DNA from: Burkholderiaceae bacterium
GTDB lineage: Bacteria > Pseudomonadota > Gammaproteobacteria > Burkholderiales > Burkholderiaceae
NCBI GenBank assembly: GCA_018261955.1
Contig: JAGTRK010000004.1
Span: 1-64,000 of the forward strand
DNA: 64,000 nucleotides
Direction: 5' to 3'
The notes beneath the pieces are model-generated. The model was not told the origin of the DNA. It worked only from the letters and a program-made list of their open reading frames with translations, and ran no database searches. Position numbers and translations under genes: made by a program. The first letter of the stretch is position 1. Every line of letters starts with the position of its first letter. Positions 1 through 64,000 of the stretch are shown here, one piece after another.

Positions 1-2
1 TG

Positions 3-89
3 ATGGGCTGGAAATTTTGGGTTGCAACAATAATCGTTGCAGTAATCGGGATTTTGCTCAATCCACATTACAACTTGCTGGGCAGATGA
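3..89 (+). CDS. Possible 28-residue membrane peptide
   Basis: A short reading frame begins with ATG inside a TGATG overlap at the very edge of the window, as if coupled to the stop codon of a gene lying to the left. Its residues 6–19 are strongly hydrophobic, so it would span the membrane once. It precedes the DUF4224 gene by 13 bases and is in the same direction. I do not recognise a family. It could also be chance, because only its position and hydrophobicity support it. Confidence 0.3.
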   Translation: MGWKFWVATIIVAVIGILLNPHYNLLGR

Positions 90-102
90 AAGGCGGTGAA
101 AA

Positions 103-333
103 ATGACGATTGAGCAACCACTATTCCTGACAGATGACGAGATGCACGAACTCACTGGCTACAAGCGATCAGCACAACAGATTGAAGTGCTCAAAGCAAA
201 TGCGATACCCTATACATTAACTGGCCAAGAAAAACCTCGCGTGTGTCGTTCCGTAATTGAGGGCGCACGTCCCAAAAAAACACAAACCAAACCACAGAAA
301 GAATGGTCGCCAACCCTTGCGAAAGCGTCCTAA
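103..333 (+). CDS. DUF4224 domain protein next to the integrase
   Basis: This 76-residue protein has the DUF4224 pattern: an N-terminal LTDDEMHELTGYKR stretch, then QIEVLKANAIPYTLT and a short basic tail. DUF4224 proteins are typically found immediately upstream of phage-type tyrosine integrases and have a small excisionase-like fold; a role in controlling excision is inferred from that, not shown. It lies 11 bases before the integrase on the same strand, so the two are probably co-transcribed. The length is normal for the family. Confidence 0.8.
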   Translation: MTIEQPLFLTDDEMHELTGYKRSAQQIEVLKANAIPYTLTGQEKPRVCRSVIEGARPKKTQTKPQKEWSPTLAKAS

Positions 334-344
334 AATGAATAATC

Positions 345-1445
345 ATGGCACGCAAACCAAGTACACACCCAAATCTGCCCAGGGGCATGAGAATACGCAA
401 GCGTGCGTATGGTGTGTATTACTACTATGACTGCGGCGGAAAACCGCGACGTGAAATTCCGCTCGGGTCTGATTATGTCATCGCCGTGCAAAAGTGGGCG
501 GAATTAGAACTTGAGAATAAAGCAACACTTGCCTCAGGTTTAATCACATTCAAATACGTATCAGACCGATACATGCGTGACGTTGTACCTACCAAAGCCC
601 CACTCACTCAAAAAGGCAACATTATAGAACTTGGGTTTCTGTTGCGGTTTTTCACCGATGCGCCGATTGAACAAATCAAACCAGTGCATATTCGCCAATA
701 CATGGACTGGCGGCATAGTGTCGCACGTGACCGCGTCATTGAATCAAATAAAGAGCGTGCGGTACAGGGCAAAGAACCTGTACAAATTACGGGAACTGAG
801 GGGCATGTCCGCGCCAATCGCGAGATAGCACTACTTAGCCACATATTCAATTACTCCCGTGAGTGGGGTTATACCGACAAAGCCAACCCATGCCTTGGAG
901 TTAGAAAAAACAAGGAATCAGGGCGTGATGTGTACGTGCACGATGACCTATACGCAAAGGTCTATGAGTGCGCGGAACAGCCGCTACGTGACTACATGGA
1001 CTTCATGTATTTGACTGGCCAACGCAATGCTGACGTGCTCAAAGCGGATGAATCGCAAATCATTGACGGGGCGTATTGTTTCCAACAGGGGAAAACAGGC
1101 AAGCGCATTCGCGTTGCTGTAGTGGGTGAATTTGGTAAGTTGATTGAACGCATCCAAGCGCGCAAATTGAGTGTGCATGCCGTGACCACACGCTTAATCA
1201 TAGACCAAGACGGTACGCCACTGGGTCGGCACACAATCCGATCACGGTTTGACAAAATACGCAAACACCTTGGCATATCATCAGCCGAATTTCAACTGCG
1301 AGACCTGAGAGCCAAGGCGGGCACAGATACTGAGCAAACACATGGTATGAGCGCGGCGCAAAGTCAACTTGGGCATGAATCAGAACAAATGACAAAGCAC
1401 TACGTGCGAAATCGACTTGGCAAACTGGTTAAGCCGACAAAGTGA
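345..1445 (+). CDS. Tyrosine-type site-specific integrase
   Basis: This 366-residue protein is a phage or island integrase of the tyrosine recombinase family. The catalytic pieces are readable: Arg227 in TGQRNADVL, Lys250 in the beta-hairpin QQGKTGK, box II at RDLR (319–322), His344 in QLGHES and the nucleophile Tyr353 in TKHYVRNR. Box II carries Arg where many family members have His, a variant I associate with DUF4224-linked integrases. The N-terminal 60 residues are basic and would bind arm sites. The gene points to a tRNA 3' fragment 180 bases downstream, which fits integration at a tRNA gene. Most of the element would lie left of the window. Confidence 0.92.
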   Translation: MARKPSTHPNLPRGMRIRKRAYGVYYYYDCGGKPRREIPLGSDYVIAVQKWAELELENKATLASGLITFKYVSDRYMRDVVPTKAPLTQKGNIIELGFLLRFFTDAPIEQIKPVHIRQYMDWRHSVARDRVIESNKERAVQGKEPVQITGTEGHVRANREIALLSHIFNYSREWGYTDKANPCLGVRKNKESGRDVYVHDDLYAKVYECAEQPLRDYMDFMYLTGQRNADVLKADESQIIDGAYCFQQGKTGKRIRVAVVGEFGKLIERIQARKLSVHAVTTRLIIDQDGTPLGRHTIRSRFDKIRKHLGISSAEFQLRDLRAKAGTDTEQTHGMSAAQSQLGHESEQMTKHYVRNRLGKLVKPTK

Positions 1446-1511
1446 ACTTGGGCAATTTTGCAAACTCACGTTTTATACTTGCAAAACACCTCATAATTCA
1501 GTTTCAATTTA

Positions 1512-1583
1512 GTTCCGCAACGAAAATGATAAACCAATCAAAACAATGACTTACTGATGGGCATTTTTTATAAATTGCGGAAC
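1512..1583. repeat. 9-bp inverted repeat between integrase and att site
   Basis: GTTCCGCAA at 1512–1520 and its exact reverse complement at 1575–1583 flank a 54-base AT-rich spacer. The position between the integrase gene and the tRNA fragment makes these candidate arm-type integrase sites. This is inference; no gene is visible in 1446–1625. Confidence 0.4.
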
Positions 1584-1625
1584 CAAATGTTGTAATAACC
1601 TATTGATTTAATTGATTTCTGGTTT

Positions 1626-1673
1626 GGACTCATAATCCTTTGGTCCGCGGTTCAAGTCCGCGACGGCCTACCA
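1626..1673 (+). other. Attachment site: 3' part of a tRNA gene (CAT anticodon)
   Basis: This stretch reads as the 3' half of a tRNA: anticodon loop CTCATAA, variable region, a T arm around GGTTCAAGTCC and a terminal ACCA. It is followed by a terminator. The 5' half of a tRNA is absent: upstream bases do not pair with the acceptor stem, and the anticodon stem fails at its outer two pairs, so homology begins near base 1626. That is what an integrase using a tRNA 3' end leaves at the distal end of its element. The CAT anticodon fits a methionine (or ile2) tRNA. The intact gene should lie left of the window. Confidence 0.75.
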
Positions 1674-1682
1674 ACGTTTAAG

Positions 1683-1711
1683 CGGGTTACAGCGATGTGA
1701 CCCGTTTTTTT
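1683..1711 (+). terminator. Terminator after the tRNA fragment
   Basis: A 9-bp stem with one G-U pair (CGGGTTACA against TGTGACCCG), loop GCGA, is followed by seven T residues. It sits 10 bases past the tRNA 3' end and is probably the original terminator of the target tRNA gene, duplicated with the att site or retained by the chromosome. Confidence 0.8.
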
Positions 1712-1729
1712 ATGGTTATTTTTAGACAG

Positions 1730-1752
1730 AATATTAGACACTGTCTAATATT
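1730..1752. repeat. Perfect 11-bp palindrome with a half-site repeat
   Basis: AATATTAGACA and its reverse complement face each other across a single C. A third copy of TTAGACA lies at 1722–1728, giving two direct and one inverted copy within 27 bases. T residues follow on the + strand. It could be a weak terminator or an operator; it lies 38 bases past the stop of the LexA/UmuD-like gene. Confidence 0.5.
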
Positions 1753-1789
1753 TTTTCAAACACGTTGTTAAAACAACCCTACAAGCTCG

Positions 1790-2413
1790 TCACCATGTTT
1801 TCTTAATCGAATACAGCACCACCCCCACAATACTCAAGGTGGATTCTTCGGTCGGACGAATAACTGGGTAGTCGTCATTCTCGGGATGCAATTCCACGCC
1901 GTTGGTGGTTTTAATCAAACGTTTGACGGTAAATTCATCATCTAAATTCGCCAACACAATATCACGATGGTGCGCTTCAACCGAACGATCAACCACCAGC
2001 ATATCGCCCTCAAAAATCCCCACCTTTGCCATTGAATCGCCTTTGACATAGACCGCGATGGTCGCTGCTGGGTTGTTAACCAAATAGGTGTTGAAATCCA
2101 AATAATCGGCGATGTCTGGCGAAGCCGATGCGGGCAAACCCGCACGCACGGCGTCTTGCGCGACGGGGATACGCAGACGCACAGGATCGGGCGTCATCAT
2201 CAGAGCATCGGGTGGAATCACTGTCTGTGCTTGGGTGCTGAGTGGCTCTTTGCGGTTTTTATGCTCGGTCAGCCATTGCTCCAATGAGATGACCAATGAT
2301 TCTGGGATGCGTTTGACCACAGTGGGTTCTTTGAATTGACCGCTACCCGCTTTGCGACCTGCGCCTTTGCGCGCGCCGCCACGTGTGGGTTTGCTGGGGG
2401 TGTCTTGGCTCAT
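1790..2413 (-). CDS. LexA/UmuD-type S24 peptidase, SOS-like autocleaved protein
   Basis: The 207-residue product matches the UmuD/LexA serine-lysine autoprotease fold. The nucleophile is Ser127 in GDSM, the general base is Lys164 in FTVKRL, and the expected Ala91–Gly92 cleavage bond is in VRAGLP. The N-terminal 35 residues are basic and glycine-rich (GGARKGAGRKAGSG), unlike a LexA winged helix, so DNA binding is possible but unproven. I chose the ATG at 2413 because AGAGG sits eight bases before it; an in-frame ATG at 2461 would add 16 residues. A UmuD would normally be followed by umuC; instead the gene ends just short of the att site, so its partner may have been displaced. Confidence 0.82.
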   Translation of the reverse strand: MSQDTPSKPTRGGARKGAGRKAGSGQFKEPTVVKRIPESLVISLEQWLTEHKNRKEPLSTQAQTVIPPDALMMTPDPVRLRIPVAQDAVRAGLPASASPDIADYLDFNTYLVNNPAATIAVYVKGDSMAKVGIFEGDMLVVDRSVEAHHRDIVLANLDDEFTVKRLIKTTNGVELHPENDDYPVIRPTEESTLSIVGVVLYSIKKTW

Positions 2414-2581
2414 GGTATGACCTCTATAATTGATAATTGTTACTTTATTCAATTGTGCCATACTTTTTCAAGCGAAGGTGAATTATTTGGTGTTTTGCGC
2501 GCATCGTGCACGATAGGTATTCTATATATATTTATCAAATATAAAATATAGATTTTATTATTTTATTGTTATAACAAAACC

Positions 2582-2630
2582 GAGTAGAATCGCACCTCGT
2601 TATATTTTTTTATTATAAATAATTCTACTC
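2582..2630. promoter_or_regulatory. 9-bp inverted repeat upstream of tauE
   Basis: GAGTAGAAT at 2582–2590 and its exact reverse complement at 2622–2630 are separated by 31 AT-rich bases and end 16 bases before the TauE-like start codon. The arrangement suggests a two-site operator or looped element controlling the exporter–cysI transcript. No known consensus could be assigned. Confidence 0.35.
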
Positions 2631-2646
2631 TATAGTTGATATTTGC

Positions 2647-3621
2647 ATGAAAATTCGAGATTTAGATTTTGCCGACACCGCCGTTTTGCACGACCACGAA
2701 GCATTGGGTTTGCCGCCTTTGGAGCGACAAATTGCGCAGGCGAGCATCCACCCTATTTTAAAAACAGCGTCTTATCTGACTGTGGCGACTTTGTTTGCGT
2801 TAGCGGTGTATTTGGTAACGCAGTTGTTTTTTGGCGCGCATCCGAGTTCAGGCATGGACTTGATTGCTTCGGCATTGCGCAACCCGATTTTTTGGAGTTC
2901 TTTGCTCGTCGGCTTATTGGCTCAGGTGGTCGATGGTGCGTTGGGCATGGCCTACGGCATCACGGCCAGTTCATTTTTGCTTGCATCGGGTGCATCGCCC
3001 GCACTGGCAACAGGCGCAACCCATTTGGCAGAAGTATTCACCACAGGGGTTTCGGGTGTGTCGCACGTTAAATTGGGCAATGTGAACAAAAAATTGTTTT
3101 TGAATTTATTGATTCCCGGTTTGATGGGTGTGCTGCTCGGCGCGTACATCATCACCAATGTTGATGGTAAAGTCATTAAGCCGTACATCAATGGCTATTT
3201 GTTTTTGATGGGCTTGTATGTTTTGAGTAAAGCCTTTCGTCGCATCACGCTCAAAACCGATATTGAATCGGCCAAGGTAGCACCGTTGGCGGTCTTTGGT
3301 GGCTTTATGGACACCGTCGGCGGTGGCGGTTGGGGGCCGATTGTCACCACCTCATTGGTCGGCGCAGGTCACAACCCACGCACCACGATTGGTTCGGTGA
3401 ATTTTGCCGAGTTTTTCTTGACCGTGGCTTCGGCAACTGCTTTTTTTGCACTGCTCGACGGTCAGGTTTGGGTGATTGTTGCGGGCTTGGTGATTGGTGG
3501 TTTATTCGCCGCGCCATTTGCAGCGTATGCAACACGGCATTTTAAAACCAAAACCTTGTTAATTTTAGTGGGCTGTTTGATTAGTTGTGTGAGCCTGTAT
3601 AATTTGTCTAAATTATTCTAA
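2647..3621 (+). CDS. TauE/SafE-family sulfite exporter
   Basis: A 324-residue inner-membrane protein of the TauE/SafE (DUF81) family, with about eight hydrophobic segments between residues 40 and 320 and the family's glycine-rich stretches (FMDTVGGGGWGPIVTTSL in the second half; LAQVVDGALGMAYG in the first). Members move sulfite or organosulfur anions out of the cell. It lies 17 bases before cysI on the same strand, so export of excess sulfite produced by sulfate reduction is the likely job; the substrate itself is inferred from context. The N-terminal 40 residues form a hydrophilic extension before the first membrane segment. Confidence 0.88.
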   Translation: MKIRDLDFADTAVLHDHEALGLPPLERQIAQASIHPILKTASYLTVATLFALAVYLVTQLFFGAHPSSGMDLIASALRNPIFWSSLLVGLLAQVVDGALGMAYGITASSFLLASGASPALATGATHLAEVFTTGVSGVSHVKLGNVNKKLFLNLLIPGLMGVLLGAYIITNVDGKVIKPYINGYLFLMGLYVLSKAFRRITLKTDIESAKVAPLAVFGGFMDTVGGGGWGPIVTTSLVGAGHNPRTTIGSVNFAEFFLTVASATAFFALLDGQVWVIVAGLVIGGLFAAPFAAYATRHFKTKTLLILVGCLISCVSLYNLSKLF

Positions 3622-3638
3622 AGATTTAAGGACACACC

Positions 3639-5315
3639 ATGTACCGTTACAATCAAATCGACCAAACCATCGTTCAAGAGCGCGTGAATCAATACCGCGA
3701 CCAGCTCACGCGTTTTCTCGCGGGTGAATTGGCAGAGGACGAGTTTCGCCCATTGCGCCTGCAAAACGGTTTGTACATACAACGTCACGCGCCGATGTTG
3801 CGCGTGGCTGTGCCTTATGGTTTGCTCTCATCGACACAATTTCGCGCCTTGGCCGATATTGCCGATACGTATGATAAAGGCTATGTGCATTTTTCAACTC
3901 GCCAAAATGTCCAGTTCAATTGGCCACAGTTGGAAAAAACCGCTGATATTTTGCAAGCCTTGGCGGATGTCGAAATGCACGCGATTCAGACCTCGGGCGC
4001 GTGTGTGCGCAACATTACCACCGACGAATTTGCAGGTGTGGCTCAAGATGAAATCATCGACCCACGCCCGTATTGCGAAATCATGCGCCAGTGGAGCACA
4101 TTTCACCCTGAATTTGCGGGCTTGCCGCGCAAGTTCAAAATCGCAATTTGTGGCTCAAGCGAAGACCGTGCCGTGACCTTTGCGCACGACATTGGTTTGT
4201 ATGTATTGCGCAACGCTGCGGGCGAAGTCGGCTTTCGCATATCGGTCGGCGGTGGTTTGGGACGCACGCCGATGATTGGTTCAATTGTGCGTGAGTTTCT
4301 GCCGTGGCAACACGTGATGAGTTATTGCGAGGCGATTTTACGCGTGTACAACCGCTATGGTCGCCGCGATAATTTATACAAAGCGCGAATTAAAATTTTG
4401 CTCAAGGCTTTGGGCATAGAGGAATTCACGCGCCAAGTCGAAGCCGAATTCAAGCACAATGAAAACGGCCCGTCCACCATTACACAGGCAGAACTTGAGC
4501 GTGTGGCGCATTTTTTCACTGAACCTGATTATGAAACATTGGACGATGTGGATTTCACTCAAGCCGAATTTGCCGACAACATCGCATTCACGCGTTGGCG
4601 CGAGCGCAACACCCGTGCGCACAAACGCGCGGGCTATGCTTCGGTGGTTCTGTCGTTCAAAGCCAATGATGTCGCACCAGGGGACGCAACTTCCAAACAA
4701 ATGCGCGTGGTCGCCGATTTGGCGGACGCACACAGCTTTGGCGAATTGCGCGTGTCACACGAGCAAAACCTCATCCTCGCCGATGTGCCGCAAAAAGACC
4801 TGTTGAGCGTTTGGCAAACTTTGAAAACCAATGGTATGGCCACACCGAATGTCGGTTTGCTGACCGACATCATCGCCTGCCCCGGCGGTGATTTTTGCTC
4901 ATTGGCCAATGCCAAATCCATCCCAATTGCCAATGCGATTCAGACGCGCTTTAGCGACTGGGATTACCTGCACGATTTGGGCGAAATTCAGTTGAATATT
5001 TCGGGCTGTATGAACTCGTGCGGTCACCACCACGTGGCGCACATCGGGATTCTCGGCGTGGACAAAGACGGCAAAGAATGGTATCAAATCTCGCTTGGCG
5101 GCTCGGACGGCACGCATTTGGGTGGCTTCGTTCCCTCGATTGGCAAAGTCATTGGCCCATCGTTTGCCGCAGAAAACATTGTCGATGCGGTTCAAACCAT
5201 CATCACCACGTTCACACAACTACGAGAGGACGGAGAATTATTCATCGATACCGTGCGCCGTGTGGGGATAGAGCCGTTTAAAAAAGCGGTGTATCCGAGT
5301 AAGGAATTGCATTGA
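3639..5315 (+). CDS. cysI: Sulfite reductase hemoprotein (beta subunit)
   Basis: This 558-residue enzyme reduces sulfite to sulfide with six electrons in the cytoplasm. The siroheme–[4Fe-4S] ligands are visible as Cys414-x5-Cys420 and Cys457-x3-Cys461 (GCMNSCGHHH). The duplicated ferredoxin-like halves typical of nitrite/sulfite reductases are both present. A good ribosome site (AAGGA, six-base spacing) precedes the ATG. No cysJ flavoprotein is nearby, as is usual for the betaproteobacterial cysI–DUF934–cysH type of cluster, so electrons probably come from another donor such as ferredoxin. A repeat-containing 127-base gap separates it from the cysH fusion. Confidence 0.95.
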   Translation: MYRYNQIDQTIVQERVNQYRDQLTRFLAGELAEDEFRPLRLQNGLYIQRHAPMLRVAVPYGLLSSTQFRALADIADTYDKGYVHFSTRQNVQFNWPQLEKTADILQALADVEMHAIQTSGACVRNITTDEFAGVAQDEIIDPRPYCEIMRQWSTFHPEFAGLPRKFKIAICGSSEDRAVTFAHDIGLYVLRNAAGEVGFRISVGGGLGRTPMIGSIVREFLPWQHVMSYCEAILRVYNRYGRRDNLYKARIKILLKALGIEEFTRQVEAEFKHNENGPSTITQAELERVAHFFTEPDYETLDDVDFTQAEFADNIAFTRWRERNTRAHKRAGYASVVLSFKANDVAPGDATSKQMRVVADLADAHSFGELRVSHEQNLILADVPQKDLLSVWQTLKTNGMATPNVGLLTDIIACPGGDFCSLANAKSIPIANAIQTRFSDWDYLHDLGEIQLNISGCMNSCGHHHVAHIGILGVDKDGKEWYQISLGGSDGTHLGGFVPSIGKVIGPSFAAENIVDAVQTIITTFTQLREDGELFIDTVRRVGIEPFKKAVYPSKELH

Positions 5316-5316
5316 C

Positions 5317-5414
5317 CGTCATTGCGAACCTTATTTTTGAGGTGAAGCAATCCAAGCAACTTTGAAATAATTGACCCTGTATGGATTGCTTCGCACCAAT
5401 CGCTCACAACGACG
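5317..5414. repeat. Interspersed palindromic repeat (GAAGCAATCC type)
   Basis: The gap between cysI and cysH begins with CGTCATTGCGA and ends with a degenerate complement, with an inner pair GAAGCAATCCA and TGGATTGCTTCGC. A related copy lies at 10369–10446 and a fragment at 41528–41556. It would be transcribed between cysI and cysH and could fold into a long hairpin. Confidence 0.7.
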
Positions 5415-5442
5415 GAATATCTAAATAACGAAATAACAAACC

Positions 5443-6675
5443 ATGAACTACATACTCAACCAACAACCCACGACCGACCCATATCAACTTCTGCGCCTGA
5501 GCGAGACTGACGATGCGTCCAACATTAGCGTATCCAACACGCCAACCATCGTACCATTGGTAGTTTGGCAAGCGCAGCCTGCTTTGCAGACACGCAGCGA
5601 CATCGGCGTGTGGTTGGAGAACACCACCGAGCCTGAAAACCTCAATATGGATTGGAATCACTTTCCCGTGATTGCGCTGGATTACCCAAAGTTCACCGAT
5701 GGCCGTTCTCACTCTATCGCGTATCTGTTGCGCAACCGTTTAAATTTTAAAAACGAATTGCGTGCAATTGGCGATGTTTTGGTCGATCAATTGTTTTATA
5801 TGAAGCGTGTCGGTTTTAACGCATTTTCTCTGCGTGCGGATCAAAAAATCGACACCGCACTGCGTATGCTCAACGCCTTTAGCCAAACCTATCAAGGCTC
5901 AACCGATGAACCACGTCCATTGTTCGCACGCGCGCACGAGGACGTGCCCGCTAACCACGATCACGGTGTGAATGCGAAAATTGCTGCACTCGAAACCTTG
6001 ATGCGTGACATCGCTGAGCAACACGCACCTGCTGTGTTGGCCAACAGTTTGGCGTATGAAGACATGATTTTGACCGATGTGATTGCGCGTTTGCAGTTAC
6101 CAATTGAAATGTTTACCTTACAAACGGGTATGCTGCACGCCGAGACTTCCAATATGGTCTCTGTCATCAAAACGCACTATGGTCTGGATGTACACGAATA
6201 CACCCCCGACGAAACCGAGGTGGCGCAATACATCGCTGAGCGCGGCAAACACGCATTCTACGAATCCGTTGAACTGCGTAAAGCCTGCTGTCACATTCGC
6301 AAGGTCAAACCTTTACAACGTGCGCTCGTGGGGCAAAAAGCCTGGATTACGGGGCAACGCGCCGAGCAATCTGTGACACGAACCACGCTACCGCTACAAG
6401 AATTTGACACAGGCAATCAATTGGAAAAATTCAACCCACTGCGCGATTGGTCATTCGCCGATGTCAAAGGCTACATTGCACAATTTAACGTGCCGTACAA
6501 CCCGCTGCATGACCAAGGCTATCCATCCATCGGTTGCGAGCCGTGTACCCGCGCCATCAAACCGAACGAAGATTTACGCGCAGGTCGTTGGTGGTGGGAA
6601 AACCAAGACAGCAAAGAATGTGGCTTGCACGTCAGCAACCCACGCCCTGAATTACATGAGGACAAAGATGACTAA
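5443..6675 (+). CDS. cysH: DUF934–CysH fusion: APS reductase with N-terminal DUF934
   Basis: One uninterrupted frame encodes two proteins that are usually separate neighbours. Residues 1–155 match DUF934 (VGVWL-like start, ALDYPKFTDGR, LRAIGDVLVDQLFYMKRVGF). After a short linker (about 160–176), residues 177–400 match the phosphoadenylyl/adenylylsulfate reductase CysH. Cys282-Cys283, Cys365 and Cys368 form the CC..CxxC iron-sulfur motif of APS reductases and Cys393 in ECGLH is the catalytic thiol, so APS is the likely substrate. The product reduces activated sulfate to sulfite for CysI. Its last eight bases overlap the cysD start, implying coupled translation. Confidence 0.93.
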   Translation: MNYILNQQPTTDPYQLLRLSETDDASNISVSNTPTIVPLVVWQAQPALQTRSDIGVWLENTTEPENLNMDWNHFPVIALDYPKFTDGRSHSIAYLLRNRLNFKNELRAIGDVLVDQLFYMKRVGFNAFSLRADQKIDTALRMLNAFSQTYQGSTDEPRPLFARAHEDVPANHDHGVNAKIAALETLMRDIAEQHAPAVLANSLAYEDMILTDVIARLQLPIEMFTLQTGMLHAETSNMVSVIKTHYGLDVHEYTPDETEVAQYIAERGKHAFYESVELRKACCHIRKVKPLQRALVGQKAWITGQRAEQSVTRTTLPLQEFDTGNQLEKFNPLRDWSFADVKGYIAQFNVPYNPLHDQGYPSIGCEPCTRAIKPNEDLRAGRWWWENQDSKECGLHVSNPRPELHEDKDD

Positions 6676-7603
6676 TATCGATTTTAACCAACAATTCAAC
6701 TCCGCCCACCTCGACTGGCTCGAATCCGAGTCCATCCACATCCTGCGCGAGGTCGCCGCCGAATGCACCAACCCTGCACTGTTGTTTTCGGGTGGTAAAG
6801 ACTCGATTGTCGTATTGCATTTGGCGTTAAAAGCCTTTCGTCCCAATAAACTGCCATTCAAAATTGTGCACGTGGACACAGGGCACAATTTCCCCGAAGT
6901 CATCGCTTTTCGCGACAAACGTTTGGCAGAAATTGGTGAGCCATTGGTGGTCGGCAGTGTCGAAGCATCCATCCGCAAAGGCACGGTGCGCCTGCGAAAT
7001 CCCGATACCGACTCGCGCAATGCGGCGCAAGCCGTGACTTTGCTCGAAACCATTGCCGAGCACCAGTTTGATGCCTGCATCGGCGGCGCGCGCCGTGATG
7101 AAGAAAAAGCCCGCGCGAAAGAGCGCATCTTCTCGTTCCGCGATGATTTTGGTCAATGGGATCCAAAAGCGCAACGCCCTGAACTTTGGTCGATCTACAA
7201 CGCCCGCATCCACAAAGGTGAGAATATGCGCGTGTTCCCAATTTCCAACTGGACAGAAATGGACATTTGGCAATACATCGCGCGTGAGAGTTTGGAATTG
7301 CCACCGATTTACTTTGCACATGAGCGCGACACGTTTGAGCGTCAAGGTCTCATTGTATCGGTCATGCCACTGACCCCGCCTGAAACCGATGCGGAACGCG
7401 CCAGCGTTGCCAAACGTGTGGTGCGATTTCGCACCGTCGGCGATATTTCCTGCACCTCACCTGTGTTATCGGATGCAGATTCCATCGAGAAAATTTTGGA
7501 GGAAACGGCAGAGACCACGATTACCGAACGCGGCGCAACCCGATTGGATGACCAAACGTCTGAGGCATCGATGGAAAAACGCAAACGCGAGGGATATTTC
7601 TAA
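6668..7603 (+). CDS. cysD: Sulfate adenylyltransferase subunit 2
   Basis: A 311-residue ATP pyrophosphatase-fold subunit that makes adenylylsulfate from sulfate and ATP together with the CysN GTPase. The PP-loop SGGKDS is near residue 38 and the family ending with KRKREGYF is intact. The ATG at 6668 overlaps the end of the cysH fusion by eight bases (ATGACTAA), and the frame further upstream has no family similarity. The cysH–cysD–cysN order indicates one sulfate-activation operon. Confidence 0.96.
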   Translation: MTNIDFNQQFNSAHLDWLESESIHILREVAAECTNPALLFSGGKDSIVVLHLALKAFRPNKLPFKIVHVDTGHNFPEVIAFRDKRLAEIGEPLVVGSVEASIRKGTVRLRNPDTDSRNAAQAVTLLETIAEHQFDACIGGARRDEEKARAKERIFSFRDDFGQWDPKAQRPELWSIYNARIHKGENMRVFPISNWTEMDIWQYIARESLELPPIYFAHERDTFERQGLIVSVMPLTPPETDAERASVAKRVVRFRTVGDISCTSPVLSDADSIEKILEETAETTITERGATRLDDQTSEASMEKRKREGYF

Positions 7604-7610
7604 TAGTTCC

Positions 7611-7682
7611 GTAGGGGCGGGTTTCAAACCCGCCCAGAACTCAAACGACACACAAACGGGTGGGTTTAAAACCCACCCCTAC
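7611..7682. repeat. GC-rich double palindrome between cysD and cysN
   Basis: Two short palindromes (GGCGGGTTTCAAACCCGCC at 7616–7634 and GGGTGGGTTTAAAACCCACCC-like at 7658–7678) lie inside a longer inverted pair, GTAGGGG at the left and CCCCTAC at the right. This is a REP-like intergenic element in an operon interior. It may stabilise or attenuate the message; it ends 16 bases before the cysN start. Confidence 0.75.
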
Positions 7683-7698
7683 CAATCAAGGAAACACC

Positions 7699-8979
7699 AT
7701 GACCATTAACCAAGGTTTATTACGCTTTATCACCGCAGGCTCCGTCGATGACGGCAAATCCACCCTCATCGGTCGCCTGCTGTTTGACAGTAAAAACGTA
7801 TTTGTTGACCAACTGCATGCGGTCACTCAATCGAAACACAACCGCTCGTATGACAACAGCGTGGATTTGGCATTGCTCACCGACGGTCTGGAAGCCGAGC
7901 GCGAGCAAGGTATCACCATCGACGTGGCGTATCGTTACTTCGCTACCCCACGCCGCAAATACATCATCGCCGACACCCCGGGTCACGAGCAATACACGCG
8001 CAATATGGTCACAGGCGCATCGACCGCGCATGCGGCGATTGTACTGGTGGATGTGGGCAAACTCGACTTTAGTGTGGACGGTGAAATTGAATTGCTCACG
8101 CAAACCAAACGCCACTCGGCTTTGCTCGCTCTACTCGGTGTTGAGCACATCATCGTCGCAGTGAACAAGATGGACTTAATTGACTACGATGAAGCCAAAT
8201 ATAAGCGCGTGATTGACAGCTACACCAAACTCGCTGAGCGCGTGGGTGTCAAACACTTCATCCCCATGCCTTTGTCTGCACTCAAAGGCGACAACGTGGT
8301 GCATGCGTCCGAGCAAATGCCGTGGTTTAAAGGACAGGCATTACTCGAACTGCTCGACCAATTGCCCGTACCCGATGAATCGGCGCAGCCTTTGCGCTTC
8401 CCAGTCCAAACCGTGGTGCGCCATGACGGCAGTAAAATCGATGATTTTCGCGGTTATGCAGGTCGTATTGAAGCAGGCACCGTTAAAGTTGGCGACACCG
8501 TGACGATTCAGCCGCAAAACCGCACCAGCACCATCGTAGGCATTCACACTTTTGACGGCGCGCGCGAGTCGGCATTCGCGGGTCAATCGGTCACGCTCAC
8601 CATCAGTGACAACATCGACATCTCGCGCGGTGATTGGATTAACGCAGGTGAACAACCCGCCCAAATCGATAAATTGCGCCCAGCCGATGTGTGCTGGTTT
8701 GCAGAAGAGCCGATGGCGTTGGGGCGTAAATACCTCATCAAGCACGGCACACGCACGGTTCCTGCACGCATCAACACAGTGGATTACCAACTGAACATCC
8801 ACACCTTGGACGAGCACAGCAATGCGCACCATTTAGAAATGAATGGCATCGCCCGCGTGCACATCCAATTGCAACAGGCCTTACCGATAGATGCGTACAG
8901 CGACATCAAAACAGGTGGCGCATTCATTATGATTGATGAAGTGAGCAATCAAACGGTGGCGGGTGGAATGTTTGCGTAA
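7699..8979 (+). CDS. cysN: Sulfate adenylyltransferase subunit 1 (GTPase)
   Basis: This 426-residue EF-Tu-like GTPase drives APS synthesis with CysD. The nucleotide motifs are complete: GSVDDGKST at 14–22, DTPGHEQYTRNM and NKMDL. It stops at the usual CysN length, without a C-terminal APS kinase (CysC) domain, which agrees with an APS-type rather than PAPS-type reductase upstream. The ATG at 7699 has AAGGAA just before it; the 13 codons upstream are made of repeat sequence and were left out. Confidence 0.95.
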   Translation: MTINQGLLRFITAGSVDDGKSTLIGRLLFDSKNVFVDQLHAVTQSKHNRSYDNSVDLALLTDGLEAEREQGITIDVAYRYFATPRRKYIIADTPGHEQYTRNMVTGASTAHAAIVLVDVGKLDFSVDGEIELLTQTKRHSALLALLGVEHIIVAVNKMDLIDYDEAKYKRVIDSYTKLAERVGVKHFIPMPLSALKGDNVVHASEQMPWFKGQALLELLDQLPVPDESAQPLRFPVQTVVRHDGSKIDDFRGYAGRIEAGTVKVGDTVTIQPQNRTSTIVGIHTFDGARESAFAGQSVTLTISDNIDISRGDWINAGEQPAQIDKLRPADVCWFAEEPMALGRKYLIKHGTRTVPARINTVDYQLNIHTLDEHSNAHHLEMNGIARVHIQLQQALPIDAYSDIKTGGAFIMIDEVSNQTVAGGMFA

Positions 8980-9013
8980 AACCATTCAATGGTCTTTGCA
9001 AAAAATTCGGTCA

Positions 9014-9176
9014 TTGCGGACTTGCTCCGCAATCTCCTTGATTAGGAGAGCACGGCATAACAAATTCCGCCATTGTCGCATGATTTTAGCGGGAATCCAG
9101 CGAACGCGAAGCGTTTGTTCTACGCTTAAACATTGATGACAGTTTTACAGTTAGATGAACAAACTGGATACCCGCT
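9014..9176. repeat. Two palindromic repeats between cysN and cobA
   Basis: The 236-base gap holds a small hairpin (TTGCGGA at 9014–9020 with TCCGCAA at 9026–9032) and a wider inverted pair (AGCGGGAATCCAG at 9088–9100 with CTGGATACCCGCT at 9164–9176, 12 of 13 matching). They look like interspersed repeats rather than promoter parts. I see no gene here. Confidence 0.6.
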
Positions 9177-9215
9177 AACCCCATGCGGATATGACGAATT
9201 ATTGAGTGAGTACAT

Positions 9216-9971
9216 ATGAACCCATCCCACACCATCACCTTTGTCGGCGCAGGTCCAGGCGCGGCAGACCTCATCACCTTGCGCGGTGTCAAAGCCCTGC
9301 AATCCGCCCAAGTCGTACTCTATGACGCGCTGATAGACCACGGCGCGAATAGTGTTTTAGCACACGCGCATCCCGATGCCATCATGGTCGATGTCGGCAA
9401 ACGCGGCGCAGTGAATATCAACGGTGAAAAATGCGGTCAATCTAAAAAGCAAACCGAGATCAACGCTGAACTCATCCGTTATGGTTTGCAATACGAGCGC
9501 GTGGTGCGCCTCAAAGGCGGTGACCCAGCGATTTTTGGACGACTGGATGAAGAAATCGACGCGGTGCTGTCTGTTGGTTTGAATTACGAAATCGTCCCAG
9601 GGGTTTCCTCCGCACTGGCGGCAGCAGCCAGTGCACAAACCGCTCTGACCCGCCGTGGTGTGGCGCGCAGTGTGCGCCTACTGACCGCCTCGGTTGGCAA
9701 CGATCAGCCTGACAACCTGTGGCACACCCACCTCACGCCATCCGAAACGCTGGTTTTCTACATGGGCGGTTTGCATCGCCAAGCGGTCGCGCAAACATTG
9801 TTGGACAAAGGGTTTGATGGCGACACACCTGTGGTCATGGTGTTTGGGGCAAGTTGGTCGGATGAAGCAGTGATGCGTCTGGATCTAACCCGCATGGCGA
9901 ACAACGATTTTGCGCAGCCCGAAACCGATGCACCGTGTATTATTTTGGTGGGCAAAGGCTTACGAGTCTAA
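9216..9971 (+). CDS. cobA: Uroporphyrinogen-III C-methyltransferase
   Basis: A 251-residue SUMT enzyme that adds two SAM-derived methyl groups to uroporphyrinogen III, giving precorrin-2 for siroheme, the cofactor of CysI. Family signatures are clear: VGAGPGAADLITLRGVK at the start, VRLKGGDPAIFGR in the middle and the VPGVSSALAAAA stretch. It is the methylase only; the dehydrogenase/chelatase half found in CysG is absent. It follows the cysDN genes and is convergent with the CbiX-like gene, with two bases between the stop codons. Confidence 0.94.
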   Translation: MNPSHTITFVGAGPGAADLITLRGVKALQSAQVVLYDALIDHGANSVLAHAHPDAIMVDVGKRGAVNINGEKCGQSKKQTEINAELIRYGLQYERVVRLKGGDPAIFGRLDEEIDAVLSVGLNYEIVPGVSSALAAAASAQTALTRRGVARSVRLLTASVGNDQPDNLWHTHLTPSETLVFYMGGLHRQAVAQTLLDKGFDGDTPVVMVFGASWSDEAVMRLDLTRMANNDFAQPETDAPCIILVGKGLRV

Positions 9972-9973
9972 GG

Positions 9974-10348
9974 TTAAATGGAAATGGCATATTTTGCCAT
10001 CGCCTCGCGCACTGTTTCACTTTGCCCCACCGCTGGGGCAATTTCAATTTTTATCTGCGCAAACTCAATCCTTATCACCTCAACCAACTTTTGCAAATCT
10101 TCAGCAACATGTTTACCCACCCCAAAAAACAGCGGCACGATGCGGATGTGGCGTATGCCTTGCTCGGCACATTCGCGCACCACCTCATGCACATTGGGCG
10201 ACATGATTTCTAAGAATGCAAGTTCGACCCGCGCATCAGGCGCGAGCGTGCGCACCTGTTGAGCAATGGCATCAAATGGCTCGCGCCACGCTGGGTTGCT
10301 GGAGCCGTGAGCAAATAGGATGATGGCGTGGGTAGGTGTTATTAACAT
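9974..10348 (-). CDS. cbiX: Small CbiX/SirB-type chelatase
   Basis: A 124-residue single-domain chelatase of the CbiX-short type, which inserts iron (siroheme) or cobalt into sirohydrochlorin. The N terminus AIILFAHGSSNPAWREPF carries the metal-binding His of class II chelatases, and a second His lies in SPNVHEVV. The ATG at 10348 starts right before the conserved strand; a longer frame to 10441 is mostly repeat sequence and was rejected. Next to cobA and the sulfite reductase cluster, iron insertion for siroheme is the likely role. The precorrin-2 dehydrogenase is not in the window. Confidence 0.88.
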   Translation of the reverse strand: MLITPTHAIILFAHGSSNPAWREPFDAIAQQVRTLAPDARVELAFLEIMSPNVHEVVRECAEQGIRHIRIVPLFFGVGKHVAEDLQKLVEVIRIEFAQIKIEIAPAVGQSETVREAMAKYAISI

Positions 10349-10368
10349 AGGGCGATTCACAAAAATAA

Positions 10369-10446
10369 CGGTTATTGCGCGCCTGATTTTGGTAAAGCAA
10401 TCCATGTTTGATTGATTTGGATGGCTTCGCTGTGCTCGCAATGACG
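10369..10446. repeat. Second copy of the GAAGCAATCC-type repeat
   Basis: It runs from a degenerate CGGTTATTGCGCGCC through AAAGCAATCCATG to GGATGGCTTCGC and ends in GCTCGCAATGACG, matching the layout of the repeat at 5317–5414. It separates the divergent cbiX and cysM genes. Confidence 0.65.
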
Positions 10447-10552
10447 ATGTTCATATCAATCAAGGACGGGGTGATTGTACACCATCCACACATCCGACAT
10501 GGCTGCTCGCGCAGTGCTACAATACGCCATTGAAAAAATCCAATATGCCATC

Positions 10553-11473
10553 ATGAACCCATCTCACCAACCCAGTTATTCCACAATAGATCAATTTATC
10601 GGCAACACGCCTTTGGTGCGTATTCAGCGCATGGGTGCTGATATTTTGGCCGAACGCAATAACGTTTTGCTCGCCAAATTAGAGGGCAACAATCCCGCGG
10701 GTTCGGTCAAAGACCGCCCAGCGTTGTCGATGATTTTACAAGCCGAGGCACGTGGTGACATCAAGGCAGGTGACACCTTAATCGAAGCGACCAGTGGCAA
10801 TACAGGTATTGCACTGGCGATGGTCGCCGCCATGCGTGGCTATAAAATGATTTTGATTATGCCCGACAATCTGTCGGTCGAGCGGCGTGTGTCGATGACG
10901 GTGTACGGTGCACAACTCATACTCACCGAAACCGCCAAAGGTCATGGCATGGAATACGCTCGCGATTTGGCCTTTCAAATGCAAGCCGAAGGCAAAGGCA
11001 AGGTGCTCAATCAATTTGGCAATACCGACAATCCGCTGGCACACATCCGCACCACAGGTCCTGAAATCTGGCGCGACACGCACGGGCAGGTGACGCATTT
11101 CGTCAGTGCCATGGGTACGACGGGCACAATTACGGGCACATCAACCTACCTAAAATCACAAAATCCGAATATTCAAGTGGTTGGTGTGCAGCCATCCGAG
11201 GGCTCGTCGATTGCGGGCATTCGCAAATGGCCTGCTGAATATTTACCGACCATTTTCAAACCCGAATTGGTGGACAGAGAAATCATGGTCACACAAGCCG
11301 ATGCCGAAGAATACGCACGCCAACTGGCGCGTCAAGAAGGGATTTTTGCAGGGATTTCATCAGGCGGCGCGTTGTGGGCGGCGTTGCAACTGGCGCGCGA
11401 GGTACGCGATGCAACCATTGTGTTCATCGTGTGTGACCGTGGTGATCGTTATTTGTCGCAGGGTGTGTTTTAA
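10553..11473 (+). CDS. cysM: Cysteine synthase B
   Basis: A 306-residue PLP enzyme that makes cysteine from O-acetylserine and sulfide (CysM can also use thiosulfate). The PLP lysine lies in NNPAGSVKDRPA, the phosphate loop is EATSGNTGIALA, and the C-terminal IFAGISSGGALWA is intact. CysM rather than CysK is indicated by the NNPAGSVKDRPA form and length. I took the ATG at 10553; the 26 codons upstream have no family similarity. It uses O-acetylserine that the distant EpsC gene (56110) would supply. Confidence 0.92.
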   Translation: MNPSHQPSYSTIDQFIGNTPLVRIQRMGADILAERNNVLLAKLEGNNPAGSVKDRPALSMILQAEARGDIKAGDTLIEATSGNTGIALAMVAAMRGYKMILIMPDNLSVERRVSMTVYGAQLILTETAKGHGMEYARDLAFQMQAEGKGKVLNQFGNTDNPLAHIRTTGPEIWRDTHGQVTHFVSAMGTTGTITGTSTYLKSQNPNIQVVGVQPSEGSSIAGIRKWPAEYLPTIFKPELVDREIMVTQADAEEYARQLARQEGIFAGISSGGALWAALQLAREVRDATIVFIVCDRGDRYLSQGVF

Positions 11474-11503
11474 TCGGCGGCATTTTGTCTTGGTGCTTGT
11501 CAT

Positions 11504-11536
11504 AAAAAAAGCAGGGGGCAATTTCCCCTGCTTTTT
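11504..11536. terminator. Bidirectional terminator between cysM and a binding protein gene
   Basis: A perfect stem AAAAAGCAGGGG/CCCCTGCTTTTT closes a six-to-seven base loop, with A and T runs on either side, so it can stop transcription from both converging genes. Confidence 0.9.
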
Positions 11537-11582
11537 GATTGCCATTGCTTGGCTTGATGCGTCCCTCCAAGCCAATGGTCTT

Positions 11583-12776
11583 TTATTTCAAAATTTCCAC
11601 CACTTTAAACACTTTGTCTTTGAGTTGCAAAATCGCAATCTCTGCATTCAGACGCTCGCCATTCGGCTCAAAAGCAATCGTGCCTGTCAAACCTGCAAAT
11701 TTAACTTTCGGTAAAGCGGCGGCGATTTTCAACGAGTCGTGTGGCGCACCCGCCAATTTAATCGCCTCCGCCACCACATACACCGCATCATAGGACAATG
11801 GCGCGTAGGCTTGCACCACTTGACCTGGGAAGTGCTTGTCATAGTTGGCTCTAAAGGCCGCACCGTTCGCCATATTGTCCAATGGCACGCTGGTTGATGA
11901 GCAGATTGCGCCTTCACCCGCATCGTCTGCGAGTTTGATGTAGTTATCGGTACACGCGGTATCGGGCATGAGCAAAATGGCTGTAATGCCCAATTCACGC
12001 GCCTGCTTGCTTAAAATAGCGCCCGTGTCATCATAACCACCCCACATAATACCGTCCACGCCTGCTGCTTTGATTTTGGTCAAAATCGCTTTGAAGTCCA
12101 CGGTTTTATCGGTCGCGGATTCACGCAAACTCACGTCCAAGCCCAGTTCTTTGGCTTTTTTCTCGACTTGGTCACCCAAGCCTTTGCCATACGCCGTCGC
12201 ATCGTCCAATACCGCGAGTTTTTTCACGCCATTTTTTTGTGCAAACGTTGCCAACGCTGGCCCTTGGATGCCATCGTGCGCGTCCATGCGGAATATCGAG
12301 GTTGAGCCGTCCGAGAGTTTGGGTGCTTTGAGGGTTACATCGGGATTGGTGCTTACCGTGAGAGAGGCAAGGTTTCCCTTAGCATAAATCGGATTGGCAA
12401 CCATGGTTACGCCTGAGTTGTAGTGTCCGACCACGGCGACAATGCTTTTATCATCGACAATTTTTTGTGCGACCGTTGCGCCTGTTTTCGGATCGGCTTG
12501 GTCGTCCTCAGGCACGAGTTCGAGGGTGTATTTTTTACCCGCCACGTCAATGCCACCTTTGGCATTGATTTCATCCACCGCCAATTGCGCCCCATTGGCA
12601 AAGTCTTTACCCGCTGCGGCTTGCCCACCTGAGAGCGGACTGCCGCTGGCAATGCGAATCACCGAATCTTTCGCGCCAGATGCTGCGCTACTACCTGATT
12701 TTGAACAGGCGGAGAATCCGACCACTGCTGCCATTGCCATCAATGCCGCGAACCATTGTTTTTTCATCTTTGTCAT
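11583..12776 (-). CDS. Branched-chain amino-acid ABC transporter binding lipoprotein (LivK-like)
   Basis: A 397-residue periplasmic binding protein of the leucine/isoleucine/valine type. The signal peptide ends in a lipobox with Cys24 (GFSAC), so it should be lipid-anchored. The mature part starts VIRIASGSPLSGGQAAAGKDFANGA and includes the FTVVGHYNSG-like ligand region, both typical of Leu-binding proteins. A strong AGGAGC ribosome site precedes the ATG at 12776. No permease or ATPase genes are adjacent, so it must work with a transporter encoded elsewhere. The ligand is only assigned to family level. Confidence 0.88.
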   Translation of the reverse strand: MTKMKKQWFAALMAMAAVVGFSACSKSGSSAASGAKDSVIRIASGSPLSGGQAAAGKDFANGAQLAVDEINAKGGIDVAGKKYTLELVPEDDQADPKTGATVAQKIVDDKSIVAVVGHYNSGVTMVANPIYAKGNLASLTVSTNPDVTLKAPKLSDGSTSIFRMDAHDGIQGPALATFAQKNGVKKLAVLDDATAYGKGLGDQVEKKAKELGLDVSLRESATDKTVDFKAILTKIKAAGVDGIMWGGYDDTGAILSKQARELGITAILLMPDTACTDNYIKLADDAGEGAICSSTSVPLDNMANGAAFRANYDKHFPGQVVQAYAPLSYDAVYVVAEAIKLAGAPHDSLKIAAALPKVKFAGLTGTIAFEPNGERLNAEIAILQLKDKVFKVVEILK

Positions 12777-12922
12777 TTATTGCTCCTTTAAGTGAATTTA
12801 ACTATTGTTTTACTTTTTACCACGGGTTCTACAATCAGTCTAACCATTCGTAATTTTTGAAACAAGTGCCACTCTAACGTGCCTATGGTCACCGCTTGAA
12901 CACTGCGATGGCACTATAACAT

Positions 12923-13165
12923 TTATTTCGGAGGGGATATGTCTTTGAGCATGTCGGCACGTTTTTTCGGGTCTTGCGGATTACCAAACACCAACATCGC
13001 CGCGACAATCAGCACTATGCCTGCAGCCAGCATCCACAAGGGTATCCAACGGGATAAAAACCATATCGCTGTACCCGCCACAAACCACAGGGCAATTTGC
13101 ATGGCTCCAAAGGTGAAGAATGATTTGAACAGTGCTTTTGCACCTGAATCGGGTTGTAAACTCAT
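12923..13165 (-). CDS. Small two-helix membrane protein of unknown function
   Basis: This 80-residue protein has two hydrophobic segments (about 19–37 and 42–60) and a charged C-terminal tail with PKKRADMLKD. A strong ribosome site (GAGGAG, six-base spacing) supports it as a real gene. It lies 46 bases downstream of dnaQ on the same strand and may be read through from that operon. I do not recognise a family. Confidence 0.7.
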   Translation of the reverse strand: MSLQPDSGAKALFKSFFTFGAMQIALWFVAGTAIWFLSRWIPLWMLAAGIVLIVAAMLVFGNPQDPKKRADMLKDISPPK

Positions 13166-13211
13166 GGTGTGCTCCTCTCAGTGATTTGGCTCAGTAATTG
13201 GGCTCAATTAT

Positions 13212-13931
13212 TCATTTTACGGGGCTGGTCTCGATTGAAGTGTCTGCCATCCACACCACGCCGTCTTTGCATTTTTTCGCCATGTGCTCAAGGTAGGCGG
13301 TGTGCGCCATCACATCGTCATCGTCCAACGCGATGCTCGCAAGCCTCAAACCACCGATATCAATGCTGTGCTCTGAGCCCGCTTGCGCTGGCGCGTGAAT
13401 GTCCATCGACAAGGTTTCTTGTCCACGGGTCATCGCCAAATACACTTCAGCCAAAATTTCCGCATCCAGCAACGCGCCGTGCAAGGTGCGGTGCGCATTG
13501 TTCACACCAAGCCGTTCGCACAGCGCGTCCAAGTTGTTGCGTTTACCTGGGAACATTTGCTTGGCCATTGCCAAGGTGTCCTCGACCACGCAAATGCTGT
13601 GCATGTCAGGTAAATTCAGTGCGTTCAGTTCGGCATTGATGAATTTGGTGTCAAACGGCGCGTTGTGTATGAGCACGGTCGCGCCATCGATAAAATCCAG
13701 CAAGTCTTGCGCAATGGTTTGAAACAATGGTTTGTCGCTCAAAAATTCGGTGGTCAAGCCATGCACGCCGAGCGCGCCCTCGTCCGACTCTCGCTCAGGA
13801 TTGAGGTAATGGTGAAAATGCTTGCCTGTCAGCTGGCGGTCGATCATTTCCACCGCGCCAACCTCGACGAGTTTGTGTCCTTGATTGGGATCCAAACCCG
13901 TGGTTTCGGTATCCAATATGATGTAGCGCAT
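13212..13931 (-). CDS. dnaQ: DNA polymerase III epsilon subunit, 3'-5' proofreading exonuclease
   Basis: A 239-residue DEDD exonuclease. ExoI is ILDTETTGLDP at residues 4–14, ExoII includes IHNAPFDTKFIN, and ExoIII contains HGALLDAEILAEVY. The C-terminal tail that holds the alpha subunit is present. The ATG at 13931 starts directly before the first strand; earlier in-frame codons overlap rnhA's 3' end and were excluded. The methyltransferase–rnhA–dnaQ order next to a divergent gloB is the arrangement also known from Escherichia coli (gloB/yafS/rnhA/dnaQ). Confidence 0.96.
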   Translation of the reverse strand: MRYIILDTETTGLDPNQGHKLVEVGAVEMIDRQLTGKHFHHYLNPERESDEGALGVHGLTTEFLSDKPLFQTIAQDLLDFIDGATVLIHNAPFDTKFINAELNALNLPDMHSICVVEDTLAMAKQMFPGKRNNLDALCERLGVNNAHRTLHGALLDAEILAEVYLAMTRGQETLSMDIHAPAQAGSEHSIDIGGLRLASIALDDDDVMAHTAYLEHMAKKCKDGVVWMADTSIETSPVK

Positions 13932-13956
13932 TTTTAAATTATCCTTATGATGATTA

Positions 13957-14409
13957 TTATTCGGCTTGAATTTGGGCAACACCCTTGTTTGCCAACTCAT
14001 CCGCTCGTTCATTGTCCACATGCCCTGCATGACCCTTGACCCAATGCCAGCTCAAATCGTGCATGCCCAATAACGCGTCTAAACTTTTCCATAAATCATC
14101 GTTTTTCACAGGGCTTTTGCTTGCGGTTTTCCAACCACGTGCTTTCCAATTGTCCAACCATTCAGTCACGCCTTGCTGCACGTATTTTGAATCGGTATAG
14201 ATTTCGACGCGACTGCGTTTTTTCAACGCGCGCAAGCCTTCAATCACCGCGGTTAATTCCATGCGGTTGTTGGTGGTATGCACCTCGCCGCCGAACAATT
14301 CTTTTTCGTGCGCGCCATAGCGCAACAACGCGCCCCAACCGCCCACACCAGGATTGCCTTTGCACGCGCCGTCGGTGTATAACTCTACTTTTTTAGGTAC
14401 AGATGTCAT
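13957..14409 (-). CDS. rnhA: Ribonuclease HI
   Basis: This 150-residue enzyme cuts the RNA strand of RNA–DNA hybrids. The acidic active-site residues are in [14 protein letters not shown] (Asp), [11 protein letters not shown] (Glu), [11 protein letters not shown] (Asp) and [12 protein letters not shown] (Asp), and the basic handle region [11 protein letters not shown] is present. It starts one base after the upstream methyltransferase's stop codon and precedes dnaQ by 25 bases, so the three genes form an operon. Confidence 0.97.
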
Positions 14410-14410
14410 T

Positions 14411-15232
14411 TTATGTGTTGTCTGAATTGATTGGGGTGCTGGTTTGAATGCTGGACGTGGCGACTTGCGCGACCCATTTTTTGTTCGATTTTTTCTCGTT
14501 AATCAAGCCAACCAAAGTCGGCGAATACACGCGCTTGACCACCATCAAGGCATACACCGCACCCGCAAAACCCCACCATCGGTCGCCCGCGTCTTCCATC
14601 CAGTGCCAACGCTTTTGCCAACGTTCGGTTTGAACAAACGGCGCGTAACAACCATACGCACCACGCACCACATCGCAATTGAGCAACTCAATCCAGTCTT
14701 TGATGCGCCCAATCTGAATCGGCGGATGCGGCAAACTGGGATAAATCCCAAATGAATTGACCCCTGCACGCCAAGAGCAGTACTTGGCTTGCGCGCCCCA
14801 CACACTCAGCGGATTAAAGCCCAGTATGATCATGCGCCCTTCGGCGCGCAACACCCGATACGCTTCGCGCAACACACCATGCGGGTCGGGATGCTCATCT
14901 AAAGTGTGTGGCAACACCACCAAATCAATGCTGTCACTGGCAAACGGCAAGACCGCAAAATCAGGCACTTGCAAACTACGCACTTCATCATCGGCATCGG
15001 GCACACTCGAATGAGCATCGTTCTGCCCTTGTTCCAGTGCGTAGCGTTCAGAGCAACGGTTCTCCTGCAAACACGTGATTCGCCCATGATGCCCCAATTG
15101 AATGGCATAATAGCCAAACACATCGCCAACCCATTGCCCGAGCACCTGTGATTCCCATTGGGTCACATACCGCCCCGCAACATTGCCCCAAGGATTGGGA
15201 TGGGTTGAATCAGAGGACTGATTTGAATTCAT
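14411..15232 (-). CDS. SAM-dependent methyltransferase (YafS-like)
   Basis: A 273-residue class I methyltransferase. The downstream Rossmann motifs are visible: [26 protein letters not shown] fits motifs IV–V of UbiE-type enzymes, followed by [15 protein letters not shown]. Motif I is degenerate or displaced, as in YafS proteins of E. coli, which sit at the same spot upstream of rnhA. The methyl acceptor is unknown. A fairly polar N terminus and a Ser/Thr-rich C-terminal tail flank the domain. It is divergent from gloB. Confidence 0.8.
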
Positions 15233-15293
15233 GTGTGATGACCTGATGACGGTTGGATAATTGTTGTTTGAATAAAAAAGGATGCGCCGTATT

Positions 15294-16127
15294 ATGCCCT
15301 ACCAATTGATTGCCCTGCCGTGCCGCACCGATAATTATATTTGGCTAATCCGCAATGACACCCATGCATGGGTGATAGACCCATCGCTGGCAGCACCCGT
15401 GCGTGATTATATCGCGCAGCATGGCTTAATACTTGCCGATATTCTAATTACGCATCACCACTATGACCATGTTGAGGGCATCGCCGAACTCACGCCTTTG
15501 GTCACGGGGCGCATCATCGGCGACTCCGAGCGCATTGCTGGACTGACTGAACGGATTCACGCACCGTGCACTTTGATTTTATCCCACAGCGACATCGCCG
15601 TGCAAGTGCTCGCCACTGCTGGGCACACCTTTGACCACATCAGTTATTACTGTCCACATTTGTTGCAAACTGGCGTGCTATTCTGCGGCGATACTTTATT
15701 TAGTGGAGGTTGCGGACGGGTGTTTGACGGCACGATGCAACAGTTATTTGATAGTTTCAAGCGCATCATGCAATTGCCCGACCAAACGCAAATTGCTTGT
15801 GCACACGAATACACCGAAGCCAATTTAAACTTTGCTTTGGCGATTCAAAGCAGCCATTTGCCCACGCAAAACCACTTAAATCAGGTAAAATACGCGCGCG
15901 CGAATGGCGGGGCGAGCCTGCCGTCCACACTGGCGATTGAAAAACAAATCAATCCGTATTGCCGCGCGATTGACCACCCTGATGATGCCGATTGGGTCGC
16001 AGGATTGAGGGCATTGGCAGCACAAAAGCCGCAGATTGCCAACGCAATGGCTACGCACCGAATTAAAACCGAAGGCTTGGCGTTTGCCTTATTCTCGCTG
16101 TGTCGTGAATTGAAAAACCAGTTTTAA
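15294..16127 (+). CDS. gloB: Hydroxyacylglutathione hydrolase (glyoxalase II)
   Basis: A 277-residue metallo-beta-lactamase-fold thioesterase that splits S-D-lactoylglutathione, the second step of methylglyoxal detoxification. The binuclear metal motif THHHYDHVEG is near residue 54, the second His is in ATAGHTFDHISYY and the third in AHEYTEANLNFA; the C-terminal glutathione-binding helices are present. I chose the ATG at 15294 because AGGA lies at a workable distance; the ATG at 15282 has AGGA directly abutting. Confidence 0.95.
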   Translation: MPYQLIALPCRTDNYIWLIRNDTHAWVIDPSLAAPVRDYIAQHGLILADILITHHHYDHVEGIAELTPLVTGRIIGDSERIAGLTERIHAPCTLILSHSDIAVQVLATAGHTFDHISYYCPHLLQTGVLFCGDTLFSGGCGRVFDGTMQQLFDSFKRIMQLPDQTQIACAHEYTEANLNFALAIQSSHLPTQNHLNQVKYARANGGASLPSTLAIEKQINPYCRAIDHPDDADWVAGLRALAAQKPQIANAMATHRIKTEGLAFALFSLCRELKNQF

Positions 16128-16221
16128 AAACAAATTCCGTCATGGCGCGAGCCTCTACGCTGCCGTGACAGCCAAACAATGAAACCATCAACCATGGTAT
16201 CAGTTGAAATTTAGGATGTTT

Positions 16222-18588
16222 ATGTTACGCATTTTGACCAAAATGACGCATTTGAGTTGTATCAACGCTGCAAAAAACCTACTCATTTGCGCCAGTGTTT
16301 TACTGGTAACCGCCTGTGCCACCGGCCCCAACGGGCAAGGCAATGGCGCGCACAATGTCAAACCCATACACACCAACTCGAACGACTTGTGGCAGCGCAT
16401 TCGCGATAACTACGGTATGCCAGACCTGTACAACAATGAAGTGGCTACCAAAGAAAATTACTACGCCTCGCGGGCTGACTACGTTGGGCGCATGACCGAG
16501 CGTTCAAGTGACTTTTTATACCTCATCATGGACGAAGTTGAACGCCGCCGCATGCCCAGCGAACTCGCTTTATTGCCGTTCGTAGAATCGGCTTTCGTGA
16601 CCTCGGCCAAATCCTCTGCCAAAGCCTCTGGTTTGTGGCAATTCATGCCCGCAACTGGGCGCGATTATTCACTCAACCAAAACCGTTTCAGCGATCAGCG
16701 CAATGATGTGGTCGCTTCGACCGATGCGGCATTGACCTATCTGCAAAGATTGCACGACCAATTTGGTGACTGGCATTTGGCATTGGCCGCCTACAACTGG
16801 GGTCAGGGCAATGTCGCCAAAGCGGTCAGTCGCTCATACGCCGCAGGTGGCACGGGCAGTTACCAAGACATCAAAATGCCCGCCGAAACACGCGAATACG
16901 TGCCCAAATTGCAAGCGATTAAAAACATTGTCAGCAACCCCGCTCTGTATGGCATCACCTTGCCCAAGGTACATAATCGCGCACGACATGAAGCAGTTGT
17001 GGTCACGCGCGACATTGATGTGTCTGCGGCCGCGCAGTTGGCGGGCATGTCCGAAGAAGAATTCAAACGCCTCAACCCCGCACACAAAAAACCCGTGATT
17101 GTCGCGGCATTGGGCAGTAAAATTTTAGTCCCGACCGAGCGTGCGGACAATATTCGTGCCGCCTTGTCAAACCGTTCACGGCAATTGGCAACGCTCACCA
17201 CCTATACCACCTACAGTTCTGAAGCCCTTGCCGACATCGCCACAAAATACAACACCGACGAGTATCGTTTGCGCGAACTCAACAGCATCCCCGACCACCA
17301 CAACTACATCCAAGCGAACTCGACACTCATCGTTCCGCGCATCAATAAAAACGATGAAATTCCTTATATAGCCCTTAATTCAAGCGTGCACTCAAGCACA
17401 GGCGGGGCTGGCTTTAACAATGTGACTGACCCGAACGCATCGATTTATTTGGCTCAATCAACACCCGCAACAACCACCCAAAATATGGTGACACAAGCCA
17501 ATGACACCATTCGTGCGCTGCCGAGCACACCAAAATGGATACCCAATCAAGAGTCAAACACGGGTTTGGTCGCACATCGAGACGATGCGGATAACTTGTC
17601 TCAATTAATCAAAAATCCACCGAGCGTTCCTGTCGCGGCAAACAACTCGCTCGACACCCAGATCACTGCAAAAGATGTGCCATTCAATCTCGTCAAGGTT
17701 GAACCCACGAGCGTGCATATTTTGCCCGACGAGCGAACAACCCTCACTACCAACGCAACCAACACAACCGAGCCCATCCTCTCAACACAAGACGTGCCAC
17801 TGCTGAGCCCTACTGTCACACCGACTGCCCCCGTCATCCTCGCCACGCAAGAGTTGACACAGACGAGTACTGCAATCAGTGCGCCAATCACAACGAGCCG
17901 TGTTCTCGAGACTGTACCCGCGCCAACAACCTCGACCATTGCTGCCTTGACAACCATCGAAAATACACCCGTCGCCGCTACGGTGCTCAACAAACAAGAC
18001 CCGAAAATCAATGCGCCTGCGGTATTGGAAGTCTCACCCAACCCACCCACCAATGAGACTGACGAACATGCGATTGCTTATGTCAAAAATCCAAGCCCCG
18101 TTAAAAACGTGGTCAAAACCAGCAACCCAATTAAACCCAAAGCCGCGCCCGTTATCCCTGTGAAAAAAACCGTGGTGGCCAAACCCACAACCACTGCAAA
18201 ATCCGCTGCTAAATCACTCAAAATAGAAAAAAACAAAGACAAAATGATTGTGCAATCGGTCAACAAATCCGCCAACAAAAAAGAGGAGCGCAAAGCCGTT
18301 GCCAAAACCCCGTTGAAGGCAAAAACCGACAAAGCAGTGCCTCCAGTGAGCACAGTAGCAAGTAAAAACTCAAAAACCAAAGAACCCACACCCTCGCTCA
18401 AAAAAGCAAAAACCACCGAAAAACCAACGGCAAAAACCGTTGTAAAACCCCCTCAGCCCGCAAGCAAAAACAGCAAAACCAAAACATCAGAAAAACCAAG
18501 CACCCAACCCACAAAAAAGACACTGACTCAGAGCACTCAAAAAAGCACCAAGACCCAAGAAACCAGCCCAAAAGCAAAGAAAAAGTAA
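16222..18588 (+). CDS. mltD: Membrane-bound lytic murein transglycosylase D with long low-complexity tail
   Basis: A 788-residue lipoprotein that cleaves peptidoglycan glycan strands. The signal peptide ends at a lipobox with Cys32 (VTAC). The lysozyme-like domain covers about 95–240, with catalytic Glu122 in LPFVESAF, the [13 protein letters not shown] motif and AAYNWGQGN. One LysM module lies at about 325–373. The remaining ~410 residues are Thr/Pro/Ala-rich and then strongly Lys/Thr-rich, ending in KAKKK; this tail is not typical of MltD and looks disordered. The ATG at 16222 follows AGG by six bases; TTG at 16204 and ATG at 16216 are alternatives. Confidence 0.92.
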
Positions 18589-18619
18589 TTTAATATTTGT
18601 CCACTATAGGAGAAACCCC

Positions 18620-19405
18620 ATGGCATTTTTACAAGGTAAACGCATTTTAATCACAGGCGTATTGTCCAACCGCTCGATTGCCTACGGCATTGCACAAGCC
18701 TGCCACCGCGAAGGTGCCGAGTTGGCATTCACTTACGTTGGCGAGCGTTTCAAAGACCGCATCACTGAGTTTGCTCAGGAATTTGGTTCCAACTTGGTGT
18801 TCGAGTGTGATGTGGGTGACGATGCGCAAATCGATGCGGTGTTTGCTGAACTGCGCAAAACTTGGCCACAATTGGACGGTTTGGTACACGCGATTGGCTT
18901 TGCACCGAAAGAAGCGATTGCAGGCGACTTTTTAGAAGGTTTGAGCCGTGAAGGTTTTAAAATCGCACATGACATTTCTGCCTACAGTTTTCCTGCATTG
19001 GCAAAAGCCGCGCAACCGATGCTCTCTGAGCACTCTGCGCTGTTGACCCTGACTTATTTGGGCGCAATGAAAGTCGTGCCCAACTACAACACCATGGGTT
19101 TGGCAAAAGCTTCGCTCGAAGCCTCGGTGCGCTATTTGGCCAACAGTATGGGACCCAAAGGCACGCGCGTCAATGGCATTTCGGCTGGTCCAATTCGCAC
19201 CCTCGCAGCCAAAGGCATCAAAGGCTTTGACAAAATTTTGTCCGAGGTCGAAGCCTCTGCGCCGATTCGCCGCAATGTGACGATTGAAGATGTGGGCAAT
19301 GCGGCTGCGTTCTTGCTCTCGGATTTGGCATCGGGCATCACAGGCGAAATCACTTATGTCGATGGCGGCTTTAGCCAAGTGGTTGGCGGTATGGATTTTT
19401 CGTAA
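18620..19405 (+). CDS. fabI: Enoyl-[acyl-carrier-protein] reductase (NADH)
   Basis: A 261-residue SDR-fold enzyme that performs the last reduction of fatty-acid elongation and is the triclosan target. The FabI-type cofactor loop ([13 protein letters not shown]), the SLTYLGA-like strand ([16 protein letters not shown]) and the Tyr-x6-Lys pair in [16 protein letters not shown] are present. A GGAG ribosome site with seven-base spacing precedes the ATG. It is a single gene between mltD and a convergent MFS carrier. Confidence 0.96.
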
Positions 19406-19427
19406 GCCGTCGCAATCCATCCATTAA

Positions 19428-19453
19428 AAAAGGCGAACACCATGTTCGCCTTT
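19428..19453. terminator. Bidirectional terminator, fabI / MFS gene
   Basis: AAAGGCGAAC and GTTCGCCTTT form a perfect ten-base-pair stem around the loop ACCAT. It separates two convergent genes and can act in both directions. Confidence 0.88.
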
Positions 19454-19456
19454 GCT

Positions 19457-20743
19457 TTATTTTTCCTGCCAAATATTGCGACAGCGCGTCTCACGCAACC
19501 ACCACGTCGACATCGCACCCAAGACCGCCATCAGGGTCATCACCGCCATACCGTATTGCCAAGTGCGCACATCATAAACACGCGCGCCGCCGAGCATTTG
19601 ACCTGTCCAACCCAAGTCCATCACCCAACCGACAAAAGGTTGCATCAGTGCGGTGGCAAGAAACCCACCCATATTGGCGACACTGGTGGACATACCCGAC
19701 AACTTCGGTGCATTGACCTCTTTGGCGCACGCCCAAGTCAAACTAAAGCCCGAAGTCAACACACCCAACCCGACAAACAAAACATACGAGAGCGCAACGG
19801 GCAAAGCCACGCACGAGAGCAGTACCAACCACATGGTCGCATACAAGTGAGACACAGTTATCATCACAGGCTTACGCCGTCCCAAACGGTCGGACAATGA
19901 ACCGATAAAGAGGCAACCGACCGCAAAGCCCAAAGCCCACAAGGACAAATGAAATGAGGCGGACGCTTTGCTCATGCTGTGCACCTGCATCAAATACGGC
20001 GCGCCCCACAGCCCGACAAAAGTAAAAAACGAGCCCGACATACCCGCATTAATGAGCAGTGCGGGCAAGGTATCTCGATTGCGCACCACCGACTTTAAAC
20101 CCTGCCAAGCCTGCGTGAAATTCATGGCGGATGGTTTTTCGCCCGATGCGGCAGAAGACTGAGGCGAGTCGCGCACCACCCACCAACACAAGCCACCGAG
20201 CACCACCGAAATCGCGCCCACAGCGATAAACACCGAACGCCAACCGACCATTTGCGCGGTTGCCGACAATGGCGAGCCCGCCAGTACCGAGCCCAAATTG
20301 CCAATCAACAGGCACACTCCGACCATGGTCGCAAAACGATTTTCCTCAAACCACACGGCAATCAATTTGAGCATTGCCACAAAGGTCACCGACACGCCCA
20401 AACCTATCAACGTGCGCCCGACCAGTGCCCAAGCAAATGTCGGCGCGAAGCCAAACAGCAAACTGCCCACACCGCCAATCAAGCCGCCCATCGCCAGTAT
20501 GCGCCGCGGGCCGAGCGTATCCACCAGCACCCCCGTGGGGATTTGCGTCAAGGTATAGACGTAAAAATAGGTTGAAGCCAACGCGCCCAACGAAGCCGCA
20601 GAAGTATGAAAAGTACTCGCCAAATCCTGCGCAATGCCCGCGGGTGCGAAGCGTTGGAAAAAGGACAAAATATAACTGACCGTGACCACCGCCAAAGCAA
20701 ACCAACGGTGTTTTTTTTGTTCGTCTGTGAGTTGAAAATTCAT
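19457..20743 (-). CDS. Major facilitator superfamily transporter
   Basis: This 428-residue protein has twelve predicted membrane helices in two halves, separated by a polar loop near residue 210. The MFS motif after helix 2 is readable as GVLVDTLGPRRIL, and the equivalent GSLSDRLGRRKPVM occurs in the second half. The pattern resembles the anion:cation symporter and glycerol-3-phosphate/hexuronate-like carriers, but no substrate can be assigned. The ATG at 20743 overlaps the nucleosidase stop codon (ATGA), so the two genes are translationally coupled. Confidence 0.88.
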   Translation of the reverse strand: MNFQLTDEQKKHRWFALAVVTVSYILSFFQRFAPAGIAQDLASTFHTSAASLGALASTYFYVYTLTQIPTGVLVDTLGPRRILAMGGLIGGVGSLLFGFAPTFAWALVGRTLIGLGVSVTFVAMLKLIAVWFEENRFATMVGVCLLIGNLGSVLAGSPLSATAQMVGWRSVFIAVGAISVVLGGLCWWVVRDSPQSSAASGEKPSAMNFTQAWQGLKSVVRNRDTLPALLINAGMSGSFFTFVGLWGAPYLMQVHSMSKASASFHLSLWALGFAVGCLFIGSLSDRLGRRKPVMITVSHLYATMWLVLLSCVALPVALSYVLFVGLGVLTSGFSLTWACAKEVNAPKLSGMSTSVANMGGFLATALMQPFVGWVMDLGWTGQMLGGARVYDVRTWQYGMAVMTLMAVLGAMSTWWLRETRCRNIWQEK

Positions 20744-21312
20744 TCGATGTCCATCGCCCATTGCTTAAAAAAATGCTGCAAACCAAGATTTGCATCGCGC
20801 AACTTATCTTCCCAGTGTTTGACTGAATTCTCACCGATGGTATCCGTAATGTATTTGACTGAAAACAGTGGAATCCCCTTGCGCTGGCACAAAGCCGCCA
20901 CGGCAAAGTTTTCCATATCCACCACATCGGCATGTTCAATCCATTCGGTCACGAACGAGTCGCCCGTGTTGCAAGTGTGCGCAATCGCAGGGTCTGCAAA
21001 ATGCGCACAGATGGGGAGTTGACGTATTTGGTCAAAAAAATCATGCTGATAATCCACGCCGAATTCCTTGACACGCGCCATATCGCGGTCATAAAAACGC
21101 GAGCACATCAAAATGCTGTCCACCGCATAGTGGGTTGAGCCTGCCGTGCCAACATTGAGCACCACATTGGGCATCTCGTGCATCATTGCATCAGCCACCG
21201 CCAAAACCGCATTCACTTTGCCTATCCCAGTCGGGCAATAGCGCACGGTGCAGTTGGGCAAATGCACCTCAATTTTTTCTGCCTCGATGGCATAGGTCAG
21301 CAACACATTCAT
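20740..21312 (-). CDS. MTA/SAH nucleosidase-like purine nucleosidase
   Basis: A 190-residue member of the nucleoside phosphorylase superfamily, shorter than the usual ~230-residue MtnN. The core features are present: NVLLTYAIEAEKIEV at the start, CPTGIGKVNAVLAVADAM, LNVGTAGSTH, and VVDMENFAVAALCQRKGIP carrying the ME ribose-binding pair. The SVKYITDTIGENS stretch holds the catalytic Asp. It probably hydrolyses methylthioadenosine, S-adenosylhomocysteine or a related nucleoside. An ATG at 21312 was taken because an AGAG element precedes it. It is coupled to the MFS carrier, which may handle a product or precursor. Confidence 0.8.
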   Translation of the reverse strand: MNVLLTYAIEAEKIEVHLPNCTVRYCPTGIGKVNAVLAVADAMMHEMPNVVLNVGTAGSTHYAVDSILMCSRFYDRDMARVKEFGVDYQHDFFDQIRQLPICAHFADPAIAHTCNTGDSFVTEWIEHADVVDMENFAVAALCQRKGIPLFSVKYITDTIGENSVKHWEDKLRDANLGLQHFFKQWAMDIE

Positions 21313-21370
21313 GTTAATTTCTCTAAATTTAAGGTGTGCACTATAACCCAAATTGCTTACACCAAGCCAC

Positions 21371-21396
21371 AAAAAAGGCGCGTGGCGCGCCCTTTT
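21371..21396 (-). terminator. Terminator after the fatty-acid hydroxylase-like gene
   Basis: AAAAGG/CCTTTT and CGCG/CGCG pairs form a stem around TGG with one bulged C; six T residues follow on the minus strand, downstream of the gene ending at 21415. Confidence 0.75.
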
Positions 21397-21414
21397 GATG
21401 GTTAATATTTTTGT

Positions 21415-22314
21415 TTACAGCGGATGCTGTATGTTCCAAACCACTTGCATTTGCGCACTGGTTTGTTTGCTGCCATCATGGCTCCAACCTGGCGGGCCAA
21501 ACACATACATCCAGCGTTGCCCGATGGTCAGGTTTGGCTGCGTCACATCGCGCCAAATAGCGGCAAATTCACTGAGCATCATGCGCACAGGATTGTGCGA
21601 CTCAATCGGTGAGACCAACCCAAAACGAATGGGTTCTGGGTCTCGTCCTTCGCGTTCAAACGTGCCGAACATTTTATCCCACCAAATAAACAACATACCC
21701 ATGTTTTTATCCAAGTACGGTGTGTTGCTCGCATGGTGTACCCGATGATGCGATGGGGTCACCATGAATGTTTCTAACAAACCCAATCTATCAATGGTTT
21801 GTGTGTGCACCAAATTGCCGTAAATTTGCGTGGCTGCATACATAAACATGATGTGCAGCGGCTGAAAACCCAAAAAAGCCAAGGGCATGAAATAGACATA
21901 GCGATACAAAGGCTGGAATACCGATGAGCGAAAACCCGTGGTCAAATTATAGTGCTCAGAATTGTGGTGGGTGATGTGCACCGCCCAGCCCAAGCGCACC
22001 CGATGATCGACTGTGTGTTGCGTCCAATACGCCAAATCCTGTAGCAGCAATAACGCCAACCAATACAACCACGCGGGCGTGATGCTGATGATTTTATACC
22101 GATAACACCCCGTCAAAACCGCAAATGAAAACACCTTCATCAGCATGTCCAACGAAATATTACACAAAGCAAAAAACGCGCTGGTCAGGCTATCACGTAA
22201 AGTATATAGGCGCATGCCTTTTAAATTTGAGTACAACAACTCCGCCAAAATCAATACCACAAAAAAAGGTACGCTGGCGCGGTACAACACTTCTTGATTC
22301 AAAATCGAATCCAT
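21415..22314 (-). CDS. Sterol desaturase / fatty acid hydroxylase family membrane enzyme
   Basis: A 299-residue di-iron membrane oxygenase. Three histidine clusters mark the family: HTVDH, HITHHNSEH and HRVHHASN. Four or five hydrophobic segments occupy the first 180 residues. Substrates in this family range from sterols to fatty acids and glyceryl ethers; none can be picked here. The ATG at 22314 has GGAG six bases upstream; a GTG at 22341 that overlaps the previous stop codon (GTGA) is the other possible start and would add nine residues. Either way it follows the lipoprotein gene closely. Confidence 0.85.
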   Translation of the reverse strand: MDSILNQEVLYRASVPFFVVLILAELLYSNLKGMRLYTLRDSLTSAFFALCNISLDMLMKVFSFAVLTGCYRYKIISITPAWLYWLALLLLQDLAYWTQHTVDHRVRLGWAVHITHHNSEHYNLTTGFRSSVFQPLYRYVYFMPLAFLGFQPLHIMFMYAATQIYGNLVHTQTIDRLGLLETFMVTPSHHRVHHASNTPYLDKNMGMLFIWWDKMFGTFEREGRDPEPIRFGLVSPIESHNPVRMMLSEFAAIWRDVTQPNLTIGQRWMYVFGPPGWSHDGSKQTSAQMQVVWNIQHPL

Positions 22315-22337
22315 CAACCACTCCGAAAAAAATCCAA

Positions 22338-23375
22338 TCACATGCCCCGTTTGTCTTCCTCACCCTCATCTTTAGACGGCTGATGATGGGGCTCGTCCAT
22401 GATGGCCTCCTCATGTGCCAACACTTCCTCCACCGTATGATTGGCACCGCCGCCAACGGCTGAACTGCCCACGCCGACTGCCGCAGCAGAAATGGCTTGC
22501 GCAAAACGCTCGCCGCGTGAGGGTTTATGTGTTGGTACCATCTCATCAGGCACAGCAGTTGCGCTGGCATTCATTTCGTGTTCGCCTTGCTCATTCGTCA
22601 CAGTCGGTGAAGTAGGCGCAACAGGAGGCACCGACGCGCTCGGTGGCGTTGTCCCGCCATTTTTCTTACGCCACAAAAACCACACGGCCAATGCCAACAG
22701 AGCCAACACCAAAATGACAAACAACCAAGTACCGCCGCTGGTAGCCGTTTTTTTGGTCACAATCACATACGAGGGCTTGTCCGCAATGTCCATAAAATTA
22801 ATGGTCATTTCTTTGCCCATATTTTTGACAGGCTGCCCATCGACACTGACAACTTCGTTGGCAAAATTCACTTTCAAAACAATGCTCAAACCTTCTTTGG
22901 CATACATTTCACGACGCGCACTTTGTAGCGGCAACAAGGTCGGCACACCCGCGGCAATTAAAGAACTTTGTTCCGCATTGCGCTGAACCATACTCTTTAA
23001 ATCAGTCACTTCGGCAAAAAATTTAACCGCATCAAAACTCAATTCTTGCGTCGCCTCATTGACACTCACACCAATCGGTTTATCAAGTTCGTCACTCATC
23101 TTATATTTGAGTAAACCTTCGTCTTCACATTTAAAGTTCGGGCTATTGCTCACAAAGATTTTGCAATCAAAACCTTCCATGCGATCAGACAAAGCTGGAT
23201 TTTGATTTTTGATGTTATTGAACACCTTGGAAAAATCATAGGTGGTTACGACTTTGACATGTCCTTTGGCGTCCACATCGGCCTGCCCCTTAATTTCCAC
23301 ACAGCCAAACAACGCAAATGCCGCGCTCAACAACGCCACTCGTTTACCCCAAACTGTCCATTTTTTAGTATTCAT
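22338..23375 (-). CDS. Lipoprotein with C-terminal membrane segment, LppM-like
   Basis: The 345-residue product has a signal peptide ending in a lipobox with Cys25 (LFGC), a ~180-residue soluble domain, a single membrane helix at about 216–235 followed by WRKKNGG, then a ~105-residue polar, Pro/Ser/Glu-rich cytoplasmic tail. The soluble part begins VEIKGQADVDAKGHVKV, reminiscent of the LppM/DUF3153 fold, but I rate that only as a resemblance. A lipid anchor plus a transmembrane helix is unusual. The ATG at 23375 has GAGG five bases upstream. It sits 32 bases after the TusA-like gene. Confidence 0.6.
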   Translation of the reverse strand: MNTKKWTVWGKRVALLSAAFALFGCVEIKGQADVDAKGHVKVVTTYDFSKVFNNIKNQNPALSDRMEGFDCKIFVSNSPNFKCEDEGLLKYKMSDELDKPIGVSVNEATQELSFDAVKFFAEVTDLKSMVQRNAEQSSLIAAGVPTLLPLQSARREMYAKEGLSIVLKVNFANEVVSVDGQPVKNMGKEMTINFMDIADKPSYVIVTKKTATSGGTWLFVILVLALLALAVWFLWRKKNGGTTPPSASVPPVAPTSPTVTNEQGEHEMNASATAVPDEMVPTHKPSRGERFAQAISAAAVGVGSSAVGGGANHTVEEVLAHEEAIMDEPHHQPSKDEGEEDKRGM

Positions 23376-23407
23376 ACATCCCTCATCTGCTGCTGATTTC
23401 AAAGTGG

Positions 23408-23674
23408 TCATTGTTTGCGTGCAATCCAATGGCGCACAGACATTCCATCATCTGATGGCAATTGCGCCAACAATACATGCCCTGTTTGTTTACAAAACAC
23501 CACCAAATCATCCACCGCCGCAGGATCGGTGGTGGTGACTTTTAAAATTTCTCGCGCTTGCATCTGCGCCAGTGCTTTTTTGGTGCGTAAAATTGGCATC
23601 GGGCAACGCAAACCCGACAAATCCTCCGTGCGCGCCACTTGTGCATCCCATTGTGCTGTTTGAGTTTCAGTCAT
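23408..23674 (-). CDS. TusA/YedF-family sulfur carrier protein
   Basis: An 88-residue protein of the SirA/TusA family. The persulfide-carrying Cys24 lies in the diagnostic GLRCPMPILRTKKAL motif. Family members accept sulfur from cysteine desulfurases and pass it to tRNA thiolation, molybdopterin or energy metabolism; here a link to the cysteine desulfurase at 52807 is possible but not shown. The ATG begins one base after the glyQ stop codon, so it is read from the glyQ message. Confidence 0.9.
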   Translation of the reverse strand: MTETQTAQWDAQVARTEDLSGLRCPMPILRTKKALAQMQAREILKVTTTDPAAVDDLVVFCKQTGHVLLAQLPSDDGMSVRHWIARKQ

Positions 23675-23675
23675 A

Positions 23676-24638
23676 TCACGCCACAAATTCAATCGGTTCT
23701 GGACGCATCGGGAAACCCAGCACCTCACGCGATTCATAATACGCCTGCGCCACTTTACGCGACAAATTGCGAATGCGACCGATATACGCCGCACGTTCAG
23801 TCACTGAAATCGCACCACGCGCATCCAATAAATTAAAGGTATGTCCTGCTTTGAGCACCTGCTCATACGCGGGTAAAGGCAATTTGCGCACACCCTCAAT
23901 CGGCTCGCCCGTATCGGGGTTCTCGCCCATCAGGACTTTCGCTTCGCGTTCGTAGTCGGCAAAGTGTTGGAACAACACCTCGGCATTGGAATACTCAAAG
24001 TTATAGGTGGATTGCTCGACCTCATTTTGGTGGAACACGTCACCATAGGTCAACTCGCGGGTCACGCCATTTTCTTCCCAGCGCGTCCAGACCAAGTCAT
24101 ACACATTTTCAACTTTTTGCAAATACATCGCCAAGCGTTCAATCCCATAGGTAATTTCGCCCAAAACGGGTTTGCAATCAATCCCGCCGACTTGCTGAAA
24201 ATACGTGAACTGCGTGACTTCCATGCCGTTGAGCCAAACCTCCCAACCCAAACCCCACGCGCCCAGCGTTGGGTTTTCCCAATCGTCCTCGACAAAACGC
24301 ACATCATTTTCATTCAAATCCAAACCCAGCGCGCGCAGCGAGTCCAAATACAAATCCAAAATATTTTCAGGCGCGGGTTTGAGCACCACTTGGTATTGGT
24401 AATAGTGTTGCAAACGGTTGGGGTTCTCGCCATAGCGACCATCTTTGGGACGGCGTGAGGGCTGTACATAGGCGGCACGCCAATGTTCAGGGCCAATCGC
24501 ACGTAAAAAAGTCGCCGTGTGGCTCGTGCCCGCACCGACTTCTAAATCATAGGGTTGCAACAGCGCGCACCCTTGCGCATTCCAATAATTTTGCAAAGTC
24601 AAAATGGTTTCTTGAAATGTTTGTACCGCTTGCGTCAT
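23676..24638 (-). CDS. glyQ: Glycyl-tRNA synthetase alpha subunit
   Basis: A 320-residue class II synthetase subunit of the bacterial alpha2beta2 type. Sequence landmarks include [29 protein letters not shown] and [13 protein letters not shown]. The ATG at 24638 follows AAGGA by five bases; a further ATG two codons upstream is less well placed. The beta subunit gene glyS, usually directly downstream, is not next to it; instead the TusA-like gene follows after one base. glyS must be elsewhere in the genome. Confidence 0.96.
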
Positions 24639-24773
24639 GGTCATCCTTGGTGAAAATTAATTACAACCGATATTGTACCGATTATGTGCTAAGCATTTGA
24701 ACTGATGATTAAAAAATTTCGATATGCGCCTCTGATATGGGCGATTTGTAGCCATATGAAAACAATCCTGAAT

Positions 24774-24796
24774 TAAGGAAACACGAAACAACAGGA
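24774..24796. repeat. Solo end of the TTAAGGAA(A/G)CACG repeat; rest of gap empty
   Basis: TTAAGGAAACACGAAACAAC matches the left end of the element at 54705 in 18 of 20 bases. No complementary end was found nearby, so this is a degraded or solo end. The remaining bases of the 363-base gap between glyQ and fadD (24639–25001) are AT-rich and must hold both promoters; I see no gene there. Confidence 0.5.
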
Positions 24797-25001
24797 AAAA
24801 GCCATCCATTCACCTGCGTGTTCTGCCTCTAAATTCAAGCGTCTCACACGTATCAAATGCAAGCCCCGTTACTTTTAGAGTCATTGCTGGTTAGTTATTA
24901 AATTTACCCAACAATCTCTGAACTTTTGTGTAAAATAAACGCAGATGATACGAAAAGAATGTCATTTGATTTGAATAAATAACACTTATAGGAGACTCAT
25001 C

Positions 25002-26660
25002 ATGCACAAGCCTTGGCTTAGTCAGTACGCGGGCATACCCGAACACATCGATTTAACTCGATTCAACTCCATCCCTGAGATGTTTGACTCCGCTTTTGCA
25101 CGCTACCCCAATCGAGTCATGGCATCGAATATGGGCAAGTCTTTGACCTACGCAGAGGTGGACGGCTATTCAAAACACGTGGCGGCTTGGCTGCAAAGTT
25201 TGGACTTGCAAAAAGGCGATCGCGTTGCGGTGATGATGCCCAATTGCTTGCAATACATGATTTTGGTCGCAGGGATTTTACGCGCGGGTTTTAGCGTCAC
25301 CAACATCAATCCTCTGTATACGCCCGATGAATTGACCCATCAACTCAAAGATTCAGGCTCCAAAGCGATTTTTATCTTAGAAAATTTTGCTCATAATTTA
25401 GAGGTCTCATTGCCAAAATTGCCTGACTTAAAGCATGTGGTGGTCACTTCTTTGGGTGAGATGCTTGGATTCAAGGGCAAAATCGTCAACTTTGTGTTGC
25501 GCCATGTCAAAAAAATGGTGCCCGCATGGCAGATTGGTTCAGCCATTGGATTTGATCAAGTGATGAGTGCGGGGGCTCAATTGCCACTTAAATCCGTACC
25601 ACTGAACCGCGATGATTTGGCTTTTTTACAATACACGGGCGGTACGACAGGCGTGTCTAAGGGCGCAACCCTCACGCATGGCAACATCATTGCCAATGTG
25701 TTGCAAGCAGAACTGTGGTGTCAGCCTGCGATTGGCGATGTGCAAGGCATTGTGTTTGTCGCCGCTTTGCCCTTGTATCACATCTTTGGCTTAACGGTGA
25801 ACGCATTGTTTGCGGCGCATATTGGCGGGCATGTTTTACTCATCTCCAACCCGCGCGACATTCCCGCCTTTATCAAAGATTTGAAAAAATATCCATTTGG
25901 GGTATTCCCAGCAGTCAATACGCTATTTGTCGCATTGCTCAACAATCCTGAATTCAAACAACTCGATTTCTCCAATCTGCGCGTAGCACTCGGTGGTGGT
26001 ATGGCGGTGCAAAAAGCCGTCGCCGATCAGTTCCAAGAAATCACAGGCGTACCGATTTGCGAAGCGTATGGTTTATCCGAAACCAGCCCAGCTGCGCTCA
26101 TCAATCCCGTCAAACTCACCTCATTCACGGGCTATACGGGCTTGCCAATTCCTTCAACAGAAATTGCGATTCTCAATGATGCAGGTGAAGAAGTCCCTTA
26201 TGGCGAAGCTGGAGAAGTCTGTATCCGTGGTCCGCAGGTCATGCCTGGGTACTGGCAGCGTCCAGACGAAACCGCCAAAGTCATGACCGCCGATGGTTTT
26301 TTCCGCTCAGGTGATATTGGCGTGATGAATGAACAAGGTTACGTTAAAATCATCGACCGCAAAAAAGACATGGTTTTGGTATCGGGCTTTAACGTTTATC
26401 CAAACGAGGTCGAGGATGTTGCCGTCATGTATCCGAAAGTGCTTGAATGTGCGGTCATCGGCGTACCCGATGATTACGCAGGTGAAGCGGTGAAATTGTT
26501 TGTGGTGAAAAAAGACGAGAGTTTAACTGCTGATGAACTGCAAAACTTCCTCAAGGAGCACCTCACAGGCTACAAACGTCCTAAATACATTGAGTTTCGC
26601 GCTGAACTGCCCAAATCGAATGTGGGTAAAATTTTACGTCGCGAATTGCGTGATAAATAA
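25002..26660 (+). CDS. fadD: Long-chain fatty-acid–CoA ligase
   Basis: A 552-residue acyl-adenylate-forming enzyme that activates fatty acids with ATP and CoA for beta-oxidation or uptake. Motifs: the P loop YTGGTTGVSKGATLTH, YGLSETSP, GYWQRPDETAKV, the SGDIGVM hinge Asp and DRKKDMVLVSGFNVYPNEVE, and the C-terminal catalytic lysine in SNVGKILRRELR. An ATAGGAG ribosome site precedes the ATG. It is a single-gene unit closed by a strong terminator. Confidence 0.94.
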   Translation: MHKPWLSQYAGIPEHIDLTRFNSIPEMFDSAFARYPNRVMASNMGKSLTYAEVDGYSKHVAAWLQSLDLQKGDRVAVMMPNCLQYMILVAGILRAGFSVTNINPLYTPDELTHQLKDSGSKAIFILENFAHNLEVSLPKLPDLKHVVVTSLGEMLGFKGKIVNFVLRHVKKMVPAWQIGSAIGFDQVMSAGAQLPLKSVPLNRDDLAFLQYTGGTTGVSKGATLTHGNIIANVLQAELWCQPAIGDVQGIVFVAALPLYHIFGLTVNALFAAHIGGHVLLISNPRDIPAFIKDLKKYPFGVFPAVNTLFVALLNNPEFKQLDFSNLRVALGGGMAVQKAVADQFQEITGVPICEAYGLSETSPAALINPVKLTSFTGYTGLPIPSTEIAILNDAGEEVPYGEAGEVCIRGPQVMPGYWQRPDETAKVMTADGFFRSGDIGVMNEQGYVKIIDRKKDMVLVSGFNVYPNEVEDVAVMYPKVLECAVIGVPDDYAGEAVKLFVVKKDESLTADELQNFLKEHLTGYKRPKYIEFRAELPKSNVGKILRRELRDK

Positions 26661-26679
26661 TCAGCGATGTTTGACAAGC

Positions 26680-26709
26680 AAAAGCCCACCTGAAAAGATG
26701 GGCTTTTTG
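26680..26709. terminator. Bidirectional terminator, fadD / prmA
   Basis: AAAAGCCCA and TGGGCTTTT pair around a CCTGAAAAGA loop, with T residues on the + side and A residues on the other, between convergent genes. Confidence 0.9.
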
Positions 26710-26726
26710 ACGCGCAGTGTTCAGGT

Positions 26727-27641
26727 TTAATCGGCTTGTCCCACCAAGCAAATCCAGCCATCCTCGGCGCGCCACAAAGCCATCTTCATATACGGCGCGT
26801 ATGCTTGAATGAGTTCACCCGTTTGCCGCTCCAAAATCCCCGAGAGCACCAAAAATCCACCTTGCGCAACATAGTTGACCAATGCAGGCGCGAGCAGTTT
26901 GAGTGGATTGGATAAAATATTCGCCACCACGATTCGGTATTTCGCATCATGCGGCACGGCTTTGGACATTTCGTCGGGCAATACAAATTGCACATCGGTT
27001 TGGTTCATCAACGCATTGTCCATCGAGCTTTGCACCGCCTGCGCATCAATGTCCGTGCCAAGCACCACACCTGCGCCGAGTTTTTTGGCGGTAATCGCTA
27101 AAATCCCACTGCCACAACCATAGTCCAAAACGCTTGCGCCTTGCGCATTGGGGACATGCTGCGCTAGCCATTGCAGGCACAAGCGCGTGGTCGGATGACT
27201 GCCTGTGCCAAACGCCAAACCGGGGTCTAAACGCAAATTGATGCGTTGCGCATCGGACTCATCCGCCTCGTGCCAAGTCGGCACAATCCATAAATTGGGC
27301 GTGATTTCAATCGGCTCAAATTGACTTTGGGTCAAACGCACCCAGTCTTGCGCGGGCACATCGCGTTGCTCGTATGCCGGCACTGCTTGGTTCAATTGCC
27401 CATAGGCTTCATTGAGCAATTCCTCTATCGCCACATCCGCATCAACCAACACCACCAAACGCGATTGCTCCCACGCATTGGTGGTTGGCTCCAATCCCGG
27501 TTCGCCGTATAAGGGCTTTTCTGCTTCAGTATCCGCCCACTCGTCCTCAACCGACACGGACAACGCGCCCGCGTCCATCAGCGCGTCGGAGACTTCCTCG
27601 GCGTGTTGTTCATTGACGCTGATGATGATTTCTTTCCACAT
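26727..27641 (-). CDS. prmA: Ribosomal protein L11 methyltransferase
   Basis: This 304-residue SAM-dependent enzyme trimethylates L11 lysines and the N terminus. The L11-recognition domain is in the first ~100 residues (MWKEIIISVNEQHAEEVSDAL) and the class I fold starts at GLAFGTGSHPTTRLCLQWL, then VLDYGCGSGILAITAKKLGA and VVANILSNPL. The start follows AAGGA. It stands downstream of accC, an order conserved in beta- and gammaproteobacteria, though a terminator lies between them. Confidence 0.95.
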   Translation of the reverse strand: MWKEIIISVNEQHAEEVSDALMDAGALSVSVEDEWADTEAEKPLYGEPGLEPTTNAWEQSRLVVLVDADVAIEELLNEAYGQLNQAVPAYEQRDVPAQDWVRLTQSQFEPIEITPNLWIVPTWHEADESDAQRINLRLDPGLAFGTGSHPTTRLCLQWLAQHVPNAQGASVLDYGCGSGILAITAKKLGAGVVLGTDIDAQAVQSSMDNALMNQTDVQFVLPDEMSKAVPHDAKYRIVVANILSNPLKLLAPALVNYVAQGGFLVLSGILERQTGELIQAYAPYMKMALWRAEDGWICLVGQAD

Positions 27642-27690
27642 GGGGTTTTCCTTTAATTTTAATGGCACATTATCCATGATTTCGCACATA

Positions 27691-27737
27691 AAAACAAAAC
27701 ACCCAACCCCGCTCGACACGGGTGATTGGATGTTTTG
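27691..27737 (-). terminator. Terminator after accC
   Basis: An imperfect long stem (CAAAACACCCAACCCCG with CGGGTGATTGGATGTTTTG) is followed on the minus strand by TTTTGTTTTT, 44 bases past the accC stop codon. Confidence 0.65.
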
Positions 27738-27780
27738 CTAAACCAAAAAATCAATGAACCAATAAATCACCAAAGATCAT

Positions 27781-29139
27781 TTAACGCACGATGTCTTTTT
27801 CGGCTTCCAATTTTTGTTCTAAATAGTGAATGCTAAAACCACCCGCGATAAAAATCGGGTCTTCCATCATCACACGATGCAAAGGAATATTGGTCGAGAT
27901 ACCTTCAACCACCATTTCCGACAACGCTGTGCGCATACGCGCCACGGCTTGTTCACGCGTATCGCCGTAAGTAATCAATTTACCAATCATTGAATCATAA
28001 TTCGGCGGTACGAAATAGTTGTTGTACACGTGCGAATCCACACGCACGCCAGGACCACCCGGTGTGTGCCACATGGTGATGCGCCCTGGACTTGGGATGA
28101 ATTTGAACGGGTCTTCGGCATTGATACGACACTCAATCGAATGACCTTTAATTTCGATGTCTTTTTGGCGATAACGCAGTTTTTCACCAAACGCTACACG
28201 AATTTGCTCTTGCACAATATCCACGCCCGTCACCATTTCGGTCACAGGATGCTCCACCTGCACACGCGTATTCATTTCAATAAAGAAAAATTCGCCGTTT
28301 TCATACAAAAATTCAAACGTGCCTGCACCACGATACCCAATGCGTTTACACGCATCGACACAACGCGCACCAATTTTGTCAATCAATTTGCGTGGGATCC
28401 CCGGTGCAGGGGCTTCCTCGATGACTTTTTGATGACGACGTTGAAGCGAACAATCGCGCTCGCCCAAATAAATCGCGTTTTTGTGCTGATCCGCTAAAAT
28501 TTGAATCTCGATGTGGCGTGGGTTTTGCAGGAATTTCTCCATGTACACGTTTGGATTGCCAAACGCCGCGCCCGCTTCGGCTTTAGTCATGGCAACGGCG
28601 TTGAGCAATGCCGCCTCAGAGTGCACCACACGCATCCCACGTCCGCCACCACCGCCCGCGGCTTTGATAATCACAGGGTATTTGACCGTGCGTGCCATAC
28701 GCAGGATTTCTTGCGGATCGTCGCCCAACGCATCGGGCGAGCCAGGGACGGTCGGTACGCCTGCTTTAATCATGGCTTGCTTGGCGGCTACTTTATCGCC
28801 CATGATACGGATGGATTCTGCAGTCGGTCCGATAAACACAAAGCCAGATTCCTCAACACGTTGGGAAAAATCAGCGTTTTCAGACAAAAAGCCATAACCA
28901 GGGTGAATCGCTTCGGCGTGGGTAACTTCGGCGGTCGCAATCAGCGCGGTCATATTTAGATAACTTTGCGTAGAAGGTGCAGGACCAATACACACCGCTT
29001 CATCGGCAAGTTTCACATACTTGGCTTCGCGGTCGGCTTCGGAATACACCACCACTGTCTTGATACCCATTTCGCGACAGGCGCGTTGAATACGCAGGGC
29101 AATTTCACCTCGATTGGCGATGAGAATTTTTTTAAACAT
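27781..29139 (-). CDS. accC: Acetyl-CoA carboxylase, biotin carboxylase subunit
   Basis: A 452-residue ATP-grasp enzyme that carboxylates the biotin on AccB. Landmarks: [16 protein letters not shown] at the start, the glycine-rich lid [32 protein letters not shown] and [13 protein letters not shown] with catalytic residues. The ATG at 29139 is the standard family start; a longer frame to 29178 was rejected. It follows accB by 111 bases on the same strand. Confidence 0.97.
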
Positions 29140-29250
29140 GGTGCTCTCACATATAGTTTGGTGCAAATATTCGGGCAATGAGCCTCACAATATCAGCGTA
29201 TCAATTAGGAAATCATTCAATGAAAGACAATTGCCTTCATTGCCTGTGAT

Positions 29251-29712
29251 TTAGCCAATAACAAACAACACTTGACCGTATTCAACGGGTTCTGCGTTGT
29301 CCACCAAAATTTGTTTGACCACCCCATCGCACTCCGCTTCGATTTCGTTGAGCAGTTTCATCGCTTCAATAATGCACAGAGTTTGACCTTTTTTCACACT
29401 CGCGCCGACCGTTACATAAGGCGCAGCACCCGGTGCAGAAGCGGCATAAAAGGTTCCAACCATGGGTGATTTAACGGGTGTGCCTGCTTCTTGCGCAGGT
29501 ACTGCTGGCGCAGCGGGTGCAACCGCAGGTGCAGGTGCAGCAGGCGCATTCATCGCGGGTGCCGCCATCATTTGTTGGGGGGCATGTTGCATCATCACCG
29601 TACCGCCACCTTTTACAATGCGTACTTTGCCTTCTGCTTCAGTAATTTCCAATTCCGAAACTTCCGACTCAGAAACCAAATCGATGAGTGTTTTCAGTTT
29701 ACGTAAATCCAT
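29251..29712 (-). CDS. accB: Acetyl-CoA carboxylase, biotin carboxyl carrier protein
   Basis: A 153-residue carrier whose Lys119 in IIEAMKLLNE is the biotin attachment site. The N-terminal domain (residues 1–40) is followed by a flexible Ala/Pro linker at 43–80 and the biotinyl domain at 80–153. GAGCGAG lies just before the ATG. The aroQ–accB–accC–prmA order is conserved in related bacteria. Confidence 0.97.
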   Translation of the reverse strand: MDLRKLKTLIDLVSESEVSELEITEAEGKVRIVKGGGTVMMQHAPQQMMAAPAMNAPAAPAPAVAPAAPAVPAQEAGTPVKSPMVGTFYAASAPGAAPYVTVGASVKKGQTLCIIEAMKLLNEIEAECDGVVKQILVDNAEPVEYGQVLFVIG

Positions 29713-29951
29713 GTTACTCGCTCCTTTTTAGGTCTAATTTAGACTTTTTCTGTTTATACCAATATAGAAACACACAACACCCCTTGCGAGGCAATGAATC
29801 ATATTATACGCATTTAAAACTAGCAAAAGTTGGTTATTTTCGCTTATTTTTACCTAATTGATGATAAAAGCGATTTAAAAGAACGAGCGTTCGGGTTTTT
29901 AGCGCGGTGACTTAGATTTTTATTTTCACCACTTAATGGCGTATTTTAGGC

Positions 29952-30389
29952 TTATTTGACTGATTTTTGCACCAAAAAACGCAAAGCGACCTCATAACCA
30001 TAAGCCCCCAAGCCACACACCACCCCAACCGCCAAATCAGAAAAATAAGAGTGGTGACGGAACGCTTCGCGTTTGTGTACATTCGACAAATGCACCTCAA
30101 CAAAAGGCAGGTTCACACCCGCAATTGCATCACGAATCGCCACACTGGTGTGGGTAAATGCCGCGGGATTGATAATCAAGGCATCGTGTTGATGGCGTGC
30201 TTGATGGATGGTTTCGACAATTTCGCCTTCATGATTGCTTTGAAACGCAGTCAACTGGATGCCCATTTCATTGGCCATTGCTTGTAAATGCGCGTTGATG
30301 TCCGACAAAGTTTGCGCGCCATACACTTCAGGTTCGCGCGTACCCAATAAATTTAAATTAGGACCATGAATCACCAAAATATTTTTCAT
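29952..30389 (-). CDS. aroQ: Type II 3-dehydroquinate dehydratase
   Basis: A 145-residue dodecameric enzyme of the shikimate pathway. The N terminus [23 protein letters not shown], with the catalytic Tyr, and the [11 protein letters not shown] and [16 protein letters not shown] motifs are diagnostic. I placed the start at the ATG directly before KNILV; an ATG five codons upstream is also possible. A 239-base gap leads to accB and probably contains the accBC promoter. Confidence 0.96.
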
Positions 30390-30459
30390 ATCAATACTCT
30401 TCATTAATTTTGCTCAATCATTATCAACATTACTGGATGCATGTGTCAACACCCCCCGT

Positions 30460-30894
30460 TTAAACCACCGCCCACAAAATGCTCAAAGCCGTGCCTTTGA
30501 AACCATCCATCGCGTCGCGCATTGCATCCAACACAGGGGACAACATATCGGTTTGCTCGGTTGTACTGCAAATCAGCCAAATATGCGGTACGGCATTAAT
30601 TTGTATATCCAAACGACCTTGCGCAATATCCGCGCATTCGCCTGTCATGTCATACAACGCATCTAAATTGTGACCAAAATATTCGGGAAACCGCAAACGT
30701 TGGCTCAAAATCGTCATGGCTTGTTCAACATCGGTGGTTGCACGCACATCCACAGTGTGCACATCCGCATTCAATTCCAGCGCGCACATGGGTAAAATGC
30801 GCGCCAATTCGGACGCATTGCACACGGTGAATCCACCGATGGCTGCGCGCCAAGGTTCTGAGGTATTTTCCGAGGTATTGCTGACTTGATTCAT
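30460..30894 (-). CDS. Barstar-family ribonuclease inhibitor
   Basis: A 144-residue protein with the barstar fold pattern: HTVDVRATTDVEQAMTILS, LRFPEYFGHNLDALYDMTGE (the aromatic/Asn/Leu/Asp helix that blocks the RNase active site) and a C-terminal IWLICSTT strand. The N-terminal ~25 residues are an extension over the minimal ~90-residue barstar. Its ATG begins three bases after the stop codon of a barnase-like RNase, so it is probably the cytoplasmic immunity partner. Confidence 0.88.
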   Translation of the reverse strand: MNQVSNTSENTSEPWRAAIGGFTVCNASELARILPMCALELNADVHTVDVRATTDVEQAMTILSQRLRFPEYFGHNLDALYDMTGECADIAQGRLDIQINAVPHIWLICSTTEQTDMLSPVLDAMRDAMDGFKGTALSILWAVV

Positions 30895-30897
30895 CCA

Positions 30898-31392
30898 TCA
30901 CTCCATGCGTATGCGTGAAAAACTGCGGTAATGATCTGCGGTGTAATAATACTCGCCACTGCTTGCCACATCTCCCGTTTTGCCTTGTCCTGCGACAATT
31001 CTGCGCGCCCCACGGTTGTCCGCACCTAGCGTGGGCACTGTGTATTCTTGATAATAACCGCGCGGCTGATTGGGCAACAAACGTTCTCGATTGCCAAACA
31101 CTTGTCCATCTTGGCGATAGGGAAAAGACTCGCGATTTTGAATTTTTTTCAAAACCTGCTGCGCCTCAAGCGGCAAACTGTCAACGGCAATGCTCGCAGA
31201 ATCTCGTGCCTCTTTACTTGCATCGGTAGCTGATACCGTATCGCCATTGACCTGCGCATGGCTATTTGTGTACGGTGCGTTCGATGGGGGCTGCGCGTTT
31301 TGCGCTTGATTGAGCGAATAAATCTTAAAACATGCCGCCAACAGTGCCAATGCCAACAACACAATAATCAACTTTAAACTTTTGACCGACAT
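30898..31392 (-). CDS. Barnase-like guanyl-specific ribonuclease, exported or lipid-anchored
   Basis: A 164-residue protein of the N1/T1 (barnase) family. Residues 110–164 carry the active site: Glu116 in YYQEYTVPT, Arg127 and Arg131 in ADNRGARRIV and His154 in YTADHYRSF, matching Glu73, Arg83, Arg87 and His102 of barnase. The N terminus is a hydrophobic segment ending LLAAC (Cys21), so it is a lipoprotein or a membrane-anchored precursor. It is followed at once by the barstar gene. A secreted RNase with self-protection is the best reading. Confidence 0.88.
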   Translation of the reverse strand: MSVKSLKLIIVLLALALLAACFKIYSLNQAQNAQPPSNAPYTNSHAQVNGDTVSATDASKEARDSASIAVDSLPLEAQQVLKKIQNRESFPYRQDGQVFGNRERLLPNQPRGYYQEYTVPTLGADNRGARRIVAGQGKTGDVASSGEYYYTADHYRSFSRIRME

Positions 31393-31411
31393 TCATTCGC
31401 TCCGAAGAAAA

Positions 31412-32077
31412 TCACACTTCAAATGCCGCCGCCAAACGTGGCGTGAGGGTGTATTGCCCGACCCAACTGGCTTGGGCAAGCACATGTCCCTCTATGCGGC
31501 GTTGCACCGAACTGATTTTCAATTTACCATCGGTTGGCAATTCAATTTCCGCGACATCCAAAGCATACACGGTGAATGTGTATTGATGCACAATCGAATC
31601 ATTCCACGGCGGACACGGACCATCATAGCCATAGTAGTCGCCTTCCATATCATGGTCATTGGCAAACCAATGGGTGTAATCGTTGATGCCTTGACGCATC
31701 GGTGAATCTTTGAACTCTTTGCCCGCAATCATCGGACCTGATTTGCCGCGCGGGGTCACTTCGTGTGAAAACAGCCCCTGCGCAATCACACGCACGTCTG
31801 CGGGAATATTAATCAGCACCCAATGCACAAAATCCGCACGCGGCAAATCGGCGGGCACTTCTCGGTCAATTTGATTGACATCAGTCGAATCAGTGGGCGC
31901 GTGTGCATCCACACAGGTCACCACAAACGATTGCGTCCCTGTAGGGACATCCGTCCACGCAAGGTGTGGATTTTTATTATTGGACAGGCGCACCCGCGTT
32001 TTCTCATCGATTTGCGCAAAGGCGCATTCTACGGGAATCAAACCGTTGTTCGGAAAACTATCGCTATGTAATTGCAT
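31412..32077 (-). CDS. YbhB/YbcL-type PEBP (Raf-kinase-inhibitor-like) protein
   Basis: A 221-residue phosphatidylethanolamine-binding-fold protein. The pattern NPHLAWTDVPTGTQSFVVTCVD, WVLINIPADVR, GYDGPCPPWNDS and the C-terminal H-rich HQYTFTVYALD is characteristic. AGGAG with six-base spacing precedes the ATG. The biochemical role of bacterial PEBPs is poorly defined. It is upstream of the RNase gene on the same strand, with 19 bases between. Confidence 0.9.
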   Translation of the reverse strand: MQLHSDSFPNNGLIPVECAFAQIDEKTRVRLSNNKNPHLAWTDVPTGTQSFVVTCVDAHAPTDSTDVNQIDREVPADLPRADFVHWVLINIPADVRVIAQGLFSHEVTPRGKSGPMIAGKEFKDSPMRQGINDYTHWFANDHDMEGDYYGYDGPCPPWNDSIVHQYTFTVYALDVAEIELPTDGKLKISSVQRRIEGHVLAQASWVGQYTLTPRLAAAFEV

Positions 32078-32304
32078 CAGTTGCTCCTTTCCCTTAAACC
32101 TCTTAATTTTTAAATCTTTAAACCTTCAAACGGGCCCATTCTAGCAGACTTCTACCTGAGAACAAAAAACATTTCCCCGTCAATTGATGTAATCTCGAAG
32201 TAAGCAATCTGTACTACAGTGGCGTACACTAAGAACCTCGCTTAAGCGGTTGGTTGCACGCCAACCATTCGTGTTCATATTCACCCACTTGTACTGGAGA
32301 AACA

Positions 32305-33186
32305 ATGAGTTCAAACTCAGCTGGCGCACGATTTCGCGCCGCACTCGCTGCCGAATCACCCTTGCAAATTGTTGGCGCCATCAATGCAAACCACGCCCTG
32401 CTCGCACAGCAAGCAGGCTATAAAGCCGTTTACCTCTCAGGTGGTGGTGTCGCGGCAGGCTCGCTCGGCGTACCTGACTTGGGCATCACAGGTTTAGAAG
32501 ACGTACTCATTGACGCGCGGCGCATCACCGACGTGTGCGATTTGCCTTTATTGGTGGACGTGGACACAGGTTTTGGCGCATCGGCGTTTAACGTCGCGCG
32601 CACCACCAAGGCCATGATTAAAGCAGGCGTGGCCGCGATGCACATCGAGGATCAAGTGGGCGCAAAACGTTGCGGACACCGTCCGAACAAATCCATCGTC
32701 CCCACCGATGAAATGGTCGATCGCATCAAAGCCGCCGTGGATGCGCGCACCGATGAGACTTTCGTCATCATGGCGCGCACCGATGCAATTGCCTCTGAAG
32801 GTTTGGATGCAGCGATTGAGCGCGCAGTGAAATACGTCGAGGCTGGCGCGGATGCGATTTTCCCCGAAGCAGCAATTACTTTGGAAATGTACACCGCTTT
32901 TGTCAAAGCCTTGCCCAATACGCCCGTGTTGGCGAACTTGACCGAGTTTGGCCAAACGCCTTTATTCACCACAGATGAACTCAAATCCGTCGGTGTGGCA
33001 ATGGCACTGTATCCGCTCTCAGCATTTCGCGCCGCCAACAAAGCCGCTTTGAACGTTTACACACAATTGCGCCAAAACGGCACACAAGCAGGCGTGGTGG
33101 ACACCATGCAAACGCGCATGGAGTTGTACGCGAGCATTGGCTATCAAGCGTATGAAGACAAACTCGATATGTTTTTAAACAAATAA
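32305..33186 (+). CDS. prpB: 2-Methylisocitrate lyase
   Basis: A 293-residue enzyme that splits 2-methylisocitrate into pyruvate and succinate, the last step of the methylcitrate cycle for propionyl-CoA. The catalytic-loop signature [13 protein letters not shown] and LVDVDTGFG metal-binding strand are present. The ATG at 32305 follows GGAG by five bases; an upstream in-frame ATG is excluded. prpC follows after 26 bases on the same strand. Confidence 0.96.
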
Positions 33187-33212
33187 ACCCACAAAAATCA
33201 AGGAGATAAACC

Positions 33213-34376
33213 ATGAGCAAAAAAGAAGTCGCACCTGCAACACCCTTCAAACCTAAAAAATCCGTTGCCCTCTCAGGCGTGGTCGCAGGCTCGACCGCGC
33301 TGTGTACCGTGGGTCGCTCGGGCAATGACTTGCACTACCGTGGCTACGACATCATGGACTTGGCACTCAAATGCGAATTCGAGGAAGTCGCGCATTTACT
33401 GGTACACGGGACATTGCCGACCAAAACCCAGCTAAAAAACTACAAAACCAAATTACAAAGCATGCGCGATTTACCCAGTGCCGTATTAAAAGCACTTGAG
33501 CAACTGCCACCCTCGGCGCACCCGATGGACGTGATGCGCACCGGCGTCTCAGTTTTGGGCTGCCTAACCCCCGAAAAAGACGATCACAACCTCGCAGGCG
33601 CACGCGAAATCGCCGACAAACTCATGGCCTGTTTGAGCTCCATCATGCTCTACTGGTACCATTTTGCGCACAACGGCAAACGCATTGACGTGCAAACCGA
33701 CGACGACTCCATTGGCGGGCACTTCCTGACATTGCTGCACGGTAAAAAATGCCCCGACTCGTGGGTTAAAGCCATGCATATTTCTTTAATTTTATACGCA
33801 GAGCACGAATTCAACGCCTCAACCTTCACCAGCCGCGTGATTGCGGGCACAGGCTCGGACATGTACTCAGCGATTTGCGGCGGTATCGGCGCATTGCGCG
33901 GCCCCAAACACGGTGGCGCGAACGAAGTCGCGTTTGAAATCCAACAACGCTACGCATCACCCGACGACGCTGAAGCTGATATCCGCGACCGCGTCGAGCG
34001 CAAAGAAGTCGTGATTGGCTTTGGCCACCCCGTCTACACCATCTCTGACCCGCGCAACGTCGTCATCAAAAAAGTCGCACACGACTTGGGCAAAGAAATG
34101 GGCGACATGCGCATGTACGAAGTCGCCGAGCGTTTGGAGTCCGTGATGTGGGAAGTGAAAAAAATGTTCCCGAATTTGGATTGGTTCAGCGCGGTGTCTT
34201 ATAACTTAATGGGTGTGCCGACCGCGATGTTCACACCCCTGTTCGTCGTGGCGCGCACATCAGGCTGGAGCGCACACGTCATCGAACAACGGATTGACAA
34301 CAAAATCATTCGTCCAAGCGCAGAATACACTGGGCCTGAAGACGTAAAATTTGTGCCGTTGAGTAAACGCAAATAA
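33213..34376 (+). CDS. prpC: 2-Methylcitrate synthase
   Basis: A 387-residue citrate-synthase-fold enzyme that condenses propionyl-CoA with oxaloacetate. Catalytic motifs [16 protein letters not shown] and [13 protein letters not shown] are intact, and the length fits methylcitrate synthase rather than a GltA of ~430 residues. A strong AAGGAGA ribosome site is present. Confidence 0.95.
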
Positions 34377-34392
34377 TCACTGTACACACACC

Positions 34393-34501
34393 ACGCATGC
34401 GGGGGCAATAGCCCCTGCATCAATCATGTCACACCACGAGACATTTACGTGGCGTATTTTCAAAACGATTTCAAAGTGTAATGATGAGACCGTTTTGAAA
34501 A
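34393..34501. promoter_or_regulatory. Two hairpin elements between prpC and acnD
   Basis: A ten-base-pair stem with one G-U pair (ATGCGGGGGC/GCCCCTGCAT, loop AATA, 34397–34420) has no T run and may protect or weakly attenuate the message. Then TTTTCAAAACG at 34457–34467 and its exact complement CGTTTTGAAAA at 34491–34501 flank 23 bases. Either could regulate acnD or balance its level against prpBC. Confidence 0.5.
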
Positions 34502-34567
34502 TGAGTGTTGTTGACATAGGTAGCCTCGCACTTTAGCAATTTATTTTTAACTTCAATCACAAAAGAT

Positions 34568-37180
34568 ATGACCACCTACCGAAAACCCCTTCCCAACCAC
34601 AACGTTGATTTTTACGACACCCGCGCTGCCGTGAATGCCATTTCCGCAGGCGCGTATGAAACCCTGCCCTACACTTCACGCGTTTTGGCTGAGCAATTGG
34701 TGCGCAAATCGTGCGATTACATTAGCCCCGCCGAAAACCCCAATTATCTGACCGAATGCTTGACCCAAATCATCGAGCGCAAGCAAACCATGGACTTTCC
34801 GTGGTTTCCTGCGCGTGTGGTCTGTCACGACATCCTTGGGCAAACCGCATTGGTTGATCTTGCGGGTTTACGCGATGCGATTGCCGAGCAAGGGGGCGAT
34901 CCTGCCAAAGTCAATCCCGTCGTGCCCACGCAACTCATCGTGGATCACTCTTTGGCGGTGGAATGCGGTGGCTATGACCCCGATGCGTTTGCGAAAAACC
35001 GCGCGATTGAAGACCGTCGCAACGAAGACCGTTTCCACTTCATCGACTGGTGTGCGACCGCGTTTGAGAATGTCAACGTAATTCCAGCGGGCAACGGCAT
35101 CATGCACCAAATCAATCTCGAAAAAATGTCACCTGTCATCCAAAACCGCGATGGTATTGCCTTTCCTGACACATGTGTCGGTACCGACAGCCACACACCA
35201 CACGTGGATGCGCTCGGCGTGATTGCAATTGGTGTCGGTGGTTTGGAAGCCGAAACCGTGATGCTTGGTCGCGCATCCATGATGCGTTTGCCCGACATCG
35301 TCGGTGTTGAATTGGTGGGCAAACGTCAAGCGGGCATCACCGCGACCGACATCGTGCTTGCGCTCACCGAATACCTGCGCAAAGAGCGCGTGGTCGGCGC
35401 GTATGTGGAATTTTTTGGTGAAGGAGCGAACTCCATGAGTATTGGCGACCGCGCCACCATCAGCAATATGACCCCAGAATACGGCGCGACTGCGGCGATG
35501 TTCTACATTGACCAACAAACCATTGACTACCTCAAACTCACGGGTCGTGATGACGCGCAGGTGAAATTGGTAGAGGACTATGCAAAAACCACGGGCTTGT
35601 GGTCAAGCGAGTTGAAAACTGCAGTCTATCCACGCGTATTGAAATTTGATTTATCCACTGTCGTGCGCAATATGGCGGGTCCATCCAATCCACATGCACG
35701 TTTGCCAACCAGTGAATTGGCAGCCAAAGGCATCGCCGCACCGTACGACATGCCAACCGATGGCAGCATGCCCGATGGCGCGGTGATTATCGCAGCGATT
35801 ACTTCATGCACCAACACCTCCAACCCGCGCAACACCATTGCTGCGGGTTTGCTCGCACGCAAAGCCAATGAACTGGGCTTGACACGCAAACCGTGGGTGA
35901 AATCTTCATTCGCCCCCGGTTCTAAAGCAGCCGCGCTCTACCTCGAAGAAGCAGGCGTATTGCATGATTTAGAAAAACTCGGCTTCGGCATCGTGGCGTA
36001 TGCCTGCACCACGTGTAATGGCATGAGTGGCGCACTCGACCCAGCGATTGAGCAAGAAATCGTTGAGCGCGATTTGTACGCCACGGCGGTGTTGTCTGGC
36101 AACCGCAACTTCGACGGGCGCATTCATCCGCAAGCCAAACAGGCGTTTCTCGCCTCGCCGCCCTTGGTGGTCGCGTATGCGATTGCGGGCACAATTCGTT
36201 TTGACATTGAAAAAGACGCCTTGGGCCACGACAAAAACGGCAATCCGATTACCCTCAAAGACATTTGGCCATCGGATGAGGAAATCGACGCACTGGTGGC
36301 GCAATCGGTCAAACCTGAGCAATTCCGCAAAGTCTATATCCCGATGTTTGAGCAAAAAGATGCAGCACGTGCCAGCAGTCCGTTGTACGACTGGCGTGAG
36401 ATGAGCACCTACATCCGCCGCCCACCGTATTGGGAAGGCGCGTTGGCGGGTGAGCGCGCGCTCAAAGGTATGCGTCCATTGGCGATTTTGCCCGACAACA
36501 TCACGACGGATCACTTGTCGCCATCCAACGCGATTACCAAAAAATCCGCCGCAGGCGAGTATTTGGCGAAAATGGGCGTACCTGAAGAAGATTTCAACAG
36601 CTACGCCACCCACCGTGGTGACCATTTGACCGCGCAACGCGCGACTTTTGCCAACCCCAAACTTTTTAATGAAATGGTGCGCAACCAAGACGGCACGGTC
36701 AAACAAGGCTCGCTCGCTCGAGTCGAGCCCGAAGGCGAAGTCAAACGCATGTGGGAAGCGATTGAAACCTATATGGAACGCAAACAACCGCTCATCATCG
36801 TCGCGGGCGCGGATTATGGTCAAGGTTCTTCACGCGATTGGGCGGCCAAAGGCGTGCGTTTGGCTGGGGTTGAAGCCATCGTTGCCGAAGGCTTTGAGCG
36901 CATCCACCGCACCAATTTGATTGGCATGGGCGTATTGCCTTTGCAGTTCAAGGACGGCGTGAATCGTTTGACGCTCGGTTTGGACGGCACAGAAACCTAT
37001 GATGTGGTGGGCGAGCGCACACCGCGTTGCGAATTGATCCTCGTGATTCATCGCAAAAACGGCGAAACCGTACAAGTGCCTGTGCTGTGCCGTTTGGACA
37101 CCGCCGAAGAAGTATTGGTGTATCAAGCAGGTGGCGTGTTGCAACGTTTTGCCCAAGACTTTTTGGCGGGCAACGCGTAA
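34568..37180 (+). CDS. acnD: Fe/S-dependent 2-methylisocitrate dehydratase AcnD
   Basis: An 870-residue aconitase-family enzyme. The cluster ligands are in ITSCTNTSNP and CTTCNGMSG; the C-terminal swivelling domain carries GADYGQGSSRDWAAKG. Length and the prpB–prpC neighbours identify AcnD, which in other bacteria replaces PrpD for the dehydration of 2-methylcitrate. AcnD normally works with the isomerase PrpF encoded next door; here the next gene is an unrelated SDR on the opposite strand. The 191-base gap after prpC has no strong ribosome site. Confidence 0.92.
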   Translation: MTTYRKPLPNHNVDFYDTRAAVNAISAGAYETLPYTSRVLAEQLVRKSCDYISPAENPNYLTECLTQIIERKQTMDFPWFPARVVCHDILGQTALVDLAGLRDAIAEQGGDPAKVNPVVPTQLIVDHSLAVECGGYDPDAFAKNRAIEDRRNEDRFHFIDWCATAFENVNVIPAGNGIMHQINLEKMSPVIQNRDGIAFPDTCVGTDSHTPHVDALGVIAIGVGGLEAETVMLGRASMMRLPDIVGVELVGKRQAGITATDIVLALTEYLRKERVVGAYVEFFGEGANSMSIGDRATISNMTPEYGATAAMFYIDQQTIDYLKLTGRDDAQVKLVEDYAKTTGLWSSELKTAVYPRVLKFDLSTVVRNMAGPSNPHARLPTSELAAKGIAAPYDMPTDGSMPDGAVIIAAITSCTNTSNPRNTIAAGLLARKANELGLTRKPWVKSSFAPGSKAAALYLEEAGVLHDLEKLGFGIVAYACTTCNGMSGALDPAIEQEIVERDLYATAVLSGNRNFDGRIHPQAKQAFLASPPLVVAYAIAGTIRFDIEKDALGHDKNGNPITLKDIWPSDEEIDALVAQSVKPEQFRKVYIPMFEQKDAARASSPLYDWREMSTYIRRPPYWEGALAGERALKGMRPLAILPDNITTDHLSPSNAITKKSAAGEYLAKMGVPEEDFNSYATHRGDHLTAQRATFANPKLFNEMVRNQDGTVKQGSLARVEPEGEVKRMWEAIETYMERKQPLIIVAGADYGQGSSRDWAAKGVRLAGVEAIVAEGFERIHRTNLIGMGVLPLQFKDGVNRLTLGLDGTETYDVVGERTPRCELILVIHRKNGETVQVPVLCRLDTAEEVLVYQAGGVLQRFAQDFLAGNA

Positions 37181-37245
37181 ATTTGAGCAAGGTGGATGTA
37201 TTCTATTCAAGCAAACGCAAAGTAGGTTTTTACTGTATGTTTAAC

Positions 37246-38031
37246 TTAGACCCCCATCACCACTGCCATAATCGACTGGTGTAGCCAGCGTGGCGTAGCC
37301 CAAGTCAAAATAGCAATTGCCTTGTTTCCAGCACCTGGTACAACGCTCATTCGACCTGCCTGTAGTGCTCGAATCCCTGCACGAACAACGGGTTGAGGTT
37401 GCATCATCACCATCTTGAGCGCGGGAGTCAACTTTTGCTTGGCTCCCGCCACAAATCCCGTGTCCGACAAGCCTGGACACAGTGCAGTAACAACGACGCC
37501 ATCCGCCTTTAGTTCACGATGAAGCGCATCCGAGAATTTCAACACATAGGCTTTGGCAGCAGAATAAACAGCGAAGTTCTTCACACCTTGATAGGAAAGT
37601 AAACTGGCAACCATGAGAATGCTTCCTTTTTTTCTGGCTCTCATGTCATTCCCAAATAGACGCGTCATAGCAGTGAGGCTGGAGATGTCAAGATCAATCA
37701 TTGCCAACAAATGATCTAAAGACTCATCCATGAAAGATCCTTGTAACCCATGGCCTGCATTGTTGATCAATACATCAACCACAATATTGCGCTCTCGCAG
37801 ACGCTGATATAGGTTGTTCACCTCAATGATTGATGATAAATCCGTTTGCTCAACCATCACATCGACATTAAAATTTTCACGCAATTTCACAGCAAGGGAT
37901 TCAAGTTTGCTTAAAGTCCGAGCCACCAGAATGAGGGATCGACCTTGGGCGGCATATTGTTTGGCAAACTCCACGCCAAAGCCACTTGAGGCTCCCGTTA
38001 CGAGTACCCAAGATTTAGTTTTTTCTGTCAT
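37246..38031 (-). CDS. SDR-family NAD(P)-dependent oxidoreductase
   Basis: A 261-residue classical short-chain dehydrogenase. The cofactor loop TGASSGFG, the NNAG motif, catalytic Ser in MVASLLSYQG and Tyr-x3-Lys in YSAAKAYVLK are complete. The C-terminal ~60 residues are hydrophobic, suggesting membrane contact. Substrate unknown. It lies 81 bases downstream of the NmrA-type gene and on the same strand, so it may belong to that HxlR-linked unit. Confidence 0.88.
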   Translation of the reverse strand: MTEKTKSWVLVTGASSGFGVEFAKQYAAQGRSLILVARTLSKLESLAVKLRENFNVDVMVEQTDLSSIIEVNNLYQRLRERNIVVDVLINNAGHGLQGSFMDESLDHLLAMIDLDISSLTAMTRLFGNDMRARKKGSILMVASLLSYQGVKNFAVYSAAKAYVLKFSDALHRELKADGVVVTALCPGLSDTGFVAGAKQKLTPALKMVMMQPQPVVRAGIRALQAGRMSVVPGAGNKAIAILTWATPRWLHQSIMAVVMGV

Positions 38032-38112
38032 ATGAAATTATCCTTTTGGTCAATGTTCGTTAATGACTGGCTTGACTTTCCATTTCTAAAGCCAAGCCAC
38101 AATTCACGCCAA

Positions 38113-38997
38113 TTAACCCGCAAATGCTGCTTTATTTACCACTAACCAATCAGCAAAGCGCATCGGTTCGCGCCCTGTCAGTTCGACAAAGTCATCGGTG
38201 ATTTCTGCAAAAAGACCTGCTTGGATGTTCGCATCAAATGACGCAAACATTTCCCCAACTGGCTCTGGCATACCCGCTTGCACCACACCCGCAACAACAT
38301 CTGCGGTACTGACAGGGATAACTTCAATTGCCTTGCCTGCTGCAGCCCCAACCAAGTTGGTAATTTCTGCAATGGTGAAAGCCTCTGAACCTGTCAGAGT
38401 TAAAATCTTTTTACCAGCAGGCTCAGCGACCAGAGCCGCTGCAGCCGCACGCGCCAAGTCTTCACGGGCAATGTGTGATAATTTTCCGTCACCTGCTGCG
38501 GAGTGGGCTTGACCCGTTGCCAGCCACTGACCTGCACTGAGCAAGACATTTTCAAAATACCAAGAGTTACGCAAAATGGTCACCTGCATTGGACTGGTTT
38601 GTAATAATTGTTCTGTGCCCAAATGTTCAGGAGCAAAACTAACCAAACTGTCTTGGGGTTTGGGCATTGAGGTGTAAACCATATACGCCACGCCCGCAGC
38701 CTGTGCCGCATCAATCGCGCGTTTATGGCTCTCAAGACGCTTACCAATTTCGTCTGTACTGATAAGTAAAGCACGCTGGGCACCTGTAAAAGCGGCTACC
38801 AAAGAGTCTGGCTGAGCAAAATCGGCCATGCGTACATCAACACCGCGTGCTTTTAAATCAGCGAGTGCTTCAACCTTGCGCGAGGTGGCGATGATTTGCT
38901 GTGCCGGGACTTTTTCTGTGTCTAATAAGTGCTGTACCACCAAGCGACCAAGGTGACCTGATGCTCCTGTGACTAAAATTTTATCTGAAGTTGCCAT
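38113..38997 (-). CDS. NmrA/QorB-type NAD(P)H-binding oxidoreductase
   Basis: A 294-residue atypical SDR with the N-terminal glycine motif TGASGHLGRLVVQHLL, resembling quinone oxidoreductase 2 (QorB) and NmrA-like sensors. Catalytic Tyr-x3-Lys is not obvious, as is usual in this group. AAGGA with six-base spacing precedes the ATG. It is divergent from the HxlR regulator, a common pairing in which the regulator controls the oxidoreductase in response to electrophiles or quinones. Confidence 0.88.
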   Translation of the reverse strand: MATSDKILVTGASGHLGRLVVQHLLDTEKVPAQQIIATSRKVEALADLKARGVDVRMADFAQPDSLVAAFTGAQRALLISTDEIGKRLESHKRAIDAAQAAGVAYMVYTSMPKPQDSLVSFAPEHLGTEQLLQTSPMQVTILRNSWYFENVLLSAGQWLATGQAHSAAGDGKLSHIAREDLARAAAAALVAEPAGKKILTLTGSEAFTIAEITNLVGAAAGKAIEVIPVSTADVVAGVVQAGMPEPVGEMFASFDANIQAGLFAEITDDFVELTGREPMRFADWLVVNKAAFAG

Positions 38998-39038
38998 GCT
39001 ATTTCCTTTAGAGTTAAGTATTGATAATCAATCAAATT

Positions 39039-39071
39039 ACTATTTGATAAATAGTTATGATATAGTACTAT
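39039..39071. promoter_or_regulatory. Palindromic operator candidate for the HxlR regulator
   Basis: In the 154-base divergent region, ACTATTT-GAT-AAATAGT (39039–39055) is a perfect palindrome and ATAGTACTAT (39062–39071) is a second one sharing the ATAGT half-site. HxlR-type winged-helix dimers bind such AT-rich palindromes. Their location between both start codons fits control of both genes. Confidence 0.6.
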
Positions 39072-39151
39072 TATAAAAATCAACACACAAGCAGGGATTT
39101 TATAATTACCTACTTACTCTAAAGTAACCAACTTACTAAAAAAATAAACTC

Positions 39152-39535
39152 ATGACTTTACACAAACAAACTTCACGACTCTCTGAACTCTGCCCCATCC
39201 GTGATGTACTCGACCGCTTAGGTGACCGTTGGAGCGTCTTGGTCTTAGGCACATTAGCACCCGCAACGCTGCGCTTTGGCGAATTGAAAAAATCTATTCC
39301 TGACATTTCACCACGCATGTTGGCGCAGACTTTACGCCATTTAGAGCAAGATGGTTTGGTCTCGCGTACCGTTTTTCCCAGTATTCCGCCACGAGTAGAA
39401 TACAGCATGACTGCGTTGGGTGTGAGTTTTTTTGAACACGTCCAAGGCATGATTGAATGGGCAAGCACCCATCACGATGCCATTCGTCAAGCACGTGCAA
39501 ATTATGTCGCGCCACAAACTTATTCTGAAAAATGA
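39152..39535 (+). CDS. HxlR-family transcriptional regulator
   Basis: A 127-residue winged-helix protein with the HxlR/DUF24 signature LCPIRDVLDRLGDRWSVLVLGTL, then LRFGELKKSIPDISPRMLAQTLRHLEQDGLV as the recognition unit. Cys14, ahead of the first helix, is the position used as a redox or electrophile sensor in some family members. It is encoded divergently from the NmrA-type oxidoreductase and likely regulates it. Confidence 0.93.
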   Translation: MTLHKQTSRLSELCPIRDVLDRLGDRWSVLVLGTLAPATLRFGELKKSIPDISPRMLAQTLRHLEQDGLVSRTVFPSIPPRVEYSMTALGVSFFEHVQGMIEWASTHHDAIRQARANYVAPQTYSEK

Positions 39536-39563
39536 CAGGCTCCTGTTTCATCACCAAACCCGT

Positions 39564-39725
39564 ATGGCGCAATCAGTATTTTTCACGTATTGCGTCTATT
39601 CATTGCCCTTAACCACGACCCACTTCTCTAATTTCTCTTCAAATTTCATCCTTGCATTGGCCGGACTCGTGCTCGGGATCGGGACGATTTGCACAGGACT
39701 TTTTGGCAGGAACGGTTTAAGGTAA
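39564..39725 (+). CDS. Possible 53-residue hydrophobic peptide or gene remnant
   Basis: The 311-base gap 39536–39846 contains a short frame whose second half (LALAGLVLGIGTICTGLFG) is a membrane helix. There is no good ribosome site and no family I recognise. The rest of the gap is non-coding and ends with a terminator. A decayed transporter fragment is possible. Confidence 0.2.
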   Translation: MAQSVFFTYCVYSLPLTTTHFSNFSSNFILALAGLVLGIGTICTGLFGRNGLR

Positions 39726-39793
39726 ACAGTAGCGTGGGCTGTGTATCCACGCTGTTGACCTTATCACCATTTGTATGCTGTCAATCAAATAAA

Positions 39794-39819
39794 AAACGGA
39801 CTGCCACAGCAGTCCGTTT
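39794..39819 (-). terminator. Terminator after the Dcu transporter
   Basis: AAACGGACTGC and GCAGTCCGTTT make a perfect 11-bp stem around CACA; the minus strand continues with T residues, 28 bases past the transporter stop codon. Confidence 0.92.
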
Positions 39820-39846
39820 GCATCCATCAGCACACAAGCGATTTAC

Positions 39847-41232
39847 TTACACATAGCCGTGCATTTGCGCAAACAGGTAGCCAAATACACACGATACAAA
39901 CACGCCAATTAACCCTGGCAAAATAAAACTGTGGTTAATCACGTATTTACCGATGCGTGTTGTGCCACTGCGATCAAACTGTATGGCAGCCAAGTCGCTC
40001 GGGTAGGTCGGCAGTATGTAGTAGCCGTAGGAAGCTGAGGCAAACGCGACAATCACACCAGGATTGACATCAATCCCCAAAGCCAGCGGCACAAACGCAG
40101 CAATCGCGGCGGCTTGCGAATTGACAAATTTTGAGACAATCAATAGCATCAGCGCATACGTCCAAGGATGTTGTTGCACCACGCCGCCGAGCAAATTTTT
40201 AATCATCGGCGTGTGCACAGCAAACATCGAATCAGCCATCCACGAAATCCCAAACACAGCCACCAGCGCAATCATCCCGCTTCTAAAAATTTCATTTTTA
40301 CTGATTAGAGTCGCATCGGTCTTGGTAAAAATAACAATCAATGCGCCCGCGCACAGCATGAACATTTGAATCGTTGGCACCATGCCCAGAGCAACCAGTT
40401 TGTCCTTCTCAACCCAACTGGGGCGCAGTCCTTCAAACGCACCCAAAAAAGCCACCATCGCAATCGCGCCCAGAAAAATCCACATGGCAATCCAGTTGTC
40501 ACGCGGAAAGTGTTTGCCGATCAAGGTGGTGCTGTCGCCATAAACGTATTTTTTATTTTCGGGGATAGAAATAAACTTTTGAAACTCTGGGTCTTTGTCT
40601 AAATCCTTACCACGAAACCAACTAAAAATCCCAATCGCCAAAATACCAATCATCGACGATGGCACGGTAATCGCCAATAAATCCAAATAACCATCAAAAC
40701 CCGCCAACTTGGTTTTGGCCGCCAATAAATACGTGGTCAACGACACCACCGCCACTGAAACAGGGCTGGCAATAATCCCGATTTGAGAGGCAATTGACGA
40801 GGCCGCCATCGGGCGTTCTGGGCGAATATTATTTTTAATCGAAATATCGTAAATAATCGGCAGCATGGTGTACACCACGTGTCCTGTGCCGCATAAAATT
40901 GTCAAAAAATATGTTGAAAAGGGTGCCAAGATGCTGATGTATTTTGGATTTTTGCGCAAGGCTTTTTCAGCAATCTGCAACATCACATCCAATCCGCCGC
41001 TCGCTTGCAGCGTCGCACTGGCCACCACCACCGCCAAAATCGTCATCATGACATCAATCGAAGGTTTCCCAGGTTGCACATGAAAGATGAACGCCAAAAC
41101 CAATAAGCCGACGCCACCCAACAACCCAAGCGCAATCCCACCTTTGCGTGCACCGTAAAACAAACACGCGACCACCAAAATCAACTGTATGACAAATTGC
41201 GTTCCCTCGCCCATACTGGTTAAAAAATTCAC
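39847..41232 (-). CDS. Anaerobic C4-dicarboxylate transporter, Dcu family
   Basis: A 461-residue inner-membrane carrier with about twelve hydrophobic segments; its pattern ([23 protein letters not shown] at the start, [42 protein letters not shown]) is that of DcuA/DcuB, which exchange fumarate, succinate, malate or aspartate. I took the GTG at 41232 because AGGAG lies six bases upstream; an ATG at 41286 would add 18 polar residues. It is divergent from the CoA-transferase gene, and succinate handling would link the two. Confidence 0.9.
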
Positions 41233-41594
41233 GATTAACTCCTGCTGGTTAAAAATCTTTTCATCAGTAGAAATTGTACGCCCCATAGGCCAACAAACAC
41301 AGGAAACAATAAGCGTTTATTGACTGTTTGATGGTTTTTTATTTCATAAAAGCCACCAAAACAGATGAAAATTATTTTTATATTATCGAACACGTTCAGA
41401 GGATCGGGAGTTTTGTGGATGATGAGGCTTGCCCACACTTAAAAGAAAAGCGTAAAGTTGATTTTTTCAGCCACGTGTCAGGCTTATAGATTACAATCGC
41501 GCGTTAACAATCTTTGATTGGTATTTCGAGCAGATGTCATTGCTCACAACGAGAGCCTTATTTTTAAACCTCTATTCATGCAATAGGAGACCTT
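41233..41594. other. Divergent intergenic region, no gene seen
   Basis: The 362 bases between the Dcu carrier and the CoA-transferase are AT-rich. A fragment of the interspersed repeat (TGTCATTGCTCACAACGAGAG) lies at about 41534–41554. I found no convincing gene, riboswitch or clear promoter box, although promoters for both genes must lie here. Confidence 0.5.
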
Positions 41595-43100
41595 ATGAGT
41601 ACAGAACGCATCCTGTTTGAAGGATACAAAAGCAAAATCACCACTGCCGAAGAAGCGGCGAAGTTAATCAAAGACGGCTCGGTTTTGGGCGTAAGCGGCT
41701 TTACCAAAGCGGGCGACTCCAAAGCGGTTTTACCCGCTTTGGCTCAATTGGCAAAAACCCACCCTGTGCGCGTGTCTTTGCTCTCAGGCGCGTCTTTGGG
41801 TTATGACACCGAAACCCAATTGGCATTGTCAGACGTGATTGCCAAGCGCATTCCATTCATGGCGGACGCTGAATTGCGCAAATCCATCAACACGCACAAA
41901 GCCTTGTACATGGATCAGCATTTGTCTGAAACCCACGAAATGTTGAACAACAAACATTTCCCAAAAGTGAACACCGCTTTAATCGAAGCATCGAGCATTG
42001 ACGCGAATGGCAACATCATCCCAACCACTTCGGTGGGCAACTCTGCGACCTTCGCGGCATTGGCCGATGAAATCATCATCGAGGTGAACTCTGCATTCCC
42101 GCTGGCATTTAACGGTATGCACGACATTTATTTGCCAACTGCTTATCCAAATCGCGAGGCAGTCAACGTCACCCACGTGGACACACGCATTGGCACGAAC
42201 TACATCAAAGTTGACCCATCTAAAGTGGTTGCCGTGGTTTTGACCAACAAGCCCGATGCACCTGCGGTGATTTCTGCACCCGATGAAGTCACCTCGGGCA
42301 TTTCGCGCCACATCACTGAATTTTTCAATAAAGAAGTTGCCGAAGGTCGTTTGACCAAGTCCCTCATGCCTTTGCAAGCGGGTATTGGTAAAATCGCCAA
42401 TGCGGTGCTGTCAGGCTTGGTACACAGCGATTTTGAAAACTTAGTCATGTACTCGGAAGTGTTGCAAGACTCAACGTTTGAATTATTTGATTCAGGCAAA
42501 ATGACCTTTGCATCGACCACATCCATCACGATTTCGCAAGAGTGCTACGATAACTTCATCAACAATTTTGACCAATACAAGGACAAAATTGTTCTGCGCC
42601 CGCAAAACGTCAGTAACTTGCCTGAAGTCATCCGTCGCCTCGGCATCATCGGCATCAACACCGCGATTGAATTTGACATCTACGGCAACGTCAACTCCAC
42701 CCACATCGGCGGCACGCGCATGATGAACGGGATTGGCGGCTCGGGTGACTTTGCGCGCAATGCGTTTATCTCTATTTTCGTCTGCCCATCGGTGGGCAAA
42801 GGCGGCTCGATTTCGCAAGTCGTACCGATGGTGCCACACCATGACCACACCGAGCACGATGTGGATGTGGTGGTGACTGAGCAAGGCTTGGCAGATTTGC
42901 GCGGACTGGCTCCACGCGAACGCGCACAGAAAATCATTGATAACTGCTGTCACCCTGATTATCGTCCGCAGTTGCAAGCGTACTTTGATGCGGCGTGCAA
43001 ACACGGCGGTCAAACCCCACACATCATGGAAAAAGCATTTGCATGGCATGTGAATTTGCGTGACCACGGCACGATGAAGTTGAATGAAGAGATTTACTGA
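41595..43100 (+). CDS. Acetyl/propionyl-CoA:succinate CoA-transferase family protein
   Basis: A 501-residue member of the acetyl-CoA hydrolase/transferase family (Ach1, Cat1, ScpC). Catalytic Glu288 sits in VMYSEVLQDST, and the oxyanion-forming glycine stretch GIGGSGDFARNAF is present. Such enzymes move CoA between succinate and acetate or propionate rather than hydrolysing it. In this window it could link propionate activation to the methylcitrate genes upstream and to dicarboxylate transport; the exact acyl group is not readable. A GGAG ribosome site precedes the ATG. Confidence 0.9.
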   Translation: MSTERILFEGYKSKITTAEEAAKLIKDGSVLGVSGFTKAGDSKAVLPALAQLAKTHPVRVSLLSGASLGYDTETQLALSDVIAKRIPFMADAELRKSINTHKALYMDQHLSETHEMLNNKHFPKVNTALIEASSIDANGNIIPTTSVGNSATFAALADEIIIEVNSAFPLAFNGMHDIYLPTAYPNREAVNVTHVDTRIGTNYIKVDPSKVVAVVLTNKPDAPAVISAPDEVTSGISRHITEFFNKEVAEGRLTKSLMPLQAGIGKIANAVLSGLVHSDFENLVMYSEVLQDSTFELFDSGKMTFASTTSITISQECYDNFINNFDQYKDKIVLRPQNVSNLPEVIRRLGIIGINTAIEFDIYGNVNSTHIGGTRMMNGIGGSGDFARNAFISIFVCPSVGKGGSISQVVPMVPHHDHTEHDVDVVVTEQGLADLRGLAPRERAQKIIDNCCHPDYRPQLQAYFDAACKHGGQTPHIMEKAFAWHVNLRDHGTMKLNEEIY

Positions 43101-43125
43101 AAGTAAATTATTCGGTAAACCGAAT

Positions 43126-43155
43126 ACGGGCTGCTCGATGCAGTCCGTTTTTTTT
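43126..43155 (+). terminator. Terminator after the CoA-transferase
   Basis: ACGGGCTGC/GCAGTCCGT, with one G-U pair and loop TCGAT, is followed by eight T residues, 26 bases beyond the stop codon. Confidence 0.92.
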
Positions 43156-43260
43156 GCCCCTTGAAAACGCATTTTTCACCCCCACCATAACCACATCCAA
43201 ATCCTGCACGCATCCGCCGTGCATGTGCTTTATCGAACATTCACAAGTTAAGGAGTTTTT

Positions 43261-45195
43261 ATGAGCAAAAAATCTAAAAATCACACCCATAGTTTTCAAG
43301 CCGAAGTGGCGCAATTGTTGCATTTGGTCACGCATTCACTGTACTCCAATCCTGAAATTTTCCTGCGTGAATTGGTCTCAAACGCCTCTGATGCTTGCGA
43401 TAAATTGCGCTTCGAGGGTTTGAATCAACCAGAATTGTACGAATCTGACCCAGATTTGCGCATTCAAATCACCTTTGATAAAGCCGCTAAAACCCTCACG
43501 ATTACCGACAACGGCATTGGTTTGACCGAAGCCGATGCGATTGAACACTTGGGCACGATTGCCAAAAGCGGTACCAAAGAATTCATGTCCAAACTCACGG
43601 GCGAGCAAAAAACCGACGCACAACTCATCGGTCAATTTGGTGTGGGTTTTTACTCAGGCTTTATTGTTGCCGACAAAATCACGGTCGAATCACGCCGCGC
43701 AGGTACGCCGACCACTGAAGCGGTGCGTTGGGTGAGCGATGGCACGGGCGCATTTACCACTGAAACCATCACCCGTGAAGCCCGTGGCACGAGCGTAATT
43801 TTGCATCTGCGTAATGAGTTTGAACAATACCTGAACGCGTGGGACATCAAGCAATTGATTCGCAAATATTCCGACCACATCAGCCTGCCGATTGAGATGA
43901 AAAAAGAAGTTTGGCAAGACGCGAAAGAAGAAAATCAACCCGGTGAAATGGTCACCACCGACGAATGGGAAACCGTCAACTCCGCCAGTGCGTTGTGGAC
44001 ACGTCCGAAAAAAGATATTACCGACGAACAATACCAAGAGTTTTACAAACACATCAGCCACGATTTCAAAGAACCCCTCGCATGGGCGCACAACCGTGTG
44101 GAAGGCGCGACCGAATACACACAATTGTTGTTCATCCCTACGCAAGCACCGCATGATTTGTACTACCGCGAGCACAAATCGGGCTTGAAACTCTACGTCA
44201 AACGCGTGTTCATCATGGACGATGCCGAGCAATTGTTGCCGCAATATTTGCGCTTTATCAAAGGCGTGATTGACAGCTCGGACTTGCCTTTGAACGTCAG
44301 CCGTGAATTGCTGCAAGAATCGCGTGATGTCAAAGCCATCCGCGAGGGCAATACGCGCCGTATTTTGAGCACATTGGAATCATTGGCGAACTCGGACGAT
44401 GCTGCGGAGCAAGACAAATACGCCAAATTCTACGCCGAGTTCGGCGCGGTGCTCAAAGAAGGTCTGGCGGAGGATGCGGGCAATGCCGAGAAAATTGCGA
44501 AATTACTGCGCTATGCGTCAACGGGGGGCGCAAACTCAGCAAACTCAACAGATACGCAAACCCGCTCATTCGCGCAATACAAAGCCGATATGAAAGATGG
44601 GCAAGAGGCGATTTACTACCTCACTGCCGAGAACCTCGCCACTGCAAAAAACAGCCCGCAGCTGGAAGTGTTCCACAAAAAAGGCATTGAAGTATTGCTC
44701 ATGACCGACCGTATTGATGAGTGGGCGTTGAACTATTTGACCGAATTTGATGGTACACCATTGCGCAGTGTGACCAAAGGCGCGGTCGATTTGGGCAAAC
44801 TGCAAGATGAAGAAGAGAAAAAAGCATTGGACGAAGCCAATGAGCAGCTCAAACCATTGGTTGAAAAACTGCAAGAAGTTCTGAAAGACAGTGCAAAATC
44901 AGTGCGCATCACCACACGATTAGTAGACAGTCCCGCGTGTTTGGTAATAGACGAAAACGAATTATCACCACAAATGATTAAAATGTTCAAACAAATGGGG
45001 CAAGACGTTCCAGAACCAAAGCCGATACTCGAAATCAACCCTGAGCACGCTTTGGTCAAACGCTTGGAGAAAAATGAGTCTGAGTTTGCCGACTTGGCGC
45101 ACGTCATTTTTGACCAAGCCAAAATCGCCGATGGTCAAATTCCAGCGGATCCTGCTGGGTATCTCAAACGGGTGAATGCCTTATTGTTGGGATAA
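43261..45195 (+). CDS. htpG: Chaperone HtpG (Hsp90)
   Basis: A 644-residue Hsp90 with the N-terminal GHKL ATPase ([35 protein letters not shown]), the middle domain with the catalytic Arg region [14 protein letters not shown] and the C-terminal dimer domain. It has a strong AAGGAG ribosome site. No heat-shock sigma-32 promoter could be assigned with confidence. Confidence 0.98.
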
Positions 45196-45426
45196 AAAAC
45201 ATACAGGATGCGATGACACCCTTTAAGATTGCTAGAAACCTCAGAAACTGACCTCTTCCGTATGACGGGAGAGGATTTTTGTATACACGACAGAACTTTT
45301 TTAATTGATTTACAACCATCCTTCTCCAATCAGCCTACAATGTCAACCAAACATCGGAATAAGGACTTGATGTCTCGTACACATTGTATTCAATTCAATG
45401 TGCCATTTCTAAAAAAGGAATCTATC

Positions 45427-46089
45427 ATGAAAAAAATCCTCTTAGTTTCAACACTCGTTGGTGCATTGGCACTGCAAGGTTGTGCGACCGGCACAATGAC
45501 GCAACCCCAAGGCGCAGGTAAATCAACCGCCATTGGCGCAGTGATTGGCGCGGCGGCTGGCGCGATTATCGGTAGCACCACAGGCAGTAACCATGTTGGT
45601 CGTGACGCAGTCATTGGTGCCGCAGTCGGTGGACTCGGTGGCTATGTATGGAACAACCAAATGGAAAAACAACAGGCCGCTTTAGAAAAAGCCACAGCAG
45701 GCACGGGTATCGATGTGGAACGCACAGCGGACAACCGCATCAAGATGGACATCCCAGCAGATGCAGGTTTTGCCACCAATCAAGCTGTGATTCAACCTCG
45801 TTTGCAATCGGTGTTGAACACCGTTGCCAGTACATTGAACGCCAATAACACCACTGTGGTGTATGTGGTCGGTCACACCGACAATACAGGCTCTGATGCC
45901 ATCAACTATCCACTGTCACAACGTCGCGCCGAATCAACGCGCAACTACTTGGTCAATAGAGGCGTTGCCAGCAGTCGCTTTACCACCGAAGGCAAAGGTT
46001 CAACTCAACCGATTGCCACCAACGCTACGGTGGCAGGTCGCGCTGAAAATCGCCGTGTTGAGGTGTTTGTGGGTCAGCCTGCCTCTTGA
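45427..46089 (+). CDS. Glycine-zipper OmpA-family lipoprotein
   Basis: A 220-residue outer-membrane lipoprotein. The signal peptide ends with lipobox Cys19 (LQGC). Residues 35–75 form a glycine zipper (IGAVIGAAAGAIIGS, VIGAAVGGLGG) and residues 105–215 an OmpA-like peptidoglycan-binding domain with VVGHTDNTGSDAINYPLSQRRA and the terminal NRRVEV. It resembles YiaD-type proteins and would tether the outer membrane to the cell wall. AAGGA precedes the ATG at 45427; the frame upstream is non-coding. Confidence 0.92.
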   Translation: MKKILLVSTLVGALALQGCATGTMTQPQGAGKSTAIGAVIGAAAGAIIGSTTGSNHVGRDAVIGAAVGGLGGYVWNNQMEKQQAALEKATAGTGIDVERTADNRIKMDIPADAGFATNQAVIQPRLQSVLNTVASTLNANNTTVVYVVGHTDNTGSDAINYPLSQRRAESTRNYLVNRGVASSRFTTEGKGSTQPIATNATVAGRAENRRVEVFVGQPAS

Positions 46090-46112
46090 TTATAAACACA
46101 CGCATCACGAAC

Positions 46113-46139
46113 AAAAGCCCCTTGCATCAGGGGCTTTTT
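46113..46139 (+). terminator. Terminator after the OmpA-like gene
   Basis: AAAAGCCCC and GGGGCTTTTT pair around TTGCATCA. The following 46140–46311 holds no gene that I can see. Confidence 0.9.
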
Positions 46140-46311
46140 ATATTGTGTGCGCAGCGTGTAGCGATGTAGGACGCTTGATGGCGTCATACTCAATGGTGCG
46201 CGCTGACAACACCCGACCAAAAATCCACGGGCATGTGCGAGCGAGGTTTTACTCGCGAAGCAATCCACACACATTTATCAAAGCATCCACGCGCATGGAT
46301 AGTGAACGCGC

Positions 46312-46638
46312 TTAAAACGGCAACTTCATGCCCGCAGGTAAATTCATGCCTGATGTGAGTTTGCCCATGTGTGCCGCACTAGCTTCTTCGGCACGGCGCA
46401 CCGCATCATTAACTGCAGCCGCAACCAAATCCTCTATCATGTCTTTGTCGTCTTCCATCAATGATGGATCAATTTGTACGCGTTTCACGCCAAATTTGCA
46501 GTTCATGGTCACTTTAACCAAACCCGCGCCCGACTGCCCTTCGACCTCAATGTTAACCAGTTCGTCTTGGGCTTTTTTCATGTCGTCTTGCATTTTTTGC
46601 GCTTGCTTCATTAAGCCAGCCAATTGATTTTTCATCAT
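46312..46638 (-). CDS. ybaB: YbaB/EbfC nucleoid-associated protein
   Basis: A 108-residue DNA-binding protein, conserved beside dnaX. The hallmark is an N-terminal [22 protein letters not shown] helix, then [33 protein letters not shown] precedes two adjacent ATGs and I took the first. In relatives it lies right after dnaX and before recR; here a YjdF-like gene is inserted between dnaX and ybaB and recR is not found. Confidence 0.95.
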
Positions 46639-46657
46639 ATTTTATTTCCTATATCAA

Positions 46658-47296
46658 TTAATAACGGTTACCCCACAAGCGCCGAGACAATACGCCTATG
46701 AACCCTCCAAAACTTGCAATGAGTGTATCTTTGTGCGAGTCCCACATATCACCTTGTTGCCCATTATAAGCCTCGGTATCTTCGGGTGAAAGCACCATGG
46801 CAGCACCCCACTCAAACCATTCATACCATAAACCCGTCAACATAATGAACGCAAGCGCAATCCATGATGCCATACGCAATTTCAATCGATACCGTTGTTG
46901 TAGCCATTCTGTAATTGCAGGAACAAAACAAAAACCGTACGCCAAGTGAACCAAACGGTCGTAATGATTGCGTTGCCATCCCATCAAAGGGCTGAGTTTA
47001 TTACCAAACAAAGTTTGAAACCAGTCATCATACGGCACAAACGAGTACATCCAGCGTGCACCGATTGAATGCAATGCCACAAGTATCGTAACCAATATGA
47101 ATGCCCATCGGCTCATGCGATAATGCCGCATGTAAACATACCACAACCCGAATCCCAAAACCGTTAACGAATGATGCAGTGCCTGCTCGTACGGCGCGGG
47201 CGGATTCCACCAAGTCAAGGCAATCCCGACGCACAAGATAGAAAACACCATGCGGTAGAAGAAGGTGTTTGACTGTTGGTACCGTTTAACATTCAT
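46658..47296 (-). CDS. DUF2238 (YjdF-like) inner-membrane protein
   Basis: A 212-residue protein with about six hydrophobic segments and the DUF2238 landmarks: YDRLVHLAYGFCFVPAITE, WYEWFEWGAAMVLSPEDTEAYNG reading as EWFEW then GDMWDSHKD. These acidic and His residues face the membrane and suggest metal or proton binding, but the function is unknown. The start lies six bases past the dnaX tau stop codon, and ybaB follows 19 bases later, so it belongs to the dnaX operon. Confidence 0.88.
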   Translation of the reverse strand: MNVKRYQQSNTFFYRMVFSILCVGIALTWWNPPAPYEQALHHSLTVLGFGLWYVYMRHYRMSRWAFILVTILVALHSIGARWMYSFVPYDDWFQTLFGNKLSPLMGWQRNHYDRLVHLAYGFCFVPAITEWLQQRYRLKLRMASWIALAFIMLTGLWYEWFEWGAAMVLSPEDTEAYNGQQGDMWDSHKDTLIASFGGFIGVLSRRLWGNRY

Positions 47297-47302
47297 GCTG
47301 TC

Positions 47303-48984
47303 TTAGTCAGGCTTAATGGAGTTCGGCAAAATCATACCATCAAACTCACGCACGATGGCGGCGATGGTGGGGTGTTGTTGCACAGCCTGCTTGGCACTTG
47401 CCAGTGAATCATCGCGTTGTTTGGCACTGATTTTTTGCGGGCTATAACGCACTTGACCGATTTCAGCCACTTCAACTTTTAGGGCAGGAACAACTTGCCC
47501 CAGCTGCGTAAAATAGTTTTTGAGTGCCGAACGCAAGGTATTTAAGGCGTTGTCATCGGTTGCCAAACTGAGTTTCTCACAGCGCAAAGTCATCATCGCC
47601 TCGCTCAATGATACCAATTCACTTTGACGTGCCAATTGCCCCGCAAAGGCTTTCAAACCCATGTGTGCGACCATATCGACCCACATCTGCGCAAGTGCGG
47701 AGGCATCACCTACAAACTCAGGTGTTGGCGATGCGGATGCCACCAGTGGTGGTGTTGATGGGGCGACCAATGATTCGGTTTCGAGCGCAACTTCTACGGG
47801 CTTTATCGACACAGGCATCATCGGTGAAGCAGATGTGTGCTGTGTGGCGGCAGGCTTGGAAGTTGCGCTGATTACTTTTTTACGCTGTCTGCCTTAAAAT
47901 GCTCGGGCGCAAAAGCCAACAGCCGCAACAGCATCATGGTAAAACCCGCCTGCGCATCGGGTGCTAAATGCAGTTGCTCACGCGCTTGGGTGACGATGCT
48001 GTAGTACAACTGCACCTCATCCGCGCCCATCTCAGGCGCAAGTTCGCGCACAATTTTTGCCAAGGTAAAGTCATCGGGTACGGCATCGGGCACGATTTGC
48101 GCCAAACTGATGCGGTACAGCACCTGCGCCAGTTCAATCGTCGCGTCCAAAAATGAGGTCGATTGGCTCGCCATTTGCTCGGCAATATCCACCAAAGTTT
48201 TACCATCGCGTGCAATCAAAGCGCGCAGTATCGCCTCAATCTGCGCACTGTCGGTCGCGCCGAGCATGTCTTTAACCGCTGCTGTGCTGACATTGGATGC
48301 AGAAAAGGCAATCGCCTGATCGGTCAATGAGAGCGCGTCGCGCATACTGCCACGCGCACCTTTAGCAATTAAATGCAGGGCTTCTTCTTCAAAACCAACC
48401 TGCTCTGCCGTGAGGATTTTTGACAAATGGGTGACGATGTCCGCAGGCGGCATTTGCTTTAAATTAAATTGCAAACAGCGCGAAAGCACCGTGGGCAGGA
48501 CTTTTTGCGGATCGGTCGTTGCGAGAATAAATAACACATGCGCGGGCGGCTCTTCAAGCGTTTTGAGCAAGGCGTTAAACGCATTTTTCGAGAGCATGTG
48601 TACCTCGTCAATCAGATACACTTTATAACGCCCCGCGGTCGGCATGTATTCGGCATTCTCAATGAGTTGGCGCATATCGTCCACGCCCGTATTGCTTGCC
48701 GCATCAATTTCGAGCAAGTCCACGAACCGCCCCGCGTCGATTTCTTGACAGGTCGCGCACACGCCACAAGGCGTTGCCGAAATGCCCTGTTCACAATTTA
48801 AAGACTTGGCCAAAATCCGCGCAATCGTGGTTTTGCCCACGCCACGCGTCCCCGTGAATAGATACGCATGATGCAAACGTTGCTCAGTCAGCGCGTGGCT
48901 CAGAGCCTTGACCACGTGGTCTTGACCGACCAGTTCGGTGAAGTTTTTGGGTCGCCATTTACGCGCCAGTACTTGTGAACTCAT
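47303..48984 (-). CDS. dnaX: DNA polymerase III tau subunit, made by -1 frameshifting
   Basis: The full tau product, 560 residues, needs one -1 ribosomal shift at 47875–47881. Residues 1–370 are the clamp-loader ATPase shared with gamma. Residues 371–560, read after the shift, start VISATSKPAATQHTS, a flexible linker, followed by the conserved C-terminal tau region (QMWVDMVAHMGLKAFAGQLARQSELVS and onward). Tau links the two core polymerases and the helicase. The downstream segment is open for 190 codons in the shifted frame and keeps tau similarity, so this is a programmed site, not a broken gene. Gamma is listed separately. Confidence 0.9.
47784..47882 (-). promoter_or_regulatory. dnaX programmed -1 frameshift signal
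   Basis: On the minus strand the heptamer A-AAA-AAG (47881 down to 47875) is followed at once by TAA. AAGG lies ten bases upstream, where an SD-like stimulator sits in E. coli dnaX. Five bases downstream, AGCGCAACTTC (47869–47859) can pair perfectly with GAAGTTGCGCT (47794–47784) across a 64-base loop, and an inner ACACAG/CTGTGT pair may subdivide the loop. Heptamer, spacing and stimulator agree with the known mechanism; the long-range stem is my reading. Confidence 0.85.
47872..48984 (-). CDS. dnaX: DNA polymerase III gamma subunit (unshifted dnaX product)
   Basis: A 370-residue clamp-loader ATPase. Walker A is GTRGVGKTTIARIL, the zinc-binding cysteines are in CGVCATCQEI, Walker B is LIDEVHML and the sensor region is ATTDPQKVLPTVLSRC. 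Translation ends at the TAA directly after the slippery heptamer, giving gamma without the tau tail. The gene lies downstream of the SRP RNA on the same strand and heads the yjdF–ybaB group. Confidence 0.96.
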   Translation of the reverse strand: MSSQVLARKWRPKNFTELVGQDHVVKALSHALTEQRLHHAYLFTGTRGVGKTTIARILAKSLNCEQGISATPCGVCATCQEIDAGRFVDLLEIDAASNTGVDDMRQLIENAEYMPTAGRYKVYLIDEVHMLSKNAFNALLKTLEEPPAHVLFILATTDPQKVLPTVLSRCLQFNLKQMPPADIVTHLSKILTAEQVGFEEEALHLIAKGARGSMRDALSLTDQAIAFSASNVSTAAVKDMLGATDSAQIEAILRALIARDGKTLVDIAEQMASQSTSFLDATIELAQVLYRISLAQIVPDAVPDDFTLAKIVRELAPEMGADEVQLYYSIVTQAREQLHLAPDAQAGFTMMLLRLLAFAPEHFKADSVKK

Positions 48985-49012
48985 GGTGTGCTTTCAAACA
49001 AACAGACTATAG

Positions 49013-49046
49013 AAAATGGGCGATGGACATCATCCATCGCCCATTT
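49013..49046 (-). terminator. Terminator of the SRP RNA
   Basis: AAATGGGCGATGGA and its complement TCCATCGCCCATTT form a 14-bp stem around a short loop, just past the 3' end of the SRP RNA and 28 bases before the dnaX start codon. Confidence 0.85.
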
Positions 49047-49055
49047 GGGAATTGA

Positions 49056-49153
49056 GTGGCGAGCCTGACTTCGGCACTTGAGTAAAATAGCTGTGGCTGC
49101 TTGCTTCCGCACCTGACCCGATTCACCATCCCTCAATGCGAAGGGACCCGCCG
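49056..49153 (-). ncRNA. ffs: Signal recognition particle RNA (4.5S, small bacterial type)
   Basis: The minus strand reads through the SRP core: GGTCAGGTGCGGAAGCAAGC followed by AGCC, the conserved asymmetric-loop and GGAA tetraloop region that binds Ffh. Flanking arms pair (GGCGGGTC near the 5' end with GGCTCGCC near the 3' end; TTCG with CGAA; ATTGAG with CTCAAGT). The ~98-base length fits. The ends are estimated from the helix. Confidence 0.92.
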
Positions 49154-49249
49154 ATGTGAATTATAGCACGCTCAATAAAATCACACGAGATTAAACCTTG
49201 AAAATATGTTCTGTGCTACATTGCAACCCCTGAATAAAAATCCCCTACG

Positions 49250-49924
49250 ATGTATTTCAAAAACACCCCTATTAAATTGGTCGATTCACGCACGCATGGC
49301 GCAGGTACGGAACTGTTCATCGTCGAGGGCGATTCTGCCGCCAGTATGGTCGTTAGTCTGCGAGATGGTCGATTTCAAGCGGTATTACCCATGCAAGGTA
49401 AACCTTTAAACGCCATCAAAGCCACGCGCGAAAAAGTGATGCGTTATCCATTATTTAAAGCACTGAGCGAGAGTTTGGGCATAGGTTTGGGTGAGCATTT
49501 TGATGTGCAGAAACTGCAATTTGAGCGAGTGGTTTTACTCTTTGACCCCGATGCCGATGGCATCCACAGTGGCGCGTTGATGTTGCTGTTTTTTTATCAA
49601 TTCATGCGCCCGCTGCTCGAAGCAGGAAAAATTGAAATGGTGCATGCGCCGTGGATGCAGGTGTCCGTCAAAGGTGAGTCGCCGATGTATGCATTCTCAG
49701 AACCCCAAAGCACCTCGCTCATCAGCCAGCTGCGCACACAGGGGCATGACCCCATCACTGTGCGCTATCGCGGTTTGGCGGGCATTGATCGTGAAATTTT
49801 GATGAGTACCTGCATCGAACCCACCACGCGCAACACGCGGGTGATGACGGCGGCGGACGCATTGATGGTGATTGAGGTGTTTGGTGGTGGCACGTCTATT
49901 ACCGAGTTGGCGGTTAAGATTTAA
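49250..49924 (+). CDS. Orphan TOPRIM protein resembling the GyrB/ParE C-terminal half
   Basis: A 224-residue protein that aligns only with the TOPRIM and tail region of type IIA topoisomerase B subunits. Glu26 in ELFIVEGDSAA and the Asp99-x-Asp101-x-Asp103 triad in FDPDADGIHSGAL are the metal ligands; LPMQGKPLNAIKA matches the region between them. The whole GHKL ATPase and transducer domains (about 390 residues) are missing, and there is no upstream remnant of them in the 97 bases to the SRP RNA. It keeps key residues, so it is probably functional rather than decayed. Its partner and role are unknown. No clear ribosome site. Confidence 0.75.
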   Translation: MYFKNTPIKLVDSRTHGAGTELFIVEGDSAASMVVSLRDGRFQAVLPMQGKPLNAIKATREKVMRYPLFKALSESLGIGLGEHFDVQKLQFERVVLLFDPDADGIHSGALMLLFFYQFMRPLLEAGKIEMVHAPWMQVSVKGESPMYAFSEPQSTSLISQLRTQGHDPITVRYRGLAGIDREILMSTCIEPTTRNTRVMTAADALMVIEVFGGGTSITELAVKI

Positions 49925-50099
49925 ACCCTCTCACACACTTTATCCGCCCCATCCTCAGCGCAGACCACTCCATTTTTATATTCCACAATTTGCGATAAAC
50001 TAAGCGTTTTTAATTGGTTTTAAATATATAGCAGACACTTTAATATCTCATCGTTCGCATTTTTCAGCGATATGATTATTGATATTAAGGAGTCTTCAA

Positions 50100-51158
50100 A
50101 TGAATTTAAATAAAAAAACCTCGCGCCGAATCGCTTCGGCATTGATTATTGGATTGATTGGTACAGCACTGGTTGCTTGCGGCGGCAAGGGCAAAGCCGA
50201 GCGCAAATTGCTCAACGTGTCCTACGACCCAACCCGTGAACTGTACCAAGAATTCAACGCTGAGTTCATCAAACATTGGCAAGAAAAAACAGGTGAAAAA
50301 GTCACAATCGAGCAATCGCACGGCGGTGGCGGTAAACAAACCCGCGCCATCATCGACGGCTTGGAAGCCGACGTTGCCACACAGTCTTTGGGTTATGACG
50401 TGGACAGCATCGCGAAAAAAGGCTTGACCGCGCCTGATTGGCAAAAACGCTTGGAGGGCAACAGTTCGCCCTACACCTCGACCATCGTGTTTGTGGTGCG
50501 TAAGGGCAATCCCAAAGGCATTAAAAACTGGGATGATTTGGTCAAGCCAGATGTTCAAGTGGTCACCCCCAATCCAAAAACCAGCGGTGGTGCGCGTTGG
50601 AACTACCTCGCTGCGTGGGGCTTTGCTGAAGACAAATTCAACAAAGACCAAGAACAAGCAAAAAACTTTGTAAGCGCATTGTACAAAAACGCCCCAGTAC
50701 TTGACTCAGGTGCACGTGGTTCGACCACCACTTTCGCCAAAAACAACATTGGCGATGTGCTCATCACTTGGGAAAACGAAGCGTATTTGACACTCAAAGA
50801 ATTCGGTGCAGACAAGTTTGAAGTCGTCACGCCGCCTGTATCCATTTTGACCGAACCGCCCGTGACCGTGGTCGATGCTTATGCAAAAAAGCACGGTACT
50901 GAAGATTTGGCCAAAGCGTATTTGGAGTATCTGTATTCACCTGTCGGTCAAAAAATCATTGCGAAAAACTTCTACCGCCCGCTTAAACCAGAGTTGGCAG
51001 ACCCAACAGACGTGGCGCGCTTGCCAAAACTGAAGTTGTTCACGGTGGATGAACGCTTCGGCGGCTGGGCGAAAGCACAGGCAACGCATTTTGCCGATGG
51101 CGGTATTTTTGACCAAATCTACGTGCCAAGCAAAATCGCAGAAGCACCTAAGAAATAA
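50100..51158 (+). CDS. sbp: Sulfate-binding protein of the CysTWA transporter
   Basis: A 352-residue periplasmic binding protein. Family motifs: [15 protein letters not shown] at the start of the mature part, [21 protein letters not shown] and [19 protein letters not shown]. Instead of a plain signal peptidase I site it shows a lipobox ending at Cys27 (LVAC), so it may be a lipoprotein. AAGGAG lies seven bases before the ATG at 50100. It heads the gene group that continues with the encapsulin genes and, further on, cysTWA, which are its transporter partners. Confidence 0.94.
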
Positions 51159-51187
51159 AAACAAGCTGATTTCAAAAGAGTATTGCC

Positions 51188-51856
51188 ATGAAAAACACAC
51201 TCGCACCTGATTACTTTGACACCCTGATTGTGCCAGGTTACCACGGCAGTGGCGATGCGCACTGGCAAACGTGGTTTGAGCAACACCTGCCTCACGCACG
51301 TCGCGTCGATGGTATTGACTGGGAATCTCCACAGGTCAAGGTGTGGAGTGCACAAATCGTGCGTGTGCTCGAGATGGCAACACAACCCGTTTGGATTGTC
51401 GCACACAGTTTTGGTTGTTTGGCGACCATTTGGGCAAGCCAACAAATTGCGGACAAAATCGCGGGTGTATTTTTGGTTGCACCTGCAGATCCTTGGCGTT
51501 TTGCGCACGAGGGTTTGTACGAGCAGGTCAAAAGCATCACGCCTATGCGTAGCATTGCCGAGGATTTACCCAAATCGCCATTGCCCTTTCCATCGGTGGT
51601 GATTGCCAGTACCAATGACCCGTGGGTGAAATTAACCACTGCTGGATTCTGGGCACAACATTGGGGCAGTTACTTCATCAATATTGGTAATGCAGGACAT
51701 ATCAATACAGATTCGGGCTTCGGTCTGTGGCCTGAAGGTTTGGCACTGTTGCAAGAGTTACAAAGCATACATGGCGAATTGCCACGAGGAAATGTCGATG
51801 CTGTGGATGCGTATTCAGATATTCAATCTTTTCAACCCTTGGTGCGCAGTGCATAA
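51188..51856 (+). CDS. RBBP9/YdeN-type alpha/beta hydrolase
   Basis: A 222-residue serine hydrolase with VPGYHGSGDAHWQTWFEQ near the N terminus and the nucleophile elbow AHSFGCLA; the acid and His are in STNDPWV and NAGHINTDSGFG. The substrate is unknown. It lies 29 bases after sbp and 46 bases before the encapsulin shell gene in the same direction, so it probably belongs to the same transcript, but a role in sulfur metabolism is only suggested by position. Confidence 0.88.
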   Translation: MKNTLAPDYFDTLIVPGYHGSGDAHWQTWFEQHLPHARRVDGIDWESPQVKVWSAQIVRVLEMATQPVWIVAHSFGCLATIWASQQIADKIAGVFLVAPADPWRFAHEGLYEQVKSITPMRSIAEDLPKSPLPFPSVVIASTNDPWVKLTTAGFWAQHWGSYFINIGNAGHINTDSGFGLWPEGLALLQELQSIHGELPRGNVDAVDAYSDIQSFQPLVRSA

Positions 51857-51902
51857 CTGCGTCAATTTTTAAAATCATTTTTAACCATAAAGGAGCACTT
51901 TA

Positions 51903-52832
51903 ATGAGCAAACAACAGCATGAACAACTGGCATTGCACGATACCGCCGCGCGTCAGCTCGCCAATGCGACCAAAACCACCCCACAGTTACCGATTATCAC
52001 GCCACGGTGGTTGACCCATTTCCTGCAATGGATTCCTGTAGAAGCGGGTATTTACCGTTTGAATCAAGTGAAAGACCCCGAAAACATCCGCGTCGCCTGC
52101 TCTGCGCGTGACGAGTCGGATTTGCCACAGACTTTTGTGGATTACGAAACGCAACCACGCGAGTATTTCCTCAATGCCGTGACCACGGTTTTGGACGTGC
52201 ACACGCGCGTATCCGATTTGTACAGCAGCCCACACGACCAAATCAAAGAACAATTGCGTTTGACCATCGAAATCATCAAAGAACGTCAAGAATCTGAATT
52301 GATTAACAACCCTGATTACGGTCTGCTTGCCAATGTGCATGACGATCAAATCATTTATCCCTTGACGGGCGCACCCACCCCCGATGATTTAGATGAATTG
52401 TTGCTCAAGGTATGGAAAGAACCCGCCTTTTTCCTCACCCACCCATCTGCAATTGCCGCGTTTGGACGTGAATGCACGCGCCGTGGTGTACCACCGCCCA
52501 CTGTGAGTTTGTTTGGCTCGCAGTTCATCACTTGGCGCGGGATTCCACTCGTCCCGTCGAATAAAGTACCTGTAACCGATGGCAAAACCAAAATTTTACT
52601 TTTGCGCGTCGGTGAAAAACGTCAAGGTGTGGTCGGTCTATTCCAACCAGGTTTGGCGGGCGAGCAAAGCCCTGGATTATCGGTGCGTTTCATGGGCATC
52701 AACCGCAATGCAATCGCCTCGTATTTGATTTCATTGTACTGCTCGTTGGTGGTCAACACGCCCGACGCGTTGGCTGTATTAGAAGACGTTGAAATCGGTA
52801 AATACCATGACTATCCAAACACCTATAAATAA
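51903..52832 (+). CDS. Family 2A encapsulin shell protein (SrpI-like)
   Basis: A 309-residue HK97-fold shell protein. The N-terminal arm is followed by TPRWLTHFLQWIPVEAGIYRLN; the middle has HPSAIAAFGRECTRRGVPPP and GSQFITWRGIPLVPSNK, and the C-terminal part has RVGEKRQGVVGLFQPGL, features of family 2A encapsulins such as SrpI of Synechococcus elongatus. These assemble into icosahedral compartments that hold a cysteine desulfurase. Its last nine codons overlap the cargo gene start by 26 bases in another frame, tying the two proteins' translation together. A strong AAAGGAG ribosome site is present. No CBD (cyclic-nucleotide-binding) domain, which separates 2A from 2B. Confidence 0.93.
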   Translation: MSKQQHEQLALHDTAARQLANATKTTPQLPIITPRWLTHFLQWIPVEAGIYRLNQVKDPENIRVACSARDESDLPQTFVDYETQPREYFLNAVTTVLDVHTRVSDLYSSPHDQIKEQLRLTIEIIKERQESELINNPDYGLLANVHDDQIIYPLTGAPTPDDLDELLLKVWKEPAFFLTHPSAIAAFGRECTRRGVPPPTVSLFGSQFITWRGIPLVPSNKVPVTDGKTKILLLRVGEKRQGVVGLFQPGLAGEQSPGLSVRFMGINRNAIASYLISLYCSLVVNTPDALAVLEDVEIGKYHDYPNTYK

Positions 52833-54708
52833 TACTGCGAATAATCCTGCAGGCTTTCCAGACGTTGGTGAACTCTCGCGCTTGGCAAGTCAGTTTTTCG
52901 CAACCCTGCCCAATGGCAAAACAGCAGGTGGATTTGAACCCTCGGAAAAAACCGCCAATTCGGGGTTTAACACTGTGGAGTCTTCAGGTTCACCGCAAAA
53001 CTTGATTTTAGCAGGGGGTTCTTTGCCCTCGTTGATTCCGAACGCGGTCGCGCCGAATGGCGTGCCTGACACTGTTTTGCAAAGTGCAACTGGATTTGAG
53101 CCCAAATTCAGTAATGTGCTTTTGGGCGTGCCAGAGGCGCAGGGTTTGGAGGTAAGTTCACTTACGGAAACATCGGGTGCACCAAGTACGCCTTATTACT
53201 TTTTGGGTGAAGCCAGCGGTGCGCCTGTGAACACGCAAGCGGCTCCCGTGCAAGATGAGTTCAATGCGCAGTCCTTTGGCTTGCCATCGGACGATGATTT
53301 GCGCAGTTTGCTCGCGCAGCCTTCGCGCAATCCGAGCGACGGTGTGTCCGCACAATCGGCGAAAAAAGACAATGTGGCAGTGCCCAGCGCAGGCTATTAT
53401 TTCCTTGAATCTGCGAATTTGGGCAATGGCATTGATGGTGATGTCCATGCTCAATCGGCGCAAAAAGAAAAGTACCAAAACCGTGGCATCCCATTTGATA
53501 TCAATGCGATTCGGCGTGACTTTCCGATTTTGCAAGAGCGTGTCAATGGTAAGCAATTGGTCTGGTTTGACAACGCTGCGACCACGCACAAACCGCAGTC
53601 GGTGATTGATCGCATCGCGTATTTTTATGCGCATGAGAATTCAAACATCCACCGCGCCGCGCACGAACTCGCCGCTCGCGCAACCGATGCGTATGAATCG
53701 GCACGCAATAAAGTAGCGAAATTCATCGGTGCATCTTCGCCCGATGAAGTCATCTTTGTGCGTGGTGCAACTGAAGCGATTAACCTCGTGGCGAAAACTT
53801 GGGGCGTACAAAACGTGGGCAAGGACGATGAAATCATCGTCTCAAATTTGGAGCACCATGCCAATATCGTGCCGTGGCAACAATTGGCGCAACAGGTCGG
53901 TGCGAAAATTCGCGTGATTCCAGTCGATGACACGGGTCAAGTGATTTTGTCCGAATACGCTAAATTGCTCAATCCACGTACCAAGATTGTTGCGGTCACG
54001 CAAGTGTCCAACGCTTTGGGCACGGTCACGCCGATTCAAGAAATCGTTGCCCTCGCCCATGCGGCGGGTGCGAAGGCTTTGGTCGATGGTGCGCAGTCGG
54101 TCTCGCACATGCGCGTCAATGTTCAGGCGATCGATGCGGATTTCTTTGTGTTCTCTGGACATAAGGTCTTTGCACCCACGGGGATTGGCGTGGTGTATGG
54201 CAAACGCACGATTTTAGAGAATATGAATCCGTGGCAAGGTGGTGGCAATATGATTGCCGATGTGACGTTTGAAAAAACCATTTTTCAACCGCCACCGAAT
54301 CGCTTTGAAGCAGGCACTGGCAATATCGCCGATGCGGTTGGTTTGGGCGCGGCAATTGACTACGTTGAGCATGTTGGCATTGAGAACATCGCACAGTACG
54401 AGCATGATTTGCTCGAGTATGCGACGTATTACCTCAAACCGATTAAAGGCGTGCGCCTGATTGGTACAGCGGCGCACAAAGCCAGCGTGCTCTCGTTTGT
54501 ACTGGCGGGCTACTCCACCGAGGAAGTCGGCAAGGCACTGAACGAAGAAGGCATTGCTGTGCGCTCAGGGCATCACTGCGCACAGCCGATTTTGCGCCGA
54601 TTTGGCGTGGAAGCCACCGTGCGTCCTTCGCTGGCGTTTTACAACACTTGTGAGGAAGTCGATCGCTTTATCGCCGTGATTCATCGATTGTCGGCACAAA
54701 GAAGTTAA
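52807..54708 (+). CDS. Encapsulin cargo: SufS-type cysteine desulfurase with long disordered targeting domain
   Basis: A 633-residue protein. Residues 1–229 are low in order, rich in Ser, Gly, Ala, Pro and Gln, and include a duplicated motif, PSTPYYFLGEASGAP at 126–140 and PSAGYYFLESANLG at 193–206. Residues 230–633 are a type II cysteine desulfurase: start FDINAIRRDFPIL, PLP Lys453 in FSGHKVFAPTG and catalytic Cys591 in RSGHHCAQP. It removes sulfur from cysteine as persulfide inside the shell. The ATG at 52807 overlaps the shell gene; TTG at 52789 is an alternative. The TAA stop is contributed by the repeat element that follows. Confidence 0.94.
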   Translation: MTIQTPINNTANNPAGFPDVGELSRLASQFFATLPNGKTAGGFEPSEKTANSGFNTVESSGSPQNLILAGGSLPSLIPNAVAPNGVPDTVLQSATGFEPKFSNVLLGVPEAQGLEVSSLTETSGAPSTPYYFLGEASGAPVNTQAAPVQDEFNAQSFGLPSDDDLRSLLAQPSRNPSDGVSAQSAKKDNVAVPSAGYYFLESANLGNGIDGDVHAQSAQKEKYQNRGIPFDINAIRRDFPILQERVNGKQLVWFDNAATTHKPQSVIDRIAYFYAHENSNIHRAAHELAARATDAYESARNKVAKFIGASSPDEVIFVRGATEAINLVAKTWGVQNVGKDDEIIVSNLEHHANIVPWQQLAQQVGAKIRVIPVDDTGQVILSEYAKLLNPRTKIVAVTQVSNALGTVTPIQEIVALAHAAGAKALVDGAQSVSHMRVNVQAIDADFFVFSGHKVFAPTGIGVVYGKRTILENMNPWQGGGNMIADVTFEKTIFQPPPNRFEAGTGNIADAVGLGAAIDYVEHVGIENIAQYEHDLLEYATYYLKPIKGVRLIGTAAHKASVLSFVLAGYSTEEVGKALNEEGIAVRSGHHCAQPILRRFGVEATVRPSLAFYNTCEEVDRFIAVIHRLSAQRS

Positions 54709-54982
54709 GGAAGCACGGAACAACTCAATCCAGTCTGCGTTCGAGGTAAAAACGGCACTGAACGCGAAAGAATAAGTGGGTCGTAGTCATTCTACGACAG
54801 CCCACTTATTCTGACAAAGTGCAGGGCTGTTTTTACCCGAACCCTGTGGGTTGGTCGTTTGCGGCACGATGTACTTTGTTGCAAGGTTGCACAGGAAATG
54901 ACCACTCACCGCACCTGATGCCTCGCGCTTCATGCCGCAAACAACCAACGCAGACGGAAGAGGTTATTCCGTGTTTCCTTAA
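54705..54982. mobile_element. MITE-like element with nested inverted repeats
   Basis: The ~278-bp element starts TTAAGGAAGCACGGAACAAC and ends with the complement of TTAAGGAAACACGGAATAAC, an imperfect terminal repeat of ~36 bp flanked by TTAA. Inside are a hairpin at 54770–54811 (GAATAAGTGGG and TCGTAG arms), a GGTAAAAAC/GTTTTTACC pair and a GTTGGTCGTTTGCGGCA pair (54850–54866 with 54933–54949). There is no transposase, so it is non-autonomous. It begins within the cargo gene's stop codon and fills most of the 400-base gap before the rhodanese gene. Confidence 0.78.
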
Positions 54983-54994
54983 GTTGTAGTTGTA

Positions 54995-55085
54995 ATGTAG
55001 GGTGGGTCAAACGCTTTTTTTGACCCATCATGACCACAATATCAGTCATTGGTGGGGCGAAACACTACCCACCCACACTACACAT
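54995..55085. repeat. TGTAGGGTGGGT inverted repeat
   Basis: TGTAGGGTGGGT at 54995–55006 and ACCCACC…CTACA near 55067–55082 make a second palindromic unit directly after the MITE-like element. It leaves about 25 bases to the rhodanese start codon and would form a hairpin in the transcript. Confidence 0.65.
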
Positions 55086-55108
55086 TCATATAAAACAGGA
55101 ACATCAAA

Positions 55109-55570
55109 ATGAGCGCACCACAAAAAAACGCACTTGAAATTTTAAACAATGCCCGCGCACAGGCAAAGGAACAAGACCTTCCCTATGCAGGCAGTGTCAC
55201 ACCCGCGCAGGCATGGCAATTATTCAACTCAGGCGAAGCGACCTTGGTCGATATTCGCTCGAACGAAGAACTGCATTTCGTCGGGCGCGTACCTGGCAGC
55301 CCACACATCGCATGGGCAACAGGTACATCACTCACGCGCAATCCACGTTTCGCACGCGAAGTCGCCAATAAGTTTGATAAATCAGACAACCTACTATTAC
55401 TGTGCCGCAGTGGCAAACGTTCGGCACTCGCCGCCGAAGCACTGACCCATGCAGGATTTACCAGTGTATTTAATGTGTTAGAAGGTTTTGAAGGCGAAAT
55501 CAACGAACACAAACAACGCGGTTTTACAGGCGGTTGGCAATTTCATCAACTGCCTTGGGAACAGGATTGA
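55109..55570 (+). CDS. Rhodanese-like sulfurtransferase
   Basis: A 153-residue single-domain rhodanese. The active-site Cys99 lies in LLLCRSGKRSALA, and VDIRSNEEL with the acidic residue and GRVPGSPHIAWATG complete the fold. It can accept and hand on sulfane sulfur. Rhodaneses accompany many family 2A encapsulin loci, so this may take sulfur from the encapsulated desulfurase; that partnership is inferred from position. Confidence 0.92.
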   Translation: MSAPQKNALEILNNARAQAKEQDLPYAGSVTPAQAWQLFNSGEATLVDIRSNEELHFVGRVPGSPHIAWATGTSLTRNPRFAREVANKFDKSDNLLLLCRSGKRSALAAEALTHAGFTSVFNVLEGFEGEINEHKQRGFTGGWQFHQLPWEQD

Positions 55571-55599
55571 CCCATGAGAAACAACTGAAAGGACACCCC

Positions 55600-56088
55600 A
55601 TGAACATCCCAACCACACCCCCACGCTCAGTAAAAAACCCAAGCGCACGCATGGTAATGATGGCGTGGCTGAGTGGTTTTGTGGGCATGGGCATATTCAG
55701 TCTATTGTTCACTCAATCGGTACTCATTACCCTCATCATCGGTGCGATGGGCGGAACCTGTGCCTTGGTGCTGGTTTACCCAGACGCACCATATTCGAAT
55801 TCTTCAGTCATGATGGGACAACTCTTTAGCACGGTCTTGGGATGGTTGTTTATACATCATTTCGGCGCATATTGGTCTGCGCCGATGATATTGCTTGGCA
55901 CAGTGCTTTCATGTGCCGCCGTGTTTAATGCCTACCGCATTTCAAGTGATACACACCCCATACAAGCAGTCATTCGCCAGCACACGTGCTGGGGCTTTTT
56001 ATTTTTTCCCAATATTTTCAGCACCATAGCAGTTATCGCTTATGCGACCCATTTAAACAATAGCGTACAACGCAACTTCCCACAGTAG
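55600..56088 (+). CDS. HPP-family membrane protein
   Basis: A 162-residue protein with four hydrophobic segments and a stretch IIGAMGGTCALVLVYPDAPYSN, similar to the FGASAVLLF…P-rich core of HPP-family transporters, some of which carry nitrite. The canonical His-Pro-Pro is not present, so it is a divergent or distant member. AAGGA precedes the ATG at 55600. It lies between the rhodanese and the serine acetyltransferase genes; whether it moves a sulfur anion is unknown. Confidence 0.65.
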   Translation: MNIPTTPPRSVKNPSARMVMMAWLSGFVGMGIFSLLFTQSVLITLIIGAMGGTCALVLVYPDAPYSNSSVMMGQLFSTVLGWLFIHHFGAYWSAPMILLGTVLSCAAVFNAYRISSDTHPIQAVIRQHTCWGFLFFPNIFSTIAVIAYATHLNNSVQRNFPQ

Positions 56089-56109
56089 ACATAAACCATA
56101 GGAGTCAAT

Positions 56110-57045
56110 ATGAGTACCACCACAGGGTTTGATTTGGATCAAATCGTTCATGCCTTGCATGACGCGCGTCGCGACTGGCGCACTTTGCAACAGCGTACCG
56201 ACGAATTGGGTGGGCGCGAGTTACCCTCAATTGAAGCATTGCGTACCATTATTCATGGCTTGCGCGGCGCATTGTTTCCCATGCGTTTGGGACCAGCCGA
56301 GTTGCGCCAAGAGAACGAGGACTTCTATGTTGGCCACACCTTGGGCAGTGTGTTGCACACCCTATTCGCACAAATTCGCCTTGAGTTGCGCTACCAAGAA
56401 CGCTACCTTGAGCACCACACTATTGATGAAGCGGCGATTGAAGACAAAACCCATCACCTTACTCAGCAATTTGCCCAAAGTTTACCGAATATACGTCGTT
56501 TATTGGACTCAGATGTTTTGGCCGCGCTAGCAGGCGATCCTGCGACCCAAAGCGTTGATGAGATTTTACTGTGCTACCCTGGGATTCAAGCCATGATTCA
56601 TTACCGCATCGCGCATCCCTTGTATGCGTTGGGCGTGCCCATGCTCGCACGTATGATTTCAGAATTGGCACACAGCGAAACAGGCATCGACATCCATCCA
56701 GGGGCGCAAATCGGCAAAGGCTGTTTCATTGACCACGGCACAGGCGTGGTGATTGGTGAGACTTGCATCATCGGACAAAACGTCAGTATTTATCAAGCGG
56801 TCACATTGGGTGCAAAAGCGTTTCCAAGGGACGAGCATGGCAACATCATCAAAGGTCAACCGCGTCACCCGATTGTCGAGGATGATGTGACCATCTACGC
56901 TGGTGCGACGATTTTAGGACGCATCACCATCGGCAAAGGCGCAAGTATTGGCGGTAATGTGTGGTGGACGCATGATGTGCCAGCGGGCGAAAACATTACG
57001 CAACACTCGGTGTACAACAGAGAAACGACTGCTCCGAATAAATAA
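56110..57045 (+). CDS. epsC: Serine O-acetyltransferase EpsC
   Basis: A 311-residue left-handed beta-helix acetyltransferase that makes O-acetylserine for cysteine synthase. The first ~150 residues are the helical N domain; ETGIDIHPGAQIGKGCFIDHGTGVVIGETCIIG opens the hexapeptide repeats, with the catalytic His in DHGTG. The EpsC/SrpH form is longer than CysE and is a known companion of family 2A encapsulins. A GGAG ribosome site is present. Product O-acetylserine feeds the CysM encoded at 10553. Confidence 0.93.
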   Translation: MSTTTGFDLDQIVHALHDARRDWRTLQQRTDELGGRELPSIEALRTIIHGLRGALFPMRLGPAELRQENEDFYVGHTLGSVLHTLFAQIRLELRYQERYLEHHTIDEAAIEDKTHHLTQQFAQSLPNIRRLLDSDVLAALAGDPATQSVDEILLCYPGIQAMIHYRIAHPLYALGVPMLARMISELAHSETGIDIHPGAQIGKGCFIDHGTGVVIGETCIIGQNVSIYQAVTLGAKAFPRDEHGNIIKGQPRHPIVEDDVTIYAGATILGRITIGKGASIGGNVWWTHDVPAGENITQHSVYNRETTAPNK

Positions 57046-57066
57046 AGGAAACACGGAGAAATTCAA
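57043..57066. repeat. Solo end of the MITE-like repeat after epsC
   Basis: TAAAGGAAACACGGAGAA begins inside the epsC stop region and matches the ends of the element at 54705. No second end was found before cysT, so it is a degraded copy. The rest of 57067–57221 is AT-rich and probably carries the cysT promoter. Confidence 0.55.
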
Positions 57067-57221
57067 ATTGGCGACATCCAAAAACCACCATCAATCCATA
57101 GCACAATTTTTCATATAAACTCAATTTATTATTATTTGTAATTATAAAAATTGATTATTAAAATACGTTTTTAGAATAAAGTATGGAGTAATCATACACC
57201 ATATCATGTAAGGAGTTTGTT

Positions 57222-58088
57222 TTGAGTACTGTGCCACCATTGACTATCCCACCCACCAAAGCACGCGCTCGCAATGTTTTACCAGGGTTTCGTTTAACTT
57301 TGGGTTATACGATTTTTTATCTGTCGCTGATTGTGCTGATTCCTTTGTCGGCAGTGTTTTTCAAAACTTCTACCATGGGTTGGGAAGCCTTTTGGCATAC
57401 GGTTGCCGATTCGCGGGTCATTGCGACCTATAAAATTTCATTTGGTTTATCACTGCTCGCGGCGGCTATCAATGCGGTGTTTGGCTTGCTACTGGCATGG
57501 GCTTTGGTGCGCTACTCGTTCGTGGGCAAACGGATTGTGGATGCACTGGTGGATTTGCCTTTTGCCCTGCCGACGGCGGTGACGGGCATCACCTTAGCGA
57601 CGATTTATGCCAAAGATGGCTGGATTGGACAATTTTTAGAACCTTTGGGGATTAAGGTCGCTTATACGCCGTTGGGCATTTTGGTGGCGTTGATTTTCAT
57701 TGGTGTACCATTTGTGGTGCGCACGGTGCAACCAATTTTAGAGGATATCGAAACCGAACTCGAGGAAGCCGCAGCCAGCCTCGGCGCACAGCGTTGGCAG
57801 ACGTTTCGCTATGTACTTTTGCCTGTGCTTTGGCCTGCATTATTGACGGGATTTGCATTGGCGTTCGCGCGCGCAGTGGGCGAATATGGTTCAGTGATTT
57901 TCATCGCGGGCAATATTCCGATGGTCTCAGAAATCACGCCATTGATGATTATTACCAAATTGGAACAATACGATTACGAGGGCGCAACGGCGATTGCCTT
58001 GGTAATGCTGCTGCTGTCGTTCGCATTGCTGCTGTTGATTAATGTGTTGCAAGCGTGGTCAGCCAAACGGATTGGGAGGACTTCGTAA
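57222..58088 (+). CDS. cysT: Sulfate/thiosulfate ABC transporter permease CysT
   Basis: A 288-residue inner-membrane permease with six hydrophobic segments. The EAA loop, [21 protein letters not shown], contacts the CysA ATPase, and [17 protein letters not shown] is typical of CysT/CysU. The start codon is TTG, supported by AAGGAG seven bases upstream; no ATG is better placed. Its TAA overlaps the cysW ATG (TAATG). It works with the upstream Sbp. Confidence 0.95.
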
Positions 58089-58996
58089 TGGCTATTCAGA
58101 AAAAAAACTTAACCAAATTCGAACAACGCTCGGCAACCCAAGAAAAGCCGTGGGTGCGGTATTTTCTATTAGCACTGGCACTGGGATTTTTTGCGTTTTT
58201 TCTACTTTTACCTTTGTTTGCAGTGTTTGCTGAGGGTTTACGCAAAGGTCTGCAAACCTATTTTGAGGCATTGATTGATAACAACACACTCTCGGCTTTG
58301 AATTTAACTTTACTCGCAGCCGCGATTGCTGTGCCTTTGAATTTGGTGTTTGGCGTGGCGGCGGCATGGACGATTGCCAAGTTTCAATTTCGTGGCAAAC
58401 AATTGCTCACAACCTTGATTGACCTGCCGTTCTCTGTCTCACCTGTGGTGGCGGGTTTGATTTATGTGTTGCTGTTTGGCGCGCAAGGCTGGTTTGGTCC
58501 GTGGTTGCAAGCGCATGATGTGAAAATTATTTTTGCCGTACCTGGGATTGTATTGGCAACCGTGTTTGTGACCTTTCCATTTGTCGCGCGCGAATTGATT
58601 CCGCTGATGGAAGCGCAAGGCAAAGAGGAAGAAGAAGCAGCGATTGTGCTCGGCGCAAATGGTTGGCAGACCTTTTGGCATGTGACCTTGCCAAATGTGA
58701 AATGGGGTTTGCTCTACGGCGTGATTCTGTGTAACGCGCGCGCGATGGGGGAGTTTGGTGCGGTATCCGTGGTCTCTGGGCATATTCGTGGGCAGACCAA
58801 TACCTTGCCACTGCACGTAGAAATTTTGTACAACGAGTATCAATTTTCAGCGGCGTTTGCGGTGGCATCATTGTTGGCACTGTTGGCTTTGGTGACTTTG
58901 GTGATTAAAACATGGGTGGAGTCACGCGTACATCAGACTTCCGATGAGTTGCCGATGGAAGCGCCGCGTACAATCATTCAGTCCGACACAGTTTAA
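58088..58996 (+). CDS. cysW: Sulfate ABC transporter permease CysW
   Basis: A 302-residue permease homologous to CysT, with six hydrophobic segments and the EAA loop [39 protein letters not shown] and [20 protein letters not shown] are CysW-specific. GGGAGG lies eight bases before the ATG, inside the end of cysT. Confidence 0.95.
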
Positions 58997-59016
58997 GATG
59001 ATTAGGATAAATAACC

Positions 59017-60096
59017 ATGAGCATTCAAGTTAAAAACATACACAAACAATTCGGCAATTTTGTCGCCTTGGACAATATTTCTTTGGACTTCCCCACAGGC
59101 GAATTGGTCGCCCTGCTCGGTCCTTCAGGTTGTGGCAAAACCTCTCTGCTGCGCATCATCGCAGGTTTGGACACACCCGATTCGGGACAAGTAATTTTAG
59201 AGGGTGAAGACGCATCCAATACCCATGTGCGTGAGCGTCAAGTCGGCTTTGTGTTTCAGCACTACGCCTTGTTTCGCCACATGAGCGTGTTTGATAACAT
59301 CGCTTTTGGGATGCGTATGAAGCACAAATCGGTGCGCCCATCCGAAGTGCAAATCAAGCAAAAAGTCCACGAGTTGCTCAATTTGGTTCAACTCGATTGG
59401 TTGGCAGATCGTTTGCCCACGCAACTGTCTGGTGGTCAACGTCAGCGCATTGCTTTGGCACGCGCTTTGGCGGTCGAACCGCGTGTGTTGCTTTTGGATG
59501 AACCATTTGGTGCGCTGGATGCGAAAGTTCGCAAAGAGTTACGCCGTTGGTTGCGCCGTTTACACGACGAATTGCACATCACCTCGATTTTCGTCACTCA
59601 TGATCAAGAGGAAGCCCTCGAAGTTGCCGACCGCATTGTTTTGATGAACCAAGGTAAAGTGGAGCAAATCGGCACCTCCGAGGAAGTCTATCGCAATCCT
59701 GCCACGCCGTTTGTGTATGGTTTTTTGGGTTCGGTCAATCTGTTTCACGGACGCGTTGATGGCGAGAACGTGCGCGTCGGTGAGGATGTGATTCCGAATC
59801 AAACCAGTGATTTTGCTCAAGGAGCCGAAGTCGTCGCGTTTGCCCGTCCGCACGAGTTGGATATTGTGCTGCCCGATGGCAAGGTTGATGGCATCCATGC
59901 AAAAATCGCGCGCATACTGTCCTTTTCTGCCAACTCAAAAATTGAGTTGGACGGCACGAACGGTGCGACTGGGCAGAATTTCGAGGTAGAACTTGCCCGC
60001 GAACGCGTACAAACACTGCAATTGACTGAGGGACAAGATGTGGTCTTAGTGCCCTCACGCCTGAGCGTGTTTGAACAAGCGGGCAGTGGTATATAG
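59017..60096 (+). CDS. cysA: Sulfate/thiosulfate ABC transporter ATPase CysA
   Basis: A 359-residue ABC ATPase. Walker [10 protein letters not shown], the Q loop VFQHYALF, signature [16 protein letters not shown], Walker [12 protein letters not shown] and switch His in FVTHDQEEA are complete. The C-terminal ~120 residues form the TOBE regulatory domain. It powers CysT–CysW and is followed by cysB 35 bases on. Confidence 0.96.
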
Positions 60097-60131
60097 GGCA
60101 TATAGATATTTAAGCATTTAGGAGAATCCCC

Positions 60132-61058
60132 ATGAATTTTCAACAACTGCGCATCATCCGCGAAACCGTGCGTTGCAATTTTAATCTGACCGAAGTCGGC
60201 AACGCGCTGTTCACCTCGCAGTCGGGTGTGTCCAAACATATCAAGGATTTAGAGGACGAACTCGGAGTGGAACTATTCGTGCGCAAGGGCAAACGTCTGC
60301 TCGGTTTGACGGCTCCAGGCAGCGACTTGGTAGTGATTGTTGAGCGCATGTTGCTTGATGCCAAAAACATCAAAAGCCTTGCCGACCAATACACCAGCCG
60401 AGATGAGGGGCAACTCACCGTCGCGACCACGCACACGCAGTCGCGCTACGCCCTACCACCCGTGGTTGGTGCATTTAAAGAGGCTTTTCCAAAAGTGCAT
60501 TTGCGCTTACATCAAGGCAGCCCTGAGGAAATTGTCACCATGTTGTTGGATGGACGAGCAGATTTAGGCATTGCGACTGAGGCCTTGCCGAATGTGCAGG
60601 ATTTAATTTCCTTTCCCTACTACTCATGGCACCACACGGTGGTGGTCACGCCCGACCATCCATTGACTCAAGTGAAAAATCTGACCTTGGAGGAAATCGC
60701 CAAATACCCCATCATCACCTACCACGATGGCTACACGGGACGACACTCCATCGATAAAACCTTTACCAAAGCGGGACTTGAACCCGACATCATCATGTCG
60801 GCAATGGACTCGGATGTGATCAAAACCTATACCGAATTGGGATTGGGTGTGGGGATTATCGCTTCGATGGCATTCAACTCAACCAAGGATACGGGCTTAA
60901 AATTGTTACAATCCGAACATCTATTCGATGCCAACACCACCGTGATTGCGTTGCGCCAAGGGCATTTTTTACGTGGATTTGCTTATCGCTTTATCGAGTT
61001 ATGTAATCAACAGTTGAATGAAACCACGGTGCGTGAGGCCATCAACCCGACACGGTAA
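60132..61058 (+). CDS. cysB: LysR-family regulator CysB
   Basis: A 308-residue regulator of the cysteine regulon. The N-terminal winged helix reads NFQQLRIIRETVRCNFNLTEVGNALF and TSQSGVSKHIKDLEDELGVELF; the effector domain begins QLTVATTHTQSRYALPP, which in CysB binds N-acetylserine/O-acetylserine derivatives. Its position at the end of the transport operon lets it control that operon and probably the cysI cluster; target sites cannot be named here. A GGAG ribosome site is present. Confidence 0.95.
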   Translation: MNFQQLRIIRETVRCNFNLTEVGNALFTSQSGVSKHIKDLEDELGVELFVRKGKRLLGLTAPGSDLVVIVERMLLDAKNIKSLADQYTSRDEGQLTVATTHTQSRYALPPVVGAFKEAFPKVHLRLHQGSPEEIVTMLLDGRADLGIATEALPNVQDLISFPYYSWHHTVVVTPDHPLTQVKNLTLEEIAKYPIITYHDGYTGRHSIDKTFTKAGLEPDIIMSAMDSDVIKTYTELGLGVGIIASMAFNSTKDTGLKLLQSEHLFDANTTVIALRQGHFLRGFAYRFIELCNQQLNETTVREAINPTR

Positions 61059-61125
61059 TGATTTTATAGTTTTTATGGGCGTTGGAATGCACCTCGTTCC
61101 CACAATGCACAAACAGTTAAAGCAT

Positions 61126-62580
61126 CTACGTTCCCAATTCAGCGGTATTCGGGTTGACTATTTCAGCGCGTTTAAACACCACATGCACAATGAGTCCAGG
61201 CTTTAGGTATGAGTTGGTCAACTCGACATTCTCAGTGATTTTCAATTCTGCATCGTGCAGGCGCGCAATTTCCTTGACAATCGCCAACCCCAAACCGCTG
61301 CCACCTTTGTGTTCGCCCAATACGCTGTAAAACGGTTCGAACACTTGCTCGCGCTCGTGCATCGGAATCCCGGGGCCATTGTCAAGCACATATAAATGTG
61401 CCGCCAAATGATCCTGCGTCACGCGCACGGTGACATCTGAGGAGGTGTAATGACAGGCATTGTCGATGAGGTTTTTAATCAACTCACCGAGCATCACGGG
61501 TTGCGCATGGATGGGCACTTCACATTCAGGGGCTTCAAAGGCAATCAGTAAACCCGCTTGCATCGCGTGATCCGCCGCGTTGACCAGTTGATTGCGTGCC
61601 GCTTGCACCAAATCAATGTGTTTCCAATCGGTGCCTTGCGCGCTGATGTGCTCGGTGCGCGCCAATGCGATTAGTTGCGAGACCAAACGCGCCGCGCGGT
61701 CAGCTGAACTGCTGATGTGTTCCAAACTCTCACGCCGTTGCAGTGCGTCTTTGGTATGCAATGCCAGTTCTGCCTGCGCTTTTAGCCCTGCTAAAGGAGT
61801 TTTAATCTGATGCGCGGTGTCTGCAAGGAAACGCTTTTGTAAGTTCACATTGCGCCGCAAGCGACTGAGAATGTTGTTGAAACTGCGCACCAAGGGTCGC
61901 ACTTCTTCAGGGGCTTCGTCCAAGGATAAATTACTCAAATCCTGTTCGTTGCGTTGCAACACACTCATTTGCAAACGATTGAGCGACATAATCCCGCGCG
62001 TCAAACCGAACCAAATCAGCATCACCGCAATTGGTAAAAACATCAATTGCGGCAAAGTGACCCCTTGTAAAATTTCACGCGCCAGCGCGCGGCGCTTGTT
62101 CAAAGTTTCACCCACTTGCAACAGCAAAATGGTTTCGGGCATGAGTTTGTCGGCTACAGCAGTTTTCTCATCCAACTGCAACCACACATACGCCATGCGG
62201 TAGGCTTCACCATTAATTTTGGTGTTGTAAAACTGGATGCGGTTCAATTCGATGGATTCGAGCATCGGCGGCTGTGGCAATTTGGCGTGACCATCGATCA
62301 TCATGCCGTCCGCAGTGATGAGTTGAAACACCTGTTTGTCGCGCCCGTCGTTTTCCTTGATTTGCCACGGTTGATGATGGGGCTCGGTGTTCAAGCGTTG
62401 TTGCAATAGTTGCACTTGATTGACCAAACTTTGGTCGAACGGCGAATCGGCAATGCTGCGCCCAATCGGGTAGGAAATCAGCATAGACAACGGCCATAGC
62501 ACAATCAATGGGAATAACATCCACAACATGATTTGCCCAAACAGTGATTTGGGGCGGGAGGATTTAAGCGCGCGCCACAT
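61126..62580 (-). CDS. Two-component sensor histidine kinase
   Basis: A 484-residue membrane kinase. A membrane helix lies at about 17–36 and another at about 178–198, with a ~140-residue periplasmic sensor domain between. Phospho-acceptor His257 is in DTAHQIKTPLAGL; the ATPase has NLIDNACHYT, DNGPGIP and GGSGLGLAIVKEIARLH. The build resembles the QseC/TctE group. It is 15 bases downstream of its response regulator gene. The stimulus is unknown. Confidence 0.93.
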   Translation of the reverse strand: MWRALKSSRPKSLFGQIMLWMLFPLIVLWPLSMLISYPIGRSIADSPFDQSLVNQVQLLQQRLNTEPHHQPWQIKENDGRDKQVFQLITADGMMIDGHAKLPQPPMLESIELNRIQFYNTKINGEAYRMAYVWLQLDEKTAVADKLMPETILLLQVGETLNKRRALAREILQGVTLPQLMFLPIAVMLIWFGLTRGIMSLNRLQMSVLQRNEQDLSNLSLDEAPEEVRPLVRSFNNILSRLRRNVNLQKRFLADTAHQIKTPLAGLKAQAELALHTKDALQRRESLEHISSSADRAARLVSQLIALARTEHISAQGTDWKHIDLVQAARNQLVNAADHAMQAGLLIAFEAPECEVPIHAQPVMLGELIKNLIDNACHYTSSDVTVRVTQDHLAAHLYVLDNGPGIPMHEREQVFEPFYSVLGEHKGGSGLGLAIVKEIARLHDAELKITENVELTNSYLKPGLIVHVVFKRAEIVNPNTAELGT

Positions 62581-62595
62581 AAACTTGTCGCTCGA

Positions 62596-63300
62596 TTATT
62601 CGTCCGACGCGTCAGTGTGGTCTACCGCGCCATCCTTGGGCTTTTCCAAACAGTAACCCAAACCACGAATAGTGGTAATGCTCAAACCTGACGGCTCTAA
62701 TTTTTTGCGCAGACGATGCACGTACACCTCAATCGCATTGTGGCTGACTTCCTCGCCCCACTCACACAGATGGTCGAGGATTTGTTCCTTGGACACCAAA
62801 CGCCCCGTGCGGTTGAGCAAAATTTCTAGCACACCCAACTCACGCGCAGATAAATCAATCAACTGCTCATTGACCTGCGCACTGCGTGAGACCAAGTCAA
62901 AACTCAAATTGCCCAACTGAATGCGACTTTGTCCAAAACCCGCTTGACGGCGCGTGAGTGCGCGCACGCGGGCGAGCAACTCATTGAGCGAAAAAGGTTT
63001 GGCCATATAATCATCCGCGCCCAAATCCAAACCCTGCACGCGTTGCTCAACCGAATCGGCGGCGGTGAGAATCAACACAGGCGTGTACATGTGGCGCGCA
63101 CGCGCACGGCGCAGAACTTCAAGCCCCGACATTTTCGGCAACCCCAAATCCAGTATGAGTAAATCGCATTCTTGTGTGGACAGCGCGGCATCCGCTTGTT
63201 GACCGTCGTTGACCACATCCACCGCATAACCCGTTTCACGCAAAGCGCGCGATAACCCATCGGCCAATACTTCGTCATCCTCTGCCAATAATATGCGCAT
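62596..63300 (-). CDS. OmpR-type response regulator
   Basis: A 234-residue regulator with receiver domain at 1–117 (acidic pocket LAEDDE, phosphorylated Asp51 in LILDLGLPKMSG, Lys in MAKPFSLNEL) and a winged-helix DNA-binding domain after about 125 (LSARELGVLEILLNR, VEVYVHRLRKKL-like region, TIRGLGYCL). GGAG precedes the ATG at 63300. It pairs with the histidine kinase downstream, as QseB/TctD-type regulators do. Confidence 0.95.
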   Translation of the reverse strand: MRILLAEDDEVLADGLSRALRETGYAVDVVNDGQQADAALSTQECDLLILDLGLPKMSGLEVLRRARARHMYTPVLILTAADSVEQRVQGLDLGADDYMAKPFSLNELLARVRALTRRQAGFGQSRIQLGNLSFDLVSRSAQVNEQLIDLSARELGVLEILLNRTGRLVSKEQILDHLCEWGEEVSHNAIEVYVHRLRKKLEPSGLSITTIRGLGYCLEKPKDGAVDHTDASDE

Positions 63301-63369
63301 GGTTTTTCTCCGTTTGTGTGCTGTGTGGGTCGGATGTGTGTGAAGCACAGATCCCACCCTTGAAACATC

Positions 63370-64000
63370 TTAACTTAATTGTTCATTTAATTGTGCCAAT
63401 TGTAACGGCGTGCCAACATTTTCCCAAACCCCATCAAAATAAGCCCCCGTGGCGTGACCGCGCTCAATCGCCGCGCGGTAGTATGGGCTCATCGCCACTT
63501 TTTCACCAACCACAATGTCCTCAAACTGGCGCATATCGTACAAACCAATATTGCCAAAAGTCAAAGCACGTCCATGTGCATCATCTCGCGGATAAAGGAC
63601 GCCATCCTCATGCAAAACAAAATCACCTTGGGCGTGAAACTCAGGATTGTCAACCATAATCAAGTGCATGTGGGGTTCGGGCTCTTGCGCCAAATCCTCG
63701 GCAACAGCGTGCAATTGCTCATAATCATAATCGGTGTACACATCACCACTGACTGCTAAAAATATCGGTGTGTCGCTAAGCGATTGCAATGTTTTCAACG
63801 CTTTGGCAATGCCGCCTGCAGTTTCTAAGGCCGACGCTTCCGCCGAGTAGTACAACTGTACGCCATAATCATCGCCATCACCGAGATAATCAGAAATTTG
63901 CGCACCCAACCACGCATGATTGATGACTATTTGGCGAATGCCCGCACGTGCGAGCGCTTCGATTTGCCAGACGATCAGTGGTTTACCTGCCACTTGGAGC
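63370..64000 (-). CDS. murU: MurU-like nucleotidyltransferase, cut by the window edge
   Basis: The C-terminal ~210 residues of a sugar-phosphate nucleotidyltransferase lie here; the N terminus, with the expected GGxGxRxxP-type loop, is beyond base 64000. Visible are AGKPLIVWQIEALARAGI, IVINHAWLGAQISDYLGDG, ETAGGIAKAL and the metal site AVSGDVYTDYD, which fit N-acetylmuramate-1-phosphate uridylyltransferase of the cell-wall recycling path. Other members of the family (glucose-1-phosphate transferases) remain possible. The frame is open to the edge. Confidence 0.8.
   Translation of the reverse strand, partial: LQVAGKPLIVWQIEALARAGIRQIVINHAWLGAQISDYLGDGDDYGVQLYYSAEASALETAGGIAKALKTLQSLSDTPIFLAVSGDVYTDYDYEQLHAVAEDLAQEPEPHMHLIMVDNPEFHAQGDFVLHEDGVLYPRDDAHGRALTFGNIGLYDMRQFEDIVVGEKVAMSPYYRAAIERGHATGAYFDGVWENVGTPLQLAQLNEQLS

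Follow-up and report, generated by a model that had tools for sequence, protein, structure and literature searches.

A probable programmed −1 ribosomal frameshift with reversed product roles in the dnaX gene of a Burkholderiales clade

The window analysed here is a stretch of 64 000 nucleotides from the beginning of contig JAGTRK010000004.1 (Burkholderiaceae bacterium, assembly GCA_018261955.1). It carries a dnaX gene on the minus strand, the zero-frame ORF of which ends in GTA AAA AAG TAA (A-AAA-AAG-TAA at 47881–47872). Read along the minus strand, the elements of the site follow in the order TTTTAAGG CAGACAGCGT AAAAAAG TAATC AGCGCAACTTC (64 nt) GAAGTTGCGCT, and past the slip point the −1 frame contains 190 codons before its stop. 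Re-reading of the sequence showed that the anatomy given in the initial annotation (a heptamer with an abutting TAA, an AAGG 10 nt to its 5′ side and an 11 bp stem starting 5 nt to its 3′ side) is exact to the base. The 190-codon shifted frame with a conserved tau tail, also proposed there, was borne out: it is open down to 47303, matches PF12170 and shows a dN/dS of 0.17–0.20. A search of 47300–49000 against Rfam at E ≤ 10 gave four matches, none of which is a frameshift element. The features of the gene are summarized in Table 1. On its downstream side, a DUF2238 membrane-protein gene (46658–47296, minus strand; PF09997, E = 5.8e-40) lies between the dnaX tail and ybaB (46312–46638); in E. 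coli ybaB comes directly after dnaX, without an intervening gene. On the other side, a 224-residue ORF with a predicted start (49250–49924, plus strand) is divergent from dnaX; its sole Pfam match at E ≤ 0.001 is Toprim (PF01751), and on visual comparison it looks like the C-terminal half of the B subunit of a type II topoisomerase, the ATPase part being absent.

Table 1. Features of the dnaX gene in the window, with the evidence for each.
Feature	Position	Strand	Evidence
Gamma, zero-frame ORF (370 residues)	47872..48984	−	ORF, Pfam, 405 bits to 1jr3_A
Slippery heptamer A AAA AAG (codons 369–370, AAA AAG)	47875..47881	−	In phase at 8/8 sites, two genera
TAA, gamma stop abutting the heptamer	47872..47874	−	Sequence
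AAGG, Shine–Dalgarno-like, 10 nt spacer to the heptamer	47892..47895	−	4-mer at 9–10 nt in 8/8 sites; weak, not significant by duplex energy
Putative stimulatory stem, 5′ arm (+6 to +16 past the heptamer)	47859..47869	−	Pairing, redraws, lineage comparison
Putative stimulatory stem, 3′ arm (+81 to +91)	47784..47794	−	Pairing, redraws, lineage comparison
−1 tail, 190 codons and stop: linker and tau domain V	47303..47875	−	PF12170, NF008975, dN/dS 0.17–0.20

The zero-frame product matches PF13177, PF22608 and PF12169 (the last at residues 232–359), which correspond to the clamp-loader ATPase, the lid and domain III, and its residues 1–361 match residues 1–362 of the E. coli gamma chain (1jr3_A; 373 residues in total). 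Residues 51–187 of the −1 frame match PF12170 (tau subunit domain V; E = 9.8e-8, 32.7 bits with a cut-off of 28.8), a family described as the part of tau that interacts with Pol III alpha, and NF008975 also matches the tail (E = 5.2e-18). Profile matches are thus present for every part of a DnaX protein, i.e. the AAA+ domain, the lid, domain III and tau domain V. The layout is that of a reversed two-ORF dnaX, in which the zero frame ends at the site with the gamma stop and the conserved tail of tau is encoded in the −1 frame. From the sequence, normal decoding is expected to give a gamma subunit of 370 residues and a −1 shift a tau subunit of 560 residues, consisting of gamma and the tail. The long polymerase-holding subunit, tau, is apparently made by a ribosomal slip, because the zero frame of dnaX stops early without a slip of one base back.

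The −1 frame is genuinely protein-coding and under purifying selection. The pairwise dN/dS values of the tail given above were obtained within the window's genus; over its final 300 codons, the gamma ORF has a value of 0.02. In the three pairs of this genus the tail differs at 32/27/74, 35/25/67 and 34/29/80 sites in codon positions 1/2/3, so that the third position accounts for 74 of 133, 67 of 127 and 80 of 143 changes. Tail codons 1–30, which hold the stem, have 22 variable nucleotides out of 90, and codons 31–60 have 61 out of 90. The low variability over the stem-bearing codons is only suggestive as a sign of constraint from the stem, however, because codons 61–90, which belong to domain V, vary as little (23 of 90).

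The split gene is present in all three genomes examined from the window's genus. From the sister genus, dnaX was obtained from five of six genomes, in one of which it is spread over two contigs (L036 is the one that carries the site); none was obtained from the sixth, which is 85% complete. The eight sites read are therefore L002–L004 from the window's genus and L005, L032, L033, L034 and L036 from the sister genus. All eight display A6G in identical phase (X-XXY-YYZ), with the zero-frame stop immediately behind it in four (L002, L003, L004 and L034) and one codon further on in the other four (L005, L032, L033 and L036). The pattern is firm owing to this conservation across two genera, and the site has been kept although dS of the gamma ORF reaches 0.49–0.58 within the window's genus. 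None of the eight split genes has a run of seven or more A residues at the site, and the runs of about 8–10 A that would indicate transcriptional slippage are accordingly lacking. A tree built from 62 DnaX N-termini (L036 was omitted as partial and L098 as very divergent, and the program warned that the bootstrap had not quite settled) places the split genes in a single clade of seven rows with a support of 100/100.

Upstream of the heptamer, Shine–Dalgarno (SD)-like elements were scored as any of the 4-mers AAGG, AGGA, GGAG and GAGG. Such a 4-mer ends 9–10 nt before the heptamer at all eight split sites, close to the 10 nt of E. coli, and the background frequency at this spacing is 1.0–1.4% of in-frame positions in the same genes (1.4% in the window's gene). 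None of 26 unsplit relatives has a 4-mer at that spacing (41 more loci without the anchor motif were not counted). By duplex energy, the elements are not better than synonymous redraws (p = 0.15–0.68), with the E. coli site itself at 0.096. The duplex in the window is weak (−4.1 kcal/mol), as 19% of in-frame positions are equally strong; when strength is ranked along the gene, this proportion ranges from 1.4 to 33.5% across the split sites.

The putative stem of the window consists of 11 Watson–Crick pairs with a formal loop of 64 nt and begins 5 nt past the heptamer. An 11 bp Watson–Crick run at this place was produced by one of 20 000 mononucleotide shuffles; in comparison with codon redraws that keep the protein, the stem has p values of 0.019 (energy) and 0.029 (length). 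A stem can be drawn at each of the eight sites, with the 5′ arm starting at +4 to +8. Its size is 10–11 bp with loops of 62–64 nt in the window's genus, 9 bp with a loop of 33 nt in L032 and L036, 7 bp with 47 nt in L005 and 8 bp with 43 nt in L033, while L034 offers either 10 bp with a loop of 10 nt or 11 bp with a loop of 71 nt. The arms are thus far apart in most cases, unlike those of the local hairpin of E. coli. The stem energy is significant (p < 0.05) against protein-preserving redraws at six of the eight sites, with values of 0.019, 0.022 and 0.011 for L002, L003 and L004 and of 0.022, 0.106, 0.038, 0.048 and 0.116 for L005, L032, L033, L034 and L036, respectively; combining L002, as representative of the window's genus, with the four sister sites other than L036 gives a p value of 3e-4. 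The same test at the same place gave no value under 0.05 for 24 unsplit relatives (out of 54 loci, the others being without the anchor motif or enough sequence). It counts unbroken stems only and is not a sensitive yardstick, since it returns p = 0.40 for the proven E. coli hairpin.

The two arms fit each other best within a lineage, with a mean pairing energy of −15.5 kcal/mol for arms of the same lineage and −7.0 kcal/mol for arms combined from different lineages. Covariation of the arms in relatives had been proposed initially as a check, and when run it gave a divided answer: three compensatory pairs (+12, +14 and +15), which change and are still paired, distinguish the lineages among the six sites in register, but none is found within the window's genus because the shared paired positions are invariant there. 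A low folding energy over the downstream 93 nt is confined to the window's genus (z = −1.8, −3.0 and −1.6), and the sister genus shows no excess folding (z = −0.8 to +0.4). The predicted fold of the window contains further helices within the 64 nt. In this model, the structure is a long irregular hairpin, and the 64-base loop described earlier is only the formal distance between the arms.

The window's assembly contains 35 tRNA matches, and ARAGORN, run on 30 loci, assigned a single tRNA-Lys, with anticodon UUU. Five matches have no locus of their own: two lie within neighbouring loci (Ser and Tyr) and three, of 82–85 nt, are unlike tRNA-Lys. The tRNA-Lys genes of 25 genomes were compared using a pattern search with three mismatches allowed, which a divergent tRNA may escape. 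tRNA-Lys(UUU) without tRNA-Lys(CUU) was found in seven of the eight split-dnaX genomes (the eighth, 70% complete, gave no match), and the 17 unsplit genomes comprise 12 with both and five with UUU only. The lone tRNA-Lys(UUU) is permissive at most as a trait that favours the slip because these five unsplit genomes share it, and its association with the split gene amounts to one event, as the split genomes form one clade. The E. coli dnaX site has been tied to the presence of a sole tRNA-Lys, and two tRNA-Lys may explain the slippage in Thermus, as put forward in PMC5009743.

In 52 of 55 further dnaX loci from the Burkholderiales, a single frame extends over 435 codons or more (in four cases past the end of the fetched stretch or the contig). 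The other three (L095, L096 and L098) have 366–397 codons, belong to genomes of 0.2–0.5 Mb and are perhaps gamma-like without a tau tail. A pattern consisting of the end of domain III followed after 15–45 nt by AAAAAAG was found in two of 399 genomes sampled from the order and three of 369 from the class, with the window's genome in both samples. The three further pattern matches (G517, corresponding to L070/L099/L116, and L118 and L119) were discarded as unsplit genes. The pattern is insensitive, in that its motif part occurs in 26 of 67 unsplit loci, and the samples held no other split-dnaX genome as a positive control. A DnaX family search covered 398 genomes, 390 of which had a match, and short frames were drawn from the best rows; of the 16 short-frame matches checked among those listed, 15 are cut by the end of a contig, and the remaining one is a single frame of 477 codons. 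An in-phase A-AAA-AAG is also seen just past domain III in unsplit dnaX genes of two other Burkholderiales families (L106, L107, L109 and L110 at index 367 and L099 at index 370), where a −1 stop follows 4–6 codons on and an E. coli-type gamma site is possible. L106, L107, L109 and L110 represent four of the ten dnaX loci of their genus, and the heptamer in them was judged to be incidental because it is not conserved within the genus; that of L099 is likewise not conserved in its own genus. One genome (G784; L113) has a second, divergent dnaX of 552 codons, possibly owing to contamination.

These observations make it highly probable that this dnaX undergoes programmed −1 ribosomal frameshifting with the roles of the two products reversed with respect to E. 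coli. In the proposed mechanism, ribosomes on the dnaX mRNA would arrive at A-AAA-AAG, the 16S rRNA would pair with the internal AAGG 10 nt upstream, and unwinding would be opposed by the stem that begins 5 nt downstream. Because of this pairing and resistance, both lysyl-tRNA(UUU) could re-pair one base back, onto AAA-AAA. Unshifted ribosomes would have UAA as their next codon and would release gamma, with domains I–III, and shifted ribosomes would add the 190 codons of the tail to give tau with domain V. We infer that the shift occurs on the ribosome, that the SD-like element and the stem have the roles described and that all tau arises in this way. A shift efficiency near one half, by analogy with E. 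coli, is a guess. A more far-reaching version, which we put forward tentatively and at slightly less than even chances, is that tau comes solely from a high-efficiency slip that was enabled by the loss of tRNA-Lys(CUU), with the tau:gamma ratio set by the wobble of a single kind of tRNA-Lys and with a signal independent of that of E. coli (new site, reversed roles and long-range stem). If this were true, the number of polymerases per clamp loader would, through tau:gamma, depend on this wobble as well.

Tau could also be produced by transcriptional slippage, in which RNA polymerase gains or loses an A and the altered mRNAs are translated normally. Reversed dnaX genes with runs of A7–A10 were ascribed to this process (PMC3711429), and dnaX slippage in Thermus uses A9 (PMC1088944, PMC5009743). 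The run here is exactly A6 followed by G at every one of the eight sites, however, and selection against slippage runs is reported to become apparent at a length of nine in a large share of genomes, with variation among bacteria (PMC1088944). Slippage by the polymerase would not predict the kept phase, the G, the SD-like spacing or the stem, and the tRNA-Lys set of the split-dnaX genomes favours slipping by the ribosome; we regard the transcriptional origin of tau as very unlikely. That the split might reflect a sequencing error in a truly continuous frame, or a recent pseudogene that has lost tau, is suggested by the draft state of the window's assembly (88.7% complete). An assembly error was rejected because the same site is found in all eight split dnaX genes of two genera, in separately assembled genomes including a single-contig one (G061). 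The tail dN/dS, which is not near 1, argues against a pseudogene, and the window's genome contains no second DnaX at E ≤ 1e-60, which argues against both; their probability is negligible.

Translation of the tail alone from an internal start, giving gamma and a free domain V as two proteins, is a further alternative, and the window does have ATG ATG at tail codons 19–20 (47821), which opens an ORF of 172 residues, as does L003. This pair is missing from L004 of the same genus and from all five sister-genus sites, and neither of the two ATG codons of the window nor the next GTG is preceded by an SD (duplex energies of 1.4, 1.4 and 0.3 kcal/mol). Moreover, a free tail would presumably be unable to tether the polymerase to the clamp loader. 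The internal start, neither conserved nor furnished with an SD, was rejected as extremely improbable. Compatible with programmed frameshifting, rather than exclusive of it, is a reading in which the frameshift is real but the long-range stem is not its stimulator, the heptamer and SD-like element being sufficient and the pairing being in part a by-product of codon choice. The modest p value of the window (∼0.02 against codon redraws), the lack of significance for L032 and L036 and the absence of excess overall folding in the sister genus are consistent with it; the concerted changes of the arms between lineages and the significance of six of eight sites against none of 24 controls speak against it. 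We consider it unlikely that the stem has no stimulatory role, while keeping this reading in mind.

The initial annotation had claimed a programmed −1 frameshift in dnaX, which together with the SD-like element and the stem is well supported, but had overlooked that the roles are reversed; its comparison with E. coli holds for the heptamer, and the position and the roles are to be added as differences. The two systems have in common A-AAA-AAG in the same phase, an SD-like element at 10 nt, a downstream stem, a sole tRNA-Lys (PMC5009743 for E. coli) and the products gamma and tau. They differ in that the shift in E. coli leads to gamma and the zero frame to tau, whereas here the shift leads to tau. 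The heptamer here occupies codons 369–370, so that gamma ends just past domain III, and in E. coli it occupies codons 429–430 by the same count. Owing to this difference of 60 codons, the signals of E. coli and of this clade probably arose separately. In addition, the arms of the stem are 10–71 nt apart in the clade (62–64 nt in the window's genus) and the SD-like element of the window is weaker. The dnaX of Thermus thermophilus is likewise a single gene that yields both subunits, gamma and tau, by way of an A-run, but the run is A9 (PMC1088944), tau is encoded in a single ORF and two tRNA-Lys are present (PMC5009743).

Reversed two-ORF dnaX genes are themselves already known (GeneTack 2013; Atkins 2016), mostly with longer A-runs and attributed to transcriptional slippage. 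In PMC3711429, 17 such genes from 12 genera are reported, of which 12 have A7–A10 runs and were suggested to use transcriptional slippage. In this GeneTack cluster and in Chlorobium phaeobacteroides, tau similarly requires a −1 transition between two ORFs; unlike the 12 genes with poly-A runs of 7–10, the present gene combines A6 and G with an SD-like element and a stem, and lies in the Burkholderiales. No publication on a reversed dnaX from Hydromonas or any other member of the Burkholderiales was found among the matches listed from the open-access literature, and the 12 genera of the PMC3711429 cluster could include such a case. The dnaX described here is a well supported new member, of the ribosomal type, of the reversed dnaX genes. 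What it adds is a Burkholderiales clade with A6G, a kept SD spacing, a stem, a matching tRNA-Lys set and a site just past domain III. It makes testable whether recoding at A-AAA-AAG needs a lone tRNA-Lys(UUU), and provides a candidate for a natural stimulator built from distant arms. Automatic annotation may label such dnaX genes as truncated or frameshifted. Tau is described as the subunit that links polymerase and helicase (PMC11470591); the three-part frameshift signal of E. coli appears to have been used separately in the dnaX of this clade, with the roles of the products swapped and with the polymerase–helicase link dependent on recoding.
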